Shown here in pieces: positions 1-64,000 of a stretch of 64,000 nt of DNA; the first letter of the stretch is position 1; every line of letters starts with the position of its first letter. Made by a program: the position numbers and the translations under genes. Source of the DNA: Actinomycetales bacterium (GTDB taxonomy: Bacteria > Actinomycetota > Actinomycetes > S36-B12); assembly GCA_016125355.1 (NCBI GenBank), contig WGLX01000017.1, positions 1 through 64,000 on the forward strand, given 5' to 3'. The notes beneath the pieces were generated by a model. It did no database searches. It was given only the letters and a program-made list of their open reading frames with translations, and was not told the origin of the DNA.

Positions 1-363
1 CGCGGTCACGAACCCCGACGCCGAATCCGCGCGCGCGACCTTCTCCGCCTCGAAGTGCGCCACCAGCCGCTCCTGCACGTCCGCACGCGCCTTCGCCTGG
101 AACCCGGCGGCGTACGCGACGAACCGGTCCACCTGCTGCGCGAAGGTCACCGCCTCATCCGCGGACAGTCCGGCCGGGCCGACCTGCAGCAGGCTCGCCA
201 GCAGACCCACACCCGCCGGCCGCGCCACCGCCTCAGCCAGCGCATCGCTGTCGGTCCACTCCGGCAGGTCGTCGAGTCCGAGCTCCTCGTCGTCCAGCCA
301 CGCCGGAGCCTCCGCGACCGGCGGCGGCCAGTCCGCGAGGAGGTCTTCCCGAAGTTCGAACAT
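1..363 (-). CDS. DUF222 (13E12-type) protein, N-terminal fragment
   Basis: This is the first 121 codons of a gene that runs off the left edge. The start is ATG at 363, reading MFELREDLLADWPPP. It continues into an Ala/Val-rich helical stretch (GLLASLLQVGPAGLSADEAV, then FAQQVDRFVAYAAGFQAKA) typical of the DUF222 domain found in actinobacterial 13E12-repeat proteins. Those proteins usually end in an HNH nuclease domain, but that part lies outside the window, so nuclease activity is inferred only from the family. The promoter places transcription start at or next to the ATG (leaderless), and a perfect SOS box overlaps the start codon. This implies LexA control. It lies downstream of truB on the same strand but has its own promoter. 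Confidence 0.7.
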   Translation of the reverse strand, partial: MFELREDLLADWPPPVAEAPAWLDDEELGLDDLPEWTDSDALAEAVARPAGVGLLASLLQVGPAGLSADEAVTFAQQVDRFVAYAAGFQAKARADVQERLVAHFEAEKVARADSASGFVTA

Positions 364-371
364 GTGTTCGA
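356..371. promoter_or_regulatory. SOS (LexA) box over start codon
   Basis: The sequence is TCGAACATGTGTTCGA, a perfect 6-4-6 inverted repeat matching the actinobacterial LexA consensus TCGAAC-N4-GTTCGA. It covers the ATG at 361-363 and touches the -10 hexamer, so bound LexA would block both initiation and the leaderless start. Confidence 0.85.
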
Positions 372-400
372 TTCTAGTGGGACAGCACCCCGCCACGCAA
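371..400 (-). promoter_or_regulatory. Leaderless promoter of DUF222 gene
   Basis: The -10 hexamer TAGAAT (371-376) and -35 hexamer TTGCGT (395-400) are 18 bp apart. Only seven bases separate the -10 from the ATG, so the transcript should start at the start codon and carry no Shine-Dalgarno sequence. Confidence 0.65.
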
Positions 401-445
401 CCCCGAATCCGCAGAAAACCCTTGCACCGCAACGAGTTCGCCGTT

Positions 446-1354
446 TCAGTCGCCGGGGAACACCACCAGGTAGCGGGCGCGGCCGTCGTCCTCCTCGGCG
501 AGTGCGAGGAGGTCCCCATCGGCAGCCACCAGGGCCGTCGCTCCCCCGTCCGAGGCTGGCCCCGCCCACGGCACCCGGACGCCGTGACGGACCTGCTGGG
601 CAGTCGCTTCGTCGACCCACCACAGGGGGAAGCAGCGGCGTCCGACCACGGACAGTGGCAGCAGGACCCCCGCCCCCGCGTCGTCGAGTCCCGGAAGATC
701 GACGGCTTCGTCTATGCCGAACGGTCCCACCCGGGTCCGACGCAGTGCCACGAGATGCCCACCCACACCCAGGTCCTCGCCGAGGTCACGCGCGATGGCC
801 CGGACATAGGTGCCCGTGCTGCACTCCACGCGGACGTCGACGTCGACGGAATCCGGCTGCCACCCGATCTCGCCCACCTCGATCCGCGAGATGACCACGG
901 TCCGAGCGGCGAGCTCCACGTCCTCCCCGCTGCGGACGCGGTCGTAAGCACGACGACCGTCGACCTTGATGGCGCTGACCGCGCTCGGCCGTTGCTGGAT
1001 GGTGCCGGTGAGGCGGGCGAGCCCGTCCGTGATGTCGACCTCGTCGAGGGCCTGCACCGCCTTGGCCGGGGAGACGATGGCGATCTCCCCCTCGGCGTCA
1101 TCCGTGACCGTCGACTGACCGAGCCGGATCGTGGCGGCGTACGCCTTGTCGGCCAGCGCGAAATGCCCGAGCAGCCGGGTGGCGCGACCGACGCCGATCA
1201 GGAGCACGCCGGTGGCCATCGGGTCCAAGGTTCCCGCGTGGCCGACCTTCCGTGTGCCCAGCACCCTGCGCACACGTCCCACGACGTCGTGTGACGTCAT
1301 GCCACTCGGCTTGTCGAGGACCAGCAGGCCGGACGGACCCACCCCGGATGGCAT
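446..1354 (-). CDS. truB: tRNA pseudouridine(55) synthase TruB
   Basis: TruB isomerises U55 to pseudouridine in the T-loop of elongator tRNAs. The 302-aa protein has the family core near its N-terminus: LLVLDKPSGMTSHDVV, then KVGHAGTLDPMATGVL with catalytic Asp44. The substrate-binding and RNA-contact regions follow (RATRLLGHF, ASEFDVRV-like strands), and the C-terminal domain is of the actinobacterial TruB_C type. The ATG overlaps the rbfA stop by one base (TGATG), which fits translational coupling at the end of the nusA-infB operon. Length is normal for the family. Confidence 0.96.
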   Translation of the reverse strand: MPSGVGPSGLLVLDKPSGMTSHDVVGRVRRVLGTRKVGHAGTLDPMATGVLLIGVGRATRLLGHFALADKAYAATIRLGQSTVTDDAEGEIAIVSPAKAVQALDEVDITDGLARLTGTIQQRPSAVSAIKVDGRRAYDRVRSGEDVELAARTVVISRIEVGEIGWQPDSVDVDVRVECSTGTYVRAIARDLGEDLGVGGHLVALRRTRVGPFGIDEAVDLPGLDDAGAGVLLPLSVVGRRCFPLWWVDEATAQQVRHGVRVPWAGPASDGGATALVAADGDLLALAEEDDGRARYLVVFPGD

Positions 1355-1809
1355 CAGCCAGCGGGCGAGACGTCGTCCACGGCCTCCTCGTCCGCCGGGT
1401 GGCGGTACGGATCGGCATCCCCCGCGTAGGTCGCCGAGGCGGCCTGCTCGTGGACCGCGGCATCTGCTTCGGCGGCCTGTCGCAGCAGGTCCTCGACGTG
1501 CCGCGCGGTGTCCGGGAGGGCATCAGGGATGAAGGCCAGCGTGGGGGTGAACTTGACCCCGGTCTGCTTGCCGACCTCGCTGCGCAACAGGCCCTTGGCG
1601 GACTCCAGTGCCGCCGCAGTGTCCTGACGGGCCTCCTCGTCGCCGTAGACGGTGTAGAACACCGACGCCTCGCGCAGATCAGGCGTGATGCGGACGTCCG
1701 TCACCGTGACGAAGCCGAGACGCGGATCCTTGATCCGCTTCTCCAGCATCTCCGCGATGATGACCTTCACGCGGTCGGCCATCTTGCGCTGCCGGGCCTC
1801 GTTCGCCAT
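1354..1809 (-). CDS. rbfA: 30S ribosome-binding factor A
   Basis: RbfA is a cold-shock maturation factor that binds the 5' end region of 16S rRNA during 30S assembly. The 151-aa protein begins MANEARQRKMADRVKVIIAEML. It has the KH-like core motif RLGFVTVTDVRITPDLREASVFYTV and an acidic tail after about residue 120 that is probably disordered. It sits between infB (3 bp gap) and truB (1 bp overlap), the usual operon order. A DHH-family phosphoesterase often found between rbfA and truB in related genomes is absent here. Confidence 0.95.
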   Translation of the reverse strand: MANEARQRKMADRVKVIIAEMLEKRIKDPRLGFVTVTDVRITPDLREASVFYTVYGDEEARQDTAAALESAKGLLRSEVGKQTGVKFTPTLAFIPDALPDTARHVEDLLRQAAEADAAVHEQAASATYAGDADPYRHPADEEAVDDVSPAG

Positions 1810-1812
1810 CGC

Positions 1813-4605
1813 TCAGCCCTTCCGCGGCTTCTCGCGCATCTCGAACGTCTCGATGACGTCGTCCAGCTTCAGGTCCTGGAAGTTGCCCAGGTTGATGCCG
1901 CACTCGAAGCCCTCGCGGACCTCCGTCACATCGTCCTTGAAACGCCGCAGGCCGACGACGGTCACGTTCTCGGCAACCACGGCACCGTCGCGGATCACGC
2001 GCGCCTTGCTGTTGCGCTTGATCTCCCCGCTCTGGACCAGGCAGCCGGCGATGGTGCCGAACTTGCTCGACTTGAACAGGTCGCGAACCTCGGCGGTCCC
2101 GAGCTGGACCTCCTCGTACTCCGGCTTGAGCATGCCGCGCAGCGCCGCCTCGACCTCTTCGATGGCCTGGTAGATGACGCTGTAGTACCGGACGTCGACG
2201 CCTTCCTCGGACGCCAGCTCTGCGACCTTGCCCTCCGGACGGACGTTGAAGCCGATGATGACGGCCTTCGACGCGCTCGCGAGGGTGACGTCGTTCTTGT
2301 TGATCGCACCGACACCTCGGTGGATGACCCGCAGGTTGACCTCGTCGCCGACATCGATCTTCAGCAGCGCATCCTCGAGGGCCTCGACCGAACCGGACAC
2401 GTCGCCCTTGATGATGAGGTTGAGCTCCTGCACCTCGCCCTTCTGCAGCGACTCGAGGAAGTCCTCGAGGGAGCGCTTGACCCGGTTGCGGGCCAGCTGG
2501 GCGTTGCGCTCGCGCGCCTGCCGGGTCTGCGCGATCTGACGCGCCACCCGGTCCTCGGCCACGACCATGAAGGTGTCGCCGGCACCCGGAACGGACGTCA
2601 GTCCGAGGACCTGTACGGGCATCGACGGCGTGGCCACCTCGACGGGGTTGCCCTCGTCGTCGAGCATGGCTCGAACGCGACCGAAGGCATCCCCGGCGAC
2701 GATGGAGTCGCCGGCATGCAGCGTCCCGCGCTGCACCAGAACCGTGGCCACCGGGCCGCGGCCGCGGTCGAGGTGAGCCTCGATCGCAACGCCCTGGGCA
2801 TCCTGATGCGGATTGGCGCGCAGGTCGAGGGCGGCGTCTGCGGTGAGCAGCACGGCCTCGAGCAGCGTGTCGATGCCCATGCCCTGCTTGGCCGAGACGT
2901 CGACGAACATGGTGTCGCCGCCGAACTCCTCGGCCACCAGGCCGTACTCGGTCAGCTGGCCACGGACCTTCATCGGGTCCGCGCCCTCCTTGTCGACCTT
3001 GTTGACGGCCACGACGATCGGCACATCGGCCGCCTGGGCGTGGTTCAGCGCCTCGATCGTCTGCGGCTTGACGCCGTCGTCCGCCGCCACCACGAGGATC
3101 GCGATGTCGGTGACCTGGGCGCCACGGGCACGCATGGCGGTGAATGCCTCGTGACCCGGGGTGTCGATGAAGGTGATCGGGCGGTCGCCGCCCTCGGCCT
3201 TGGCGATGACCTGGTAGGCGCCGATGTGCTGGGTGATGCCACCCGCCTCGCCGCTGACCACGTTCGTGGAGCGGATCGCGTCGAGGAGCTTCGTCTTGCC
3301 GTGGTCGACGTGGCCCATGACGGTGACGACCGGGGGACGGATCTCGAGGTCCTCGGAGTCGCCCTCGTCCTCGCCGAACTCGAGGTCGAAGGACTCGAGC
3401 AGCTCGCGATCCTCGTCCTCCGGCGAGACAACCTGGACGTCGTAGTTCAGCTCCTGGCCGAGCAGCCGCAGGGTGTCGTCGTCGATGGACTGCGTGGCGG
3501 TCACCATCTCGCCCATGCCGATCAGCACCTTGACGAGGTCCGCGGGCATCGCATCGATCTTCTCCGCGAAGTCGGTCAGGCTGGCGCCGCGCGGCAGCCT
3601 GACGACCTCGCCGCTACCGCGCTTGACGCGGACGCCATCCATGATCGGCGCCTGCATGTTGTCGAATTCCTGGCGCTTGGCGCGCTTGGACTTCCGGCCA
3701 CGCGACGGACGACCACCGGGACGGCCGAACGCACCCGCCGTGGTGCCACGGCCGCCAGGGCCGCCGGGACGGCCGGGGAAGCCCCCGGGACCGCCTGGAC
3801 CACGACCGGGGAAGCCCCCGGGACCGCCCGGACCACCGGGACCACGACCGGCACCACCGGGACCGCCCGGACCACGACCGGGACCGCCCGGACCACGGCC
3901 ACCAGGGCCGCCGGGGCCGCGGCCACCAGGGCCGCCGGGGCCGCGACCGCCCGGTGCAGGACGCATCGGCCGAGGCGGCATCGTGCCGGGGTTGGGTCGG
4001 GGCGCACCGGGAACGGCCGGCGACGGACGACCCATGCCGGAGCCGGAGCCGGTGCTGAACGGGTTGTTGCCCGGACGGGGGCCAGCGGGGCGACCCATGC
4101 CGGAGCCGGAGCCGGTGCTGAACGGATTGTTGCCCGGACGCGGGCCACCCGGACGCGGCGCGGGGCGAGGGCCATCTGGCGCAGGCGGCGCAGGCGTGGC
4201 CGGCGTGGGCGCGGGGGCAGCGGGCGCATCGGCCGATGCCGCAGGGGCTGCCGGCGCGGGCGCGGGGGCAGCGGGCGCCTCCGCAGGGGGCGCGGCCGGA
4301 GCCTCAGCAGCGGCAGATGCCGGCGCCGCAGGCGCGGCCGGAGCCTCAGCGGCCGGTGCCTCAGCAGCCTCCGCAGGTGCCTTCGCGGCCGGCGCTGCGG
4401 CGGCCTTCTTGGCGGTCTTCTTGGCGGGCTTGGCCTCCGCACCCGGCTCCGGAGCCGGGAAGGCGTCACGCACGCGACGCGCCACCGGCGGCTGGACCGT
4501 GGACGAGGCAGACTTCACGTACTCACCCATCTCATTGAGCTTGGCGAGTACTTCCTTGCTGGTTACCCCGAGCTCCTTGGCGAGCTCATGGACCCGGATC
4601 GACAC
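1813..4605 (-). CDS. infB: Translation initiation factor IF-2
   Basis: IF-2 is the GTPase that brings fMet-tRNA to the 30S subunit and promotes subunit joining. The 930-aa protein starts at GTG 4605 behind an AGGAGA ribosome-binding site and opens with the IF2_N motif [20 protein letters not shown]. Residues about 50-310 form a long low-complexity linker rich in Ala/Pro, then Gly-Arg-Pro. The G domain begins near residue 430: G1 [11 protein letters not shown], then DTPGHEAF and [10 protein letters not shown]. Domains II-IV follow. The linker holds a 21-residue tandem duplication containing [16 protein letters not shown] (period 63 bp, from about 4028 to 4153) and many GGRGPGGP units. Such long N-terminal linkers are common in actinobacterial IF-2. 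Confidence 0.98.
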
Positions 4606-4620
4606 ACTTCTCCTGTCTGT

Positions 4621-4643
4621 CGCCCGGGTCTTTCACCCGGGCG
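4621..4643 (-). terminator. Hairpin in infB leader
   Basis: CGCCCGGGT and ACCCGGGCG form a perfect 9-bp stem with a 5-nt loop, about 16 nt upstream of the infB start and downstream of ylxR. There is no U-tract, so it may be an attenuator, a transcript-stabilising hairpin or a weak terminator. The rest of the ylxR-infB gap (4606-4758) shows nothing else I can name. Confidence 0.5.
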
Positions 4644-4758
4644 TCTAGTTCGAACGGCGCATGGTCATCGCGCGTTCATCGGGCGAACGTCCTCATGGGG
4701 GGCTCCCGACCGCTGGGCGTAGTGGACACCGGGCGGGACTGCCCGGGCCAGTCGCTCA

Positions 4759-5037
4759 CTATACCCGTGCCGCCAGCCACTCCTGCACGGCCGACACGTC
4801 GAGCGGGCCGTCGACACGCAGGGCGCGTCCCCAGGCCCGCCGGCGATCGGCCAGCGCGCGGCAGGACTCATCGGGGTGCAGCCAGGCGCCCCGACCCGGA
4901 AGGACCCGGTGTTCGTCGACCAGCACCCGGCCGTGCTCGGCCACGAGCCGGGCGAGGTCCCCCTGGGGGGCCCGTCCTCGGCAGCCGATGCAGGTCCGGA
5001 TCGGCTCCGCGGGGGCGGGGTCGGACCGACGCGTCAC
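4759..5037 (-). CDS. ylxR: YlxR family RNA-binding protein (DUF448)
   Basis: This is a 92-aa YlxR/DUF448 protein with the signature EPIRTCIGCRGRAP near the N-terminus and GRGAWLHPDESCRALADRR in the middle. Family members bind RNA and are nearly always encoded between nusA and infB; a nucleoid or RNase P-related role has been proposed. The start is GTG at 5037, overlapping the nusA stop as GTGA, which couples its translation to nusA. No other in-frame start closer to the motif is better. Confidence 0.9.
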   Translation of the reverse strand: MTRRSDPAPAEPIRTCIGCRGRAPQGDLARLVAEHGRVLVDEHRVLPGRGAWLHPDESCRALADRRRAWGRALRVDGPLDVSAVQEWLAARV

Positions 5038-6035
5038 GCGCCGGACGGTGCCGAGGAGGCGTCCGCCCCCGGCGCAGTGTCCGGCCTGATGTCGATGCGC
5101 CATCCGGTGAGCCGTGCCGCCAGCCGGGCGTTCTGGCCCTCTCGCCCGATGGCCAGCGACAGCTGGTAGTCGGGGACGATGACGCGTGCGGCACGGGCCA
5201 CGGGGTCGACGATCTCCACCGACGTGACCCGCGCAGGCGAGAGGGCGTGCGCGATCATCTCCGCCGCATCCTCGCTGCTGTCCACGATGTCGATCTTCTC
5301 GCCGTTCAGCTCCGCCATGACCTGGCGGACGCGCTGGCCCATCGGCCCGATGCAGGCACCCTTGGCGTTGACCCCAGGCACGTTCGACTTGACCGCGATC
5401 TTGGTCCGGTGCCCCGCCTCCCGCGCGATCGCGGTGATCTGCACCGAGCCATCTGCGATCTCCGGCACCTCGAGCGCGAAGAGCTGCTTCACCAGGTTGG
5501 GATGGGTCCGTGAGATCGTGACCTGGGGGCCCTTGTAGCCCTTGCGCACGTTGGTGACGATCGCCTTCACCCGCGCGCCGTGCGGGTAGGACTCCCCCGG
5601 CGTCTGCTCCTCGGGGGGCAGGTTCGCCTCGATCTTGCCGATGTCCACGCGCACCATCCGCGGGTTGTTCGACTGCTGCACGACGCCCGAGACGAGGTCG
5701 CCCTCGCGTCCGGTGAACTCGCTGAGGGTGACATCGCCCTCGGCCTCGCGCAGCCGCGCGAGCAGAACCTGCTTGGCGGTCGTCGCGGCGATCCGGCCGA
5801 AGCCCTCCGGGGTGTCGTCGTACTCGCGAAGGACCACGCCATCCTCGTCCGTCTCGGCCGCCCACACCGTGACGTGACCGGACTTGCGGTCGAGGGTTAC
5901 CCGGCCCTTCGCCGCCGCATTGCCCGTTCGGTGGTAGGCGACGAGAAGGGCCTGCTCGATCGACTCGACCACCAGGTCGAGTGACAGGTCCTTCTCCCGC
6001 ACGAGGGCCTTCAGGGCACTGACATCGATGTCCAT
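5034..6035 (-). CDS. nusA: Transcription termination/antitermination protein NusA
   Basis: NusA binds RNA polymerase and nascent RNA to modulate pausing, termination and antitermination. The 333-aa protein has an N-terminal RNAP-binding domain (MDIDVSALKALVREKDLSLD). An S1 domain follows from about residue 130, then two KH domains including GVNAKGACIGPMGQRVR and LSLAIGREGQNARLAARLTG near residue 300. The acidic C-terminal repeats of E. coli NusA are missing, as is normal in actinobacteria. It lies 5 bp downstream of rimP and overlaps ylxR. Confidence 0.97.
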   Translation of the reverse strand: MDIDVSALKALVREKDLSLDLVVESIEQALLVAYHRTGNAAAKGRVTLDRKSGHVTVWAAETDEDGVVLREYDDTPEGFGRIAATTAKQVLLARLREAEGDVTLSEFTGREGDLVSGVVQQSNNPRMVRVDIGKIEANLPPEEQTPGESYPHGARVKAIVTNVRKGYKGPQVTISRTHPNLVKQLFALEVPEIADGSVQITAIAREAGHRTKIAVKSNVPGVNAKGACIGPMGQRVRQVMAELNGEKIDIVDSSEDAAEMIAHALSPARVTSVEIVDPVARAARVIVPDYQLSLAIGREGQNARLAARLTGWRIDIRPDTAPGADASSAPSGA

Positions 6036-6040
6036 GGCGG

Positions 6041-6562
6041 CTACTCCCCTTCGTCCTGCGCGACCGGGTCCGCATCGGACTCCTCCGCGGCGGGCTCGTC
6101 CTTGCGGTTGAACTCGACCTGGACGACGGCTGTGGCGATGTCCGACCGGAGCAGCGTGAGCTGGCCATCCGACGTCTCCAGCACGATCTCAGCGTCAGTC
6201 GGCACGGCGCTCACCCGGCCCTCGATCGCAGCGCCCTCGCGGGTCGTCACCTTGACCAGTCGGGTCAGCGCGCGACGCCAGTGCCGAGGCTCCGTGAGCG
6301 GTCGGTCCACCCCGGGCGAGGTGACCTCGAGCACGAAGGGACCGGGCAGGAGCGACGCGTGGGCGTCGTCGTCGAGGATGGCCGAGACCTGCTGCGAGGC
6401 AGCCGCGATCGTGTCGAGGTCGACACCGCCGTCCTGGTCGACCACCACGCGGACGACATGCCGTCGGCCGGCCTTCTGGACGGTGACGTCTTCGACATCG
6501 AGCCCCATCCCGGACAACGGACCGGAGAGGACGGCAGCCAGCTGGGCACTGGGCGAGCTCAT
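6041..6562 (-). CDS. rimP: Ribosome maturation factor RimP
   Basis: RimP is needed for 30S subunit maturation. This 173-aa protein has the two-domain layout: an N-terminal alpha/beta domain with GVDLDTIAAASQQVSAIL and FVLEVTSPGVDRPLTEPRHW, then a C-terminal SH3-like domain. An acidic tail ends the protein. The start is ATG 6562 with GGGAGG upstream. It is the first gene of the rimP-nusA-ylxR-infB-rbfA-truB unit and is divergent from the lipoprotein at 6658. The shared 95-bp gap must hold both promoters, but I could not assign hexamers confidently. Confidence 0.95.
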   Translation of the reverse strand: MSSPSAQLAAVLSGPLSGMGLDVEDVTVQKAGRRHVVRVVVDQDGGVDLDTIAAASQQVSAILDDDAHASLLPGPFVLEVTSPGVDRPLTEPRHWRRALTRLVKVTTREGAAIEGRVSAVPTDAEIVLETSDGQLTLLRSDIATAVVQVEFNRKDEPAAEESDADPVAQDEGE

Positions 6563-6657
6563 GATGCCTCCCGGTTCTGTTGTGATGGAGCAGTTGTGGA
6601 CCGACCCGTGGCTCGGCGCTGCCCAGCACTTTACCTACTGCATGCCATTCTTGGCAC

Positions 6658-7176
6658 GTGCCCGCCTCCCCCGTCGCTCCGCGCCTCACGCGACGTCAGG
6701 GCCTTCTCGCCCTCGCCTTAGCCGGGCCCGTGGCCGCTCTTGCGGGCTGCACCTCCTCCGACGGGTCCTCGGCCGATGCGACGACAGGTCCCGGCCCGTC
6801 CGCGGAGACCGCTTCGGCAGCCGCTGCCGACGAGGCGGCGCTCATCGCCCGGTACGAGGCTGCGCTCATCTCCGTTCCGGAGAACGAGGCCGACGTGCGC
6901 ACGGTGCTCTCCCTCATCCGCGACCAGCACCGGGCCCATCTCGATGCACTCGGCGGCGCACCGGAGCAGGCGACCCCGACGGCCGGATCCGCCACGACCG
7001 CCAGCCTCGTTGCCGACCTCATCTCCGCGGAGCGCGCCGCCAGCGAGGAGCGCATCACGGCGTGCGTCGACGCCCGCGATCCGGAGATGGCCAGGCTCCT
7101 GTCGTTCATCGCGGCTTCCGAGGCGGCCCACGTCCCGGCACTCCGCGACCTGCGCTCCGCCGGGGGTGCCTCGTGA
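6658..7176 (+). CDS. Ferritin-like lipoprotein
   Basis: The 172-aa protein has a twin-arginine-like N-terminus (TRRQGLLALALAGPVAALAG) ending in a lipobox, LAGC, with Cys31 as the predicted lipidated residue. The mature part is helical with regularly spaced Glu and His (AALIARYEAALISV, LIRDQHRAHLDALGG, ISAERAASEERI, IAASEAAHVPAL). This resembles a four-helix ferritin-like or DUF4439-type fold. Metal binding is inferred, not shown. GTG is used as start. The next gene overlaps its stop (GTGA), so the two are probably made together. Confidence 0.65.
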   Translation: MPASPVAPRLTRRQGLLALALAGPVAALAGCTSSDGSSADATTGPGPSAETASAAAADEAALIARYEAALISVPENEADVRTVLSLIRDQHRAHLDALGGAPEQATPTAGSATTASLVADLISAERAASEERITACVDARDPEMARLLSFIAASEAAHVPALRDLRSAGGAS

Positions 7177-7586
7177 CGCCGATCGAGGCCTGGACCGCAG
7201 TCGTCGAGGCGGAGGATGCCGCCGTGTTCGCCTACTCCGTCGCTGGCGCGCAGGTGTCCGGTGGCGCCCGTCGTCGCGCCCTTGCCGGCCTGGAGGAGCA
7301 TCGGGCCAACCGCTCGCAGGCCGCGGCATTCGTGGTCGCGGGGGGCGGGACGCCGCCACCCGCCCAGCCGGCGTACGACCTTCCCGAGGATGTCTCGACC
7401 CCGGCGGGTGCCCGAGGACTGATGCGCGACGTCGACAACGGGCTGGTGGCCGTGTACGCCGACGCGGCCGCCGCCGCCGCGGGCGAGGAGCGGCGCTGGG
7501 CGGCACGCACCGGCGCGGACTGCGCCGTGCGCGCGGTCCAGTGGGGAGCGACCCCCCAGGCCTTCCCGACCTCCGCAGGCGCCTGA
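7173..7586 (+). CDS. DUF4439 ferritin-like protein
   Basis: This 137-aa protein starts VTPIEAWTAVVEAEDAAVFAYSVAG and continues with LAGLEEHRANRSQAAAFV. That is the DUF4439 pattern, a ferritin-like helical bundle found beside rimP in many actinobacteria. It lacks a signal peptide, unlike its upstream partner. The start is GTG overlapping the upstream stop (GTGA). The function is unknown. The paired secreted and cytosolic forms suggest a heteromer, but this is inference. Confidence 0.75.
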   Translation: MTPIEAWTAVVEAEDAAVFAYSVAGAQVSGGARRRALAGLEEHRANRSQAAAFVVAGGGTPPPAQPAYDLPEDVSTPAGARGLMRDVDNGLVAVYADAAAAAAGEERRWAARTGADCAVRAVQWGATPQAFPTSAGA

Positions 7587-7618
7587 CCGCAAGGCCCTCG
7601 AGACGGCAGGATGACGCC

Positions 7619-8800
7619 ATGAGCGCGCAGCCGCACGAGCACCCGCGTCGCCTTGCGGACGCCCATGCGGTGACTCCGCTGGAACTGTTCTTCGACCTGG
7701 TGTTCGTGTTCGCGCTGACACAGGTGACCGGGCTGCTCGCGAACGACCTCACCTGGGTGGGCATGCTTCGCGGCCTGGCCGTGCTGACGGTCGTCTGGTG
7801 GGCGTGGGTGGGCTACTCCTGGCTGACCAACACCATCCGGATCGACGACGATGTGAGCTCGCGGCTGGTCCTCCTCCTCGCCATGGCGGCGATGCTGGTG
7901 GTGGGGCTGGCCGCACCCAACGCGTTCGGCGACGCGGCGATCGTGTTCGGGATCGCCTACCTCATCGTGCGCGTCCTGCACCTGCTCCTCTACGCCGTGA
8001 CGACCCGCTCCGATCCGGAGGTCTTCGGCGCCGTCGCGCGGCTCGCCCCCGGCATGCTGACCGGGGCGCTCCTCATCCTCATTGCCGGCTTCCTGCCCGC
8101 CGGACCGTTCCGTGCCGCCCTCTGGGCACTCGCCATCGTGATCGACCTGGCCGCCCCGCTGCTCGCGGGGACATCCGGCTGGAAGATCGACGCGCGGCAC
8201 TTCTCCGAGCGCCACGGCCTGATCATCATCATCGCCCTCGGCGAGTCCCTCATCGCCGTGGGAGTGAGCGCCGCAGCTGAACCCCTGTCCCCCGGGCTCA
8301 TCACCGCGGCGCTCCTCGGCGTGGCCCTGATCGCCGGCATGTGGTGGCTGTACTTCGACGTGGTCGCCCTGGCCGCCGAGCGGCGCCTCGCCTCACTCAC
8401 CGGCAGCGCCCAGGCGGCCATGGCGCGCGATTCGTACAGCTACCTGCACCTGCCGATGGTGGCGGGCATCGTGCTCGTCGCCCTCGGACTGAAGAAGTCC
8501 ATGGTGCACCTCGACGAGCCCCTGAAGCTGATCATCAGCGTGGCCCTCTTCGGTGGCCTGGCGCTCTACCTGGTCGCGCACCTGGCGTTCCGACTCCGGA
8601 ACATGGGCACGTGGAATGTCCAGCGCCTGGTGGCCGCCGCCGTCCTGCTGGCACTCATCCCGGTCGGCACGCTGGTCCCCGCCATCGTCTCGGTGACGGC
8701 GGCGACGGCGGCCACGGTCGCCCTCGTCACGTTCGAGGCCGTCCGCTTCCGCGCCGCGCGACACCAGCTGCGCCTCCACACACCCGACCACGCGGAGTAG
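7619..8800 (+). CDS. Low temperature requirement protein A (LtrA) family
   Basis: This is a 393-aa polytopic membrane protein. It carries the LtrA-family signature near its start, VTPLELFFDLVFVFALTQVT, and the later motif RHFSERHGLIIIIALGESLIAVGV. About twelve hydrophobic segments are visible. The family was named from a Listeria cold-growth phenotype, and its biochemical role is not settled. The start is ATG 7619, 33 bp after the DUF4439 gene. It is convergent with the TSUP permease at 8841. Confidence 0.88.
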   Translation: MSAQPHEHPRRLADAHAVTPLELFFDLVFVFALTQVTGLLANDLTWVGMLRGLAVLTVVWWAWVGYSWLTNTIRIDDDVSSRLVLLLAMAAMLVVGLAAPNAFGDAAIVFGIAYLIVRVLHLLLYAVTTRSDPEVFGAVARLAPGMLTGALLILIAGFLPAGPFRAALWALAIVIDLAAPLLAGTSGWKIDARHFSERHGLIIIIALGESLIAVGVSAAAEPLSPGLITAALLGVALIAGMWWLYFDVVALAAERRLASLTGSAQAAMARDSYSYLHLPMVAGIVLVALGLKKSMVHLDEPLKLIISVALFGGLALYLVAHLAFRLRNMGTWNVQRLVAAAVLLALIPVGTLVPAIVSVTAATAATVALVTFEAVRFRAARHQLRLHTPDHAE

Positions 8801-8840
8801 TGAGGTCGTCCCCGGCGCGCATTGCCTGGCCACCCCTCGG

Positions 8841-9626
8841 TCAGGCGAGCAGGTCCCACCCCAGGCGCAGGATCAGCACCCCGACCACCGCGAGGAACAC
8901 CAGGCGCACGAACTCGCTTCCGCGCTGCACCGCCATCCGAGCCCCGACCACGGCGCCCAGCACGTTGAAGGCACCCATGATCAGGCCGAGTGCCCACAGG
9001 ACCGACCCGGTGATGCCGAAGACCACCAGGGCGGCGAGGTTCGTCCCGAGGTTGACGACCTTGGCCGTGGCCGAGGCATTGAGGAACGAGTAGCCGAGCA
9101 CGGCCACCAGCACGATGAGCAGGAAGGACCCGGTACCCGGACCGAGGATGCCGTCGTAGTAGCCGATGACCAGTCCCGCAGCGGTCGCGACGACGTAGTG
9201 GCGCTTGCGTCCATGCCACCGCAGCTGCTGCTCCCGCCCCATCTGCGGGCGCAGCAGGGTGAACACCCAGACGGCCACCAGGAGGATCACGACGACCGTC
9301 CGGATCACGTCGGCCGGCAGCAGGCGAGCCGTCGCTGCTCCCCCGGCGGCCCCGATGATCGCCGCCACCACCATCGGCAGCGCGGTCCGGATGTCGGGCG
9401 CGGCCCGCCGCACGTAGGTGGTCGTGGCGGCCGCCGTTCCCATGATGCTGGAGGCCTTGTTCGTGGCCAGTGCATGCACAGGCGAGACGTCGGGCAGGGC
9501 GAGCAGGAGCGCGGGCAGCTGCAGCAGGCCGCCGCCACCGGATACCGCATCGACCCACCCGGCGGCCGCCGCGGCCAGGCACAGGAGGATCAGCGTCGGA
9601 GCATCCGGCAGAGCGAGGGCGTCCAC
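8841..9626 (-). CDS. TSUP (TauE/SafE) family permease
   Basis: This is a 261-aa membrane protein with about eight hydrophobic segments. It contains the TSUP motifs AAAAGWVDAVSGGGGLLQLPAL near the N-terminus and GYYDGILGPGTGSFLLI in the middle. Family members move sulfite, sulfonates or other small organic anions across the inner membrane. The substrate here is unknown. I chose GTG 9626, directly after the HAD gene stop, because the motif-bearing part begins there; longer starts would run back into the HAD gene. Confidence 0.85.
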   Translation of the reverse strand: MDALALPDAPTLILLCLAAAAAGWVDAVSGGGGLLQLPALLLALPDVSPVHALATNKASSIMGTAAATTTYVRRAAPDIRTALPMVVAAIIGAAGGAATARLLPADVIRTVVVILLVAVWVFTLLRPQMGREQQLRWHGRKRHYVVATAAGLVIGYYDGILGPGTGSFLLIVLVAVLGYSFLNASATAKVVNLGTNLAALVVFGITGSVLWALGLIMGAFNVLGAVVGARMAVQRGSEFVRLVFLAVVGVLILRLGWDLLA

Positions 9627-9628
9627 TG

Positions 9629-10342
9629 CTACTGCCAGGACTCCACAATGTCGAAGACGTCGAGCAGGCGATGGGCGATGGCCTCCGGGCTGGCGCTGTC
9701 GTCGGGAACCTGCTCCGCGGGGATGTCCGAGTGCGGGATCCAGATGGTCCGCATGCCCACCTGCTGGGCTCCGTGGATATCGTCCCACAGCCGATCGCCC
9801 ACGTACACGGCCTCCTCGGGCCGCAGGCTCAGGGCCGCCAGGATCTCCAGGAACGCGTCGGCGTGCGGCTTGGCGACGGGAATCTCGCTGGTGTACACGG
9901 CGGCGTCGATGTAGTCGTCGAGGTCATCACGCTGGAACACCTCGGTGTGATGGGCGCTGGTCCACATCGTGTTGCTCAGCACGCCCACGGCGTAGCCCCG
10001 ATGCTTCAGGGCCGCGAGCACGTCCTTGGCATCGGGATCGGCATAGGTGTGCGGCGCCCAGAAGTCGAGGTAGTTGCCCAGGGCACGCAGGTGGCGCGCC
10101 CCGGTGATGTCGATGCCCTCATCGATGAAGATCTGGTCGAGGGCGCCGGCCGTGATGGCCCCGGCCGAGTCCCTCTGCTCCCGCCATCGGGCGTCCTCGC
10201 GATCCTTGAGCCGCCGGGCCAGGGAGGCAGCGTTCTCCGGGTCGTAGACCTCGGAGTAGGCGTACCACTGGGCGACGAGGTCGATGTCATGCCACGGGGT
10301 GAGGGTCCCTCCCCAGTCGAAGATGACACCGCGGACGCCCAT
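9629..10342 (-). CDS. HAD superfamily hydrolase
   Basis: This is a 237-aa HAD phosphatase. Motif I is VIFDWGGTLTPWHD, in which the usual second Asp is replaced in the DWGGT form seen in one HAD subgroup. Motif II is around VGVLSNTMW (Ser/Asn). Motif III is KPHADAFLEIL, and motif IV is AVYVGDRLWDDIHGA. A helical cap lies between motifs I and II. The substrate cannot be named; phosphoglycolate- or nucleotide-type phosphatases are possible. The ATG lies 1 bp after the proS stop, so it is probably co-transcribed with proS. Confidence 0.88.
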   Translation of the reverse strand: MGVRGVIFDWGGTLTPWHDIDLVAQWYAYSEVYDPENAASLARRLKDREDARWREQRDSAGAITAGALDQIFIDEGIDITGARHLRALGNYLDFWAPHTYADPDAKDVLAALKHRGYAVGVLSNTMWTSAHHTEVFQRDDLDDYIDAAVYTSEIPVAKPHADAFLEILAALSLRPEEAVYVGDRLWDDIHGAQQVGMRTIWIPHSDIPAEQVPDDSASPEAIAHRLLDVFDIVESWQ

Positions 10343-10343
10343 G

Positions 10344-12113
10344 TCAGCCGTGGACCAGCACGCTCAGCATGTCGACAGCATCCTCCAACGGCACGTCCTG
10401 TCGCTCGCCGGAGCGGCGATCCTTCACCTCGATGACGCCATCGACGAGCCGCTTGCCCACCACGACGATCGTCGGTACGCCGACGAGCTCGGAGTCGTTG
10501 AACTTCACCCCCGGCGACACCCCGCGGCGGTCGTCGTAGAGCACGCGGATGCCGGCCGCCTCGAGCTCGTCGGCGAGCCGGTCAGCCGCCTCGAAGGGCT
10601 CGTCCGACTTCCCCGTGGCGATCAGGTGCACGTCGGCCGGAGCGACCTCGCGGGGCCAGATCAGGCCCTTGTCATCGTGGCTCTGCTCGGCGATGGCCGC
10701 CACGGCTCGCGAGACGCCGATGCCGTAGGAGCCCATCGTGACGGTCACGAGCTCCCCGCTCTCGTCGAGGACCTTGAGTCCAAGGGCGTCCGCGTACTTC
10801 CGGCCCAGCTGGAAGATGTGCCCGATCTCGATGCCCCGCGCGAGCATGAGGGCGCCACCGCACTGCGGGCACAGGTCGCCCTCCCGCACCTCGGCAACCT
10901 CGATCGACCCGTCGGGCGTGAAGTCGCGTCCGCACACGAGGTCGTAGACATGGCTCCCGGCCACGTTGGCCCCGGTGATCCACCGCGTGCCGGGGACCAC
11001 CCGCGGATCGACGAGGTACCGCACGCCCGAGGGGCTCGCGGACCCCAGCGCCTGCGGACCGATGTAGCCCTTGACGAGCGCCGGGAACCTCTCGAAGTCC
11101 GCCTCCTCGAAGGGACGGGCCTCGGCGGGATGCAGCACCGCCTCGAGCCGCTTCGCATCCACCTCGCGGTCGCCCGGCAGGCCGATGGCGAGGGCGTACT
11201 GCGAGCCGTCGGGCTCGGTGACCATGAACACCACGTTCTTCAGGGTGTCGGCGCCCACCCAGGGGCGATCGGTCCTCGCGAGGTCGGCCCGCGCATTGGA
11301 CAGCTCGACCAGTGTCTCGATGGTCGGAGTGTCGGGCGTCTGCTCAGCGTGGGCGGCCGGGATAGCGTCCCAGGGCACTGCCTCGGGAACTGGCGTCACG
11401 ACGGCCTCCACGTTCGCCGCGTAGTCGCACGAGGTGCAGCGCACGTAGGTGTCCTCGCCGTGCTCCGCCGGGGCGAGGAACTCCTCGCTGGCCGAGCCGC
11501 CCATGGCGCCCGACATGGCAGAGACGATCACGAAGTCGAGGCCGAGCCGGGTGAAGCAGGAGATGTAGGCGTCACGGTGGCGCAGGTACGACCGCTCGAG
11601 CCCCGCGTCGTCGACATCGAAGGAGTACGAGTCCTTCATGACGAACTCCCGGCCGCGCAGGATGCCGGCCCGAGGCCGCGCCTCATCCCGGAACTTGGTC
11701 TGGATCTGGTAGATCACCAAGGGCAGGTCCTTGTAGGAGGAGTACTCGCCCTTGACCATCAGGGTGAACATCTCCTCGTGCGTGGGGCCGAGCAGGTAGT
11801 CGTTTCCCTTGCGGTCCTTGAGCCGGAACAGGTTGTCGCCGTACTCGGTCCAGCGATGGGTCTCCTCATAGGGATCCCGTGGCAGCAGCGAGGGGAAGTG
11901 CACCTCCTGGAACCCGGCGCGGTTCATCTCGTCGCGCACGATCTCCTCGACGTTGCGGTAGACCAGGTAGCCCAGCGGCAGCCAGCTGAACACCCCCGGG
12001 GCGACGCGGCGCACATAGCCGCTGCGGACGAGCAGGCGGTGGCTGGGCACCTCGGCATCGGCAGGGTCGTCGCGAAGGGTGCGCAGGAACAGGGTCGACA
12101 TCCGCAGAATCAC
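10344..12113 (-). CDS. proS: Prolyl-tRNA synthetase (bacterial type)
   Basis: ProS charges tRNA-Pro. The 589-aa class II synthetase has motif 1 near [20 protein letters not shown] and motif 2 around [19 protein letters not shown]. An inserted editing (YbaK-like) domain spans roughly residues 220-390. Motif 3 is [18 protein letters not shown], and an anticodon-binding domain closes the protein. A CxxC pair ([10 protein letters not shown]) sits near residue 420. I kept the GTG at 12113; an ATG four codons in is possible. It lies between a GNAT gene and HAD/TSUP genes, near ispG as in other actinobacteria. Confidence 0.97.
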
Positions 12114-12154
12114 GGAGTCACCCTAATGCGCCCCCACGGACATCCGACGCCGCG

Positions 12155-13006
12155 TCAGAAGAGGATGGTCGCGAAGGTGTCGGTCTCGCGGAACCCGACC
12201 GCGCGGTACGCCTTCCGGGCCGCCGTGTTGAAGTCGTTGACGTAGAGCGACATCGTGGGAGCCAGCGACCGTCGGCCGAGGCGCACCACGGCCGCCATCC
12301 CGGACTCGGACAGCCCACGTCCCCGGTACTGCGGGTCCACCCACACCCCCTGCACCTGGCTCACCGAACCGGCCAGGGCACCGACTTCGGCCTTGAACAC
12401 GACCGTGTCCCCGTCGATCCGGACGAAGGACCGACCCGCCCGGACGAGCTCGGCGATGCGTGACCGGTACGCGGCCGTGAGCCCGCCTGCGACGGGCGAG
12501 ACGCCCACCTCCGCCGTGAACATCTCGATGCACGCGGGCAGGAGCAGGTCGAGATCGTCCATCTCGGCCAGCCGAACGGCCGGGTCGGCATCGACCCGCG
12601 GGTCCTGGTCGATCACCATCAGGGGTTGGTTGGCGCGCACCTCGCGGGCGGGGCCCCAGGCGGGCTCGAGGAGGCGCCAGAGATCGAGCACCTCCTCCGC
12701 CGGTCCGACGAATGAGGAACAGCGCCGACCGGTCTGGCGCAGCCGGTCCGCGAACGCCGCGCGCGACTCGGGGGTCGTGGCGACAGGCACGAGGTTCGCA
12801 CCGCAGTAGAGGGCCGAGCGCACCCCACCCTCGTCGACGTAGCCCAGCATCTCCCCGCCGAGCTGCCAGGGATCGAGACCGCCCACGTGGACGCGCGAGG
12901 ACACGAAGCAGTGGGCGACCGGATCCTCGGCGATCAGCCGCTCCACGTCGGGGAGGTCCCGCGACGTGAGCGGCCGGACGTGGCCGATGGTGGCCGGAGC
13001 GGTCAT
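12155..13006 (-). CDS. GNAT acetyltransferase (DUF4081-GNAT)
   Basis: This is a 283-aa two-part protein. The N-terminal half (to about residue 130) resembles the DUF4081 domain of actinobacterial GNAT proteins. The C-terminal half carries the acetyl-CoA loop YRGRGLSESGMAAVVRLGRR and the late GNAT strand/helix SLYVNDFNTAARKAYRAVGF. It likely acetylates an amine, but the substrate is unknown. It lies directly beside ispG, the same position as its homologue in mycobacteria, which supports vertical inheritance. Confidence 0.88.
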   Translation of the reverse strand: MTAPATIGHVRPLTSRDLPDVERLIAEDPVAHCFVSSRVHVGGLDPWQLGGEMLGYVDEGGVRSALYCGANLVPVATTPESRAAFADRLRQTGRRCSSFVGPAEEVLDLWRLLEPAWGPAREVRANQPLMVIDQDPRVDADPAVRLAEMDDLDLLLPACIEMFTAEVGVSPVAGGLTAAYRSRIAELVRAGRSFVRIDGDTVVFKAEVGALAGSVSQVQGVWVDPQYRGRGLSESGMAAVVRLGRRSLAPTMSLYVNDFNTAARKAYRAVGFRETDTFATILF

Positions 13007-13022
13007 GACTGGAGGGTACGGC

Positions 13023-14180
13023 TCACCCCGCGGTTACGACAGGAGCCCCGGCCTCATCGCCCATCTGCTCGGCCAGCTTCATGGCCTCCTCGATGAGCGT
13101 CTCCACGATCTGTGACTCCGGTACCGTCTTGATGACCTCGCCCTTGACGAAGATCTGGCCCTTGCCGTTGCCCGAAGCCACCCCGAGGTCGGCCTCCCGG
13201 GCCTCACCCGGACCGTTGACCACACAGCCCATGACGGCAACCCGCAGGGGCACGTCGAGGCCCTCGAGACCCGCCGTCACCTGCTCCGCGAGCGTGTACA
13301 CGTCGACCTGGGCGCGACCGCAGGACGGACAGCTGACGATCTCCAGGCCCCGCTGTCGCAGGTTGAGCGACTCGAGGATGGCGATGCCGACCTTGACCTC
13401 CTCGACGGGCGGCGCCGAGAGGGACACGCGGATCGTGTCCCCGATGCCGCGGCTGAGCAGGCCGCCGAACGCCACCGCAGACTTGATGGTCCCCTGGAAG
13501 GCCGGGCCGGCCTCGGTCACGCCGAGGTGGAGCGGGTAGTCGCACTGCTCCGCCAGCTGCATGTACGCCTGCATCATGACCACGGGGTCGTGGTGCTTGA
13601 CTGAGATCTTGATGTCCCGGAAGTCGTGCTCCTCGAAGAGGGAGGCCTCCCACAGGGCCGACTCCACGAGCGCCTCGGGGGTGGCCTTCCCGTACTTCTC
13701 CAGCAGCCGCTTGTCGAGCGACCCCGCGTTGACCCCGATCCGGATGGGCGTGCCGTGGTCCTTGGCAGCCTTCGCGATCTCCCCCACCTTGTCGTCGAAG
13801 GCCTTGATGTTGCCGGGGTTGACGCGGACGCCCGCACAGCCCGCCTCGATGGCAGCGAAGACGTACTTGGGCTGGAAGTGGATGTCCGCGATGACGGGGA
13901 TGCCGCTCTTCCGAGCGATCTCGGGGAGCGCGTCGGCGTCATCCTGGCTGGGGACGGCCACGCGCACGATCTGGCAGCCGGCGGCAGTGAGCTGGGCGAT
14001 CTGCTGGAGGGTGCTGTTCACATCCGCGGTCAGCGTGGTGCACATCGACTGCACGCTCACCGGGGCGTCGCCACCGACGGCCACGGGATGGGTGGGATGA
14101 CGCAGCAGCAGCTGGCGCGTGGCGCGCCTCGGGGCGACGGTCGGCGGCGGGGCGGAAGGCAGTCCGAGATTCACGGTCAC
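13023..14180 (-). CDS. ispG: 4-hydroxy-3-methylbut-2-enyl-diphosphate synthase IspG
   Basis: IspG catalyses the penultimate step of the MEP pathway, converting MEcPP to HMBPP with a [4Fe-4S] cluster. The 385-aa protein has the TIM-barrel substrate region ([42 protein letters not shown]). The cluster ligands lie in the C-terminal domain: CPSCGR near residue 284, and [10 protein letters not shown] with its Cys near 318. It is third in the conserved dxr-rseP-ispG series. A repeat pair of hairpins separates it from rseP. Confidence 0.97.
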
Positions 14181-14215
14181 CCGGACATTATGACCTCGGC
14201 AGCGCGATAGCGCCT

Positions 14216-14283
14216 GATCCGCTGACGGCCAGCGCCGTCAGCCCAGGGTGATCCGCTGACGGCTACAGCCGTCAGCCAAGGGT
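14216..14283. repeat. 34-bp tandem repeat with two hairpins at rseP 3' end
   Basis: Two 34-bp units (14216-14249, 14250-14283) differ at only a few positions. Each contains GCTGACGGC and GCCGTCAGC forming a perfect 9-bp stem; the 4-nt loops are CAGC (14230-14233) and TACA (14264-14267). The second unit includes the rseP stop codon and last codons, so the first is a duplicated rseP tail placed downstream. The hairpins could act as a tandem terminator or processing site between rseP and ispG. Confidence 0.8.
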
Positions 14284-15585
14284 GATCGGCTTGACCAGGT
14301 CCGCCCAGATCACGACCACGGCCATCGCCATGAGCACCCCGGCCACCACGTACGCCACGGGCAGCAGGCGGGCAATGTCGACCGGCCCGGGGTCCGGCCG
14401 TCCGCGCCACCGGGCGATCCGCCGCCGGATGCCCTCGTAGGCGGCGCCGGCCACGTGCCCCCCGTCCAGCGGGAGGATCGGGAGCAGGTTGAACAGGAAC
14501 AGGAACAGGTTCAAGGACGCGACGAGGCCGAGGAAGGTCGCCGCCTTCGCGGTCAGCGGCTCCTGCATGGCCGCCACCTCTCCCCCGATGCGGCTGACGC
14601 CGACGACGCTCACCGGGCTGTCGATCGGCCGCTCGCCGCCGCCGATGAGCGTCTGCGTCACCAGTTCGTACAGGCGCACGGGCAGGGTCACCAGGGCCTG
14701 TACCGACCGGACCGTGAGATCCCACATGTACTGCGGCACGGCCACGAGAGGCTGCCGCACCCACTCCATCGTCGGCGCCAGCCCGACGTAGCCCGCCGTG
14801 ACGTAGGCATCCGTGGGATTGCCGTCCGCGTTCAGGACCGGTCGGGTGGCTGAGGCGATCGTGACCGGGACCTCGAGCTGCTGTCCGGCCCGGTCGATCG
14901 TGAAGACCGCCTGCTGACCGGGATGCGCTCGGATCCACGCCGTGGTCTCCATCCAGTCGGTGGCCGGGACGCCGTCGATGGCCACCACCGTGTCTCCGGG
15001 GGCCAGGCCCGACACCGCCGCCGGCGTCTGCTCACTGCCGGTCGGGCACTCCCCCGACGGGAGGGGCTGCCCGGATGGCTGGCTGGCCGTGGGCGTGCAC
15101 TGCCCGATGGAGTCCACAGTCATCGTGGGCTGCGGGAGTCCGATGCCGACGAGCACCACGGCGAACAGCACGAAGGCGAACAGCAGGTTCATGGTCGGGC
15201 CACCGAGCATGATGGCCATCCGCCTGCGCACCGGGAGCTTGTAGAAGACGCGATCCTCGTCGCCGGGAGAGATCTCCTCCTCGGACTGACGCCGTGCATC
15301 GTCGACGAGGGCGGCGAACCGCCCGGTGCTCATCGCCCGACGGGTGCCGTCGGGACCGGGCGGGATCATTCCGATCATCCGGATGAAGCCGCCGAGCGGG
15401 ATCGCCTTGAGGCCGTATCGGGTCTCACCGCGCTGGGCGGACCACACGGTCGGCCCGAATCCGATCATGTAGTCGGTCACCTTGACGCCGAAGCGCTTGG
15501 CAGGCAGCAGATGACCCATCTCGTGCAGGGCGATGGACAGGCCGATGAGCACGGCGAAGATGAGGATGCCGATCACCTCAAGCAC
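14272..15585 (-). CDS. rseP: Site-2 zinc metalloprotease RseP/Rip1 type
   Basis: This is an intramembrane M50 protease that cleaves anti-sigma factors or other membrane substrates. The 437-aa protein has the zinc motif HEMGH at residues 21-25 in the first membrane helix. A periplasmic PDZ domain follows near residues 190-280 ([19 protein letters not shown]). The second catalytic motif, [15 protein letters not shown], is in a later helix, and a C-terminal helix closes the protein. The GTG start lies inside the dxr 3' end (8-bp overlap). Order dxr-rseP-ispG is standard. Its last codons are duplicated downstream. Confidence 0.95.
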
Positions 15586-16810
15586 CGGTCACCTCCCCTA
15601 CGAGTTCGTTGGCGCGGCGTCGCGCCCAGGCGTCAGCATCTGTGACGTCCGAGAGACCGGCTTTGTTCCCGTCGACCCACCGGGAGCCAGCACCTCCGAC
15701 GTCGGCGTCGAGATGCTCATCGAGCACGCGGGCGACGGTGTCGACAATCCCGGTGAATGGGAGTCGACCCTCGAGGAACGCCGCCACGCACGCCTCATCG
15801 GCGCCGTTGAACACCGCTGGTGCCGTGCCGCCGGCAGCTCCGGCCCGCCGTGCCAGCCCGACGGCGGGGAAGGCCTCCTCGTCGAGGGGAAAGAACTCCC
15901 ATATCGCGGCCGTCGACCAGTCGCAGCCGGGGGCGGCATCGGGCACGCGGTGTGGCCACCCCATCCCCCACCCGATGGGGATGCGCATGTCGGGTGGGCT
16001 GGCCTGCGCGATGGTCGATCCGTCGACGAATTCGACCATCGAGTGCACGATCGACTGCGGATGCACCACCACGGAGATCCGATCGAAGGGCACGTCGAAG
16101 AGGAGATGTGCCTCGATGACCTCCAGGCCCTTGTTCATGAGGGTCGCCGAGTTGATGGTCACCAACGGCCCCATGGACCACGTGGGGTGCGCCAGCGCCT
16201 GCTCGACCGTGACTCCGGCCAGGTCGGCACGCGACCAGCCGCGGAACGGCCCACCGCTGGCCGTCAGCACGAGCCGCCGTACTTCCGAGCGGTCCCCGGC
16301 CAGCAGGGCCTGCGCCAGGGCGGAGTGCTCGGAGTCCACCGGGATGATCTGCCCGGGCCGGGCGACGGCCTTGACGAGCGGGCCGCCGATGATGAGGGAC
16401 TCCTTGTTCGCCAGGGCCAGCGTCCGGCCGGCCTCGAGAGCGGCGAGGGTTGGCAGCAGCCCGGCCGCGCCCGCTACGCCGTTGAGCACGACATCGCACT
16501 CCCAGCGGGCCACCTGTTGCCCGGCGTCCGGGCCGCCGAGGACCAGCGGTTCCACCGGCAGCGGTCCGTCGACGTCCGCCGCCAGCGCCCGCCATGCCGA
16601 TCGGACGTCGTCGACCGCATCCGTGGCCTGGACCCCGACAACCTCGGCTCCGCAGTCCAGCGCCTGACGGGCGACCTGCTCGGGCCGGGCGCCGCTGGCG
16701 GTCAGGGCGACGATGTGGAACATCTCCGGATTGCGGGTAGCGACGTCGAGCGCCTGCGTGCCGATGGAGCCCGTGCTGCCCAGCACGGCTACCCGTCGCC
16801 GGTCCACCAT
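15578..16810 (-). CDS. dxr: 1-deoxy-D-xylulose-5-phosphate reductoisomerase
   Basis: Dxr is the first committed enzyme of the MEP isoprenoid pathway and uses NADPH and a divalent metal. The 410-aa protein starts [19 protein letters not shown], with the nucleotide-binding GSTGSIG at residues 11-17. Later motifs include [28 protein letters not shown] and [12 protein letters not shown], which give the metal and substrate site. I placed the start at ATG 16810 because the Rossmann strand begins right after it. Only 10 bp separate it from the upstream PucR gene, so dxr may be read through from that gene. Confidence 0.97.
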
Positions 16811-16820
16811 GGCCACGAGG

Positions 16821-18356
16821 CTACCGAGAGGCCGCGTCGTCGGACGCGGCGGCGCGGACGGCGCCCAGGGCGAACCACAGGTCGGCTCGCACGGCGGGGT
16901 CCTCGAGCGAGCGGCCCAGCAGGGCTTCGGCTCGCCGGAGACGGTGACGGACGGTGTGCCGATGGATGCCGAGCTCCTGCGCGGCGGCGTCGACCTGGCC
17001 GTGGTGGGCCAGCCAGGCGCGGACCGTGTCCATGAGCTCGGCTCCTTCAGGCGCAGCCATGAGGTCGGCCAGATACGCCTGCGCCCACATGGCCGTCGTC
17101 GCCGCGTCCAGCAGCGAGGCCAGTCCCCGGGAGGGCTCCTCCGCGAACGCCTTGAGACCGCTGCCCAGCGCCACGGCGTGGTCGGCCTGTTCGGTTGCCT
17201 GCCGCACATTGGCCGGGTCCGTGAGGTCCAGCACGCAGGACACGCCGACCGCCTGGACCTCCGGCGCGGACGCGGCCGTGCGCAGACCCAGCGGAACGGC
17301 GCCGTCGTGGTCGACGGCGAGGAAGCCCACCACGTCACCCCCACGTCGGCCGGCGAGGACGGCATCGCCGGACCGCTGGAGGGCGGCCACGGTCGCGTCC
17401 GGCACGCCATGGCCGGGACGGGGACGCAGCGTGACCGCGACTGCCCGGGTCGGGTCGAGCCCGTCGAGGCCGAGCTCGTGGAGCAGGGCCGCGTCGAGAC
17501 CCTCCTCGGCGGCGAACGTGAGCAGCAGGCGCCGCCATGGATCCATCCCGCTCTCCATGACCAGCGGCTGGGAGGCGGCCCACGAGAGGAGGGATACGGC
17601 GAGGTTCATGACCGACTGGTCGGCGGAGCGGAGGGGCCGGGTCGACCCCACCACGAGGAAGCCCTCGGCGGCCCCCTTGACCCCGATGGGGACGATGACC
17701 ATGTGCTCATCCGCCGAGGCGATGCTGGATGAGGCGAGCAGACCGCGCGGGCGCAGCCGGTCGATCTCGTCCGCGAGCTCCGCTGCTCTTCCCGCCGCGG
17801 TGTCCGGGGCGGCGGTGATCAGCGCACCGGAGGAGTCGAGGTGCAGCGCGAACCCGCCCACGTGGCGCGCCAGCGCCGCGATGACGTCCGCGTCGGAGCG
17901 ACCCGACTCGTTGAGCACAGCCCGGATCATGCGACGCTGGGCATCGAACGAGGCCGCCGCGTCCGCGTACTCCTCCGTGGTCAGCAGTCGGGACACCGCC
18001 TTGCCGACGGCGACGAACGGGACCGGCTGCGGAACCTCGAGCAGGGGGAAGCCCGCCTCCTCTGCCGCCTCGATGATGCCCTCGGGAACCGTGGCGTGCC
18101 GGAATCCGACGCCGAAGCCGAGCCCTGCAGCGTCCGCAGCCACCAGTCGGGCGACGTACTCGCGGCAGGCGCCATCGTCCTCGGTCAGCGACATGCCGGT
18201 GGTGAGCACGAGATCCCCCGGTTCGATCCAGGGCGTCGGGTCGAGGTGCTCCGACACCGCGACCCAGCGCACCTCGCGCTCCATGGAGGCCGATGCGGCC
18301 CGCACCAGCAGGCCCAGATCGGGCAGTGCGGCCACGTGGCCCACCGTCAACGGCAT
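16821..18356 (-). CDS. PucR/CdaR family transcriptional regulator
   Basis: This is a 511-aa regulator with three parts. An N-terminal PucR sensor domain ([20 protein letters not shown] to about residue 125) comes first, then a middle GGDEF-like CdaR region. The C-terminal helix-turn-helix is HTH_30 type ([23 protein letters not shown]). Such regulators typically activate purine, amino-acid or polyamine catabolic genes. It is divergent from gabT and probably controls it. Two ATGs are adjacent; the second (18356) has the better spacing from GGAGG. The stop lies 10 bp before dxr. Confidence 0.88.
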
Positions 18357-18466
18357 CATGACCTCCAACGATCCGGACAAAGATACGCCCGACCGATGTC
18401 CAACGTGGAGCCTCCCCAGCCACGTGCCAGGCCCTAGGCTCGACCGCACAACCACCGGGAGGGACC

Positions 18467-19825
18467 ATGACTGCGACAACCGACCGCACTGACCTGCCCA
18501 CGAACGGTGTCGCCCAGGAGCGACGCCTCGTGACCGACATCCCCGGACCGCGGTCCCAGGCCCTCCAGATGCGCAAGACCTCGGCCGTCTCCGGCGGCGT
18601 GGGGGTCACCCTCCCGGTCTACGTCGTCAAGGCGGGCGGCGGGGTCCTCGTCGACGTCGACGACAACCACTTGATCGACATGGGCTCCGGCATCGCCGTC
18701 ACCACCGTCGGCAACGCCAACCCGGAGGTCGTCGCGGGCGTCCAGAAGCAGGTCGAGGAGTTCACCCACACCTGCTTCATGGTCACGCCCTACGCCGGCT
18801 ACGTGGAGGTCTGCGAGGCCCTCAATCGGCTGACCCCCGGTGACCACGAGAAGCGGTCGGCCCTGTTCAACTCCGGCGCGGAGGCGGTCGAGAACGCCGT
18901 CAAGATCGCGCGCGCCTACACCAAGCGGACGGCGGTCGTGGTGGTGGAGCACGGCTACCACGGCCGCACCAACCTCACCATGGCCCTGACGGCGAAGTCG
19001 ATGCCCTACAAGCACTCGTTCGGCCCGTTCGCCCCCGAGGTCTATCGCGTGCCGACGTCCTACCCGTTCCGCGACCGCGGCCTGAAGGGCCCGGAGATGG
19101 CGAAGATCGCCACCACCCGGATCGAGAAGGAGATCGGCGCCGAGAACGTTGCCGCGATCATCATCGAGCCCATCCAGGGCGAGGGCGGCTTCATCGTGCC
19201 CGGCGACGGCTACTTCTCGGCCATGGCCGACTTCGCCACGGCCAACGGCATCGTCTTCGTCGCCGACGAGATCCAGTCCGGGTTCTGCCGGACCGGCGAC
19301 TGGTTCGCCAGCGAGTACGAAGGGGTCGTTCCCGACCTCATCACGACCGCGAAGGGCATCGCGGGCGGCATGCCGCTGGCCGCCGTCACCGGTCGCGCCG
19401 AGATCATGGACTCCGTCCACGCGGGCGGCCTGGGCGGCACGTACGGCGGCAACCCCGTCGCGTGCGCGGCGGCCCTCGGCGCCATCCGCTGGATGGAGGA
19501 CAACGACGCGAACGCCCTGGCCAAGGAGATCGAGGCGCTCATGGTGCCGAGGCTGAAGGCCATGGCCGAGCAGTTCCCCTCGATCGGGGACATCCGGGGT
19601 CGCGGCGCCATGCTGGCCATCGAGCTCGTCAAGCCGGGCACCTTGGATCCGGACGCCGAGCTGGCGGCCGCCCTCAACAAGTACTGCCACGCGCACGGCG
19701 TGGTCACGCTGACGACCGGCACCTACGGGAACGTCTTCCGCTTCCTGCCCCCGCTCACGATGCCCAAGGCCCTGCTGGAGGAGGCCCTCACGGTCCTCGA
19801 GCAGGCTTTCGAAGCCCACGCCTAG
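18467..19825 (+). CDS. gabT: 4-aminobutyrate aminotransferase
   Basis: This is a class III PLP aminotransferase that moves the GABA amino group to 2-oxoglutarate, giving succinate semialdehyde. 5-Aminovalerate is a common second substrate. The 452-aa protein has FNSGAEAVENAVKIAR, the hinge EPIQGEGGFIVP, DEIQSGFCRTG, and TTAKGIAGGMPL with PLP Lys296. The start is ATG 18467 behind GGGAGG. A TAGGCT (18435-18440) could be a -10, but no good -35 is visible, which fits activator dependence. A PotD gene follows 13 bp downstream, presumably in the same transcript. Confidence 0.94.
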   Translation: MTATTDRTDLPTNGVAQERRLVTDIPGPRSQALQMRKTSAVSGGVGVTLPVYVVKAGGGVLVDVDDNHLIDMGSGIAVTTVGNANPEVVAGVQKQVEEFTHTCFMVTPYAGYVEVCEALNRLTPGDHEKRSALFNSGAEAVENAVKIARAYTKRTAVVVVEHGYHGRTNLTMALTAKSMPYKHSFGPFAPEVYRVPTSYPFRDRGLKGPEMAKIATTRIEKEIGAENVAAIIIEPIQGEGGFIVPGDGYFSAMADFATANGIVFVADEIQSGFCRTGDWFASEYEGVVPDLITTAKGIAGGMPLAAVTGRAEIMDSVHAGGLGGTYGGNPVACAAALGAIRWMEDNDANALAKEIEALMVPRLKAMAEQFPSIGDIRGRGAMLAIELVKPGTLDPDAELAAALNKYCHAHGVVTLTTGTYGNVFRFLPPLTMPKALLEEALTVLEQAFEAHA

Positions 19826-19838
19826 ACGAGGAGATCAG

Positions 19839-21050
19839 ATGACGGGCCCCCTGGCCAGCCGCCCACTCACCCGACGACGGGTGCTGACGACGGGAGGCAT
19901 CGGGCTCGCCGGCCTGGTGGCAGCCGCATGCGGCACTGACGCGACAGGTGTGGAGGAAACCGCGCCCGCGGCGGCATCGCAGAGCGCAACCCCCACTCCC
20001 GTCGCCACGGCTCAGGACCTCTCGGACACGGAGAAGATCGTCCAGTTCTCCAACTGGCCTCAGTACATCGACGAGGACGAGGGAGAGGGCTCCACCCTCG
20101 GCGACTTCACGGCCGCCACCGGTATCGAGGTCGCCTACACCGACGACATCAACGACAGCAACGAGTTCTACGCCAAGGTGCGCACCAGTCTGGAGCAGGG
20201 CAACAGCATCGACCGGGACATCGTCGTGCTCACTGAGGAGGGCGTCGAGACCTGGATCGCCAACGGCTTCGCGGCCAAGCTGGACAAGGCCAACATCCCC
20301 AACGGGGTGAAGCTCATCCCGGCCCTGCAGGACGTGCCCTTCGATCCGGGCCGTGAGTACTCGCTGCCGTGGCAGTCCGGATTCACGGGCATCGGCTGGA
20401 ATGCGCCGCTGCTCAAGCGTGAGCTGGGCGTCAGCGAGATCACAAGCTTCGACCAGTTCTTCGACCCCAAGCTCAAGGGCCGGGTGACGATCCTCGTCGA
20501 GATGCCGGACACGATGGGCCTGCTGATGAACTGGCAGGGGTACGACATGGCCAACTTCACCACGGACCAGTTCGACCAGACCCTCGCGATGCTGCAGCAG
20601 AAGATCGATGAGGGCTTCATCCGCCAGGTGACCGGAAACGACTACATCTCGGCGCTGGACAGCGGCGACGCCATCGCGTCGATCGGCTGGTCCGGGGACG
20701 TGCTTGCCCTCGGGAAGAAGTACGGCTTCGGCATTCCCGAGTCGGGCGGCATGATCTGGGCCGACAACATGCTCATCCCGTCGGTGGCGACGCACAAGAA
20801 GAACGCCGAGACGCTGATGAACTACTACTACGACCCCGTCGTGGCGGCGCGCGTGGCGGCGTGGGTCCAGTACGTGTGCCCGGTCTCGGGCGCCCAGGAC
20901 GCCATGGCCGACGTCGACCCGGAGCTGGTCGATGACCCGTGGATCTTCCCGACCCCGGAACTGCTGGCCACCGCAGAGGAGTTCATGTACCTCGGTCCGC
21001 AGCTTCGCGAGGAGTACACCCGGAAGTTCCTCAAGGCTGTCAGCGTCTAG
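19839..21050 (+). CDS. Polyamine ABC transporter substrate-binding lipoprotein (PotD-like), orphan
   Basis: This 403-aa extracellular binding protein has a Tat-type leader (TRRRVLTTG) and lipobox AAAC with Cys31. The mature protein has the PotD/PotF pattern: SNWPQYIDEDEG, NDSNEFYAKVRT, DIVVLTEEGVETW, FDPGREYSLPWQSGF and SIGWSGDVLALG. It is clearly a paralogue of the PotD at 29613, sharing long identical stretches such as KLDKANIPN and FDPGREYSLPWQSGF. No permease or ATPase genes are attached. It probably docks on the PotABC complex encoded at 26.7-29.6 kb. It is co-directional with gabT. Confidence 0.92.
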   Translation: MTGPLASRPLTRRRVLTTGGIGLAGLVAAACGTDATGVEETAPAAASQSATPTPVATAQDLSDTEKIVQFSNWPQYIDEDEGEGSTLGDFTAATGIEVAYTDDINDSNEFYAKVRTSLEQGNSIDRDIVVLTEEGVETWIANGFAAKLDKANIPNGVKLIPALQDVPFDPGREYSLPWQSGFTGIGWNAPLLKRELGVSEITSFDQFFDPKLKGRVTILVEMPDTMGLLMNWQGYDMANFTTDQFDQTLAMLQQKIDEGFIRQVTGNDYISALDSGDAIASIGWSGDVLALGKKYGFGIPESGGMIWADNMLIPSVATHKKNAETLMNYYYDPVVAARVAAWVQYVCPVSGAQDAMADVDPELVDDPWIFPTPELLATAEEFMYLGPQLREEYTRKFLKAVSV

Positions 21051-21116
21051 CCGACCCTCACCGGCGGCCGTCCACAGCTCGTCCGCCGCCGGTTGTGGCG
21101 CGGCGGCGAATCCGCC

Positions 21117-21131
21117 TACCGTCGCCACGTG
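21117..21131 (+). promoter_or_regulatory. Possible leaderless promoter, small secreted protein
   Basis: TACCGT at 21117-21122 lies six bases before GTG 21129, and TTGTGG lies 18 bp upstream of it. The layout is the same as at the DUF222 gene. The -10 match is modest. Confidence 0.35.
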
Positions 21132-21527
21132 ACGGCACCTGCGGCGATCCTGGCGACGCTGGCGGCGATGGCGCTCGGGCCCACGGTCGACATCGGCACA
21201 GCACCTCACTACTACTGGCGCTGGTCCGACGGCAGCACGGCGGCAGTCCGGACTCTCGACGAGCGCGTGTCCGGACTGCCGCCTGCCATCGTCGTCACCG
21301 CCGATCCTGCACGCGCCGGTCGGCTGGTCGAACTCCAGTTCCGGTCGGCGTCAGGCTGGCGAACGGAGGATGCGACCCGCACGGACCGCTCAGGTCGCGC
21401 GCGGCTCGAGGTGAATCCCTACTGCGCCGATGGCGCCTGGTGCCGGGGCTCCCTCAGCTACCGGTTGCGCGTCGATGGCCGGTCGGCGACGTTGCGGCTG
21501 CGCTTCAGCCCCGCCGCTTCCGGCTAG
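21129..21527 (+). CDS. Small secreted protein of unknown function
   Basis: I do not recognise this 132-aa protein. It begins VTAPAAILATLAAMALGPTVDIGTA, a short signal-peptide-like stretch. The rest is beta-rich (AIVVTADPARAGRLVELQFRS, RLRVDGRSATLRLRFSP), as in a single immunoglobulin-like extracellular domain. Two Cys residues (YCADGAWCRG) could form a disulfide. Its 3' end overlaps the convergent Gre gene by 23 bp. A purely antisense open frame cannot be fully excluded, but the signal peptide and domain-like strand pattern favour a real gene. Confidence 0.5.
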   Translation: MTAPAAILATLAAMALGPTVDIGTAPHYYWRWSDGSTAAVRTLDERVSGLPPAIVVTADPARAGRLVELQFRSASGWRTEDATRTDRSGRARLEVNPYCADGAWCRGSLSYRLRVDGRSATLRLRFSPAASG

Positions 21528-21987
21528 CCCGAGGGCGCGGCACGTCCAGGACGGTGCACGTCCAGCGGCCGGCCGGCGCATCGACCGGCACCTCGTCGCC
21601 GGCACGTGCACCCATGAGAGCTCGGCCAAGCGGGGACTCCACGGAAATGCGCTCATCGTCGAGGGCGGCCTCCTCCGGGTGCACCGGTCGCACCCATGCT
21701 CGACTGCCATCCGCCAGGCGGATGCGGACTCGCGAGCCGAGCACGACGGTGGAGCCGGCGGGCTCGTCGAGGATGCGGGCCCGCGCGAGCACGCCATCCA
21801 TCCTCGTGACCTCCGCGAGCAGGTCCTCGAACTGGGTCACGGCCGCCTCATCGCGATCGGGCCCGTAGAGGAACGGCCGGAGAGCGGGAATCTGGCGATC
21901 CCTGATGTCGGTGACGCGGTCGGACAGCAGTCGGGCGCCGTCAGCGGTCAGGGCGATCTCGCGGGAGTGGACGATGGATGCGGACAT
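21505..21987 (-). CDS. GreA/GreB-family transcription elongation factor under Mn riboswitch
   Basis: This is a 160-aa Gre-type factor. Its C-terminal FKBP-like domain is recognisable: STVVLGSRVRIRLADGSRAW, then ISVESPLGRALMGARAGDEV and VDAPAGRW. Gre factors enter the RNA polymerase secondary channel and stimulate cleavage of backtracked RNA through two acidic residues at a coiled-coil tip. Here the N-terminal part is divergent. DRDEAAV (about residues 44-50) may be the acidic tip, replacing the usual GDxSENAEY pattern, so cleavage activity is uncertain. The start is ATG 21987 with a strong AAGGAGGA. The leader is a manganese riboswitch, which is unusual for this family. Confidence 0.85.
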   Translation of the reverse strand: MSASIVHSREIALTADGARLLSDRVTDIRDRQIPALRPFLYGPDRDEAAVTQFEDLLAEVTRMDGVLARARILDEPAGSTVVLGSRVRIRLADGSRAWVRPVHPEEAALDDERISVESPLGRALMGARAGDEVPVDAPAGRWTCTVLDVPRPRASRKRRG

Positions 21988-22029
21988 GGGTCCTCCTTGT
22001 GTCAGGGCGGCAGACACCGCCACATGGCA
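21988..22029 (-). promoter_or_regulatory. Riboswitch expression platform (SD-sequestering hairpin)
   Basis: In the transcript, CACAAGG (complement of 21995-22001), which is part of CACAAGGAGGA, can pair with CCTTGTG (complement of 22028-22034) from the aptamer 3' strand. Between them GGCGG and CCGCC form an inner stem. The pairing hides the Shine-Dalgarno sequence of the Gre gene. It is mutually exclusive with aptamer helix P1, which predicts translation ON when metal is bound. Confidence 0.7.
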
Positions 22030-22132
22030 CAAGGTCTCTCCCACCGATCGGCTGAGCCGACCGGCCCGGCAACCGGGTCCTCGATGGCGAGGGCCGTACT
22101 GACGATCCACCGGCGAAGGGTTACTCCCCTTG
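22030..22132 (-). ncRNA. yybP-ykoY manganese riboswitch aptamer
   Basis: Read on the minus strand, the leader begins CAAGGGGAGTAACCC, the conserved 5' loop element (GGGGAGTA) of the yybP-ykoY class. It continues with CGTCAGTACGG and the stem CCCGGTTGCCGGG, and ends GGGAGAGACCTTGTGCC, carrying the conserved GAGACCTT 3' element. P1 is formed by CAAGG (22128-22132) and CCTTG (22030-22034). The class senses Mn2+ and usually controls Mn exporters (MntP, TerC and UPF0016 families, P-type ATPases). Here the only gene downstream is a Gre-family factor. Confidence 0.9.
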
Positions 22133-22177
22133 ATAGCCCTACTCTGCCACACGTTCAGGCAGCGCGCACCCCGATGG

Positions 22178-23392
22178 TCACGACTGGCTGTCGCGAATCC
22201 CGAAGGGCTGCTCGTAGCCCTTGCTCATCAGGGTCAGGAACGGCATGGCGTCGAAGGCCTCCGGGCCCAGCACTCCCGTGCCCGCCCATTCGCCCTTGGC
22301 CAGCAGCTCGAGGGCGATCACCGGGTTCATCGCCGTCTGCCAGACCACGGCTTGGGTGCCGTACTCCGCCATCGTCCACTCGTTGTCAGCCACGTGGTAC
22401 AGGTAGACCTCGCGGGGCTCCCCGTTGGTTCCCGTGCCCGTCACCCACGTGCCCGCACACGTCTTGCCCGACATCTTGTCGCCCAGCGTGGCCGGATCGG
22501 GAAGGGCCGCCGCCACCACGTCACGCGGGCTGACCTGCTGCCCCTTGACGCTGACCGGCTCGGTGCGGTCGAGCCCCAGCTTGTGCAGGGTCTTGAGGAC
22601 GTCGATGAACTCGTCCCCCAAGCCGTACTTGAAGGTCACGCGCTTGCAGTCGATCCAGCGGGGCACGAGGAGCACCTCCTCGTGCTCGACGTTGATGACC
22701 TCGACCGGCCCGATGCCCTCGGGGAAGTCGAAGACCTCCGGCTCGGAGAACGGCTCGGTCGTGTACCACCCGCGGTCCTTCTCCCAGATGACCGGCGGAT
22801 TCAGGCATTCCTCGATGGTGGTCCAGATGGAGAACGACGGCGCGAAGTCGTAGCCCTCGACGACCAGGTTGGCGCCATCGCGGATGCCAATCTCGTCGAT
22901 CTCACTGAACATGTGATCCGCCGCGAAGCGCGCGAAGACGTCGGCGAGGCCCGGCTCGACGCCCATGCCGCACAGCGCCAGTCGTCCGGCGGCCTTCCAG
23001 GCCTGCTCCTGGGCGAACTGCTCGTCACCGAGCTTCACGCCCACCTCGCTGAACGGGTGGGTGGGGCTCGGCCGCGACAGGCTCATCGCCGTATCCATGT
23101 AGTCTGCGCCCGCCGCGAATGCCCCGTTGAAGATCGGCATGACGAAGCGGGGATCGATGACATTGAGCACATGGGTGATCTGGTGTTCGCGGCACAGCTG
23201 CGCGACCGCATCCGCGTCCGACGCGTCCACCTGGGCCGCCGTGAAGCGGCGGTCCCCGACGCGGTCGACCACCGCGGCGGCGCGGGCCACGTCGTAGTCG
23301 GCCACGACGCAGTGCTCGAAGAAGTCGCGTCGCGCGGCGATCAGTGCGGCTGAGGTCCCGACGCCGCCGGCTCCGATGATGAGGATTCGCAT
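22178..23392 (-). CDS. Saccharopine dehydrogenase-like (LYS9 fold) enzyme
   Basis: This is a 404-aa NAD(P)-dependent enzyme beginning MRILIIGAGGVGTSAALIAARR, a Rossmann GxGxxG. Further motifs are TAAQVDASDADAV, HVLNVIDPRFVMPIFNGAF, DYMDTAMSL and LCGMGVEPGLADVFARF, which match saccharopine and carboxy(nor)spermidine dehydrogenases. In a polyamine locus a carboxyspermidine-type or aminoaldehyde-linked secondary-amine reaction is plausible; lysine catabolism is the alternative. The start is ATG 23392, where the nucleotide-binding strand begins. It is divergent from a MarR regulator with inverted repeats between. The Mn riboswitch begins 46 bp after its stop. Confidence 0.85.
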   Translation of the reverse strand: MRILIIGAGGVGTSAALIAARRDFFEHCVVADYDVARAAAVVDRVGDRRFTAAQVDASDADAVAQLCREHQITHVLNVIDPRFVMPIFNGAFAAGADYMDTAMSLSRPSPTHPFSEVGVKLGDEQFAQEQAWKAAGRLALCGMGVEPGLADVFARFAADHMFSEIDEIGIRDGANLVVEGYDFAPSFSIWTTIEECLNPPVIWEKDRGWYTTEPFSEPEVFDFPEGIGPVEVINVEHEEVLLVPRWIDCKRVTFKYGLGDEFIDVLKTLHKLGLDRTEPVSVKGQQVSPRDVVAAALPDPATLGDKMSGKTCAGTWVTGTGTNGEPREVYLYHVADNEWTMAEYGTQAVVWQTAMNPVIALELLAKGEWAGTGVLGPEAFDAMPFLTLMSKGYEQPFGIRDSQS

Positions 23393-23455
23393 GACTGTCC
23401 CGTTCAGGTACGGGGGCGCGGGGTGCGCCTTCCCTGTGCTGCTCACACGCTAGTG

Positions 23456-23489
23456 CATAAGGGGTTTATGTATGGCATAAGGCTCTTAT
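23456..23489. promoter_or_regulatory. Two inverted-repeat operators in marR / saccharopine-DH gap
   Basis: Two perfect inverted repeats lie close together in an AT-rich patch. CATAA-ggggt-TTATG is at 23456-23470 and ATAAG-gct-CTTAT is at 23477-23489, just upstream of the MarR start at 23501. Spacing and symmetry fit MarR dimers that repress both divergent genes. Confidence 0.65.
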
Positions 23490-23500
23490 ACAGTGTGCGC

Positions 23501-24106
23501 ATGTCCTTCCACATCCCGGCGGATGCGCCCCGGCCGCCCCGACGCGGACCCCGGGCGGACCGCGCGTTCGCGGCCAACGTGCTGGGCACCCTGTGCCAGA
23601 CCGTCACCGACCGCGTGACTCTAGGGATGGAGGCAGCCGCCGGACGAGGCGCAGCCACGCCCGCGGCACTCGTCACCCTGCTCTGGTATCCCGACCGGCC
23701 GATCGCCTTCCTCGCCACCCGCCTGCGCATCACCCATCCCGGGGCCGTGCAGCTCTCGGAGCGTCTCGAGAGGGCGGGGCTCGTCGAGCGGGTACCGGGC
23801 GAGGACGGGCGCACGAAGCTGCTCGCACTCACGCCCGAGGGCGAAGAGGTCGCCCTGGAGGTCCTCGCCGCCCGCCGGGACGTCCTGACCCGCGCGGTCT
23901 CGGCCCTCGACGACGACCAGATGCGGGGGCTGATCGAGGCGACGGACGCCATGCTGGACGCCCTCGCCGACAGCGAGCTCACCAGCGAGTTCATGTGCCG
24001 ACTCTGCGACGAGCTCGCCTGCCCCGACGCTCGCTGCCCCGTCGAACGGGCCGTTCCCACTCCCCCGCACCGGCGCGGGACCGGCTACGGCGTTGAGGAG
24101 GACTGA
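23501..24106 (+). CDS. MarR family regulator with C-terminal Cys cluster
   Basis: This is a 201-aa winged-helix regulator. The DNA-binding region is PAALVTLLWYPDRPIAFLATRLRITHPGAVQLSERLERAGLVER, followed by the wing VPGEDGRTKLLALTPEGEE. A C-terminal extension has FMCRLCDELACPDARCPVE, a C-x2-C-x4-C-x4-C cluster that suggests metal or redox sensing. The start is ATG 23501; upstream in-frame starts would overlap the operators. It is divergent from the saccharopine-dehydrogenase-like gene and convergent with the ureohydrolase, overlapping by 22 bp at the 3' ends. Confidence 0.88.
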   Translation: MSFHIPADAPRPPRRGPRADRAFAANVLGTLCQTVTDRVTLGMEAAAGRGAATPAALVTLLWYPDRPIAFLATRLRITHPGAVQLSERLERAGLVERVPGEDGRTKLLALTPEGEEVALEVLAARRDVLTRAVSALDDDQMRGLIEATDAMLDALADSELTSEFMCRLCDELACPDARCPVERAVPTPPHRRGTGYGVEED

Positions 24107-25125
24107 TCCGGCCGGTAGTCCTCGAGCAATGGAGCACCAGGCCGCCACGCGGCACCGCCGGCGGCGTCCCGCCGACGACGGGCGATCGCGGACAGCGCCT
24201 CGAGCACGACCCGGTTGCCCAGGAGGGCGGTGATGTCCGCGTGGTCGTAGGGGGGTGCCACTTCGACCACGTCCATGCCGACCACGGGCAGCTCGTAGCA
24301 GATCCGTCGCACGGCATCGAGTAGCTGTCGCGCCGACAGCCCACCGGGCTCGGGGGTGCCGGTTCCGGGGGCGTGGCCGGGATCGCACACATCGATGTCC
24401 ACGCTGAGGAACACGCCGTCGCAGTCGTCCAGCGCCGTGGCGAATGCCTCCGTCAGGCAGGGTTCGAGGCCGCGTTCGACGATCTCCGTCATCTCGTAGC
24501 TGCGCATGCCCTGCTCCGCCATCCACGCGAGGGTCTCCGGCGGTGGCCAGTAGCCCCGCAGGCCGATCTGCAGGAAGCGATCCCCCCGCGCCGCCCCGGA
24601 CTCGATGAGGCGTCGCATCGGCTGTCCGTGCCCGATGAGCGAGCCGAAGCTGCTGTCGCCGGTATCGGCATGCGCGTCGAAGTGCAGGACCGAGATCCGG
24701 CCCCAGCCCCGCGCCCGGGCAACCCCGGTCACATCCGGCCAGGTGATGGTGTGGTCACCGCCCAGGACGAGCGGCATCGCACCCTGCTCCGCGATCGCCT
24801 GCACCACCGGCTCCAGGGCGGCGCAGGACCGGACGGCGTCCCCGCTGAACATCTCGACGTCGCCCGCGTCGTACACCCGGAGGTCCCGGAGGCCGTCGAC
24901 GCCGAGGGCGAGCGAGGGGCGTGAGCCATCGTGCTCCAGGTAGCAGGCGGCCCTCAGCGCCGCGGGCCCGAAGCGGGCGCCACTTCGGTACGACGTTCCG
25001 CCGTCGAACGGCGCGCCCACGATGACGACATCCGCATCCGCGTACGTCTCCGGCTCGTCGGCAGAACAGCGCCCGACGCCGAGGAAGGTGTAGTTCGGTC
25101 CGAACATCGACCCGTAGCGAGCCAT
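24085..25125 (-). CDS. speB: Agmatinase-type ureohydrolase (Mn-dependent)
   Basis: This is a 346-aa member of the arginase/agmatinase family, which hydrolyses a guanidino group to urea and an amine. All six binuclear-Mn ligands are visible: His125 in GGDHT; Asp150, His152 and Asp154 in DAHAD; and Asp243 and Asp245 in SVDIDVCDPGHAPGTG. The GTGTPEPGG motif favours agmatinase, guanidinobutyrase or guanidinopropionase over arginase. Agmatine to putrescine fits the locus. It is the last gene of the long minus-strand polyamine operon, 28 bp after the oxidoreductase. The symbol is tentative because the substrate is unproven. Confidence 0.88.
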   Translation of the reverse strand: MARYGSMFGPNYTFLGVGRCSADEPETYADADVVIVGAPFDGGTSYRSGARFGPAALRAACYLEHDGSRPSLALGVDGLRDLRVYDAGDVEMFSGDAVRSCAALEPVVQAIAEQGAMPLVLGGDHTITWPDVTGVARARGWGRISVLHFDAHADTGDSSFGSLIGHGQPMRRLIESGAARGDRFLQIGLRGYWPPPETLAWMAEQGMRSYEMTEIVERGLEPCLTEAFATALDDCDGVFLSVDIDVCDPGHAPGTGTPEPGGLSARQLLDAVRRICYELPVVGMDVVEVAPPYDHADITALLGNRVVLEALSAIARRRRDAAGGAAWRPGAPLLEDYRPDQSSSTP

Positions 25126-25153
25126 GGCACCAACCTAGTGAGGTGCCGTTCGC

Positions 25154-26572
25154 TCAGGAGTCGAATCCCAGTCCCAGCCGATCGAGGAGCCCCAGCCACG
25201 GGCCGCGCCGGCCCTCATTCGCGTCGGCCCGCTGCAGCTCCCGGGTCGTCACGGATATCGCGGCCGAGCGGAACGGCTCCGGCGGGAACGGGATCGGCTT
25301 GCTGCGCACCATCTCGAGCCGGGTCCGTTCCGTGTCCCGGCCATCGATGAGGTCCAGCATCGTCAGCGCCCCGAACCGGGAGGCGCCGACCCCGAGCCCG
25401 GTGTAGCCCACGACGTAGCCGACGCGTCCGTCCATGGCCGTGCCCCAGAACGCGGTGAAACGCGAGCAGGTGTCGATCGCGCCGCCCCAAGCGTGGCTGA
25501 AGTGGATTCCCTCCAGTTGCGGGAAGGTCTGCAGGAAGTGGGTGGCCAGCCGCTCGTAGGACTCCCGACTGTGCTCGAACCGGGGGCCGAATCCGTTGCC
25601 GCGGTGGTAGACGGCGTCGTACCCGCCCCACAGGATCCGACCGTCGTCCGTGGTCCGGTAGTAGTGGAACTGGTTGCCGGTGTCCCCCACGCCCTGGCGC
25701 CCGGACCAGCCGATGGCCGCACGCTGTTCCGCGGTGAGCGGCTCCGTCATGAGCACGTAGTCGTAGACCGGGACGATGTAGTGGGTGAGCCGCTTCAGGA
25801 GTGGAGGGTAGGCATTGGTGGCCAGGGCGACCCGCTCCGCCTCGATGACACCGCGACGGGTGCTCACGAGCACGCCGGCATCCCGCTTCGCCAGTCCGGT
25901 GACGGGCGTCCGCTCGTGCAGCCGCACGCCGACCTCGAGGCAGGCCCGCCGCAAGCCCCACGCCAGCCGCGCCGGGTCGACGAGCGCGACCCCCTGGGCA
26001 TCGAAGAGCGCCCCGAGGTACGACGGGGAGTCCACCATCGCGCGCACCTCATCCGCCGAGAGGAGGCGCACGTCCTGTCCCAGGGCCTGCTGCTCCTCGG
26101 CGTCCTCGGCCAGGCCGACGAGCTGGTAGTCCTCGACCGCCACATCCAGCTCACCCGATCGCACGAAGTCGCAGTCGATGCCGAACTCGGCCACCGTCCC
26201 CTCGATGGCATCGAGGTTCTCGTGGCCCAGGCGCAGCAGCGTCGCCATGTCATCGGGCCAGCGGCTCATGCCATTGGCGAATCCGTGCGTGAGTGAACTG
26301 GCCACGAAGCCGCCATTGCGGCCCGTCGCGCCCTCGGCGACCCGTGCGCCCTCGACGAGGAGGACATCACGGGACGGGTCTGCCTGCTTGGCCAGCAGGG
26401 CCGTCCACAGACCCGTGAACCCGCCGCCGACCACCACAAGGTCGGCGCGGGTCGATCCGATCAGCTCATCGGCCGCCGCAGGCCGATCGTCACGGTCCAG
26501 CCAGAACACGGCCGGGCGCACGTGGGACAGGGAGGCCAGGGCCTCCGGGGTGGGGGTGCTGCTGAACTGCAC
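25154..26572 (-). CDS. FAD-dependent amine oxidoreductase (PuuB-like, DAO family)
   Basis: This is a 472-aa FAD enzyme with the dinucleotide motif VVVGGGFTGLWTALLAKQ (Gly49-Gly54) and GATGRNGGFVASSL, typical of the DAO/gamma-glutamylputrescine oxidase group. The C-terminal FAD contact is VGYTGLGVGASRFGALTM. It probably oxidises an amine to an aldehyde. No gamma-glutamylputrescine synthetase is seen nearby, so the exact substrate is open. The start is GTG 26572 behind AAGGAG. It lies between potC and the ureohydrolase in one operon. A paralogue is at 38633. Confidence 0.87.
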   Translation of the reverse strand: MQFSSTPTPEALASLSHVRPAVFWLDRDDRPAAADELIGSTRADLVVVGGGFTGLWTALLAKQADPSRDVLLVEGARVAEGATGRNGGFVASSLTHGFANGMSRWPDDMATLLRLGHENLDAIEGTVAEFGIDCDFVRSGELDVAVEDYQLVGLAEDAEEQQALGQDVRLLSADEVRAMVDSPSYLGALFDAQGVALVDPARLAWGLRRACLEVGVRLHERTPVTGLAKRDAGVLVSTRRGVIEAERVALATNAYPPLLKRLTHYIVPVYDYVLMTEPLTAEQRAAIGWSGRQGVGDTGNQFHYYRTTDDGRILWGGYDAVYHRGNGFGPRFEHSRESYERLATHFLQTFPQLEGIHFSHAWGGAIDTCSRFTAFWGTAMDGRVGYVVGYTGLGVGASRFGALTMLDLIDGRDTERTRLEMVRSKPIPFPPEPFRSAAISVTTRELQRADANEGRRGPWLGLLDRLGLGFDS

Positions 26573-26685
26573 GACGCTCCTTCGGTCAGGACGCTTCTCG
26601 GTCAAGAACGGATCGGAGATGGGAGCCACCTGCTCCGTCGTCCCACCAGTCCCTTCGAGTGTGCAGCGGGCCGCAGCCCCGGGTA

Positions 26686-27534
26686 TTACGAGCGCGAGAG
26701 CGCGTCGACGGACGTCAACGCCTCATCATCGATGATCGGCACCGACTCCAGCGACTTGCGGCGGCGGTACGAGACGAACTGCCCGATCAGGACGATGGAC
26801 AGGGCCACGAGGAACACGATGGTCGCCAGCGCGTTGACCTGCACCGGGATGCCGCGCTGGGCCGCGCCCCAGATGTAGATCGGGAAGGTGACCAGGGTGC
26901 CCGCGTTGAAGTAGCTGATGATGAAGTCGTCGAAGGACAGCGAGAAGCCCAGCAGTGCGGCCCCGAGGATGCCCGGGAGGACCAGGGGGAAGGTCACGTA
27001 CCGGAACACCGCGCGCGGATCGGCGTAGAGATCGCGAGCCGCCTCCTCGATGCGCGGGTCCATGCCCTGCAGTCGGGCCTTCACCGTCACGACCACGAAC
27101 GAGATGATGAACATGATGTGGGCGATCAGCACGGTGACCTCGCCCAGCGGGAACCGCAGGTTGAGGAACAGGGCAAGCAGGCTGGCGCCCATGACCACCT
27201 CGGGGGTCGCCATCGGCATGAAGATCAGCAGGTTCGTGGTGCTGCGTCCCTTGAAGCGGTAGCGCACCAGGGCGAAGGCGACCATCGTGCCGAGCGCCGT
27301 GGCGATCAGCGTGGCGATGATGCCGATCTCGATGCTCTTCACGAACGAGGAGCACACGCCCGGCACGCCGCAGAGGTTCGTCCACGCGTCGGTGGAAAAC
27401 TGGTTCCAGCTCAGGTTGAACTTGCCCTGAGGCTTGTTGAACGACAGCACCATGATCACGGCGATGGGGATGAACAGGTACACCAGCACCAGGATCGCGA
27501 TGATGCCCAGGAGGTTCTTACGGAGCCAGTGCAT
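26686..27534 (-). CDS. potC: Polyamine ABC transporter permease PotC
   Basis: This is a 282-aa inner-membrane permease with about six helices, starting MHWLRKNLLGIIAILVLVYLFIPIAVIMVLSF. The ATPase-coupling EAA loop is EEAARDLYADPRAVFRYVTFPLVLPGI. It pairs with PotB to form the channel for putrescine/spermidine-type import. Its ATG overlaps the potB stop by one base. A 113-bp gap with nothing recognisable separates it from the next gene in the operon. Confidence 0.93.
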   Translation of the reverse strand: MHWLRKNLLGIIAILVLVYLFIPIAVIMVLSFNKPQGKFNLSWNQFSTDAWTNLCGVPGVCSSFVKSIEIGIIATLIATALGTMVAFALVRYRFKGRSTTNLLIFMPMATPEVVMGASLLALFLNLRFPLGEVTVLIAHIMFIISFVVVTVKARLQGMDPRIEEAARDLYADPRAVFRYVTFPLVLPGILGAALLGFSLSFDDFIISYFNAGTLVTFPIYIWGAAQRGIPVQVNALATIVFLVALSIVLIGQFVSYRRRKSLESVPIIDDEALTSVDALSRS

Positions 27535-28427
27535 CAGAGCAGGTCCTCCGTCCCGGCGCGGCGGATATAGGTGAAGACCATGATGAGGATGACCGCCATG
27601 AGCATCACGGACAGCGCACTGGCGGTCGGATAGTCGCGGAACTCGATGAAGTTGACCTGGATCGCGTTGCCGATCATGCGGTTGGTCGTCGATCCGAGCA
27701 GCTGGGCGTTGATGTAGTCGCCGGCCGCCGGGATGAAGGTGAGCAGCGTGCCCGCGACCACGCCCGGCAGGGAGAGCGGCCAGGTGACCTTGCGGAAGGC
27801 CGTCGTCGGCGACGCGTACAGGTCGCCCGCGGCCTCGACGAGCCGCGGGTCGATCTTCTCCAGTGCCGCGTAGAGCGGCAGGATCATGAAGGGCAGGAAG
27901 TTGTACGTCAGGCCCGCGATGACCGCGATCCAGGTGTTGAGGATGCGTCCCTCAGGCAGCAGGTGCAGCGTGTTCAGCGTGCGCGTGATGAAGCTCTCGT
28001 CGGCGAGGATCGTCTTCCACGCGTACGTGCGCAGGAGGAACGACGCAAAGGACGGCGCCACGACGAGGACGAGCATGAGCGACCGCCAGCGGCCGGCCTT
28101 GAACGCGATGAAGTACGCGAGGGGGTACGCGATCAGCAGGGCGAGCGCCGTGGCGATGCCGGCGTAGATGAACGACCGGATGAACTGCGGCCAGTAATCG
28201 GCCAGTGCCTGGCCGTAGTTGGCCAGCTCGAAGGCGGGCACGTACTTGCCTGCCTGAGTGGGCGACGGAGCCTGGAGGCTGGTGAGGAACAGGGTGATGA
28301 AGGGGACCGCGAAGAAGACGATCAGCCACAGCATGCCGGGCGCGAGCAGCGCGTAGCCGGTCTTGGACGACCTCTGGGCTACCTGGGCCGGCGAGGCCTG
28401 CGCGCTCGTGGGGACGACAGCGACCAT
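27534..28427 (-). CDS. potB: Polyamine ABC transporter permease PotB
   Basis: This is a 297-aa permease with about six membrane helices (MLWLIVFFAVPFITLFLTSL is the first). The EAA coupling loop is VEAAGDLYASPTTAFRKVTWPLSLPGVVAG. It forms the heterodimeric channel with PotC. The gene sits 3 bp after potA and overlaps potC by one base, so the three are translated as a unit. The N-terminal 30 residues are polar and variable, as is usual in PotB proteins. Confidence 0.93.
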   Translation of the reverse strand: MVAVVPTSAQASPAQVAQRSSKTGYALLAPGMLWLIVFFAVPFITLFLTSLQAPSPTQAGKYVPAFELANYGQALADYWPQFIRSFIYAGIATALALLIAYPLAYFIAFKAGRWRSLMLVLVVAPSFASFLLRTYAWKTILADESFITRTLNTLHLLPEGRILNTWIAVIAGLTYNFLPFMILPLYAALEKIDPRLVEAAGDLYASPTTAFRKVTWPLSLPGVVAGTLLTFIPAAGDYINAQLLGSTTNRMIGNAIQVNFIEFRDYPTASALSVMLMAVILIMVFTYIRRAGTEDLL

Positions 28428-28430
28428 GCC

Positions 28431-29573
28431 CTAGTCCTCCAGCTCGCTGCCGGCGGTCGCCCCCGCGCTGCCGTCGAGCCCGAACGTGTGCGCCGGAGCC
28501 CAGTGGAGGACGACCTCGTCCCCGACGTCGCAACGGTCCCCGACCACGACGTTCTGCTCGAAGACGCCCAGCTCCTGGCCCCACGGGGTGTCCACGAGGT
28601 ACTGGGTCGAGACGCCGGTGTACGAGACGTCCGTCACCCGCCCCGGCACCCGGTTGTGGCCCTCCGGCACCTGGCCCTCGTCCGCCTTGTCGAGGATGGT
28701 GAGCTTCTCGGGCCGAACGCCGACGATCATGTCCTCGGTGGTGCACGAGCACCGATCCGAGGGCACCAGGAAGGTCAGACCGCGGGCCTCCACCACGACG
28801 TCATCGCCCGAGACCCCGGTCCGCTTGCCTGCGATCAGGTTCGACTGGCCGAGGAAGTTGGCGACGAACACGGTGCGCGGCAGCTCGTAGATGTCGGCCG
28901 GATGCCCCATCTGCTCGATCCTGCCCGCATTCATCACGGCCACAGTGTCGGCCATGGTCATGGCCTCCTCCTGGTCGTGCGTGACGTGCACGAACGTGGT
29001 GCCGACCTCGTCCTGGATCCGCTTGAGCTCGATCTGCATCTGCCGGCGCAGCTTGAGGTCGAGGGCGCCCAGGGGCTCATCGAGCAGCAGCACGCCCGGG
29101 TGGTTGATCAGGGCCCGGGCCACGGCCACCCGCTGCTGCTGCCCGCCGGACAGCTGCGACGGCTTGCGCCGCGCCATCGTCGACAGCTCGACGAGCTCGA
29201 GCATGTCCTCGACCTGCTTCTGGACATCCTTGATGCCGCGGCGACGGAGTCCGAACGCGACGTTCTCGAAGATGTCCAGATGCGGGAAGAGGGCGTAGGA
29301 CTGGAAGACCGTGTTGACCGGCCGCTCGAAGGCACGCAGCTTGGTGATGTCCGCGTCCCCCAGGCTGATGGTGCCCTCCGTCGGGTCCTCCAGACCCGCC
29401 ACCATGCGCAGCGTCGTCGTCTTGCCGCACCCGGACGCCCCGAGGAGCGCGAAGAACGAGCCCGCGGGGATGGTCAGGTCCAGGTTGTCGACAGCGACGA
29501 AGTCTCCGAACCTCTTGGTCAGGCCCTGCAGATGCAGGTCCTGCACATCGAGGTTCCCGGGGGATGCGGCCAC
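28431..29573 (-). CDS. potA: Polyamine ABC transporter ATP-binding protein PotA
   Basis: This is a 380-aa ATPase. It has Walker A GASGCGKTTTLRMVAG, the signature LSGGQQQRVAVARAL, and Walker B VLLLDEPLGALD followed by the switch His in HVTHDQEEAMTMAD. A C-terminal TOBE domain is present (VGVRPEKL, FEQNVVVGDRCDVGDEVVLHW). It energises uptake through PotBC. The order potD-potA-potB-potC on the minus strand is unusual only in having the binding protein first. Confidence 0.95.
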   Translation of the reverse strand: MAASPGNLDVQDLHLQGLTKRFGDFVAVDNLDLTIPAGSFFALLGASGCGKTTTLRMVAGLEDPTEGTISLGDADITKLRAFERPVNTVFQSYALFPHLDIFENVAFGLRRRGIKDVQKQVEDMLELVELSTMARRKPSQLSGGQQQRVAVARALINHPGVLLLDEPLGALDLKLRRQMQIELKRIQDEVGTTFVHVTHDQEEAMTMADTVAVMNAGRIEQMGHPADIYELPRTVFVANFLGQSNLIAGKRTGVSGDDVVVEARGLTFLVPSDRCSCTTEDMIVGVRPEKLTILDKADEGQVPEGHNRVPGRVTDVSYTGVSTQYLVDTPWGQELGVFEQNVVVGDRCDVGDEVVLHWAPAHTFGLDGSAGATAGSELED

Positions 29574-29612
29574 GGCCGTCCTTTCCTCTTCTTGTCGTGC
29601 CCGAAGGCTCTG

Positions 29613-30836
29613 CTAGTTGCCGATCGCCTTCTGGAAGTCGCGCTGGTACTGCTCTTCCTTGGCCGTATCGAGGGGCATGAACACGTACGAGTTGTCGAGG
29701 ATCTCCTGCGGCGGGAAGATCCACTGGGCGTCGACCAGGCTCGGATCGACGTCCTTCATGGCCTCCTGCGCGCCCTGCACCGGCGTGACGTACTGGACGT
29801 ATGCGGCGACCTCGGCGGCGACCTTCGGCTCGTAGTAGTAGTTCATGATCAGCTCGGCGTTCTTCTTGTGCTGCGCGAGCGCCGGGATGAGCATGTTGTC
29901 GGTCCACAGGGTGCCGCCGGTCTCGGGCAGGCCGAGGTCGTAGGCGTCGCCGAGCTGGACGATGTCGCCGGACCAGCCGATGACCGCGATGACGTCGCCG
30001 CTCTCAAGGGCGCCGGCGTAGTCGTTGCCGGTCACCTGGCGGATCTGGCCGCTGTCCACCTGCTGGGTGAGCAGCTCGATGGCCGAGTTCCACTGGTCAT
30101 CGGTGAAGTTCGACGGGTCGGCGCCCTGGTAGGCCAGCAGGATGCCCATGGTGTCGCGCATCTCGGAGAGCACCGTGACGCGGCCCTTCAGCTTGGGATC
30201 GAAGAGCTGGTCCACCGACGTGAGGGTCTTGGTGCCCAGCGTGTCCTGCAGGGACTGGATGTTCCAGCCCAGGACGCCGAAGCCGGACTGCCAGGGCAGC
30301 GAGTACTCGCGACCCGGGTCGAAGGCGACGTCCTGGAGCTTGGGGATGAGGTTGGCGGAGTTCGGGATGTTTGCCTTGTCGAGCTTCTGGGCGTAGCCGT
30401 TGGAGATCCAGAGGCCGGCCATCCAGTCGGTCAGCACGACGAGGTCGCGGCCGATGTCCTGTCCCTGCTCGAGCTGCGTGCGGACCTTGGCGTAGAACTC
30501 GTTGTTGTCGTTGACGTCCTCGTTGTAGGTGACCGTGATGCCGGTCTCCTTCTGGAACGCCTCCAGGGTGGGACGACTGCCGGTGTCCTCGTTGACGTCG
30601 ATGTAGAGCGGCCAGTTGGACCAGACGACGGTCTTGTCCTTGTCGCTCATGTCCTCCGCGGCCGCGGCCGACGGCGTGCCGCTCGCGGATGCGCTCTCAT
30701 CGCCCCCAGCGCCACAGGCCGCTGCCACCATGGCCGCACTGCTCAGGCCGGCGGCCTGCAGGAGGCGGCGTCGCGAGACGGAGGACTTCATGGTCCCCGC
30801 GATCGCGGCGATGGTCTCTTGGCGCTTGCTCATCAT
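29613..30836 (-). CDS. potD: Polyamine ABC transporter substrate-binding lipoprotein PotD
   Basis: This is a binding protein of about 407 aa. It has a Tat-type signal (SRRRLLQAAG) and lipobox AAAC (Cys41 from this start). The mature motifs SNWPLYIDVNED, NDNNEFYAKVRTQL, FDPGREYSLPWQSGFG and IGWSGDIVQLGDAYD mark the PotD/PotF family. GTG 30839, ATG 30836 and ATG 30833 are adjacent behind GGAGGA; I chose 30836. A later ATG at 30791 would give a more typical short signal peptide. It lies 40 bp upstream of potA. A paralogue without a transporter is at 19839. Confidence 0.92.
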   Translation of the reverse strand: MMSKRQETIAAIAGTMKSSVSRRRLLQAAGLSSAAMVAAACGAGGDESASASGTPSAAAAEDMSDKDKTVVWSNWPLYIDVNEDTGSRPTLEAFQKETGITVTYNEDVNDNNEFYAKVRTQLEQGQDIGRDLVVLTDWMAGLWISNGYAQKLDKANIPNSANLIPKLQDVAFDPGREYSLPWQSGFGVLGWNIQSLQDTLGTKTLTSVDQLFDPKLKGRVTVLSEMRDTMGILLAYQGADPSNFTDDQWNSAIELLTQQVDSGQIRQVTGNDYAGALESGDVIAVIGWSGDIVQLGDAYDLGLPETGGTLWTDNMLIPALAQHKKNAELIMNYYYEPKVAAEVAAYVQYVTPVQGAQEAMKDVDPSLVDAQWIFPPQEILDNSYVFMPLDTAKEEQYQRDFQKAIGN

Positions 30837-30935
30837 CACTCAGTCCTCCGGGGTCCCAGTCTGTGTTGTCGGTCGGTTCTCGTCAGTTGGTCAGTCGCGT
30901 TGCGTTCCGTGCCGTCGTGGTGCGTGCCGTGCCGT

Positions 30936-32417
30936 TCAGGCCGTGAAGATGGTTCGATGCCACGGCTTCCGTGCCTCCCCCGTGATGTCGAGGGACACGT
31001 GTTTGACGTTGGTGTACTCCTCGAACGAATACATGGACATATCTTTACCGAAGCCCGACTGCTTGAAGCCCCCATGGGGCATCTCGCTGACAATCGGTAT
31101 GTGATCGTTAACCCAGACGCAGCCCGCCTGGATCTCCCGCTGGGCGCGCAGTCCGCGGAAGATGTCCGTCGTCCAGGCCGAGGCCGCCAAGCCGTACACG
31201 GTGTCGTTGGCCAGCGCGAGGCCCTCGTCGTCCGAGTCGAAGGGCAGGACCACGAGCACGGGGCCGAAGATCTCGTCCTGGACGATCTCCGAGTCCTGGG
31301 CCGCACCGGTCACCAGAGTCGGCCGGTAGTAGGCGCCGGCGGCCAACTCGCCGCCGGGGGCCTCGCCGCCGGTGACCACCTTCGCCCCGGCCGCTCGGGC
31401 CCGCTCCACGAAGCCGCCGACCCGCTCCGCCTGACGCCGTGAGATCAGCGGGCCCAGGTCGGTCGCCGGGTCCTCCGGCGCACCGAGGCGGACCGTCTGG
31501 AAGAGGTCGGCCACGCCGGCCACGAACGCCTCGTACAGGGGACGCTGCACATACGCGCGCGTCGCCGCGGTGCAGTCCTGCCCGCCGTTGATCAGGGCCC
31601 CGGCCACCGCCCCGTGCACAGCGGCCTCGAGGTCCGCATCGTCGAAGACCACGAACGGGGCCTTGCCCCCGAGCTCGAGGTGGACGCGCTTGACCCCGGG
31701 CGTCGCCAGTTCCATGACGCGCTTGCCCACGCCGGTCGACCCGGTGAAGGAGACCATGGACACGTCGGGGTGGCTGATCAGGGCCTCGCCCGCGACCGGA
31801 CCGGCGCCGACGACCACGTTGACGACGCCCGCCGGGATCCCGGCGGCAACGCAGTCCTCGGCCAGCATGAGGCTGGTCACGGGGGTGATCTCGGCGGGCT
31901 TGAGGACGATGGTGTTGCCGGCCGAGATGGCAGGCAGGATCTTCCACATCGCCATCTGCAGCGGGTAGTTCCACGGCGCTATCGAGCCGACCACCCCGAT
32001 CGGCTCGCGGCGGATGAGGGAGGTGTGCGCGCCGTCCCACTCGGCGGAGGCCTTGCCCTCGAGGTTGCGGGCGGCTCCGGCGAAGAAGGCCACATTGTCG
32101 ATGGAGCCGGGGACGTCGAACTCCGTGCTGAGACGGATGGGCTTGCCGGTCTGCCGGGTCTCCGCCAGGGCGTACTCCTCGGCCCGTGACTCGAGCCGGC
32201 GGGCGAGGTCGTTCAGGGCCGTCGAGCGGGCCACCGGCGGCGCGGACGCCCACTCCGGGAAGGCCTGTCGGGCCGCCGCGACCGCCGCATCGACGTCATC
32301 CGCCCCCGCGAGGACCATGGAGTCGACGACCGAGCCATCCGCGGGATTGATGACCTCGCCCGTGACCCCCGTGGAGCCCTCTCGGCGCTGTCCTCCAGCG
32401 AAGACCGATGCGGTCAC
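30936..32417 (-). CDS. Aminobutyraldehyde/betaine-aldehyde-type dehydrogenase
   Basis: This is a 493-aa NAD(P)+ aldehyde dehydrogenase. Cofactor and catalytic motifs are APWNYPLQMAMWKILPAISAGN, LELGGKAPFVVFDDADLEA (Glu), and GGQDCTAATR with nucleophile Cys282. Close resemblance to gamma-aminobutyraldehyde dehydrogenases fits oxidation of 4-aminobutanal to GABA in putrescine breakdown. The start is GTG 32417 with AGGAGG four bases upstream; upstream in-frame sequence is AT-richer and non-coding. It is the first gene of the aldehyde dehydrogenase-potDABC-oxidoreductase-speB operon. Confidence 0.9.
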   Translation of the reverse strand: MTASVFAGGQRREGSTGVTGEVINPADGSVVDSMVLAGADDVDAAVAAARQAFPEWASAPPVARSTALNDLARRLESRAEEYALAETRQTGKPIRLSTEFDVPGSIDNVAFFAGAARNLEGKASAEWDGAHTSLIRREPIGVVGSIAPWNYPLQMAMWKILPAISAGNTIVLKPAEITPVTSLMLAEDCVAAGIPAGVVNVVVGAGPVAGEALISHPDVSMVSFTGSTGVGKRVMELATPGVKRVHLELGGKAPFVVFDDADLEAAVHGAVAGALINGGQDCTAATRAYVQRPLYEAFVAGVADLFQTVRLGAPEDPATDLGPLISRRQAERVGGFVERARAAGAKVVTGGEAPGGELAAGAYYRPTLVTGAAQDSEIVQDEIFGPVLVVLPFDSDDEGLALANDTVYGLAASAWTTDIFRGLRAQREIQAGCVWVNDHIPIVSEMPHGGFKQSGFGKDMSMYSFEEYTNVKHVSLDITGEARKPWHRTIFTA

Positions 32418-32599
32418 GACACCTCCTGTGGGCCGTGCGGACTCACGGCTGTGCCGGACTAAATCACGGATTTCATGGGCAGACAAGGCTGTAAGCCCTG
32501 TTTTTCTCCCTGAAACACGATTGTGACAATGGAAATCGTCGAAATTGGCCCAGACGGCCACATGTCAGACCACCGTTGTCCGCCCCGTAGAGTGACGGG
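32418..32599. promoter_or_regulatory. Divergent intergenic region with palindromic operator candidate
   Basis: This AT-richer gap separates the polyamine operon (minus) from a lipoprotein gene (plus). ATTGT-g-ACAAT at 32520-32530 is a perfect 5+5 inverted repeat and a candidate operator. On the plus side TAGAGT (32588-32593) lies six bases before GTG 32600, suggesting a leaderless transcript, though no clear -35 is visible. Confidence 0.4.
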
Positions 32600-33808
32600 G
32601 TGCGCAGGAGAGCCGGCAGCCGCCTGACCGCGACGGCAGCCGTGATCCTCGCGGCCGCGGGCGTCCTCTCCGCCTGCTCGGGAGGACCTGAGTCCGCTCC
32701 CCCCACGTCCCCACCGGCCACCGCCGCACCGACCGGGAGCGTCGCGCCCCCGAGCCAGGCCCCGTCCACGCTGCCGAGCCCCACCTCGACGTGCGCGCAG
32801 GTGGAGGGCGTCACGCTGGCGGTCTCCGGAGCAGCCCAGGCCAGGTACGCCGGCTATCTTGCGGCCGCCGGGCAGGGCGCGTACGCGGAACGCTGCCTCG
32901 ACGTGACCGTCATCGACGCGGGCGAGGATCCCCTCACTGCGATCACCGAGGGCCGCGCCGACTTCGCCGTGGCCACCCTCCCCGACGGGCTGCGCGCCCG
33001 CGAGCGCGGCATCGGCGTGGTCGACGTGGCCCAGGTCTTCCAGCGGTCCGGCACCGTGGAGGTGTCCCTGGCCAGCTCGGGCATCACCCAGGTGGCCGAC
33101 TTCCGCGGCAAGCGCATCGCCATCCTCCGCGGGACGGACGGAATCGAGCCGATCGCGGCCATGTCGCAGGCGGGGCTCGACCCGGTCGGCGACCTCCGCG
33201 TGGTGGACGATCCGCCCGCCGCCCTGCTGCTCGGTGACGTGGACGCCGCCCAGACCACGACGTTCGACGGCCTTGCCCAGCTCGCCGAGTCGACGAACAG
33301 CAAGACAGACAGCCCCTTCCAGCTGTCCGACTTCGCCACGATCTCGTTCCAGGCCGAGGGCGTCGGCCTGCTCCCCGATGCGGTCTGGGCGGCGCAGGAC
33401 CGACTCGCCGACCCGGCCTACCAGGACCTCGCTCAGCGCTTCGTGACCGGATCGCTGGCCGGCTGGATCTCCTGCCGCGACGATCTCGCGGCGTGCGCGG
33501 ACGCGGTGGCCCAGGCCGGCTCTGCGGCGACGGGGGCCGGCCTGCAATGGCGCATCAACCAGGTCAACGCCCTCATCTGGCCGTCGCCCGGCGGCGTCGG
33601 GGTCATGGACTCCACCGCGGCCGACAGCACCGTGAACGTCCTGCTCAACACCAAGACGCTGGACGGCGTGCAGGGGCTCGGCGGCGCGCCGGCGCCGGAG
33701 GCGTGGACCGACCAGTACGCGCGCGCTGCCGACGACGCCCTCGGCGGCGTCGGGCTGAACGTCACGGGCGACGGGTACACCCCCGCCGACCTGCCGATCG
33801 GCGGCTGA
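32600..33808 (+). CDS. ABC transporter substrate-binding lipoprotein (NMT1/SsuA-like)
   Basis: This 402-aa lipoprotein has leader RLTATAAVILAAAGVLSAC and lipobox LSAC (Cys26). A Pro/Ser-rich linker follows, then a periplasmic-binding fold of the NMT1/SsuA class (RADFAVATLPDGLRARERG, DFRGKRIAILRGTDGIEP, LLLGDVDAAQTTTFDGL). Such proteins bind thiamine precursors, sulfonates or similar ligands. No permease or ATPase is adjacent, so its transporter and ligand are unknown. It is convergent with the isochorismatase gene, only 1 bp apart. Confidence 0.8.
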   Translation: MRRRAGSRLTATAAVILAAAGVLSACSGGPESAPPTSPPATAAPTGSVAPPSQAPSTLPSPTSTCAQVEGVTLAVSGAAQARYAGYLAAAGQGAYAERCLDVTVIDAGEDPLTAITEGRADFAVATLPDGLRARERGIGVVDVAQVFQRSGTVEVSLASSGITQVADFRGKRIAILRGTDGIEPIAAMSQAGLDPVGDLRVVDDPPAALLLGDVDAAQTTTFDGLAQLAESTNSKTDSPFQLSDFATISFQAEGVGLLPDAVWAAQDRLADPAYQDLAQRFVTGSLAGWISCRDDLAACADAVAQAGSAATGAGLQWRINQVNALIWPSPGGVGVMDSTAADSTVNVLLNTKTLDGVQGLGGAPAPEAWTDQYARAADDALGGVGLNVTGDGYTPADLPIGG

Positions 33809-33809
33809 C

Positions 33810-34373
33810 CTACCGGCGCAGGTCGGCGAGCAGTTCGGCCGCCGTGACCGTGTCGCTCCCCCGCCCGGGCAGCCGATGCTGGCGGGCGGACTTGTTCTGC
33901 TCCTCGATGATCGCCTGGCCGTCGACACGGACCCCATCGAACGAGCCGTCCCACGCCGTGTGCGCGTCTTCGACGAGGAGCACGTCGTAGCCGCGCTCGA
34001 GGGCCGCGTGCATCGTGTAGCGGACGCAGTGGTTGGACTCAGCGCCGCAGAGGACCAGGGTGCCGGCGTTCAGGGCGGCGAGCGTCTCCTCCAGGTCGGT
34101 CTCCTCGAAGGAACTGCGGTACTGCTTCCGGATGCGGGGCTCTCCCTCGGCGGGGTTGAGCGCCGGGACGATCTGCCAGCCTTCGGACTCCGGCACCAGG
34201 TAGTCGTCCTGGTGCTGGACCCACACCACCGGCATCCCCGCGTCGCGGGCACCGTCGACGAGCCCCGCGATGGTCGAGACGACGCGGTCACGGTCATACG
34301 TCTGGTCGACCACCTCGTTCTGCACGTCGATGACGAGGAGGGCTCGGCCGTCACGGCCCGGGATCGTGGACAT
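33810..34373 (-). CDS. Isochorismatase-family cysteine hydrolase
   Basis: This is a 187-aa alpha/beta hydrolase with the complete catalytic triad of the family: Asp16 (ALLVIDVQNEVV), Lys83 (RIRKQYRSSF) and Cys116 (GAESNHCVRYTMHAAL). Members hydrolyse amides or isochorismate; nicotinamidase- or N-carbamoyl-type reactions are possible. The ATG at 34373 directly precedes the conserved strand. It lies downstream of an aldehyde dehydrogenase on the same strand but is separated by a very strong hairpin, so it may be transcribed separately. Confidence 0.87.
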   Translation of the reverse strand: MSTIPGRDGRALLVIDVQNEVVDQTYDRDRVVSTIAGLVDGARDAGMPVVWVQHQDDYLVPESEGWQIVPALNPAEGEPRIRKQYRSSFEETDLEETLAALNAGTLVLCGAESNHCVRYTMHAALERGYDVLLVEDAHTAWDGSFDGVRVDGQAIIEEQNKSARQHRLPGRGSDTVTAAELLADLRR

Positions 34374-34401
34374 GGCCGGAGTCTGCCACGCCCGCGAAGC
34401 C

Positions 34402-34464
34402 CGTTGAGTGGCCCGGTGGCGGCGGATTATCCGGAGAAAATCGCCGCCACCGGGCCACTCAACG
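34402..34464. terminator. Perfect 23-bp-stem hairpin
   Basis: The two 23-nt arms (34402-34424 and 34442-34464) are exact reverse complements, beginning CGTTGAGTGGCCCGG. The loop is 17 nt (34425-34441). The hairpin starts 6 bp after the aldehyde dehydrogenase stop. No U-tract follows on either strand. It could be an intrinsic-like bidirectional terminator or a REP-type palindrome. Confidence 0.75.
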
Positions 34465-34470
34465 AACGGG

Positions 34471-35919
34471 TCAGCTGTCGAGATTCGCCATGACGTGCTT
34501 GATGCGCGTGTAGTCCTCGAACCCGTACATGGACAGGTCCTTGCCGTAGCCGGAGTGCTTGAAGCCGCCATGCGGCATCTCGGCGACCAGCGGAATATGC
34601 GTGTTGATCCACACGCAGCCGAAGTCGAGGTACTTCGACATGCGCATCGCGCGGCCGAAGTCCTTCGTCCAGACGCTGGAGGCGAGGCCGTACTTCACGC
34701 CGTTTGCCCACGCGAGCGCCTCGGCCTCGTCCGTGAACTTCTGCACCGTGATGACCGGTCCGAAGATCTCGTTCTGGATCATCTCGTCGTCCTGCCGCAG
34801 GTCCGCGACCACGGTCGGCTCGATGTAGTACCCGCGGTCGCCCTGGCGCACGCCACCCGCGGTGATCTGCGCGTGCGACGGGGCCCGCTCGATGAAGCCG
34901 AGCACGCGCTCCAGCTGGGCGGCGTTGTTCACCGGCGGCACGAGCGCCTCGCCACCCGGGCCCTCCTCGAAGGTGGTGCCGGTGGCCTTGGCCTGCTCGG
35001 ACAGGGCGGCGACGAAGTCGTCGTAGATCCCGGCCCCGACGATCATGCGGGTCGCGGCCGTGCAGTCCTGCCCGGCGTTGAAGTAGCCGGCCACGGCCAG
35101 CCACTCCGCGGCGGCCTCGAGATCCGCGTCGTCGAAGATGACGACCGGTGCCTTGCCACCCAGCTCGAGGTGCACGCGCTTGACGTCGCGCGCGGCGGAC
35201 TCGGCCACCTGCATGCCGGCGCGGACCGAGCCGGTGATCGAGACCATCTGCGGGATCTCGTGCTCGATGAGCGCACGTCCGGTGTCGCGGTCCCCGCAGA
35301 TGACGTTAAGGACGCCGTCGGGCAGGGCGCCGGACTCGGCGATGATCTCCGCCATCCGAACGGTGCTCACCGGGGTCGTGTCACTCGGCTTGAGCACGAC
35401 CGTGTTGCCCGCCGCGATGGCCGGAGCGAACTTCCACACGGCCATCATCATCGGGTAGTTCCAGGGCGCGACCTGGCCGATGACACCCACCGGCTCGCGG
35501 CGGATGATCGACGTGAAGCCCTTCATGTACTCACCGGCCGATCGGCCCTCGAGCACGCGCGCGGCGCCCGCGAAGAAGCGGATCTGGTCGATCATCGGCG
35601 GGATCTCCTCCGCCATCGTGACCGCGATCGGCTTGCCGGTGTTCTCGCTCTCCAACGCGACCAACTCGTCCGCGTGGGCCTCCAGCGCATCGGCGATGGT
35701 CAGCAGCGCCTTCTGCCGCTCGGAGGGGGTGCTGTCGCGCCAGCCCTCGAAGGCCGCCGACGCGGCCTTCACGGCGCGGTCGACGTCCGCCTCACCGGAG
35801 ATGACGGCGGTGGCGAACGCCTCGCCCGTCGACGGGTTGTACAGGTCACTGGCGGTGCCGTCGAGGGTGTCGACGCTCTCGCCGCCTACGACGTTGCGGA
35901 TGATGCGCTTCTCGTTCAC
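34471..35919 (-). CDS. Gamma-aminobutyraldehyde dehydrogenase-like ALDH
   Basis: This is a 482-aa aldehyde dehydrogenase, paralogous to the one at 30936. Motifs are QVAPWNYPMMMAVWKFAPAI, LELGGKAPVVIFDDADLEA (Glu) and AGQDCTAATRM with Cys286. The strongest fit is oxidation of 4-aminobutanal (PatD/PuuC-type). It is divergent from an Lrp regulator and the plus-strand aminotransferase. An aminotransferase product aldehyde would be its natural substrate, which suggests the divergent genes form one pathway. Confidence 0.9.
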   Translation of the reverse strand: MNEKRIIRNVVGGESVDTLDGTASDLYNPSTGEAFATAVISGEADVDRAVKAASAAFEGWRDSTPSERQKALLTIADALEAHADELVALESENTGKPIAVTMAEEIPPMIDQIRFFAGAARVLEGRSAGEYMKGFTSIIRREPVGVIGQVAPWNYPMMMAVWKFAPAIAAGNTVVLKPSDTTPVSTVRMAEIIAESGALPDGVLNVICGDRDTGRALIEHEIPQMVSITGSVRAGMQVAESAARDVKRVHLELGGKAPVVIFDDADLEAAAEWLAVAGYFNAGQDCTAATRMIVGAGIYDDFVAALSEQAKATGTTFEEGPGGEALVPPVNNAAQLERVLGFIERAPSHAQITAGGVRQGDRGYYIEPTVVADLRQDDEMIQNEIFGPVITVQKFTDEAEALAWANGVKYGLASSVWTKDFGRAMRMSKYLDFGCVWINTHIPLVAEMPHGGFKHSGYGKDLSMYGFEDYTRIKHVMANLDS

Positions 35920-36009
35920 GCGGGTCTCCTGAGTCTGCGGTCCGGCCGAATGCGCCGAGCCTATCCGAAGTGCCGACGAATACTGGGTTCAATCATCGCT
36001 GATCTATAC

Positions 36010-36045
36010 GGAATCCGTCGCAATTCCAGCAAAATACCGCGGAAT
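36010..36045. promoter_or_regulatory. Candidate Lrp half-sites
   Basis: Three half-sites, GGAAT (36010-36014), ATTCC (36023-36027) and GGAAT (36041-36045), are spaced by 8 and 13 bp in an AT-rich stretch between the divergent aldehyde dehydrogenase and lrp genes. Multiple phased half-sites are typical for Lrp/AsnC proteins. Assignment is tentative. Confidence 0.35.
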
Positions 36046-36076
36046 CGCTTGCTTTGACTAGTGCTCGTCGCGCATC

Positions 36077-36559
36077 ATGTCGGGCATGCCGCCACGGGAC
36101 CGGGTCTCCAGTCAGCCCTTGGACGATGTCTCCAAGGCGATCATCGAGCAGCTCCAGGAGGACGGCCGGCGCCCGTACGCCACGATCGGCAAGGCGGTGG
36201 GCCTCTCGGAGGCCGCCGTCCGGCAGCGCGTCCAGCGACTGCAGGACGCCGGCATCATGCAGATCGTCGCCGTCACCGATCCCCTGCAGGTGGGCTTCTC
36301 CCGCGCCGCCATGATCGGCATCCGGGTCGAGGGCGACGTCGAGGAGGTCGCCGACACCTTGGAGTCCATGCCCGAAGTCGACTACCTGGTCGTCTGCGCC
36401 GGCAGTTTCGACATCCTGGCCGAGATCGTGGCCGAGGACGACGACCATCTCCTCGAGGTGATCAACCGGCGCATCCGCGCCATCGACGGGGTCCGCTCCA
36501 CCGAGACCTTCGTCTACCTGAAATTGCGCAAGCAGATCTACACCTGGGGTACCCGATGA
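36077..36559 (+). CDS. Lrp/AsnC family transcriptional regulator
   Basis: This is a 160-aa regulator with an N-terminal helix-turn-helix (LDDVSKAIIEQLQEDGRRPYATIGKAVGLSEAAVRQRVQRL) and a C-terminal RAM/AsnC effector domain (VDYLVVCAGSFDILAEIVAEDDDHLLEVI). It probably senses an amino acid or polyamine intermediate. Its stop overlaps the next ATG (ATGA), so it is co-translated with the aminotransferase. It is divergent from the aldehyde dehydrogenase at 35919. ATG 36086 is an alternative start. Confidence 0.93.
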   Translation: MSGMPPRDRVSSQPLDDVSKAIIEQLQEDGRRPYATIGKAVGLSEAAVRQRVQRLQDAGIMQIVAVTDPLQVGFSRAAMIGIRVEGDVEEVADTLESMPEVDYLVVCAGSFDILAEIVAEDDDHLLEVINRRIRAIDGVRSTETFVYLKLRKQIYTWGTR

Positions 36560-37959
36560 CGACCACGACGAACACCTTCTCCGAGCCCGGTGACGATCGC
36601 CTCGCCGAGCGCGCCCGTGACCACCTCTGGATGCACTTCACCCGGCACTCCGTCTACTACGAGGGCTCCGGCCATGTTCCCGTCATCGTGCGCGGTGAGG
36701 GGGCGTACATCTGGGACGACCAGGGCAACCGCTACCTCGACGGCCTCGCGGGGCTGTTCGTCGTCCAGGCCGGTCACGGCCGCAAGGAGCTGGCCGCGGC
36801 GGCGGCGAAGCAGGCCGAGGAGCTCGCCTTCTTCCCCGTGTGGTCGTACGCCCACCCCCGCGCGATCGAGCTGGCCGAGCGACTGGCCCACTATGCGCCG
36901 GGCGACCTCAACCGGGTGTTCTTCACCACCGGCGGTGGCGAGGCCGTGGAATCCGCCTGGAAGCTGGCCAAGCAGTACTTCAAGCTGACCGGGAAGCCCA
37001 CGAAGCACAAGGTGATCAGCCGGGCGATCGCGTACCACGGCACCCCCCAGGGCGCGCTGTCGATCACCGGCATCCCGCCGGCCAAGGTCCCGTTCGAGCC
37101 GCTGGTACCGGGCGGCATCAAGGTGCCCAACACCGACTTCTACCGGGCCCCCGAGGAGTACCGGCACGACGAGAAGGCCTTCGGGCTCTGGGCCGCCGAG
37201 CGCATCCGCGAGGCCATCGAGTTCGAGGGAGCGGACAGCGTCGCGGCCGTGTTCATCGAGCCGGTGCAGAACTCCGGCGGCTGCTTCCCGCCACCCCCCG
37301 GCTACCTCGAGCGGGTGCGGGAGATCTGCGACGAGTACGACGTCCTGCTCGTCGCCGACGAGACCATCACCGCCTTCGGGCGCATCGGCGACATGTTCGC
37401 CATGAGCCGCTTCGGGGTGACCCCGGACATCATCACCTGCGCCAAGGGCATGACTTCCGGCTATGCGCCCATGGGCGCGATGATCGCCAGCGAGCGGCTG
37501 TTCGAGCCCTTCAAGCACGACACCAACACGTTCCTGCACGGCTACACCTGGGGCGGTCACCCGGTCGGCGCCGCCGTGGCCCTGGCCAATCTCGACCTCT
37601 TCGAGCGCGAGGGCATCCTCGAGCACGTCCGCGAAAACGAGGGCGCCTTCCGGCGCACGCTCGAGCGCCTCAACGACCTGCCCATCGTCGGGGATGTTCG
37701 CGGCGCCGGCTTCTTCTGGGCCGTCGAGCTGGTCAAGGACAAGACGACACGCGAGACGTTCACCGAGGACGAGGCCGAGCGGCTGCTCCGGGGCTTCCTG
37801 TCGAAGGCGCTGTTCGACGCGGGCCTGTACTGCCGTGCCGACGACCGCGGAGAGCCGGTCATCCAGGTGTCGCCCCCGCTCATCGTCGACCAGCAGCACT
37901 TCGACGAGATCGAGGGAATCCTGCGGGACGTGCTCACCCGGGCCTGGGCCCTTCTGTGA
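36556..37959 (+). CDS. Class III aminotransferase, putrescine/beta-alanine-pyruvate type
   Basis: This is a 467-aa PLP enzyme. Motifs include GLAGLFVVQAGHGRKEL, FFTTGGGEAVESAWKLAKQY, IAYHGTPQGALSITG, FIEPVQNSGGCFPPPPGYL, VADETITAFGRIG and TCAKGMTSGYAPMGA with PLP Lys297. This pattern matches putrescine-pyruvate (SpuC-like) and omega-amino acid transaminases rather than GabT. With the divergent aldehyde dehydrogenase it would form a transaminase route from putrescine to GABA. It is overlapped at both ends (ATGA with lrp, GTGA with the next gene). Confidence 0.9.
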   Translation: MTTTTNTFSEPGDDRLAERARDHLWMHFTRHSVYYEGSGHVPVIVRGEGAYIWDDQGNRYLDGLAGLFVVQAGHGRKELAAAAAKQAEELAFFPVWSYAHPRAIELAERLAHYAPGDLNRVFFTTGGGEAVESAWKLAKQYFKLTGKPTKHKVISRAIAYHGTPQGALSITGIPPAKVPFEPLVPGGIKVPNTDFYRAPEEYRHDEKAFGLWAAERIREAIEFEGADSVAAVFIEPVQNSGGCFPPPPGYLERVREICDEYDVLLVADETITAFGRIGDMFAMSRFGVTPDIITCAKGMTSGYAPMGAMIASERLFEPFKHDTNTFLHGYTWGGHPVGAAVALANLDLFEREGILEHVRENEGAFRRTLERLNDLPIVGDVRGAGFFWAVELVKDKTTRETFTEDEAERLLRGFLSKALFDAGLYCRADDRGEPVIQVSPPLIVDQQHFDEIEGILRDVLTRAWALL

Positions 37960-38636
37960 CGGAGATGCCTCTGCCAGCGCCCGGCGCCACCGAGCGCACC
38001 CGGATCCGGCGCATCCCGGAGAACGCCGTGCCCGATCGGGCGGCCCTCCACCACGTCCTCGACGCCGGGCTCGTCGCCCACGTCTCGGTTTCGGACGAGT
38101 CCGGTCAGCCGTATGTCCTGCCGGTCGCCTACGCCCGACGCGGGGAGGAGGTCGTCTTCCACGGGTCGACGGGATCCCGCCTGTTCCGGTCGCTCGCCGA
38201 CGGGCAGCCCACCTGCCTCACCGTCACCCGTCTCGATGGACTCGTGCTCGCCCGCAGCGCCTTCGAGTCCAGCATGAACTACCGGTCGGCCATGGTCCTC
38301 GGGACGGCTCGGCGCCTGTCCGGCGACGATGAGCTCGACGCGCTGCGCACCATCACCGAGCACCTGCTGCCGGGGCGATGGGCGGACTGCCGGCCCCCGT
38401 CGGCGAAGGAGCGTGCGGCCACGATGACCCTCGCGCTCGCTCTCGACGAGTGCTCGGTCAAGATCCGCACCGGTGGTCCCGAGGACGTTCCCGAGGACGT
38501 CACCGACCCCGTGTACTCCCGCGTCTGGGCGGGCACGGTTCCGATCCACGAGGACTTCGGCACGCCCATCCGCAGCGAGGAGTGCCTTGCCGAGGTCGAG
38601 GTGCCGGGCTACATCACCGACTGGCGGCGACCATGA
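37956..38636 (+). CDS. Pyridoxamine 5'-phosphate oxidase-fold (NimA-like) protein
   Basis: This is a 226-aa split-barrel flavoprotein-fold protein. It has RIRRIPENAVPDRAALHHVLDAGLVAHVSV, GQPYVLPVAYARRGEEVVFHGSTGSRLFR and TVTRLDGLVLARSAFESSMNYRS, typical of the NimA/PNPOx-like family. Such proteins bind FMN, heme or PLP-related ligands. Location between a PLP aminotransferase and a flavin oxidoreductase is suggestive, but no reaction can be named. GTG 37956 overlaps the upstream stop; ATG 37965 is an alternative. Confidence 0.82.
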   Translation: MTEMPLPAPGATERTRIRRIPENAVPDRAALHHVLDAGLVAHVSVSDESGQPYVLPVAYARRGEEVVFHGSTGSRLFRSLADGQPTCLTVTRLDGLVLARSAFESSMNYRSAMVLGTARRLSGDDELDALRTITEHLLPGRWADCRPPSAKERAATMTLALALDECSVKIRTGGPEDVPEDVTDPVYSRVWAGTVPIHEDFGTPIRSEECLAEVEVPGYITDWRRP

Positions 38637-40018
38637 ACGACGACCTGCGCGGACTGTCCCTGTGGTGGGACACGCTGCCCGACGACCTGCGCGCGCCTCT
38701 GGGCACGCGGCTCTCCGCAGACACGGCGTGCGACGTCGCGATCGTCGGCGCCGGCTACACGGGCCTCTGGACGGCCTACTACCTCGCCCAGGCCGACCCC
38801 TCCCTCCGGATCGTCGTCCTCGAGGCCGAGCAGGCCGGATTCGGTGCCTCGGGCCGCAATGGCGGGTGGGCGTCGGCACTCTTCCCCGCCAGCCTCGACG
38901 CCCTCGCGCGCGCATCGTCGCGCGATGCTGCCGTGCGCATGAAGAGGGAGATGTTCCGCACGGTCGACGAGATCGGGCGGGTCGCGGCTGCCGAGGGGTG
39001 GGACATCCACTGGGCCAAGGGCGGCACGGTGGTGGCAGCGCGCACTCCGTTGCAGCTGGCATCGGCACGCGAGGAGATCGACACCCTGCGCTCGTGGGGC
39101 TTCGGCCCGGAGGATGGCGTCCTGCTGGATCGCGCTGAGACCGAAGCGCGCGTTGGGGCAACCGACGTCCTGGGCGGCACCTACACCCCGCACTGCGCGG
39201 CGATCCATCCGGCGCGACTGGTGCGCAGCCTCGCCCGCACCGTGGTCGGCCTCGGGGTGACTCTCCACGAGCACACCCCCGTGACGGCCATCGAGCCCGG
39301 GATCGTGCGCACGCAGATGGGCGACGTGCGCGCCGAGTATGTCGTCCGGGCCACCGAGGGATACACGCGCTCGCTGCGGGGCGAGACGCGCACGCTCGCA
39401 CCCGTGTACTCCCTGATGCTGGCCACGGAGCCGCTTCCCGAGGCCGCATGGGAGCGCATCCGCCTGAGCGCGCGGGAGACGTTCGCCGATGGCCGCCACC
39501 TGATCATCTACGGTCAGCGCACCGAGGACGGCCGGCTGGCCTTCGGGGGCCGCGGCGCGCCCTACCACTTCGGCTCCCGGATCACGCACGAGCAGGACCA
39601 GAACCCCGCCGTCCACGCCGCCCTCTGGCAGGTGCTCACCGACCTCTTCCCGATCGTCTCCGACGCCGCCGTGACCCACACGTGGGGTGGGCCCCTGGGC
39701 GTCCCTCGGGACTGGTGGGCATCCTGCGGGCTGGACAGGTCGACCGGGCTGGCCTGGTCGGGCGGCTACGTCGGGGACGGCGTGGGCACGGCCAACCTGG
39801 GCGGGCGCACGCTGGCCGATCTCATCCTGGGCGCCGACTCGGACCTCGTGACGCTGCCGTGGGTGAACCATCGATCACGGCGCTGGGAGCCGGAGCCGTT
39901 CCGCTGGATGGGCACCAACCTCGGCCTGCGGGTCATGACGAGCGCGGACACGAAGGAGGACCGCACCGGACGGCCCTCCCGGCGCGCGGCACTGTTCGCG
40001 AGGAAGCTCGGGCACTAG
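38633..40018 (+). CDS. FAD-dependent amine oxidoreductase (DAO family)
   Basis: This is a 461-aa FAD enzyme with VAIVGAGYTGLWTAYYLAQ (GxGxxG at 39-44), ASGRNGGWASALFPAS and the C-terminal SGGYVGDGVGTANLGGRTLADL. It is paralogous to the enzyme at 25154 and belongs to the same DAO/PuuB-like group; it probably oxidises an amine or N-substituted amino acid. It starts at ATG 38633, overlapping the PNPOx-fold gene (ATGA). It is the last tightly coupled gene of the lrp-aminotransferase operon. Confidence 0.87.
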   Translation: MNDDLRGLSLWWDTLPDDLRAPLGTRLSADTACDVAIVGAGYTGLWTAYYLAQADPSLRIVVLEAEQAGFGASGRNGGWASALFPASLDALARASSRDAAVRMKREMFRTVDEIGRVAAAEGWDIHWAKGGTVVAARTPLQLASAREEIDTLRSWGFGPEDGVLLDRAETEARVGATDVLGGTYTPHCAAIHPARLVRSLARTVVGLGVTLHEHTPVTAIEPGIVRTQMGDVRAEYVVRATEGYTRSLRGETRTLAPVYSLMLATEPLPEAAWERIRLSARETFADGRHLIIYGQRTEDGRLAFGGRGAPYHFGSRITHEQDQNPAVHAALWQVLTDLFPIVSDAAVTHTWGGPLGVPRDWWASCGLDRSTGLAWSGGYVGDGVGTANLGGRTLADLILGADSDLVTLPWVNHRSRRWEPEPFRWMGTNLGLRVMTSADTKEDRTGRPSRRAALFARKLGH

Positions 40019-40028
40019 GGTCCGCAGC

Positions 40029-40493
40029 ATGGAGGTCAAGGAGCTCGGCCACCTCGTCCTGTACGTCCGCGATGTCGAGCGCTCGACGCGCTTCTACCGC
40101 GACGTCCTCGGCTGGCGGCCGATCCTCACCGACGACGCCCTGCGCGGCCTGCCCGTCGCCGCGTTCGCGGCGCCCAGCCTGCGGACCCACCACGAGCTGC
40201 TGCTCATCGAGGTCGGTGACGACGCGTCGCCCATACCGCGGGGACGGCGTGTCGGCATGTACCACTTCGGGCTCAAGATCGGCGACAGCGACGACGACCT
40301 GCGGGCGGCACTCGCGACTCTCGAGGACAACGGCGTGACCATCATCGGTGCGAGCGACCACACGGTCACCCACAGCCTCTACATCCTCGACCCCGACGGC
40401 AATGAGATCGAGCTGTACATCGACGTGCCCGGAGTCGACTGGCGAAACGACCCGACACTGATCATGGCGCCCATCAGGCCCCTGCAGCTGTAG
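40029..40493 (+). CDS. VOC (glyoxalase-fold) family protein
   Basis: This is a 154-aa single-chain VOC protein with two beta-alpha-beta-beta-beta modules: KELGHLVLYVRDVERSTRFYRDVLGW and MYHFGLKIGDSDDDLRAALATLEDNG, ending SLYILDPDGNEIELYIDVPGVDW. His and Glu residues in the usual metal positions (His9-like, His at MYHFG, Glu in NEIELY) suggest a metal-dependent dioxygenase, glyoxalase or resistance function. TAGGGT lies seven bases before the ATG, so it may also have a leaderless promoter. Confidence 0.87.
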   Translation: MEVKELGHLVLYVRDVERSTRFYRDVLGWRPILTDDALRGLPVAAFAAPSLRTHHELLLIEVGDDASPIPRGRRVGMYHFGLKIGDSDDDLRAALATLEDNGVTIIGASDHTVTHSLYILDPDGNEIELYIDVPGVDWRNDPTLIMAPIRPLQL

Positions 40494-40504
40494 CCGCTGA
40501 CGCC

Positions 40505-41161
40505 CTAGGGCACCGACGGTCCTCCGGCGAGCGGGTTGGGGGGAACATCGCAGACCCGGGTGAGCCGGTTCGCGTCCGTGTGCGCGAACGGCTCCGGCTG
40601 CCCATGGACCTCAAGCATCGTGGTCTGCAGGTAGGCGAACCCGTCATCGAGGATGCGGAAGGTGATCTCCCACGACGTGGTGTGGAAGGCGGCGTCGAGG
40701 AAGGGTCCGGTCACGATGCCGAACGCGGCATCCCCCACCTCGGCGCGCAGCGTGAAGACCCGGGCATCGGCCGCCGCCAGGCCTCCGGCCATCGCCACCT
40801 GGGCCCGTGGGATCGCCAGGGTCATGACGACGCGCTCGGTGGCCGGCTCCCACAGCAGGTACCCGACCTGGTCGTGGAAGGTCTCCACCTCAGCGGGCTT
40901 GTGCACGTGCTGGTGGTAGCGCAGGCCGTAGAGCAGCTGCGGACCGTTGGTCTGGGGGTCGGTCGGCTCGAAGGTCCATCGCTCGACGTACTTCTCCGTC
41001 TCGGGCCCGTCCGCCTGCGGATGGGTGTCCACGCCGGCAACGCCCTCCCACACCCCGATGAGCGGCGCCAGTGGTCCCAGGTGCGCGGCGGTATCCGGGC
41101 TGGCGTCCGGCTCGGTGAAGACGTCCTCCAGGTACTGCGGAGGGAACAGTGACTGCGTCAT
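40505..41161 (-). CDS. Heme-binding beta-barrel (nitrobindin/FABP-like) protein
   Basis: This is a 218-aa protein with a beta-barrel signature, LGPLAPLIGVWEGVAGVDTHP, followed by YVERWTFEPTDPQTNGPQLLYGLRYHQHV and GYLLWEPATERVVMTLAIPR. It resembles the nitrobindin/THAP4-like heme-binding barrel family. A His near the C-terminal strands (FAHTDANRL) could be the axial ligand, but this is inference. It is convergent with the VOC gene and follows the glutarate-type operon on the same strand with a 22-bp gap. Confidence 0.75.
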   Translation of the reverse strand: MTQSLFPPQYLEDVFTEPDASPDTAAHLGPLAPLIGVWEGVAGVDTHPQADGPETEKYVERWTFEPTDPQTNGPQLLYGLRYHQHVHKPAEVETFHDQVGYLLWEPATERVVMTLAIPRAQVAMAGGLAAADARVFTLRAEVGDAAFGIVTGPFLDAAFHTTSWEITFRILDDGFAYLQTTMLEVHGQPEPFAHTDANRLTRVCDVPPNPLAGGPSVP

Positions 41162-41183
41162 GCCTCGAGCCTAGGGATCCTGG

Positions 41184-42644
41184 CTACGGGATGCCCGGCG
41201 CCGTGTACGAGGTCTTGGACACCGTGAAGAACTCCACAGCCGCCGGGCCCTGCTCCCTGGGGCCATGGCTGCTCTCACCGCGGCCCCCGAAGGGCACATG
41301 GAAGTCGACGCCCGCGGTCGGCAGGTTCACCATGACCATGCCCGCCTTCGAGTTCCGCCGGAAGTGCGCGGCCTCCGCCAGGTCGGTCGTCACGATGCCT
41401 GCCGACAGGTTCATCGTGCTGGTGTTGGCGAGGGCGAGGGCCTCGTGGTAGTCCGCCGCGCGCACGACCGACATGACCGGGCCGAAGACCTCCTCCTGGT
41501 TGATGGTGTGATCGATGGCCGTGCCGACGGCCAGCGCGGGTGCGAGGAAGTGGCCGGATGTCGCGGACGGCACCTCGACGCCGCCGATGACGTACGCGCC
41601 CTCGGATCGGGCCAGGTCGAGGTAGTGGCGGTCCTGTGCCAGCTGGCTCTCGTCGACGACCGGCCCCATGTCGGTTCCCGACGTGCGGGCATCGCCCACG
41701 GTCCAGGCGTCCATCCGGGCCGTCATGGCGTCGACGAATGCATCGTGGATGTCGTCGGTGACGACCAGGATCGACGACGCGGTGCAACGCTGACCCGTCG
41801 AGCCGAAGCCGCCCTGAACGGCGCACTCGACGGCGACGTCGAGGTCCGCGTGCCCCGTCACGACGAGCGGGTTCTTGCCGCCGAGCTCCAGCTGGACCTT
41901 GACACCCGTCCCTGCCGTCGAGGCGAGGATGCCGCGCCCTGTCGACACGGATCCGGTGAAGGTGATCGCGTCGACGCGTCGTGACCCGGTGAGGACCGGG
42001 CCCACCTCGGAGCCGCGGCCGAGGACGAGGTTGAGGACCCCGTCCGGCAGCCCGGCCCGACCGAGGATGTCGACCAGTTCCCAGGCGCTCGCAGGGACGA
42101 GATCGGCCGGCTTGAAGACGACGGTGTTGCCGAAGGCGAGGGCAGGCGCGATCTTCCACGCCGGGATGGCGATCGGAAAGTTCCAGGGGGTGATGACGCT
42201 CACCACGCCGACCGGCTCACGGGTGACCGTCACCTCGATGCCGGGACGGACCGAGTCCAGAGCGAGCCCGTGCGGCTGCAGGGCCACGCCGGAGAAGTAC
42301 TTCAGGATCTGTCCGGCGCGAACCACTTCACCGCGCGCCTCCGGGTACGTCTTGCCCTCCTCCCGCGCCAGGAGGTCGCCGAGCTCGTCCGCACGTGCGA
42401 GGACCTCGCTGCCCGCCCGATCGAGGATCTCGGCCCGCTGCCACGGTGTCGTGTGCGACCATGCGGGGAAGGCCTCGGCCGCGGCCTCAACCGCGTCCTC
42501 GGCCACCCGGGCATCGGCGACGCTGGCGACGCACACCACGTCGTCGAGATCGGACGGGTTCACATTCGGGCGGGTCCCGACCCCGTCGACCTGCTGGCCG
42601 CCGAGGATCGAACGCAGGACCCGCGGCTCCGATGGGGCGCTCAC
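41184..42644 (-). CDS. Semialdehyde dehydrogenase (glutarate/ketoglutarate-semialdehyde type)
   Basis: This is a 486-aa aldehyde dehydrogenase with VISVITPWNFPIAIPAWK-type cofactor motif (VSVITPWNFPIAIPAWK), LELGGKNPLVV (Glu) and GQRCTASS (Cys287). It belongs to the 2,5-dioxovalerate/semialdehyde dehydrogenase group and is distinct from the two aminobutyraldehyde types. Context with a glutaryl-CoA-dehydrogenase-like enzyme and a CoA-transferase makes glutarate semialdehyde oxidation the best guess. GTG 42644 overlaps the upstream stop (GTGA), so it is coupled to gcdH. Confidence 0.88.
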   Translation of the reverse strand: MSAPSEPRVLRSILGGQQVDGVGTRPNVNPSDLDDVVCVASVADARVAEDAVEAAAEAFPAWSHTTPWQRAEILDRAGSEVLARADELGDLLAREEGKTYPEARGEVVRAGQILKYFSGVALQPHGLALDSVRPGIEVTVTREPVGVVSVITPWNFPIAIPAWKIAPALAFGNTVVFKPADLVPASAWELVDILGRAGLPDGVLNLVLGRGSEVGPVLTGSRRVDAITFTGSVSTGRGILASTAGTGVKVQLELGGKNPLVVTGHADLDVAVECAVQGGFGSTGQRCTASSILVVTDDIHDAFVDAMTARMDAWTVGDARTSGTDMGPVVDESQLAQDRHYLDLARSEGAYVIGGVEVPSATSGHFLAPALAVGTAIDHTINQEEVFGPVMSVVRAADYHEALALANTSTMNLSAGIVTTDLAEAAHFRRNSKAGMVMVNLPTAGVDFHVPFGGRGESSHGPREQGPAAVEFFTVSKTSYTAPGIP

Positions 42645-43816
42645 CGGTAAGCCGCGATTCCGGTCAGTGCCTCGCCGACCACGAGGGTGTGCATCTCGTT
42701 GGTCCCCTCGTAGGTGAAGACCGACTCGAGGTTGTTCATGTGGCGGATGACCGGGTACTCGAGGGTGATCCCGTTGCCGCCCAGGATGTTCCGGCACTCC
42801 CGTGCGATGGCCAGCGACTCCCGCGCATTGTTGAGCTTGCCGAGGCTGACCTGCTCCGGGCGGATGAGGTGCTCGTCCTTCAACCGGCCGAGGTGGAGGG
42901 CCAGGAGCATGCCCTTCCCGAGCTCGAGGGCCATGTCGGCGAGCTTCTTCTGCGTGAGCTGGAAGGCGGCGATGGGCTTGTCGAACTGCTCACGGTCGAT
43001 CGAGTAGTCGATGGCCGTCTCCAGGCAGTCGCGCGCAGCACCGAGCGTCCCGAAGACGATGCCGTAGCGGGCCTCGTTGAGGCACGAGAGCGGTCCGCGC
43101 AGGCCGACCACGCCGGGCAGGACCGCGTCGGCAGGCAGCCGAACCTCGTCGAGGACCAGCTCGCTCGTGACGGAGGCGCGCAGCGACATCTTCTTGTGGA
43201 TCTCGTTGGCCGTGAAGCCGGGGGTGTCCGTGGGCACGACGAAGCCCCGGATGCCCTCATCCGTGCGCGCCCACACGACGGCGACGTCCGCCACGTTGCC
43301 GTTGGTGATCCACATCTTCGAGCCGCTCAGCACCCAGTCGTTCCCGTCGCGGCGGGCCGTGGTGCGCATGCCGCTGGGGTTGGAGCCGAAGTCCGCCTCC
43401 GTCAGGCCGAAGCAGCCGATCGCCTCGCCCGCGGCCATGCGCGGCAGCCACTCCTGCTTCTGCTCCTCGGAGCCGAAGGCATGGATCGCATACATGGCGA
43501 GCGAACCCTGCACGCTGACGAGTGAGCGGATCCCGGAGTCGCCGGCCTCCAGCTCGAGGCAGGCCAACCCGTAGGCGACGGCCGAGGTGCCCTGGCATCC
43601 GTAGCCCTCCAGGTGCATGCCGAGCACACCGAGGGTGCCGAGCTTCTTGGCCAGGTCCCGGGCGGGGATCGCGCCCTCCTCGAACCAGTCCGCGACGTGC
43701 GGGCGGATCTCCTCGTCGACGAACTCGCGCACGACGTCGCGGATGGCACGCTCCTCCTCCGAGAGAAGGTGGTCGATCGCGAACAGGCTGAAGGGTGCCT
43801 GCGGGGTCTTGGGCAT
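42641..43816 (-). CDS. gcdH: Glutaryl-CoA dehydrogenase-like acyl-CoA dehydrogenase
   Basis: This is a 391-aa flavin acyl-CoA dehydrogenase. GCFGLTEADFGSNPSGM, SGSKMWITNGNVADVAVVWA, LSCLNEARYGIVFGTLGAA, LTQKKLADMALELGKG and the catalytic base in TYEGTNEMHTL (Glu near 370) follow glutaryl-CoA dehydrogenase closely. That enzyme oxidises and decarboxylates glutaryl-CoA to crotonyl-CoA. The start is ATG 43816 with GGAGG. The upstream operators match those of the CoA-transferase. The substrate is inferred from similarity and context. Confidence 0.83.
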   Translation of the reverse strand: MPKTPQAPFSLFAIDHLLSEEERAIRDVVREFVDEEIRPHVADWFEEGAIPARDLAKKLGTLGVLGMHLEGYGCQGTSAVAYGLACLELEAGDSGIRSLVSVQGSLAMYAIHAFGSEEQKQEWLPRMAAGEAIGCFGLTEADFGSNPSGMRTTARRDGNDWVLSGSKMWITNGNVADVAVVWARTDEGIRGFVVPTDTPGFTANEIHKKMSLRASVTSELVLDEVRLPADAVLPGVVGLRGPLSCLNEARYGIVFGTLGAARDCLETAIDYSIDREQFDKPIAAFQLTQKKLADMALELGKGMLLALHLGRLKDEHLIRPEQVSLGKLNNARESLAIARECRNILGGNGITLEYPVIRHMNNLESVFTYEGTNEMHTLVVGEALTGIAAYR

Positions 43817-43830
43817 CTGTCCTCCGGATT

Positions 43831-43861
43831 TTGGATCCAATGTCGCGGATTGTATCCAATC
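43831..43861. promoter_or_regulatory. GntR operators upstream of gcdH
   Basis: A perfect palindrome TTGGATCCAA (43831-43840) lies next to GATTGTATCCAATC (43848-43861). The second is identical to the 14-mer upstream of the CoA-transferase at 45687-45700. Both sit 15-45 bp upstream of the gcdH start. ATTG-N4-CAAT symmetry is usual for FadR-type GntR proteins. Confidence 0.75.
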
Positions 43862-43870
43862 TGCGACGGT

Positions 43871-44530
43871 CTAGGGCGCACCCTCCCCCAGGAGGGCGCG
43901 AACAGCTCGGACCGAGTGGTCCCGGTGCTCGTCATGCAGGCGGACCAGGGCCCGGGCATCGCGGGCGCGCAGTGCCGCCTCCATCGCGGCATGCTCCCCC
44001 TCGACGCGCTCCCGGTTGTCCGCCGACTGGAAGTACAGGGCCCGATAGGCGTCCGTGGCCTCCCACAGCTGCCGCAGCAGCCGCGACAGGCGCGGCATCC
44101 CGGCGGCATCGAAGAGGGCGAAGTGGAAGCGCCGGTTGGCGGCGGTCATGGCCATCACGTCCCCGGCGGCCGCAGCGGCGTCGATGTCGGCACGCAGGTC
44201 CGCAAGCGCATCGACGTCCGCGTCGACGAGCTGCGGCACGGCCACCCGGATCGCCTCCGCCTCCAGGAGCTTGCGCAGGCGGTAGACCTCCTCGAGATCC
44301 CGCACGCTCAGCTCGGCGACGAAGTATCCGCGGTTGGGGTGGTAGACGACCTGGCCCTCGGACTCGAGCATCTTGAGGGCCTCGCGCAGCGGCACGCGGC
44401 TGACGCCGTAGCGGTCGGCCAGGGTCTCCTGGACGACCTGGTCCCCCGGACCCAGGACGCCCGTGAGGATGTCGTCACGGAGAGCGTCGAGCGCGATCTC
44501 CTGTGCCGTGACCCGGCGCTCCGCCGTCAT
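43871..44530 (-). CDS. GntR family regulator (FadR/FCD type)
   Basis: This is a 219-aa regulator with a winged helix (LRDDILTGVLGPGDQVVQETLADRYGVSRVPLREALKMLESEG, wing VVYHPNRGYFVAEL) and an FCD effector domain whose metal/ligand residues lie in ANRRFHFALFDAAGMPRL and EHAAMEAALRARD. It probably represses the surrounding CoA-transferase and gcdH operons and is relieved by an acid or acyl-CoA. Its ATG overlaps the CoA-transferase stop (ATGA), so it is autoregulated through that promoter. Confidence 0.92.
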   Translation of the reverse strand: MTAERRVTAQEIALDALRDDILTGVLGPGDQVVQETLADRYGVSRVPLREALKMLESEGQVVYHPNRGYFVAELSVRDLEEVYRLRKLLEAEAIRVAVPQLVDADVDALADLRADIDAAAAAGDVMAMTAANRRFHFALFDAAGMPRLSRLLRQLWEATDAYRALYFQSADNRERVEGEHAAMEAALRARDARALVRLHDEHRDHSVRAVRALLGEGAP

Positions 44531-45681
44531 CGCCGCCCCCGTTCGCGGATCAGTGCCAGGACGTGATCGCGGTCCTCGTCGACGTCGGGGGGCGCGGACG
44601 CGTAGGAGGGCGGCGTTGCCGAGTAGCGGACCGGGTTGGCCACCTGACGCTGCGGCTGCGACCGACGCCCATCGTCGATCTCCACGATCGGCTCGAGGCC
44701 GAGGCGCTCGGCGAGGGCGAACCCTTGGGCGATGTCGTTGATCGGGCCGCACGGGACACCGGCCGCCGTGAGGCGCTCCTGCCACGAGTCGGCGCCCGCG
44801 GAGGCCAGGCGGTCCGACAGAGCGGCATTCAGCTCCTCCCGGTGCGCGACCCGTGCCGGATTGGTGGCGAAGCGGGGATCGTCGGCGAGCTCGGAGCTGC
44901 CGAGCACGTTCACGAGGCGTCGGAACTGCCCGTCGTTCCCGACCGCCAGGATCATGGGCCGGTCGGCGGTGGCGTAGACCTCGTAGGGGGCGATCGACGG
45001 GTGGGCGTTGCCGAGGAGCCGGGGGACGGATCCGGCGCCGACGAACGCGGAGGCCTGGTTCACCAGGGAGGACTGCAAGGCGGACAGCAGCGTCACCTCG
45101 AGGTGCTGGCCCTCGCCGGTCGCGTCCCGGTGGTGCAGTGCCGCGAGGACACCGACCGCAGCATGCAGGCCGGTCAGCACGTCCACGAGCGCCACGCCTG
45201 CCTTCGTCGGCTCGCTCGTGCCGGTAATGCTCATGAGTCCGCCCATCGCCTGCACCAGCAGGTCGTAGCCGGGCAGGTCGGCCCCCGCGCCGGACCCGAA
45301 GCCGCTGATCGAGCAGTAGATGAGGCTGGGGTTCGCCTCCCGCAGCGCCGCGTGGTCGAGCCCGAAGCGGGCCAGGCCACCCGGGCGGTAGTTCTCGACG
45401 AGGACATCGGCGACCCGAGCCAGGTCGCCGGCCAGCTCGCGATCGGCGTCGTCGGACAGGTCGAGGGCGATGGAGGCCTTGTTGCGATTGACCGACTGGA
45501 AGTACGTCGACTGGCCGTCGGAGGCGAACGGCGGGCCCCATGCGCGGGTGTCATCACCGGCGCCGGGACGTTCGACCTTGACCACCGTCGCACCGAGGTC
45601 GCCGAGCAGCATCGTCGCGTACGGACCGGCGAGGACGCGCGAGAAGTCGGCCACCAGGATCCCGTCCAGCGCACCTCTCAC
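44527..45681 (-). CDS. Family III (CaiB/Frc) CoA-transferase
   Basis: This is a 384-aa family III CoA-transferase starting GILVADFSRVLAGPYATMLLGDLGATVVKVE. It continues ENYRPGGLARFGLDH, YCSISGFGSG and GVALVDVLTGLHAAVGVLAAL; the last holds the expected catalytic Asp. Next to gcdH it most likely transfers CoA to glutarate, as the succinyl-CoA:glutarate transferase does. The GTG start is six bases from a -10 hexamer, so the mRNA is probably leaderless. It is the first gene of the operon. Confidence 0.87.
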   Translation of the reverse strand: MRGALDGILVADFSRVLAGPYATMLLGDLGATVVKVERPGAGDDTRAWGPPFASDGQSTYFQSVNRNKASIALDLSDDADRELAGDLARVADVLVENYRPGGLARFGLDHAALREANPSLIYCSISGFGSGAGADLPGYDLLVQAMGGLMSITGTSEPTKAGVALVDVLTGLHAAVGVLAALHHRDATGEGQHLEVTLLSALQSSLVNQASAFVGAGSVPRLLGNAHPSIAPYEVYATADRPMILAVGNDGQFRRLVNVLGSSELADDPRFATNPARVAHREELNAALSDRLASAGADSWQERLTAAGVPCGPINDIAQGFALAERLGLEPIVEIDDGRRSQPQRQVANPVRYSATPPSYASAPPDVDEDRDHVLALIRERGRR

Positions 45682-45686
45682 CCGCA

Positions 45687-45717
45687 GATTGTATCCAATC
45701 CCCCCCCACGAGTTGAA
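45687..45717 (-). promoter_or_regulatory. Leaderless promoter with GntR operator
   Basis: The -35 TTCAAC (45712-45717) and -10 TACAAT (45688-45693) are separated by 18 bp, and the GTG follows six bases after the -10. The operator GATTGTATCCAATC (45687-45700) covers the -10. The -35 lies inside the left copy of the inverted repeat described below. Confidence 0.7.
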
Positions 45718-45762
45718 CCGCTTCCCGGCTCAATTCTGCAGAATTGAGCCGGGATCGCGGTC
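45707..45762. repeat. Inverted repeat, left copy
   Basis: This 56-bp sequence is identical in inverse orientation to 46131-46186. It contains a 30-bp perfect palindrome (45724-45753, CCCGGCTCAATTC-TGCA-GAATTGAGCCGGG). Beyond 45762 the similarity continues imperfectly to CACCGCTTCG at about 45786. The outer end copies the last codons of otsB. Confidence 0.9.
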
Positions 45763-45845
45763 GGTCTGCGCAATTGCACCGCTTCGACGGCCCGCCGCCG
45801 CACCGAAATGGCACGGAGAATCCCCTGCGACGCCACCGGACACCG

Positions 45846-46072
45846 TCAGTCCCGCGATGCCTTGCGCGCAACGAGGTACATCGGAAAGGCGATCAGCCAC
45901 AAGACGATGCAGGCGATCAGCCAGTGCTCGGGCCGGTCGACGGTGATCGGTCCCACGGTGGCGACGACGTCACGGCCCTGCGCCCGATGCTGCGCGGCAT
46001 CCCACGCCACCCAACATCCGTGGCCGCGACCACGACGAGGATCGCCATGGGGGCCAGGAGCAGCTGCTGCAT
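45846..46072 (-). pseudogene. Frameshifted small two-helix membrane protein
   Basis: From ATG 46072 (GGGAG upstream) the frame reads MQQLLLAPMAILVVVAATDVG, a membrane helix. Near 46010 the coding signal moves to another frame: AWDAAQHRAQGRDVVATVGP, then HWLIACIVLWLIAFPMYLVA and a short basic tail to TGA 45846. Adding one G in the GGG run at 46010-46012 would give one 75-aa protein with two helices. It is either a real frameshift mutation or a sequencing error. It is the only gene-like content between the two inverted repeats, and its function is unknown. Confidence 0.5.
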
Positions 46073-46130
46073 CCGGTCTCCCTCGCGTACCTCGACGATG
46101 GGTGGGCGAAGCGGTTCAGATCGTCATGAT

Positions 46131-46186
46131 GACCGCGATCCCGGCTCAATTCTGCAGAATTGAGCCGGGAAGCGGTTCAACTCGTG
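46131..46186. repeat. Inverted repeat, right copy (covers otsB 3' end)
   Basis: This is the exact inverse copy of 45707-45762, with the 30-bp palindrome at 46140-46169. The otsB stop codon (46177-46179) and its last codons lie within it. For otsB the palindrome can serve as a terminator hairpin directly after the stop, though no U-tract is present. Confidence 0.9.
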
Positions 46187-46941
46187 CGGGGGGCGCGGAG
46201 GGTTGCGAGGGCCTGGAGCAGGGAGACCACCTCGTCCGGGCCGGCGACCCGCCATGCCGCCCGCGACGGCCCGTCCCCCACCTTAACCCCGACGTCCCCG
46301 GCAGCGAGGGCGGCGAACGCATCCTCATCCGTCACGTCATCCCCCACGAACAGCGCCACGTCGGCGGCGGCCCGGTCCTTCAGCGCCTGCAACGCACGGC
46401 CCTTGCCCACCTGCACCACGGCGATCTCGATGACGTCCTTGCCCGTCGTCACGTGCACACCGGGCAGTGACCCCGGACCCTCGAGCACGGCGGCCAGCAC
46501 CTCGGGCTTGACCTCGTCCGGGACCCGACGGACGTGCACGGCGACGCTCGCCGGTTTCGTCTCGACGGCCGCGCCGTCGATCGGCTCCACGATGGCGGAG
46601 CACGCGCGGCTCACGCGGTCCAACAGCTTGCGGTCGTCGGCGCCGAGCCCATCGATCACGCCGGCCCGGAACTCGACGCCGTGGCTGCCCACCAACTGGA
46701 CGTGGGGCGGCATGCCGGCCACGGCCTCCAGCGCCTCGAGCGACCGGCCGGAGAGCACGGCGGCCACCGTTCCCGGCAGACCGCCCAGCCGATCGAGCAC
46801 GTCGACGGCGCCCGGCACCGGCCGTGCCGCTCCGGGATCGTCGACGAGGTGCGAGAGCGTGCCGTCGAAGTCACAGCACACGAGCAGCCGATCGGCGTCC
46901 GCGAGGCGGGCCAAGGACGCGGCGTCGGGTCCGGCGGTCAC
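46177..46941 (-). CDS. otsB: Trehalose-6-phosphate phosphatase
   Basis: OtsB dephosphorylates trehalose-6-phosphate to trehalose. This 254-aa HAD-type enzyme has CCDFDGTLSHLVDDP (DFDGT at 24-28), AAVLSGRSLEALEAVAG, VGSHGVEFRAG and the late motif ALFVGDDVTDEDAFAAL. GTG 46941 overlaps the otsA stop (GTGA); a longer start would lie inside otsA. Its 3' end is embedded in an inverted repeat that also occurs near 45.7 kb. Confidence 0.95.
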   Translation of the reverse strand: MTAGPDAASLARLADADRLLVCCDFDGTLSHLVDDPGAARPVPGAVDVLDRLGGLPGTVAAVLSGRSLEALEAVAGMPPHVQLVGSHGVEFRAGVIDGLGADDRKLLDRVSRACSAIVEPIDGAAVETKPASVAVHVRRVPDEVKPEVLAAVLEGPGSLPGVHVTTGKDVIEIAVVQVGKGRALQALKDRAAADVALFVGDDVTDEDAFAALAAGDVGVKVGDGPSRAAWRVAGPDEVVSLLQALATLRAPRTS

Positions 46942-48392
46942 GTCAGCGCACCGGAAAGGGTCGCGAGGAAGCTGCGTGCCCACCGGTCCACGTCATGCTC
47001 GAACACGTTCGTGCGCAGCCCCTCCATGCGCTCGCTGAGCTCCTCTGGGGTGGCCGTGGCCACGGCGCCGAGCGTGCGCTTGAGCTGGTCGAGGTCGTAG
47101 GGGTTGACGAGGAAGGCGTCGTGCAGCTGCTGGGCCGCCCCGGTGAACTCGCTGAGAACAACGGCCCCGGTGTTGTCGGTGCGGCAGGCCACGTACTCCT
47201 TGACGACGAGGTTCATGCCATCGCGCAGCGGTGTCACCAGCAGGGCATCGGCGGCCACGTACATCGCCACGAGCTCCTCACGCGAGACGGCCTGACGCAG
47301 GTAGTGGATGGCCGGATCGCCCACGCGGCCGAGATCACCGTTGACGCGGCCCACCACGAGCTCCACGTCGTCGCGGATCCGGCGGTACTCCTCGACGTTC
47401 TCCCGGCTCGGGATCGCCAGCTGGAGCATGGTCACCTGGTCCGCGTCGAGGATGCCGTCGCGCACGGCCTCGCCGAAGGCTCGCATCCGGATGTCGATGC
47501 CCTTGGTGTAGTCGAGTCGGTCGACCCCGAGGAAGATCAGTGGATAGTCGCCGAGCTCGCGCCTGATCTCCCGGGCGCGCGCCTGCACGGCGGGAGTCAT
47601 GGCGAGGGCCTCGAAGGACTTCGCATCGATGCCGATGGGGAAGCTGCCCACGCGGACGGTGCGGTAGCCGTGGGTCTCCGGCACCTCGACCCGATCGCCT
47701 CCGGGTCGCAGGGCAAGCAGGCGGCGGACTGCGGAGAGGAAGTTCTGGGCACTGGTGACGGTCTGGAACCCCACGAGATCCGCGCCGAGCAGGCCCTCGA
47801 GGATCTGACGCCGCCACGGCAACTGCGCGAACAGCTCCACGGGCGGGAACGGGATGTGCAGGAAGAACCCGATGCGCATGTCCGGTCGCTGCTCCCGCAG
47901 CAGACGCGGCACGAGCTGCAACTGGTAGTCGTGCACCCACACCACGCCATTCGGCGGCGCCGACTGGGCGCCCACGTCCGCGAACCGGCGGTTGACGTCC
48001 ACGTAGCGCTCGAACTCGTGGCGGTGGTAGATCGGAGTGGCCACGGCATCGTGGTACAGCGGCCAGATCGCACCGTTCGCGAGGCCCTCGTAGTAGTCAT
48101 GGACGTCGAGCTCGGTCAGTGGCACCTCGCCGATGCCGAGGCCGTCCAGCTCCTCCGGAAGACCCGGCGTCGCCTCGCCGCTCCCGCTGAGGTGCCCACT
48201 CCACCCGATCCACGTCGCCCGGGCGCCCTGGAGGGCGGGCTCGAGAGCGCTCACCAGCCCGCCCGGCGACCGCTGCCACGTCATGTCCGGACCCTCGCCG
48301 ACCGCCTCGATGGGCAGCCGGTTGGCCACGACGATGAGGTCCTGGGGGTCGGAGGTGGCGGTCACGGGGCCGGGAACGGGAGTCTGCGGCAT
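46938..48392 (-). CDS. otsA: Trehalose-6-phosphate synthase
   Basis: OtsA makes trehalose-6-phosphate from a nucleotide glucose and glucose-6-phosphate. This 484-aa GT20 enzyme has LIVVANRLPIEA at its start, SPGGLVSALEPAL, WVHDYQLQLVPRLLREQRPDMRIGFFLHIPFPPVELF, GVDRLDYTKGIDIRM, and TPLRDGMNLVVKEYVACR near the donor site. ATG 48392 places about 15 residues before the first strand. OtsA and OtsB together provide osmotic or desiccation protection. Confidence 0.95.
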   Translation of the reverse strand: MPQTPVPGPVTATSDPQDLIVVANRLPIEAVGEGPDMTWQRSPGGLVSALEPALQGARATWIGWSGHLSGSGEATPGLPEELDGLGIGEVPLTELDVHDYYEGLANGAIWPLYHDAVATPIYHRHEFERYVDVNRRFADVGAQSAPPNGVVWVHDYQLQLVPRLLREQRPDMRIGFFLHIPFPPVELFAQLPWRRQILEGLLGADLVGFQTVTSAQNFLSAVRRLLALRPGGDRVEVPETHGYRTVRVGSFPIGIDAKSFEALAMTPAVQARAREIRRELGDYPLIFLGVDRLDYTKGIDIRMRAFGEAVRDGILDADQVTMLQLAIPSRENVEEYRRIRDDVELVVGRVNGDLGRVGDPAIHYLRQAVSREELVAMYVAADALLVTPLRDGMNLVVKEYVACRTDNTGAVVLSEFTGAAQQLHDAFLVNPYDLDQLKRTLGAVATATPEELSERMEGLRTNVFEHDVDRWARSFLATLSGALT

Positions 48393-48491
48393 ACCGCCAT
48401 GCTCGCGCACGGTGCGCCACCCCCGGCGGGTGGTTCCGATACCCGGACGACTGGTCCGCACTACGGACGGGCAGCACGCCCGTCCGGTCGA

Positions 48492-50369
48492 TCAGTCCGA
48501 CTGGAGCAACGGCGTGATCGCCTCGAGGACCCGGACGTCCTCGATCGTGCTGGGCACCGGCTCGGGCCGGCCATCGGCGATCCCCCGCATCGTCCGGCGC
48601 AGGATCTTCCCCGACCGCGTCTTGGGCAGACCGGGCACGACCACGACCTCCTTGAGCGCCGCCACCGGGCCGATCTGCTCACGGACCGCGGCCACGATCT
48701 CGACCTCGATGTCGCGGGGATCCGCGGCCACTCCGGCCTTCAGGACGACGAAGGCGCGCGGCACCTGTCCCTTCAATGCGTCGTGCACGCCGATGACCGC
48801 GCACTCGGCCACCGCGGGGTGCGCGGCCACGACCGCCTCCATCGACCCGGTCGACAGCCGATGGCCGGCCACGTTGATGACATCGTCCGTTCGGCCCATC
48901 ACGTAGACGTAGCCGTCCTCGTCGAGGTAGCCGCCGTCACCCGTCGTGTAGTTGCCGGGGAACGCACTGAGGTACCCATCGATGTACCGCTGGTCGTCTC
49001 CCCACAGCGTCGGGAGCGTTCCCGGGGGCAGCGGCAGCCGGATGACGATGGCACCGTCCTGTCCGGCGGGCAGGTCCTCGCCCCGCGAGTCCACGACCCG
49101 CACGTCGTATCCCGGCACGGCGACCGTCGGCGAGCCGGGCTTGATGGGCATGGGCTCCAGCCCGCGGAGGTTCGCTGCGATGGGCCAGCCCGTCTCGGTC
49201 TGCCACCAGTTGTCGACGACCGGCACGCCGAGCCGCTCGCTGGCCCAGTGGTAGGTGTCGGGGTCGAGCCGCTCTCCTGCGAGGAAGAGGGTGCGCAAGG
49301 AGGCCAAGTCGTGCCGGCCGATGAGTGCACCGTCGGGATCCTCACGCTTGATGGCCCGGATCGCCGTGGGCGCGGTGAACAGGCCCGCCACCCCGTGCTC
49401 CGCGACGACGCGCCAGAAGGCGCCCGCATCGGGAGTGCCGACCGGCTTGCCCTCGTAGAGAACCGTCGTGGCTCCGGTGATCAGCGGTGCGTACACGATG
49501 TAGGAGTGACCGACGACCCAGCCCACGTCGGAGGCCGCCCACCATGTGTCGTCCGGCCCTATGCCGTAGACCTTGTCGAACGACCACGCCATCGCCACCG
49601 CATGGCCACCGTTGTCCCGCACGACGCCCTTGGGCTTCCCCGTCGTCCCCGACGTGTACAGGACGTAGAGCGGGTCGGTCGCCTTGACGGGCACGGCGTC
49701 ATGCGGAGCTGCGTGCGCCATCAGCTCCCGCCAGTCGTGATCGCGCTCCCCCATCGCGGCGACGGCCTCGGGGCGCTGCAGGATGACGCTGGCGGCCGGC
49801 ACATGGGTCGCCAGTCGCAGCGCCTCGTCGAGCAGCGGCTTGTAGGCGATCACCCGGGACGGCTCGATGCCGCAGCTGGCGGAGACGACCACGGTCGGCT
49901 GGGCGTCATCGATCCGCACCGCAAGCTCAGCCGGGGCGAAGCCGCCGAACACCACCGAATGCACGGCCCCGAGCCGGGCGGTCGCGAGCATCGCCACCAC
50001 AGCCTCCGGGATCATGGGCATGTAGATGAGGACCCGGTCACCCGTGCCGACCCCTAGATGCGCAAGGACCCCCGCGAAGCGGGACACCTCGTCGAGCAGC
50101 TCGGCATAGGTGATCCTCCGCTGGCTCCCGGTCACCGGGCTGTCGTAGACGATCGCGACCCGGTCGCCTCGACCAGCGTCGACATGTCGATCCACCGCGT
50201 TGACGCACGTATTGAGCCAGCCATCCGGGAACCATCGATACAGGGGGGCGTCGGAGTCGTCGATGCCGACGGTCGGCGGAGTCACCCAGTCGATGCGGCT
50301 CGTCTCGGCGAGCCAGAAGGCCGATGGATCGGCCAGGGCCGCATCGCGCACCCGCGCATAGTCACTCAC
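48492..50369 (-). CDS. prpE: Propionyl-CoA synthetase-like acyl-CoA synthetase
   Basis: This is a 625-aa ANL-superfamily ligase activating a short-chain acid via an acyl-AMP. Motifs include YDSPVTGSQRRITYAELLDEVSRFAGVL, LYVLYTSGTTGKPKG (P-loop), DVGWVVGHSYIVYAPL, WWQTETGWPI, GRTDDVINVAGHRLS and LPKTRSGKILRR (catalytic Lys). This set is typical of PrpE; acetyl-CoA synthetase is the alternative. The GTG start overlaps the K+ channel stop by one base. Confidence 0.9.
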   Translation of the reverse strand: MSDYARVRDAALADPSAFWLAETSRIDWVTPPTVGIDDSDAPLYRWFPDGWLNTCVNAVDRHVDAGRGDRVAIVYDSPVTGSQRRITYAELLDEVSRFAGVLAHLGVGTGDRVLIYMPMIPEAVVAMLATARLGAVHSVVFGGFAPAELAVRIDDAQPTVVVSASCGIEPSRVIAYKPLLDEALRLATHVPAASVILQRPEAVAAMGERDHDWRELMAHAAPHDAVPVKATDPLYVLYTSGTTGKPKGVVRDNGGHAVAMAWSFDKVYGIGPDDTWWAASDVGWVVGHSYIVYAPLITGATTVLYEGKPVGTPDAGAFWRVVAEHGVAGLFTAPTAIRAIKREDPDGALIGRHDLASLRTLFLAGERLDPDTYHWASERLGVPVVDNWWQTETGWPIAANLRGLEPMPIKPGSPTVAVPGYDVRVVDSRGEDLPAGQDGAIVIRLPLPPGTLPTLWGDDQRYIDGYLSAFPGNYTTGDGGYLDEDGYVYVMGRTDDVINVAGHRLSTGSMEAVVAAHPAVAECAVIGVHDALKGQVPRAFVVLKAGVAADPRDIEVEIVAAVREQIGPVAALKEVVVVPGLPKTRSGKILRRTMRGIADGRPEPVPSTIEDVRVLEAITPLLQSD

Positions 50370-50965
50370 TAGTCCTCCAGCACCTCGGCGGTCGTCTTCA
50401 TGTCCGGAGCCTCATGACGGGCCTGCAGCGCACTTCGTGCCGCGCCACCGATCACCTTGATTGCCACGCCGATGAAGGCGAGGTCAAGGGCCATCTGGAC
50501 CATGGTCACCGAGCGCGCCAGCGAGGTCACCGGGGTGATGTCCCCGAACCCGACCGTCGCCAGGACGGTCAGCGAGAAGTAGTAACCGGTGAACGCGTCG
50601 AGCGGCTCCGTGAAGGCGCCCCTGTCGTTCACGGAGATGAGGACGTAGAACATCGAGAAGATGGCGAGGAACATCGTCGCCACCAGGATCAGCGCCTCGA
50701 CCGCCCTCAGGGTCGGGAACTTGGCCTTGTAGACCGAGGACAGCTGTCGCCGGAAGTACCAGATGTACAGGCTCGTCATGACGATCGCCAGCACGAGCGG
50801 CACCGCGAAGCGGCCGTCCGGAACGTCCGGTAGCAGGGTCAGCATCAGCCCGATCAGGAGGAAGCTCAGCGCAACCCGGACGATCGTCCAGAACAGGGCG
50901 GTCAGGATCTCGGTCCTGCTGGGGCGGGCGCCGGGCATCGGCAGTCCTGGGGCCGGGGCGCTCAC
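50369..50965 (-). CDS. Two-helix pore potassium channel (Ion_trans_2)
   Basis: This is a 198-aa membrane protein. About four hydrophobic helices are present (23-45, 54-70, 90-111, 150-172). The selectivity filter TVGFGD is at residues 137-142 in SLTVLATVGFGDITP, between the last two helices. No cytoplasmic RCK/TrkA domain follows, so gating is not evident. The potassium preference rests on the filter sequence. It overlaps prpE by 1 bp, but a functional link is unclear. Confidence 0.87.
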   Translation of the reverse strand: MSAPAPGLPMPGARPSRTEILTALFWTIVRVALSFLLIGLMLTLLPDVPDGRFAVPLVLAIVMTSLYIWYFRRQLSSVYKAKFPTLRAVEALILVATMFLAIFSMFYVLISVNDRGAFTEPLDAFTGYYFSLTVLATVGFGDITPVTSLARSVTMVQMALDLAFIGVAIKVIGGAARSALQARHEAPDMKTTAEVLED

Positions 50966-51022
50966 CCGAGGCAGTCTGCCACTCGTGGGACCGATGTTGC
51001 ACTCGCTTCGGGCGCTGCGTCC

Positions 51023-52141
51023 TCACACGAGCGCGGCCAGCTGGCCGCAGGCGCCGTCGATCTCGCGCCCCCGGGTGTCCCGCACCGTGACCGCCACGCC
51101 CCGACGCTCGAGCGTCTGCACGAAAGCGCGCTCATCCTCCGGCCGCGAGGCCGTCCACTGGGAGCCGGGCGTCGGGTTGAGGGGAATGAGGTTCACGTGC
51201 GCGAGGTGGCCGACGAGCAGGTCAGCGAGCAGGTCCGCACGCCATGCCTGGTCGTTGACGTCCTTGATGAGGGCGTACTCGATGCTCACCCGCCGGTGGG
51301 TGCGCTCGGCGTAGTACCAGGCCGCCTCCATCACCTCGGCCACCTTCCACCGGGTGTTGACCGGCACGAGGGTGTCGCGCAGGCCGTCGTCCGGCGCATG
51401 CAGCGAGATGGCGAGGGTCACCGGCACGCCCTCGTCCGCGAGCTCCCGGATCCGCGGCACCAGGCCCACCGTGGAGACGGTGATGCCGCGCGCGCTCATC
51501 CCGAGGCCGGCGGGGACGGGATCGACGAGACGCCGCACCGCACCGACGACGGCCCGGTAGTTGGCCAGTGGCTCGCCCATCCCCATGAACACCACATTGG
51601 ATACGCGCCCCGGGCCACCCGGGATCGACCCGGTGTCCAAGGCGCGGGCGCCGGCGACCACCTGGTCGACGATCTCCGCCGTCGAGAGGTTGCGGGTCAG
51701 GCCACCTTGGCCGGTGGCGCAGAACGGGCAGTTCATGCCGCAGCCGGCCTGCGACGAGATGCACATGGTCACGCGGTCCGGATACCGCATGAGCACGCTC
51801 TCGACCAGGGCGCCGTCGTGCAGCCGCCACACGGCCTTGACGGTGGTGCCGTTGTCGCAGTCGATGGCCCGGACCGGCGTGAGCAGGGGGGGCAGCAGTC
51901 GCTCGCCGATGAGTTCCCGGGCATCGGCAGGCAGGTCGGTCCACGTCGAGGGATCCTCCTCGTGCCGGCCGAGGACGTGACGGGACACCTGATCGGCACG
52001 GAAGGCGGGAAGGCCGAGATCCACGACCGCAGCTCGACGCTCCTCGGGTGCCAGATCGAGCAGGTGGATCGGGGGCTTGCCGCGCCGTGGGGCCTCGAAG
52101 ACGAGTTCGCCCGGGCGCGGGGCACCACCGGAGGACGTCAT
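51023..52141 (-). CDS. rlmN: 23S rRNA (adenine-2503-C2) methyltransferase RlmN
   Basis: RlmN is a radical-SAM methylase of A2503 in 23S rRNA (and A37 in some tRNAs). The 372-aa protein has the 4Fe-4S triad Cys134, Cys138 and Cys141 in [18 protein letters not shown], and the methyl-carrying Cys365 in [23 protein letters not shown] and [17 protein letters not shown] are further family motifs. It lies 1 bp before cdsA, the standard actinobacterial order. Confidence 0.96.
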
Positions 52142-52142
52142 C

Positions 52143-52994
52143 TCAGACTCCGGTGCCGCTGCCGAGGAACAGGGTGAACAATGCCCACGACGTGAACGCG
52201 TTCGGGATGAGCGAGTCGAATCGATCCATCATGCCGCCATGGCCGGGCAGGAAGGTGCCCATGTCCTTGACGCCGAGATCCCGCTTGATCGCGCTCTCCG
52301 CGAAGTCGCCGGCCGTGGCGGTCACCGTCATGACCAGGCCGGCGATCACGCCCTGCCACCACGGGGCATCGAAGATCAGCGCCCAGCACAGGGCCCCGAC
52401 GACGCCCTGCAGCAGCACCGAGCCGGCAAAGCCCTCCCACGACTTCTTGGGGCTGATGGTCGGTGCGATCGGATGCCTGCCGAACAGGACGCCGGCCGCG
52501 TATCCGCCGATGTCGTTCGAGATCGTGAGCAGGATGAACACGACGATGCGCTGTGGGCCGTTGTCCGCAGCGAGCGTCATCGCGAGGAAGCCCGCCATGA
52601 AGGGCAGGTAGACAATGGTGAAGACGCTGGCCGTCACATCCCGGACGTAGCCCTCGTAGCCGCGCCGGATGCGCCAGATCATCGCGGCCAGGATGGCGAT
52701 GCCGGTCGCCGCGATGAGGGCGATGGGTCCCCAGACGTAGGCCACGCTCGGCACGACGATGGTCGCCGCGTAGGCCGGCGTGCGCGCCACGCGCATGTTG
52801 GCGTGTGCGAAGGCCGCGATGATCTCGTAGACCGCGACCAGCATGGTGGCGACGATCACCGCGATGAAGAGCCACTTGTAGAAGATCAGGCTCAGGATGA
52901 CGACGACGCCGAGTGCCACCCCCGAGGCGATCGCGGCGGGGAGGTTGCGTCCTGCGCGTGGACGCTGCTCGGCGGACGGCTGGGCCTCACCCAT
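52143..52994 (-). CDS. cdsA: Phosphatidate cytidylyltransferase
   Basis: CdsA makes CDP-diacylglycerol for phospholipid synthesis. The 283-aa polytopic protein has about eight helices and the C-terminal CDS signature [60 protein letters not shown]. The first helix begins after a polar N-terminus near residue 20. It lies between frr (24 bp gap) and rlmN. Confidence 0.95.
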
Positions 52995-53018
52995 GAGGCC
53001 CCTCGGGGCACATGCGGG

Positions 53019-53585
53019 TCAGACCTCGAGCAGTTCTGCTTCTTTGTGCTTGAGCAGCTCGTCGATGTGCTCGACGTGCTTGTGGGTCACGTCGTCGAGG
53101 TGCTTCTCGGCCCTCCGGACATCGTCCTCGCCGGCTTCGCCGTCCTTGACGAGCTTGTCGAGCGCATCCTTGGCATGGCGACGGATATTGCGGACGGACA
53201 CCCGCGCATCCTCCGCCTTGTGCTTGGCGACCTTGATGTACTCCTTGCGCCGCTCCTCGGTCAGCTGCGGAAGGTTGACGCGGATGATGGATCCGTCGTT
53301 GTTCGGGTTGATGCCCAGGTCGCTGTCGCGAAGTGCCTTCTCGACGGCGTGCATCGAGCCCTTGTCGTAGGGCGTGATGAGGATCATCCGGGCCTCAGGG
53401 ATCTGGATCGAGGCGAGCTGGTTCACCGGCGTGGGCGTGCCGTAGTAGTCGACCATCACCTTGTTGAACATCGCCGCGTTGGCTCGACCGGTACGGATGG
53501 TGGCGAAGTCCTCGCGGGCCACCGCGATCGCCTTGTCCATCTTCTCCTCGGCGTCGAGGAGGATGTCGTCGATCTGCTCGCTCAC
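53019..53585 (-). CDS. frr: Ribosome recycling factor
   Basis: RRF splits post-termination ribosomes with EF-G. The 188-aa protein has the full-length pattern: [86 protein letters not shown], and C-terminal coiled helices. It lies 13 bp after pyrH. The order pyrH-frr-cdsA is conserved across bacteria. Confidence 0.97.
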
Positions 53586-53598
53586 GTCAGCTCCTTGT

Positions 53599-54534
<936 letters not shown>

Positions 54535-54554
<20 letters not shown>

Positions 54555-55353
54555 AGCGCGCGAAGCCGGTGACGGTCGTGCCGGCCTCGGAGAGGACCTG
54601 CGCGACGGTCTTCTTGTTGTCCACGACGCTGGGCTGCTCGAGCAGCACGTTGTCCTTGAAGAACGCGTTCACGCGACCCTCGATGATCTTCGGCATGGCC
54701 GCCTCGGGCTTGCCCTCCTCCTTGGCGGTCGCCTCGGCGATGCGCCGCTCGTTCTCGACCACATCGGCGGGGACCTCGTCACGCGTGAGGAACTGCGGCC
54801 GCATCGCGGCGACCTGCATGGCCGCACCCCGCGCCGCACCGTCGTCGCCGGAGTAGGCCACGATCACGCCCACCTGCGGAGGCAGGTCCGACGCGCGGTG
54901 GTGGAGGTAGACCGCGACATCCCCGTCGAGCACGGCCACCCGGCCCAGCTCGATCTTCTCGCCGATGACGCCGGCCATCTCCGTCGTGGCGGCCTCCACC
55001 GTGCGGCCGTCCGGCAGCGCCGCCGCGAGCAGTGCATCGCGGTCACCCAGCTGTCCGGCGTTGGCGACCTTGGCGATCTCGCCCGCGAGCGTCAGGAAGT
55101 CGGCGTTCTTGGCCACGAAGTCGGTCTCGCAGAGCAGCTCGACGAGGGCGTTGCCATCGGCGGCGACTAGGCCATTGGCGGCCTCCCGCTCGGCACCGCG
55201 CTTGGCGGCCTTGGCCGCACCGGAGATGCGGAGCAGCTCGACGGCCTTGTCGAAGTCGCCGTCGGCCTCCTCGAGGGCCTTCTTGCACTCCATCATGCCC
55301 GCGGAGGTGAGGTCGCGGAGCTTCTTGACGTCTGCGGCGGAAATGGTCGCCAT
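54535..55353 (-). CDS. tsf: Elongation factor Ts
   Basis: EF-Ts is the guanine-nucleotide exchange factor for EF-Tu. The 272-aa protein starts [42 protein letters not shown], with the UBA-like N-terminal domain. The core [36 protein letters not shown] and [17 protein letters not shown] follows. ATG 55353 is the only start consistent with the family. It follows rpsB after a strong hairpin. Confidence 0.97.
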
Positions 55354-55421
55354 GGGGTTTTCCTGTCCTCTTCGTTCGTTGTGGGGGTTCGTGGGGGCCC
55401 GGCGATGGCCGTGCCGAACGA

Positions 55422-55449
55422 GGTCCGGGAGCCCGAGGGCTCCCGGACC
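55422..55449 (-). terminator. Hairpin between rpsB and tsf
   Basis: GGTCCGGGAGCC and GGCTCCCGGACC form a perfect 12-bp stem with a 4-nt loop, 12 nt after the rpsB stop. There is no U-tract. It is a likely attenuator or partial terminator setting the S2 to EF-Ts ratio. Confidence 0.65.
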
Positions 55450-55460
55450 GTCGCGACGTA

Positions 55461-56330
55461 CTACTCCGCGGGGGCCTGCTCGGCGGCAGCCGGCTCGGCC
55501 GCCTGCTCGGCCGCCGGCTCGGCAGCCGGCTCGGCAGCCTGCTCGGCCGGTGCCTCGGCAGCGGCCTCGGCGCCGGCGAGGAGCTCGCGCTCCCACTCGG
55601 CCAGGGGCTCTTCGGCCCCGGTGCCGGTGGCGCCACCGTTGGCGCGGGCCATCAGGCCGTCGGCCACGGCGTCGGCGATGACGCGGGTGAGCAGCGCCAC
55701 CGAGCGGATCGCGTCGTCATTGCCCGGGATCGGGAAGTCGACCTCGTCGGGATCGCAGTTGGTGTCGAGCACCGCGATGACGGGGATGTTCAGCTTGCGA
55801 GCCTCGCCGACGGCGATGTGCTCCTTCTTCGTGTCGACGACCCACACCGCGCTCGGCAGCTTGGCCATGTCGCGGATGCCGCCGAGCGTGCGCTCGAGCT
55901 TCTCCTTCTCGCGGCGAAGGACGAGGAGCTCCTTCTTCGTGAGGCCGGAGCCGGCCACGTCGTCGAAGTCGATCTCCTCGAGCTCCTTGAGGCGCTGGAG
56001 GCGCTTGTGCACGGTCTGGAAGTTGGTCAGCATGCCGCCGAGCCACCGCTGGTTCACGTAAGGCATGCCCACGCGGGTGGCCTGCTCGGCGATCGCCTCC
56101 TGGCCCTGCTTCTTGGTGCCCACGAACATCACGGTTCCGCCACGGGCGACGGTCTCCTTGACGAACTCGTAAGCGCGGTCGATGTAGGACAGCGACTGCT
56201 GCAGATCAATGATGTAGATGCCATTGCGCTCGGTGAAGATGAAGCGCTTCATCTTCGGGTTCCACCGGCGGGTCTGATGCCCGAAGTGGACACCGCTCTC
56301 GAGCAACTGGCGCATGGTCACGACGGCCAT
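55461..56330 (-). CDS. rpsB: 30S ribosomal protein S2
   Basis: This is the small-subunit ribosomal protein S2, 289 aa. The conserved core is [32 protein letters not shown], with [28 protein letters not shown] and [15 protein letters not shown]. After about residue 255 a low-complexity tail of [10 protein letters not shown]-type repeats follows, as often seen in actinobacterial S2. The start is ATG 56330 behind AGGAG. It heads the rpsB-tsf transcription unit. Confidence 0.97.
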
Positions 56331-56643
56331 GGATGCACTCCTGTTCGCGCCGGCCCTTCCGGGCACGACGCTTGGTCGGTTGTCGGCCCGGACGGGTGCC
56401 CGGGCCCCTGACGACCCCCGGAAGCCGACTCCCCCGAGGGGACCGACCGGATTCCGGCGCGCACTCGCTGCGCGTGACGGGTCGTGCGAATTCCCGCCCG
56501 TTCCGGTGACCGGACGGGCAGGTGCCCCCATTCTACGGCCTGGCAGGCCGTGCTCTGTCCACAGGCTGCCGCCCCGCGGTCCTCCCTCCCCCGGTGCCCC
56601 GCGGCGGCCGCGCCGTCACGGTGACCCGCGGGAGCGTTCCTCC
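56331..56643. promoter_or_regulatory. Divergent gap: rpsB leader and M23 gene upstream region
   Basis: This is a 313-bp GC-rich gap without a gene. On the rpsB side TAGAAT (56530-56535) is a plausible -10. TGGACA-like bases lie 20 bp upstream, a wide spacer that contains the palindrome CGGCCTGCCAGGCCG. This would leave an rpsB leader of about 190 nt. I see no riboswitch family in it, including no ydaO-type element for the M23 gene. Confidence 0.35.
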
Positions 56644-57135
56644 ATGACCGTCCTCGCTGCCGCGGCCCTGCTCCTCACGGTCTGGGCTGCCGTCGGAGGC
56701 CCCGCAGAGCCGGTACCCGAAGGCTCGGGCCGCTGGCCAGTAATGACCCCGGTGGTCCTCTCCGGCTTCCGGCCCCCCGACGCCCCCTGGGGCGCCGGGC
56801 ACCGGGGCGTCGATCTTGCGGCACGGACCGGGGAAACCGTGCGGGCCGTCCTGGCCGGGCGGATCGCCTTCGCGGGCACTGTGGCCGGAAAGCCGGTGGT
56901 CACCATCGCGCTGGCGGATGGACGTCGCATCACCTACGAGCCGGTCCGGGCGAGCGTCCGGGTGGGCGACCGTGTCACCGCGGGCGACGTGCTGGGGGTG
57001 CTGTCGAGCAGCGGCGGCCACTGCGGCGGTGTCGTGGGCTGCCTGCACCTGGGCTTGGTCACGGCGAGCGGATACGCCGATCCGATGAGCCTCCTGGGCC
57101 GGCGTCCGGCCGTACTCAAGCCGTGGCCACCCTGA
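56644..57135 (+). CDS. M23 family (LytM-type) peptidase, secreted
   Basis: This is a 163-aa protein with an N-terminal hydrophobic leader (TVLAAAALLLTVWAAVGG) and an M23 domain. The first zinc motif is GHRGVDLAA (His, Asp) and the second is GCLHLGLV (His). The usual HxH is CLH here, a form common in actinobacterial M23 proteins near rpsB. It probably acts on peptidoglycan or as a degenerate activator. Position next to rpsB matches other actinobacteria. The ATG at 56644 lies just before the leader. Confidence 0.85.
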   Translation: MTVLAAAALLLTVWAAVGGPAEPVPEGSGRWPVMTPVVLSGFRPPDAPWGAGHRGVDLAARTGETVRAVLAGRIAFAGTVAGKPVVTIALADGRRITYEPVRASVRVGDRVTAGDVLGVLSSSGGHCGGVVGCLHLGLVTASGYADPMSLLGRRPAVLKPWPP

Positions 57136-57164
57136 ACCGGACCAGCGGGCAGCACCCCATCAGG

Positions 57165-57776
57165 TCAGGGTTCCGGCCCCACCTCGAATCCCAGCTCCTG
57201 CGCCAGTGCGACGGCCTGCGTCCCGTCGATCAGGGCGCCCGTGCGGCCCAGGTGGCGCGGGTCCAGGCCGGTCAGATCACAGCCCCGGAGGTCTGTCCCT
57301 TGGACCCGAGCGTCGGTCCAGGACGTGCCCGACAGGTCGCAGTCGCGCCATACCGCGTCGTCGAGCACCGCGGCTGTGAGGTCGCACTCCCGCATCCGGA
57401 CCCCCTGGGCGCTGCTGCGTCGGAGGTCGCACTCGGCCAGCGACGTCAGCGACCAGTCGCCCCCGGTGATCCGCAGCGTGGTGAAGGTGCAGGTGTCGAA
57501 GGCGGCCCCCAGGAGCCGGCAGCCGTCGAACTCGGTATCGAAGAACGAGCAGCCGATGAACACGCATCCGGTGAAGGCGCTGGCCCGGAGCCGGGCACCG
57601 TTGAACCGCACCCGCAGGAAGACGCAGCCGTCGAACTGGCTGCCACTGACTACCGCGTCGGTGAGGTCGACATCCCGGAACTCCGTCGCCGTGTGGGACT
57701 CCTCGGCCAGCGTCCGGCCGTCCCAGTCCTCGTCCTCCACGAGCTCACTCACCGGTGGCCTTCGGATTCGCGCCAT
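57165..57776 (-). CDS. Pentapeptide-repeat protein
   Basis: This is a 203-aa protein built of pentapeptide repeats (A(D/N/S)LxF-like): VVSGSQFDGCVFLRVRFNGARLRASAFTG-type units from about residue 35 to 180, with many Cys and Phe. The fold is expected to be a right-handed quadrilateral beta-helix. Some such proteins mimic DNA and protect gyrase, but nothing here proves that role. It starts at ATG 57776, 24 bp after the xerC stop, and is convergent with the M23 gene. Confidence 0.85.
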   Translation of the reverse strand: MARIRRPPVSELVEDEDWDGRTLAEESHTATEFRDVDLTDAVVSGSQFDGCVFLRVRFNGARLRASAFTGCVFIGCSFFDTEFDGCRLLGAAFDTCTFTTLRITGGDWSLTSLAECDLRRSSAQGVRMRECDLTAAVLDDAVWRDCDLSGTSWTDARVQGTDLRGCDLTGLDPRHLGRTGALIDGTQAVALAQELGFEVGPEP

Positions 57777-57799
57777 GCCGTCACGCTAGCGGCGCGGGC

Positions 57800-58753
57800 T
57801 CAGCCCTCGTCGGCAACGGCTCTCGGGTGCGCCAGCGCAAACGTGGCGCGCAGGCGCTCGACCGAGACGTGGGTGTAGCGCTGCGTCGTGGCGAGGGTCG
57901 CATGCCCGAGCAGCTCCTGGACCGTTCGGAGGTCGGCCCCGCCCTCCAGGACGTGGGTCGCCGCGGAATGGCGGAGCCCGTGGGGCGCCAGGTCGCTGAC
58001 CCCAGCCCCTGAGGCCAGCCGGTGGACGGCAGCGCGGACCGCGCGCGGGTCGACGCGGCCGCCCCGCGCCCCGAGGAAAAGGGCATGGCCGGACCCCACG
58101 CTCACCAGCTGCGCCCTCGCCGCCCGCCACTCGTCGAGGGCCCTGCCGGCCGGCCCGCCGAACGGGACCACCCGCTCCTTCCGGCCCTTTCCCAGCACCC
58201 GGATCGTGCGGCGTTCGTCATTGACGTCGGACAGGTCGAGGGCGCACAGCTCGGAGACGCGGATCCCGGTGGCATAGAGCAGTTCGACGAGAGCACGATC
58301 GCGGATGGCGACGGGCGAGCCGTCATCGGCCGCCACCGCGGCGTGGTCCATGAGTGCCGTGGCATCGCCGACCGACAGCACGACCGGCAGCGTCCTGCTC
58401 ACGGACGGGCTCGCGAGGCGATCCCCCGGATCGACGTCGGCCAGGCCCCGGCGCAGGCACCACGCCGTGAAAGCCCTGGCGGACGCCGCGCGGCGGGCGA
58501 CCGTGCTCCTGGCCCGCCCCTCGCGCGCCTGAAGGCCGAGCCACCCCCGCAGATGCGTGAGGGAGATCCCGTCGGGCTCGCGGACCCCCCGTGCGGCGCA
58601 GAAGTGGAGGAGGTCGGTCAGGTCGCCCGTGTAGGCGCGCACCGTGTGGACACTGGCCCCGCGCTCGTCGCGGAGGTGCGCCACGAAGTCGTCCAGCGCG
58701 AGCGCGAGGTCCGGTGGCAGCTCGTCGACCGGCGTCGCGTCGTCCTCCGTCAC
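57800..58753 (-). CDS. xerC: Tyrosine recombinase XerC
   Basis: This is a 317-aa tyrosine recombinase with an N-terminal SAM-like domain (LDDFVAHLRDERGASVHTVRAYTGDL). The catalytic residues Arg165 (RVSELCAL), Lys189, His258 and Arg261 (HGLRHSAATH), His284 and nucleophile Tyr293 (ATTQRYTHVS) are all present. With XerD it resolves chromosome dimers at dif. Location between dprA and rpsB matches chromosomal xerC in mycobacteria, so it is probably not from a mobile element. Confidence 0.92.
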   Translation of the reverse strand: MTEDDATPVDELPPDLALALDDFVAHLRDERGASVHTVRAYTGDLTDLLHFCAARGVREPDGISLTHLRGWLGLQAREGRARSTVARRAASARAFTAWCLRRGLADVDPGDRLASPSVSRTLPVVLSVGDATALMDHAAVAADDGSPVAIRDRALVELLYATGIRVSELCALDLSDVNDERRTIRVLGKGRKERVVPFGGPAGRALDEWRAARAQLVSVGSGHALFLGARGGRVDPRAVRAAVHRLASGAGVSDLAPHGLRHSAATHVLEGGADLRTVQELLGHATLATTQRYTHVSVERLRATFALAHPRAVADEG

Positions 58754-58801
58754 CCTGCCATGGTGACAACCGGGAGGCCCCGAAGGCGTCAGGCGCGCGG
58801 G

Positions 58802-59926
58802 TCAGCGGCGAACCAGGCGCCAGCCGTCCGCCTCCAGCACCAGCCACCCCTCCGCCACGAGCACCCCTGCCGCGGCGAGCACGTCTCCCGGCGAGCGACC
58901 CGATGCAACGACCAGGGCGTCCAGGGACATGCTCCGCCGCGCGGGCATCGCATCGAGTACCTCACGCTCGCGGGCCGGAAGGGCATCCCGGCCGGTGCGA
59001 CGTTCCTGGACGGCCGATGACGACGATGCCGCGGTCAGGTCGAGCGCCTGCCGCACGTCGTCGACATGACTCGCCAGCAGCGCCTCACCCTCCTGGATCA
59101 TGCGATGGCAGCCGAAGGAGGCCGGCGACGTGACGGGCCCGGGTACGGCGAGCACCGGTCGGGACAAGGACCGGGCATCGCCCGCCGTCGCGGCCGCTCC
59201 CGACCGAACAGCCGCCTCCACGACCACGGTCGCGCGGCCGAGCGCCGCGATGAGGCGGTTGCGGGACAGGAACCGGTGTCGGCGGACCTGCTCGCCCGGA
59301 GGTGACTCGCTGACCACGACGCCCGAGTCCGCGATTGCGTCGATCAGCGGGGCGTGGGCCCGGGGATAGGGCACGTCGACCCCACCGGCGAGCACCGCGA
59401 TCGTGGTACCGCCGGCTGCCAGGGCCCCGCGATGCGCGGCGGCATCGATCCCGAACGCGGCCCCCGACACGATGGTCCACGCCTCGCCCGCCAGGTCGGC
59501 GGCCCAGGTGCGGGAGACCTCCTCCCCGTATGCGGTGCAGGCACGGGCCCCCACGATCGCCACCGACCGGAGGGCCAGTAGGCGGAGGTCGGCCGCGCCG
59601 AGCAGCCACAGCGCGAGGGGCGTCGTCCGGCCCAGGGCGGACAGCTGGCTGGGCCACTCGCGGTCGTGGGAGGTGATGATCCGCGCGCCGACGCGAGCCG
59701 CGTCCTGCTCGGGGTCCCATCGGTCCTCGGCGCGCGACCGCACGTGCGCAAGCCGAGCCCGCACTCCCTCCTCATGCGCGTGCCCGGTCTGTCCCCGCTG
59801 GATCCGGTCCAGCACCTGCTGGGCACCCCACGAGGCCACCAGCTCCCCCCATCGCTCGTCTCCGGGCTCGAGGACGTGCGCAAGAGTGATGAGCGCGGAC
59901 CGCTCACCGGTCGCGGCCCCACTCAC
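58802..59926 (-). CDS. dprA: DNA-processing protein DprA
   Basis: DprA loads RecA on incoming single-stranded DNA during transformation. The 374-aa protein has the Rossmann-like core (VAIVGARACTAYGEEVSR, IVSGAAFGIDAAAHRGAL, VLAGGVDVPYPRAHAPL, LSRNRLIAALGRATVVVEA) and a C-terminal winged-helix-like DprA_WH (MSLDALVVASGRSPGDVLAAAGVLVAEGWL). GTG 59926 overlaps the comM stop (GTGA). It lies between comM and xerC. Confidence 0.94.
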   Translation of the reverse strand: MSGAATGERSALITLAHVLEPGDERWGELVASWGAQQVLDRIQRGQTGHAHEEGVRARLAHVRSRAEDRWDPEQDAARVGARIITSHDREWPSQLSALGRTTPLALWLLGAADLRLLALRSVAIVGARACTAYGEEVSRTWAADLAGEAWTIVSGAAFGIDAAAHRGALAAGGTTIAVLAGGVDVPYPRAHAPLIDAIADSGVVVSESPPGEQVRRHRFLSRNRLIAALGRATVVVEAAVRSGAAATAGDARSLSRPVLAVPGPVTSPASFGCHRMIQEGEALLASHVDDVRQALDLTAASSSSAVQERRTGRDALPAREREVLDAMPARRSMSLDALVVASGRSPGDVLAAAGVLVAEGWLVLEADGWRLVRR

Positions 59927-61455
59927 GGAGACCAGCCGAGCGAGGCTCCACGGAGGCCGGCGGCCGCTGCTATCTCGTCACGCCCCGGGCGGTCCCGGCC
60001 CGCCAGGTCGGACAGCGTCCACGCCACCCGCAGAACCCGGTCGGGGCCGCGCAGGTTCGGCGCCCTGCTCTCGAGATCGTGGAGCAGATCGAGCCCGCCG
60101 GAGTCCGGGAGCCAGTGGCGACGCAGTTCACCGGTGGGGATCGCCGCGTTCGACGTCCACGGGGTGCCCGCGAGCCTCAGGCGACTGCGCTCCCGGGCCG
60201 CGACCACGCGGGCGCGCACCAGGGCACTTGCCTCGCCCGGGGAGTCGTGCCGCAGCTCCCCCTCAGATGGGCGCGCGACGCTCAGGCGCAGGTCGATCCG
60301 GTCCATGAGCGGTCCCGACAGCCGCGCCGTGTAGCGACGCACGGCGGCAGGTGAGCAGGAGCAGGCGCTGCCCCGTCCGGTCCGCTGTCCGCAGGGGCAA
60401 GGGTTGGCCGTCATGACGAGCTGGAACCGTGCCGGCAGCCGTCCGGCCCACGCGGCGCGATCCAGGCTGACCGAGCCGGACTCGAGGGACTGTCGGAGCC
60501 CCTCGAGGGCCGGGCGGGAGAACTCCGGTGCCTCGTCGAGAAGGAGCACGCCGCGGTGGGCGAGGGTCACGGCCCCGGGGGCAACCCGGGAGCCACGCAG
60601 AGCGCCGAGGACGGCCGCGCCCGACGCGGCATGGTGCGGTGACTGCATCGGCGGCCGTCGGTAGTGGGCGGTCGGTCGAGCCAGCCCCGCCACCGAGTAC
60701 AGGCAGGCCACCTCCATCGCCTCGTCGTCGTCGAGGTCACCCAGCACGCTCGGCAGTCGTTCCGCCAGGAGGGTCTTGCCGACCCCCGGGGGTCCCACGA
60801 GTGCCAGGTGGTGCGAGCCCGCCGCGGCAACCTCGATCGCGAGGCGGCCGTAGGCATGCCCGCGCACATCGGCGAGGTCCGGCCCCCGCGTCTCGTCGGC
60901 CTCCGCGTCGACGCATCCCGGCCCGTCGAGCCCGGGATGCTCGGGATCGGACAGCCATCGGACCACATCGCCGAGGTGCCCGGCCAGAAGGATCCGGATC
61001 CCCGAGAGCCGGGCCAGCTCCGGCCCGGCGTCGGTGGGTGCCACGAGGCGGGACACACCGGCGTCGCGTGCGGCAAGGGCAGCCGGGAGGGCGCCTCGCG
61101 CCGACCGCAGCCGGCCATCGAGGCCGAGCTCCCCCGTGAAGACGGTGTCCTCCACCCGATCCGCTGGCAGCTGGCCCGCAGCCGCCAGGACTGCGACGGC
61201 GATCGGCAGGTCGAGCCCGGCACCGTTCTTGCGGATCTCCGCAGGCGTGAGGCTGATCGTGACCCGTCGGTTCGGCCAGGTGCGACCCACGCTCGTGACC
61301 GCGCACCTGGCCCTCAGCCGGGCCTCGTTGACGCTGGCGTCGGGCAGCCCGACCAGCCCGACCGCCGGCAGGCCCTCCGAGACATCGACCTCCACCTGCA
61401 CCAGCACCCCGCGGGCACCCGACAGGACCGCGCCGTTGACGCGCGCCCCCGCCAT
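59923..61455 (-). CDS. comM: YifB/ComM family Mg-chelatase-like AAA ATPase
   Basis: This is a 510-aa AAA+ helicase-like protein. An N-terminal Lon-like domain (ISLTPAEIRKNGAGLDLPIAVAVLAAAG) is followed by Walker A GPPGVGKTLLAERLPSVL and Walker B VLLLDEAPEF. The ChlI insert ANPCPCG and a C-terminal domain complete it. ComM aids branch migration during natural transformation in some bacteria. ATG 61455 is the start that begins the conserved domain. It is adjacent to yraN (1 bp) and overlaps dprA. Confidence 0.94.
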   Translation of the reverse strand: MAGARVNGAVLSGARGVLVQVEVDVSEGLPAVGLVGLPDASVNEARLRARCAVTSVGRTWPNRRVTISLTPAEIRKNGAGLDLPIAVAVLAAAGQLPADRVEDTVFTGELGLDGRLRSARGALPAALAARDAGVSRLVAPTDAGPELARLSGIRILLAGHLGDVVRWLSDPEHPGLDGPGCVDAEADETRGPDLADVRGHAYGRLAIEVAAAGSHHLALVGPPGVGKTLLAERLPSVLGDLDDDEAMEVACLYSVAGLARPTAHYRRPPMQSPHHAASGAAVLGALRGSRVAPGAVTLAHRGVLLLDEAPEFSRPALEGLRQSLESGSVSLDRAAWAGRLPARFQLVMTANPCPCGQRTGRGSACSCSPAAVRRYTARLSGPLMDRIDLRLSVARPSEGELRHDSPGEASALVRARVVAARERSRLRLAGTPWTSNAAIPTGELRRHWLPDSGGLDLLHDLESRAPNLRGPDRVLRVAWTLSDLAGRDRPGRDEIAAAAGLRGASLGWSP

Positions 61456-61456
61456 G

Positions 61457-61813
61457 TCAGGCAACCCCCTGCACGTGCTCGATGACCATGGCGCCCTCGG
61501 GTGGGGCCAGGACGCCCACGACGTCGAAGCGGATGTCGGGGATGTACACCTGCTGCTCGTCCAGCCAATGCAGCGCCAGCTCGCGCAGGCGACGCAACTT
61601 GCGGGGACCGACGGCATCGAGCGGCGTCCCGAGTGCATTGCTGCGCCGGGTCTTCACCTCGACGATCACGAGGGTCATGCCGTCGCGCGCGACGATGTCC
61701 AGTTCCCCGGCCGGGCAGCGCCAGTTCCTCTCGAGGATGGTCCAGCCCTTGGCCTCGAGCAGCTCGGCCGCCACCTGCTCCCCCTGGCGCCCCAAGGCGT
61801 CCTTCGCCCGCAT
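61457..61813 (-). CDS. YraN (UPF0102) endonuclease-fold protein
   Basis: This is a 118-aa protein with RQGEQVAAELLEAKGWTILERNWRCPAGELDIVARDGMTLVIVEVKTRRS. This gives the restriction-endonuclease-like E...D...ExK active site. UPF0102 proteins sit beside comM/dprA in most bacteria, but their role is not clear. ATG 61813 has GGAGGTGATC upstream; the longer frame to 61834 has no better signal. The remaining gap up to 61919 shows nothing recognisable. Confidence 0.9.
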   Translation of the reverse strand: MRAKDALGRQGEQVAAELLEAKGWTILERNWRCPAGELDIVARDGMTLVIVEVKTRRSNALGTPLDAVGPRKLRRLRELALHWLDEQQVYIPDIRFDVVGVLAPPEGAMVIEHVQGVA

Positions 61814-61919
61814 GCGATCACCTCCGCCGGACACCCTGCCGAGGGAACGCGGAGTCCCGAGGGAGCGGTGATCCCCTGTGGATCGGTGACCAGCCGGCGG
61901 CCCGCTGTGGAGGCGGCGA

Positions 61920-62816
61920 CTATTCGGCCTCGAGCTCCTGTCGTGCCCGCTCGAGCTCCTTCAGGGCCTCGTCGTCCAGCGTCGGGTACTGCGGATCGAG
62001 CTCCATGAGCGCCTGCGCCATGATCGCGGAGACGCAGATGCGCGCGAACCACTTGTGGTCGGCCGGCACGACGTACCAGGGCGCCCACTGCGTGCTGGTG
62101 TGCGAGAGCATCTCCGAGTAGGCCGCCTGGTAGTCGTCCCAGTAGTGACGTTCCCGGGCGTCGGCCGCCGAGAACTTCCAGTTCTTCTCCGGCTCCTCGA
62201 TCCGGTCCAGGAACCGCTGCCGCTGCTCGGCCTTCGACACGTTGAGGAACACCTTCAGGATCCGGAAGCCGTTGTCGACGAGGTACCGCTCCCAGTCGTT
62301 GATCTCGCGGTATCGGCGCTTCCATATCCCGTCGCCGACGGCGTCCTTCGGGAGTCGCTGACGCTCAAGGAGCTCGGGGTGGACGCGCACGACGAGGACC
62401 TCCTCGTAGTGCGACCGGTTGAAGATGCCGATGTCCCCGCGGGCGGGCAGGTGGACGGCCGCTCGCCACAGGTAGTCGTGATCGAGCTCGTTGGCGGAGG
62501 GGGCCTTGAAAGAGGTGACCTTCACCCCTTGCGGATTGACCCCGCTCATGACGTGCCGGATCGTGCCGTCCTTGCCGGCGGCATCCATGGCCTGCAGGCA
62601 CAGCAGGAGCGCATAGGTGTCCTGGGCGGCGAGCCGCTCCTGGTACTCCGCCATGAGCTGCACCCCGCGCTCCAGCCACTCGGCCCCGTCATCCTTCTCG
62701 ACGAGGTCGTTCGTGTAGCCCGGGTCGAAGTCGTGGGCGAGATCCACCTGCTGACCCGGGGGCACGCGCAGCGGTCGCGTGAACGCGCGAAGGACGTCGA
62801 GACGCTCGTCGGTCAC
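61920..62816 (-). CDS. Polyphosphate kinase 2 (PPK2) family
   Basis: This is a 298-aa PPK2-type phosphotransferase that moves phosphate between polyphosphate and nucleotides. Walker A is in LCLQAMDAAGKDGTIRHV, and the lid and Walker B region is GDIGIFNRSHYEEVLVVRVHPE, followed by KVFLNVSKAEQRQRFLDRI. It matches the class I group using nucleoside di-/monophosphate, but the direction and nucleotide cannot be read. GTG 62816 lies 1 bp after the GGDEF gene stop. Confidence 0.92.
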   Translation of the reverse strand: MTDERLDVLRAFTRPLRVPPGQQVDLAHDFDPGYTNDLVEKDDGAEWLERGVQLMAEYQERLAAQDTYALLLCLQAMDAAGKDGTIRHVMSGVNPQGVKVTSFKAPSANELDHDYLWRAAVHLPARGDIGIFNRSHYEEVLVVRVHPELLERQRLPKDAVGDGIWKRRYREINDWERYLVDNGFRILKVFLNVSKAEQRQRFLDRIEEPEKNWKFSAADARERHYWDDYQAAYSEMLSHTSTQWAPWYVVPADHKWFARICVSAIMAQALMELDPQYPTLDDEALKELERARQELEAE

Positions 62817-62817
62817 G

Positions 62818-64000
62818 TCATCGCTCCTGGGCCATCACGACACGATCGCGCCCCTGGCGCTTGGCCTCGTACATGGCGAGATCCGCGGCCCCGAGCGCCC
62901 CGGCCGGCTCCTGGTCCGGGTCGACCACGGCCACCCCGATGCTCGCCCGCGGCGTGACGTCGGCCTCGCCCACGCGCACCGGCCTGCGGATCGCCGTGGC
63001 CACCTTCTCCCCCGTGGCGAAGGCGTCCTGGCGGCTGTTGACGCCGTCCAGGATCACGACGAACTCATCGCCGCCGAGGCGGGCCACCATGTCGCTGTCC
63101 CTCAACGCTCGGCGGATGCGGGCTGCGACCGTGGTGAGCACGCCGTCACCGGCCGCATGCCCGAGGCTGTCGTTGATGTCCTTGAAGTTGTCGAGGTCGA
63201 GGTAGAGCACCGCCACCAGTTCGCCCGTGCGCCGATTGCCGGTCGCGAGTTGGGCGAGGCGCCGCTCCAGCTGCCGGCGATTCGCGACGCCGGTCAGCAG
63301 GTCCTGCTCAGCCTGCTGCTCGAGGGACCGCCTCGTCAGGTAGCGATCGGTCACGTCGCGCCACGTCAGGCTGATGCCATCGGCCACCTTCACCGCGCGG
63401 TTGTCGTACCAGCCGACGTGACCGGTGACCGGATGTGTGAAGGGCACCTCGTCCTCGACGAGCGGCTCGCCGGTCTCCACGACGCGTACGTAACGGTCGA
63501 AGATCCCCGAGGGCCCGTGCTCGGGAACGACATGGAGCAGCGGGGCACCGACCAGGTCCGAGCGATCGATCCCGTTGTGCAGGCATGCCGCGTCGTTGGC
63601 GTCGACGTACACGAAGTCGACGATGTGCCCGTCGTCGTCGCGAACGGCCCTCAGCAGGATCCACGGGTCGATCAACGAGTCGATGACGCCGCGCAGCACG
63701 TCGTTCTGGTCCGTCAGCGCAGCACGGGCGTCATGCTCCGACTGGATGTCGCGCAGGGAGTCGATGCCCCCCAGGATCTGGCCGTCGGCATCGCGGACGA
63801 CGCGGCCATGGATGCTCATCCAGCGCCATCCGCCGGACTTCGTGGCGAAGCGTGCCTCCACCCGCCCCTCGTCCTTTCCCGTCGACAGGGCCTCCCCCAT
63901 CGCCACACTGACCGCGCCGAGATCATCGGGGTGCAGGAGTTCGGCCATCGCACGACCGATCAGCTCATCAGTCGACCATCCCAGCGACCCCACCGACGGC
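62818..64000 (-). CDS. PAS-GGDEF diguanylate cyclase, 5' end outside window
   Basis: The gene enters from the right edge; 393 codons are visible. The window edge cuts a PAS domain (GSLGWSTDELIGRAMAELLHPDDL). A second PAS domain follows (DQNDVLRGVIDSLIDPWILLRAV to ISLTWRDVTDRYL). The GGDEF domain comes last, with DNFKDINDSLGHAAGD and the intact active site ARLGGDEFVVI, and ends in AMYEAKRQGRDRV. It probably makes c-di-GMP under control of a sensed signal. No EAL domain follows. It is coupled to PPK2 (1 bp gap). Confidence 0.88.
   Translation of the reverse strand, partial: PSVGSLGWSTDELIGRAMAELLHPDDLGAVSVAMGEALSTGKDEGRVEARFATKSGGWRWMSIHGRVVRDADGQILGGIDSLRDIQSEHDARAALTDQNDVLRGVIDSLIDPWILLRAVRDDDGHIVDFVYVDANDAACLHNGIDRSDLVGAPLLHVVPEHGPSGIFDRYVRVVETGEPLVEDEVPFTHPVTGHVGWYDNRAVKVADGISLTWRDVTDRYLTRRSLEQQAEQDLLTGVANRRQLERRLAQLATGNRRTGELVAVLYLDLDNFKDINDSLGHAAGDGVLTTVAARIRRALRDSDMVARLGGDEFVVILDGVNSRQDAFATGEKVATAIRRPVRVGEADVTPRASIGVAVVDPDQEPAGALGAADLAMYEAKRQGRDRVVMAQER

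Follow-up and report, generated by a model that had tools for sequence, protein, structure and literature searches.

Introduction

The closest described counterpart of the leader analyzed herein is the yybP-ykoY riboswitch (RF00080), which is found with meeY/ykoY in B. subtilis, mntP and alx in E. coli, and terC in C. glutamicum, and whose known targets are mainly transporters. The proteins most like the product of the gene that follows are GreA/GreB and the Gfh factors of Thermus/Deinococcus, where Gfh1 is an anti-cleavage paralogue of GreA. A GDT1/UPF0016 transporter is under yybP-ykoY control in 328 of the 333 screened bacterial strains that carry this transporter (PMC7380456), the terC gene of C. 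glutamicum (cg2157) has a yybP-ykoY leader on record in Rfam (PMC3890552), and Mn2+ stabilizes P1.1 in this riboswitch class (PMC6754395). On the side of transcription, replacement of Mg2+ by Mn2+ causes misincorporation by RNA polymerase, and GreA and GreB mitigate the inhibition of E. coli growth by Mn2+ (PMC3335489). The enhanced pausing brought about by Deinococcus Gfh factors has also been linked to Mn2+ (PMC6722170).

We propose that a leader on the minus strand of the window (the whole 64,000-nt stretch of DNA that was analyzed) is a Mn2+-responsive translational ON switch of the yybP-ykoY class that would make a Gre/Gfh factor able to adjust RNA polymerase, and we give this reading as a whole a probability of about 0.8. 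The riboswitch class is known and its Gre-family target is apparently new, at least to us. As the original prediction had supposed, no report of a manganese riboswitch paired with a Gre factor was found among 5.39 million open-access papers, and the tables of the founding papers could still hold a gre entry.

Materials and Methods

A pattern scan was run over 84,980 species genomes, and leaders among the matches listed were used for a covariance model, termed R1, built from 61 yybP-ykoY leaders with those of the gre group excluded. The collecting pattern demanded GGGGAGTA, TCGTCANYACG, and GAGACC, so that the invariance of these letters in R1 is by construction, and the helices were not demanded.

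Results

A Leader of the yybP-ykoY Class

Every sequence feature named in the original prediction was found by inspection on the minus strand (Table 1), and R1 matches the element over its full length (model positions 1–106, 61 bits, E = 5.8e-15), the second-best R1 match in the window being at E = 0.27. The core has the letters of the class in both L1 (GGGGAGUA..GAGACC) and L3 (CGUCA..AC), and it is arranged as in the described members, with the same P1/L1/P1.2, P3 with L3 and CCGG, and P4. It differs from them in its short L3, which reads CGUCANNACG and falls two letters short of the form in Rfam and E. coli, in the lack of a current Rfam match, and in having an RNA polymerase-binding factor as its predicted target. 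The first pair of P1.2 is an A-A mismatch. Neither a promoter nor a terminator was recognized. The neighbors of the gre unit (window positions 18467–25125) encode a class-III aminotransferase, a solute-binding protein, a saccharopine-dehydrogenase-like protein, and an arginase-family enzyme, and they resemble genes of polyamine use.

TABLE 1. Predicted riboswitch elements and the gre-like gene, in window positions.
Feature	Position	Strand	Basis
Mn2+ (yybP-ykoY) riboswitch aptamer, predicted	22024..22138	-	R1 covariance match
P1 5' strand CAAGG	22128..22132	-	sequence; covariation among relatives
L1 5' strand GGGGAGUA, initial GG shared with P1	22122..22129	-	sequence; in nearly all relatives
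P3 arm: P3a, L3 strand, P3b hairpin, CCGG	22066..22113	-	R1 match, folding, covariation
L3 strand UCGUCAGUACG	22105-22095	-	sequence
P4 hairpin, 9 pairs	22044..22064	-	folding, covariation
L1 3' side and P1 3' strand GAGACCUUG	22030..22038	-	sequence
GAGACC	22038-22033	-	sequence
CCUUG, P1 3' strand	22034-22030	-	sequence
CCUUGUG, proposed switching strand	22034-22028	-	sequence; anti-SD pairing test
Anti-P1 segment and Shine-Dalgarno region	21992..22001	-	sequence, pairing test, folding
CACAAGG, anti-P1 segment	22001-21995	-	sequence
Shine-Dalgarno (SD) AAGGAGG, overlapped by CACAAGG	21998-21992	-	sequence
ATG start of gre-like gene	21987	-	sequence
gre-like gene; 160-aa product of Gre/Gfh fold, tip RDE (most relatives RDER)	21505..21987	-	PF01272, fold matches

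The Rfam covariance match that had been expected at about 22030–22132 on the minus strand was not obtained, as RF00080 gave no match to the element at its gathering cut-off nor at E values up to 10. However, the E. coli mntP leader, a validated member of the class, also falls below that cut-off (41.6 bits against 45), and hence a score with RF00080 says little about membership, and its failure reflects an insensitive model rather than the element. A Paenibacillus leader scores 43.9 bits with RF00080, and the leaders before terC in Mycolicibacterium, Nocardioides, and Amycolatopsis have no match to it. In Rfam 15 the model has 177 positions, does not include P1, and misses actinobacterial members. 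At permissive thresholds the Rfam matches at the element were due to chance only. A SECIS-like match (14.3 bits, E = 6.9) is likewise due to chance.

Among the matches listed, the leaders from the pattern scan came from Bacillaceae, Paenibacillus, Proteobacteria, Chloroflexi, and Actinobacteria, and the actinobacterial ones were mostly located before terC. The helices of R1 covary strongly (score 0.638 versus 0.232 when shuffled), and within the order the model matches the majority of gre or terC loci, with 43–81 bits. P1, P3, P3b, and P4 covary, and the covariation score of the helices was 0.454 in an alignment that was not structure-fitted, versus 0.175 when shuffled (0/500). Sequence comparison thus bears out a leader of the yybP-ykoY class of manganese riboswitches in front of a Gre-family gene, and the RNA would be expected to bind Mn2+.

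Linkage to gre and terC

The genome itself has exactly two R1 matches, one before the gre-like gene and the other before a terC gene. Close relatives of the gre-like gene are present in 38 of the 148 genomes of the order, and a survey of riboswitch sites upstream of Gre genes, as suggested at the outset, placed the element ahead of the gene, and in the same orientation, in 32 of these 38, where well under one would be expected by chance (an estimate that takes about one riboswitch per genome). It was not detected in the other six genomes, for at least one of which a contig end is the explanation. The gap between riboswitch and gre is 37–347 nt in 22 genomes from several families and 1076–1405 nt in 10, with a TerC-family ORF lying between the two in the loci examined, and the order riboswitch-terC-gre is also seen at one locus (L193) in another family of the same taxonomic class. 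The link is lineage-restricted, since Gre-like proteins from further classes of this phylum (L196–L224) are without such a leader. Plasmid records gave only weak partial gre matches.

In one member of the order the same element precedes a gene for a GDT1/UPF0016 divalent cation antiporter (L232:101-840; genome G007, contig 36). Partner genes of the terC and GDT1/UPF0016 types argue for Mn2+ sensing by the element in this lineage, and the case for a manganese role rests most strongly on the terC-gre linkage, which the original prediction had overlooked. Other neighbors were also seen. At two loci (L157:1501-1970 and L160) the riboswitch lies before a gene for a PGPGW-family membrane protein, and PGPGW-like ORFs lie between terC and gre at three (L006, L008, and L014). 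Several genomes have second copies of the riboswitch (L225–L230) before small lipoprotein-like ORFs, at times followed by terC, and the one such ORF that was scanned had no Pfam match. In one genus, SAM-IV riboswitches are located some 1–1.5 kb from gre (L022, L023, L025, L027, and L030).

A Divergent Gre/Gfh-Fold Protein

The leader does lie directly before a Gre-family gene, whose product contains the GreA_GreB C-terminal domain (PF01272, E = 7.9e-17, cut-off passed). The predicted Gre identity is therefore borne out at the level of the superfamily and this domain, and not for a cleavage-stimulating Gre. The Pfam GreA N-terminal domain was matched in none of 24 members, the scores of the protein with the NCBIfam GreA model (55.6 bits, cut-off 145) and with TIGR01462 (54.6, cut-off 139) are far below the curated thresholds, and none of the NCBIfam models examined was above cut-off for the subfamily. 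The tip RDER is common to 24 aligned relatives (D46 invariant; R45, E47, and R48 at 90% or more) and reads RDEA in the window protein, with the acidic pair D46/E47 kept, and the coiled-coil region is nine residues shorter than that of the GreA of the same genome. As this canonical GreA, with a DLKEN tip, is encoded on another contig, the gre-like gene product is a divergent Gre/Gfh-fold factor and not the housekeeping GreA.

The AlphaFold model has a Gre fold (mean pLDDT 82.3) with Gfh1 and GreA as its best Foldseek matches, and the PDB sequence search ranked Gfh1 of Thermus first. Gfh1 and the gre-like protein are both GreA paralogues of the secondary-channel type with a common fold and about 30–33% identity over the matched region, but the latter differs in its RDER tip, shorter coiled coil, control by a riboswitch, and phylum. 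With GreA/GreB it has the C-terminal domain and overall fold in common, but not the N-terminal match or the DLxEN tip. A second group of actinobacterial Gre-like proteins (L197–L208 and L214) has the motif DDPTIVELGDEV and neither an RDER tip nor this riboswitch.

P1 and Anti-Shine-Dalgarno Pairing

The P1 3' strand CCUUGUG has two alternative possible partners, CAAGG in P1 and the CACAAGG that overlaps AAGGAGG, and this use of the P1 3' strand is the mode of switching of the known class. As the anti-Shine-Dalgarno helix of a single sequence is within chance (p = 0.34), pairing was evaluated across species, and the alternative pairing of the original prediction proved to be conserved. The two strands change together among relatives (CCUUGUG/CACAAGG, CCUUCGG/CCGAAGG, and CCUUCGAC/GUCGGAGG), with a mean of 6.84 bp for the own partners versus 5.48 for shuffled partners (0/5000, in a shuffle that ignores relatedness). 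The free fold of a longer leader forms the anti-Shine-Dalgarno hairpin, and the folding z-score of the leader alone, −1.36, is uninformative. The model energies are −72.4 kcal/mol with P1 only and −80.4 kcal/mol with the anti-Shine-Dalgarno pairing, the Shine-Dalgarno sequence being still partly paired when the P1 state is enforced, and these energies do not discriminate between the two states of the switch. The covarying pairing between the aptamer 3' strand and the Shine-Dalgarno sequence fits a translational ON switch, and from this pairing, the anti-Shine-Dalgarno fold, and the stabilization of P1.1 by Mn2+ (PMC6754395), Mn2+ is predicted to turn translation on.

Discussion

Alternative Explanations

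The absence of an RF00080 match at any threshold would be accounted for if the element belonged to some other RNA class, responding to a different ion or ligand and sharing its L1 and L3 letters with yybP-ykoY. We regard this as improbable, as the element has the same five helices together with L1, L3, and CCGG, its R1 match is full length, and a Paenibacillus leader in the R1 training set is itself matched by RF00080 (E = 1.5e-8), in addition to the terC and GDT1 partners and the Rfam leader of C. glutamicum terC (PMC3890552). Just as improbable, if not slightly more so, is that the leader is left over from a terC unit that has decayed, and that it has lost its control of gre. The 10 relatives with terC between switch and gre (1.1–1.4 kb) do show how gene loss could bring the two together, but the direct arrangement recurs in 22 genomes of several families and the anti-Shine-Dalgarno pairing fits the Shine-Dalgarno sequence of gre itself.

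The two readings of the protein are much closer. It may be Gfh-like, pausing or inhibiting RNA polymerase at high Mn2+ rather than stimulating cleavage, for which we see even odds: Gfh1 gives the top PDB sequence and Foldseek matches, the RDER tip is without the GreA DLxEN motif, the coil is short, and Mn2+ has been linked to Deinococcus Gfh pausing (PMC6722170), although the likeness to several Gfh1 chains is mostly C-terminal (VIA-align residues 75–150) and the retained D46/E47 could still hold a metal. Those conserved acidic residues, together with Mn2+-induced misincorporation and the mitigation by GreA/GreB of Mn2+ inhibition in E. coli (PMC3335489), would suit a GreA-type cleavage factor that rescues misincorporated complexes, but the tip motif and coil length are unlike those of GreA and the genome already has a canonical GreA, making this a possible but less probable role. 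On the basis of tip and coil, the Gfh-like reading is thus slightly ahead. Hence the transcription-protection response first envisaged stands as one of two readings, next to a Gfh-like pausing role for a protein whose closest match is Gfh1.

Proposed Mechanism and Implications

In the mechanism that we favor, at low Mn2+ the aptamer 3' strand CCUUGUG would pair with CACAAGG and mask the Shine-Dalgarno sequence, and the docking of Mn2+ between L1 and L3 would hold P1 (CAAGG/CCUUG) and expose the ribosome site. The product then translated would be a specialized factor of the Gre/Gfh family for the secondary channel of RNA polymerase, which many relatives probably co-regulate with the TerC manganese transporter, and once Mn2+ enters the active site this factor may adjust RNA polymerase, either by rescue of misincorporated complexes or through pausing. 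That such a factor should be induced by Mn2+ is supported by the mitigation by GreA/GreB (PMC3335489) and by Gfh pausing (PMC6722170), two opposite effects on the polymerase. Judged from comparative sequence evidence, putative manganese control of an RNA polymerase secondary-channel factor is well supported, and the protein would be expected to act on RNA polymerase. More tentatively, and at slightly less than even odds, the unnamed actinobacterial RDER-tip Gre/Gfh subfamily may be made only at high Mn2+ and may use active-site Mn2+ to alter pausing or fidelity, with RNA polymerase as a target of the riboswitch regulon, which would give global transcription a layer of control that senses metal.

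The current Rfam model overlooks actinobacterial manganese riboswitches, and the finding points to a Gre/Gfh subfamily without a name. The conserved partner of the riboswitch is a factor of RNA polymerase, an enzyme with a fidelity reportedly lowered by Mn2+, and the linkage suggests that transcription itself is adjusted at high manganese in these cells. The long-standing idea that Mn2+ toxicity is in part a transcription problem thereby becomes directly testable.
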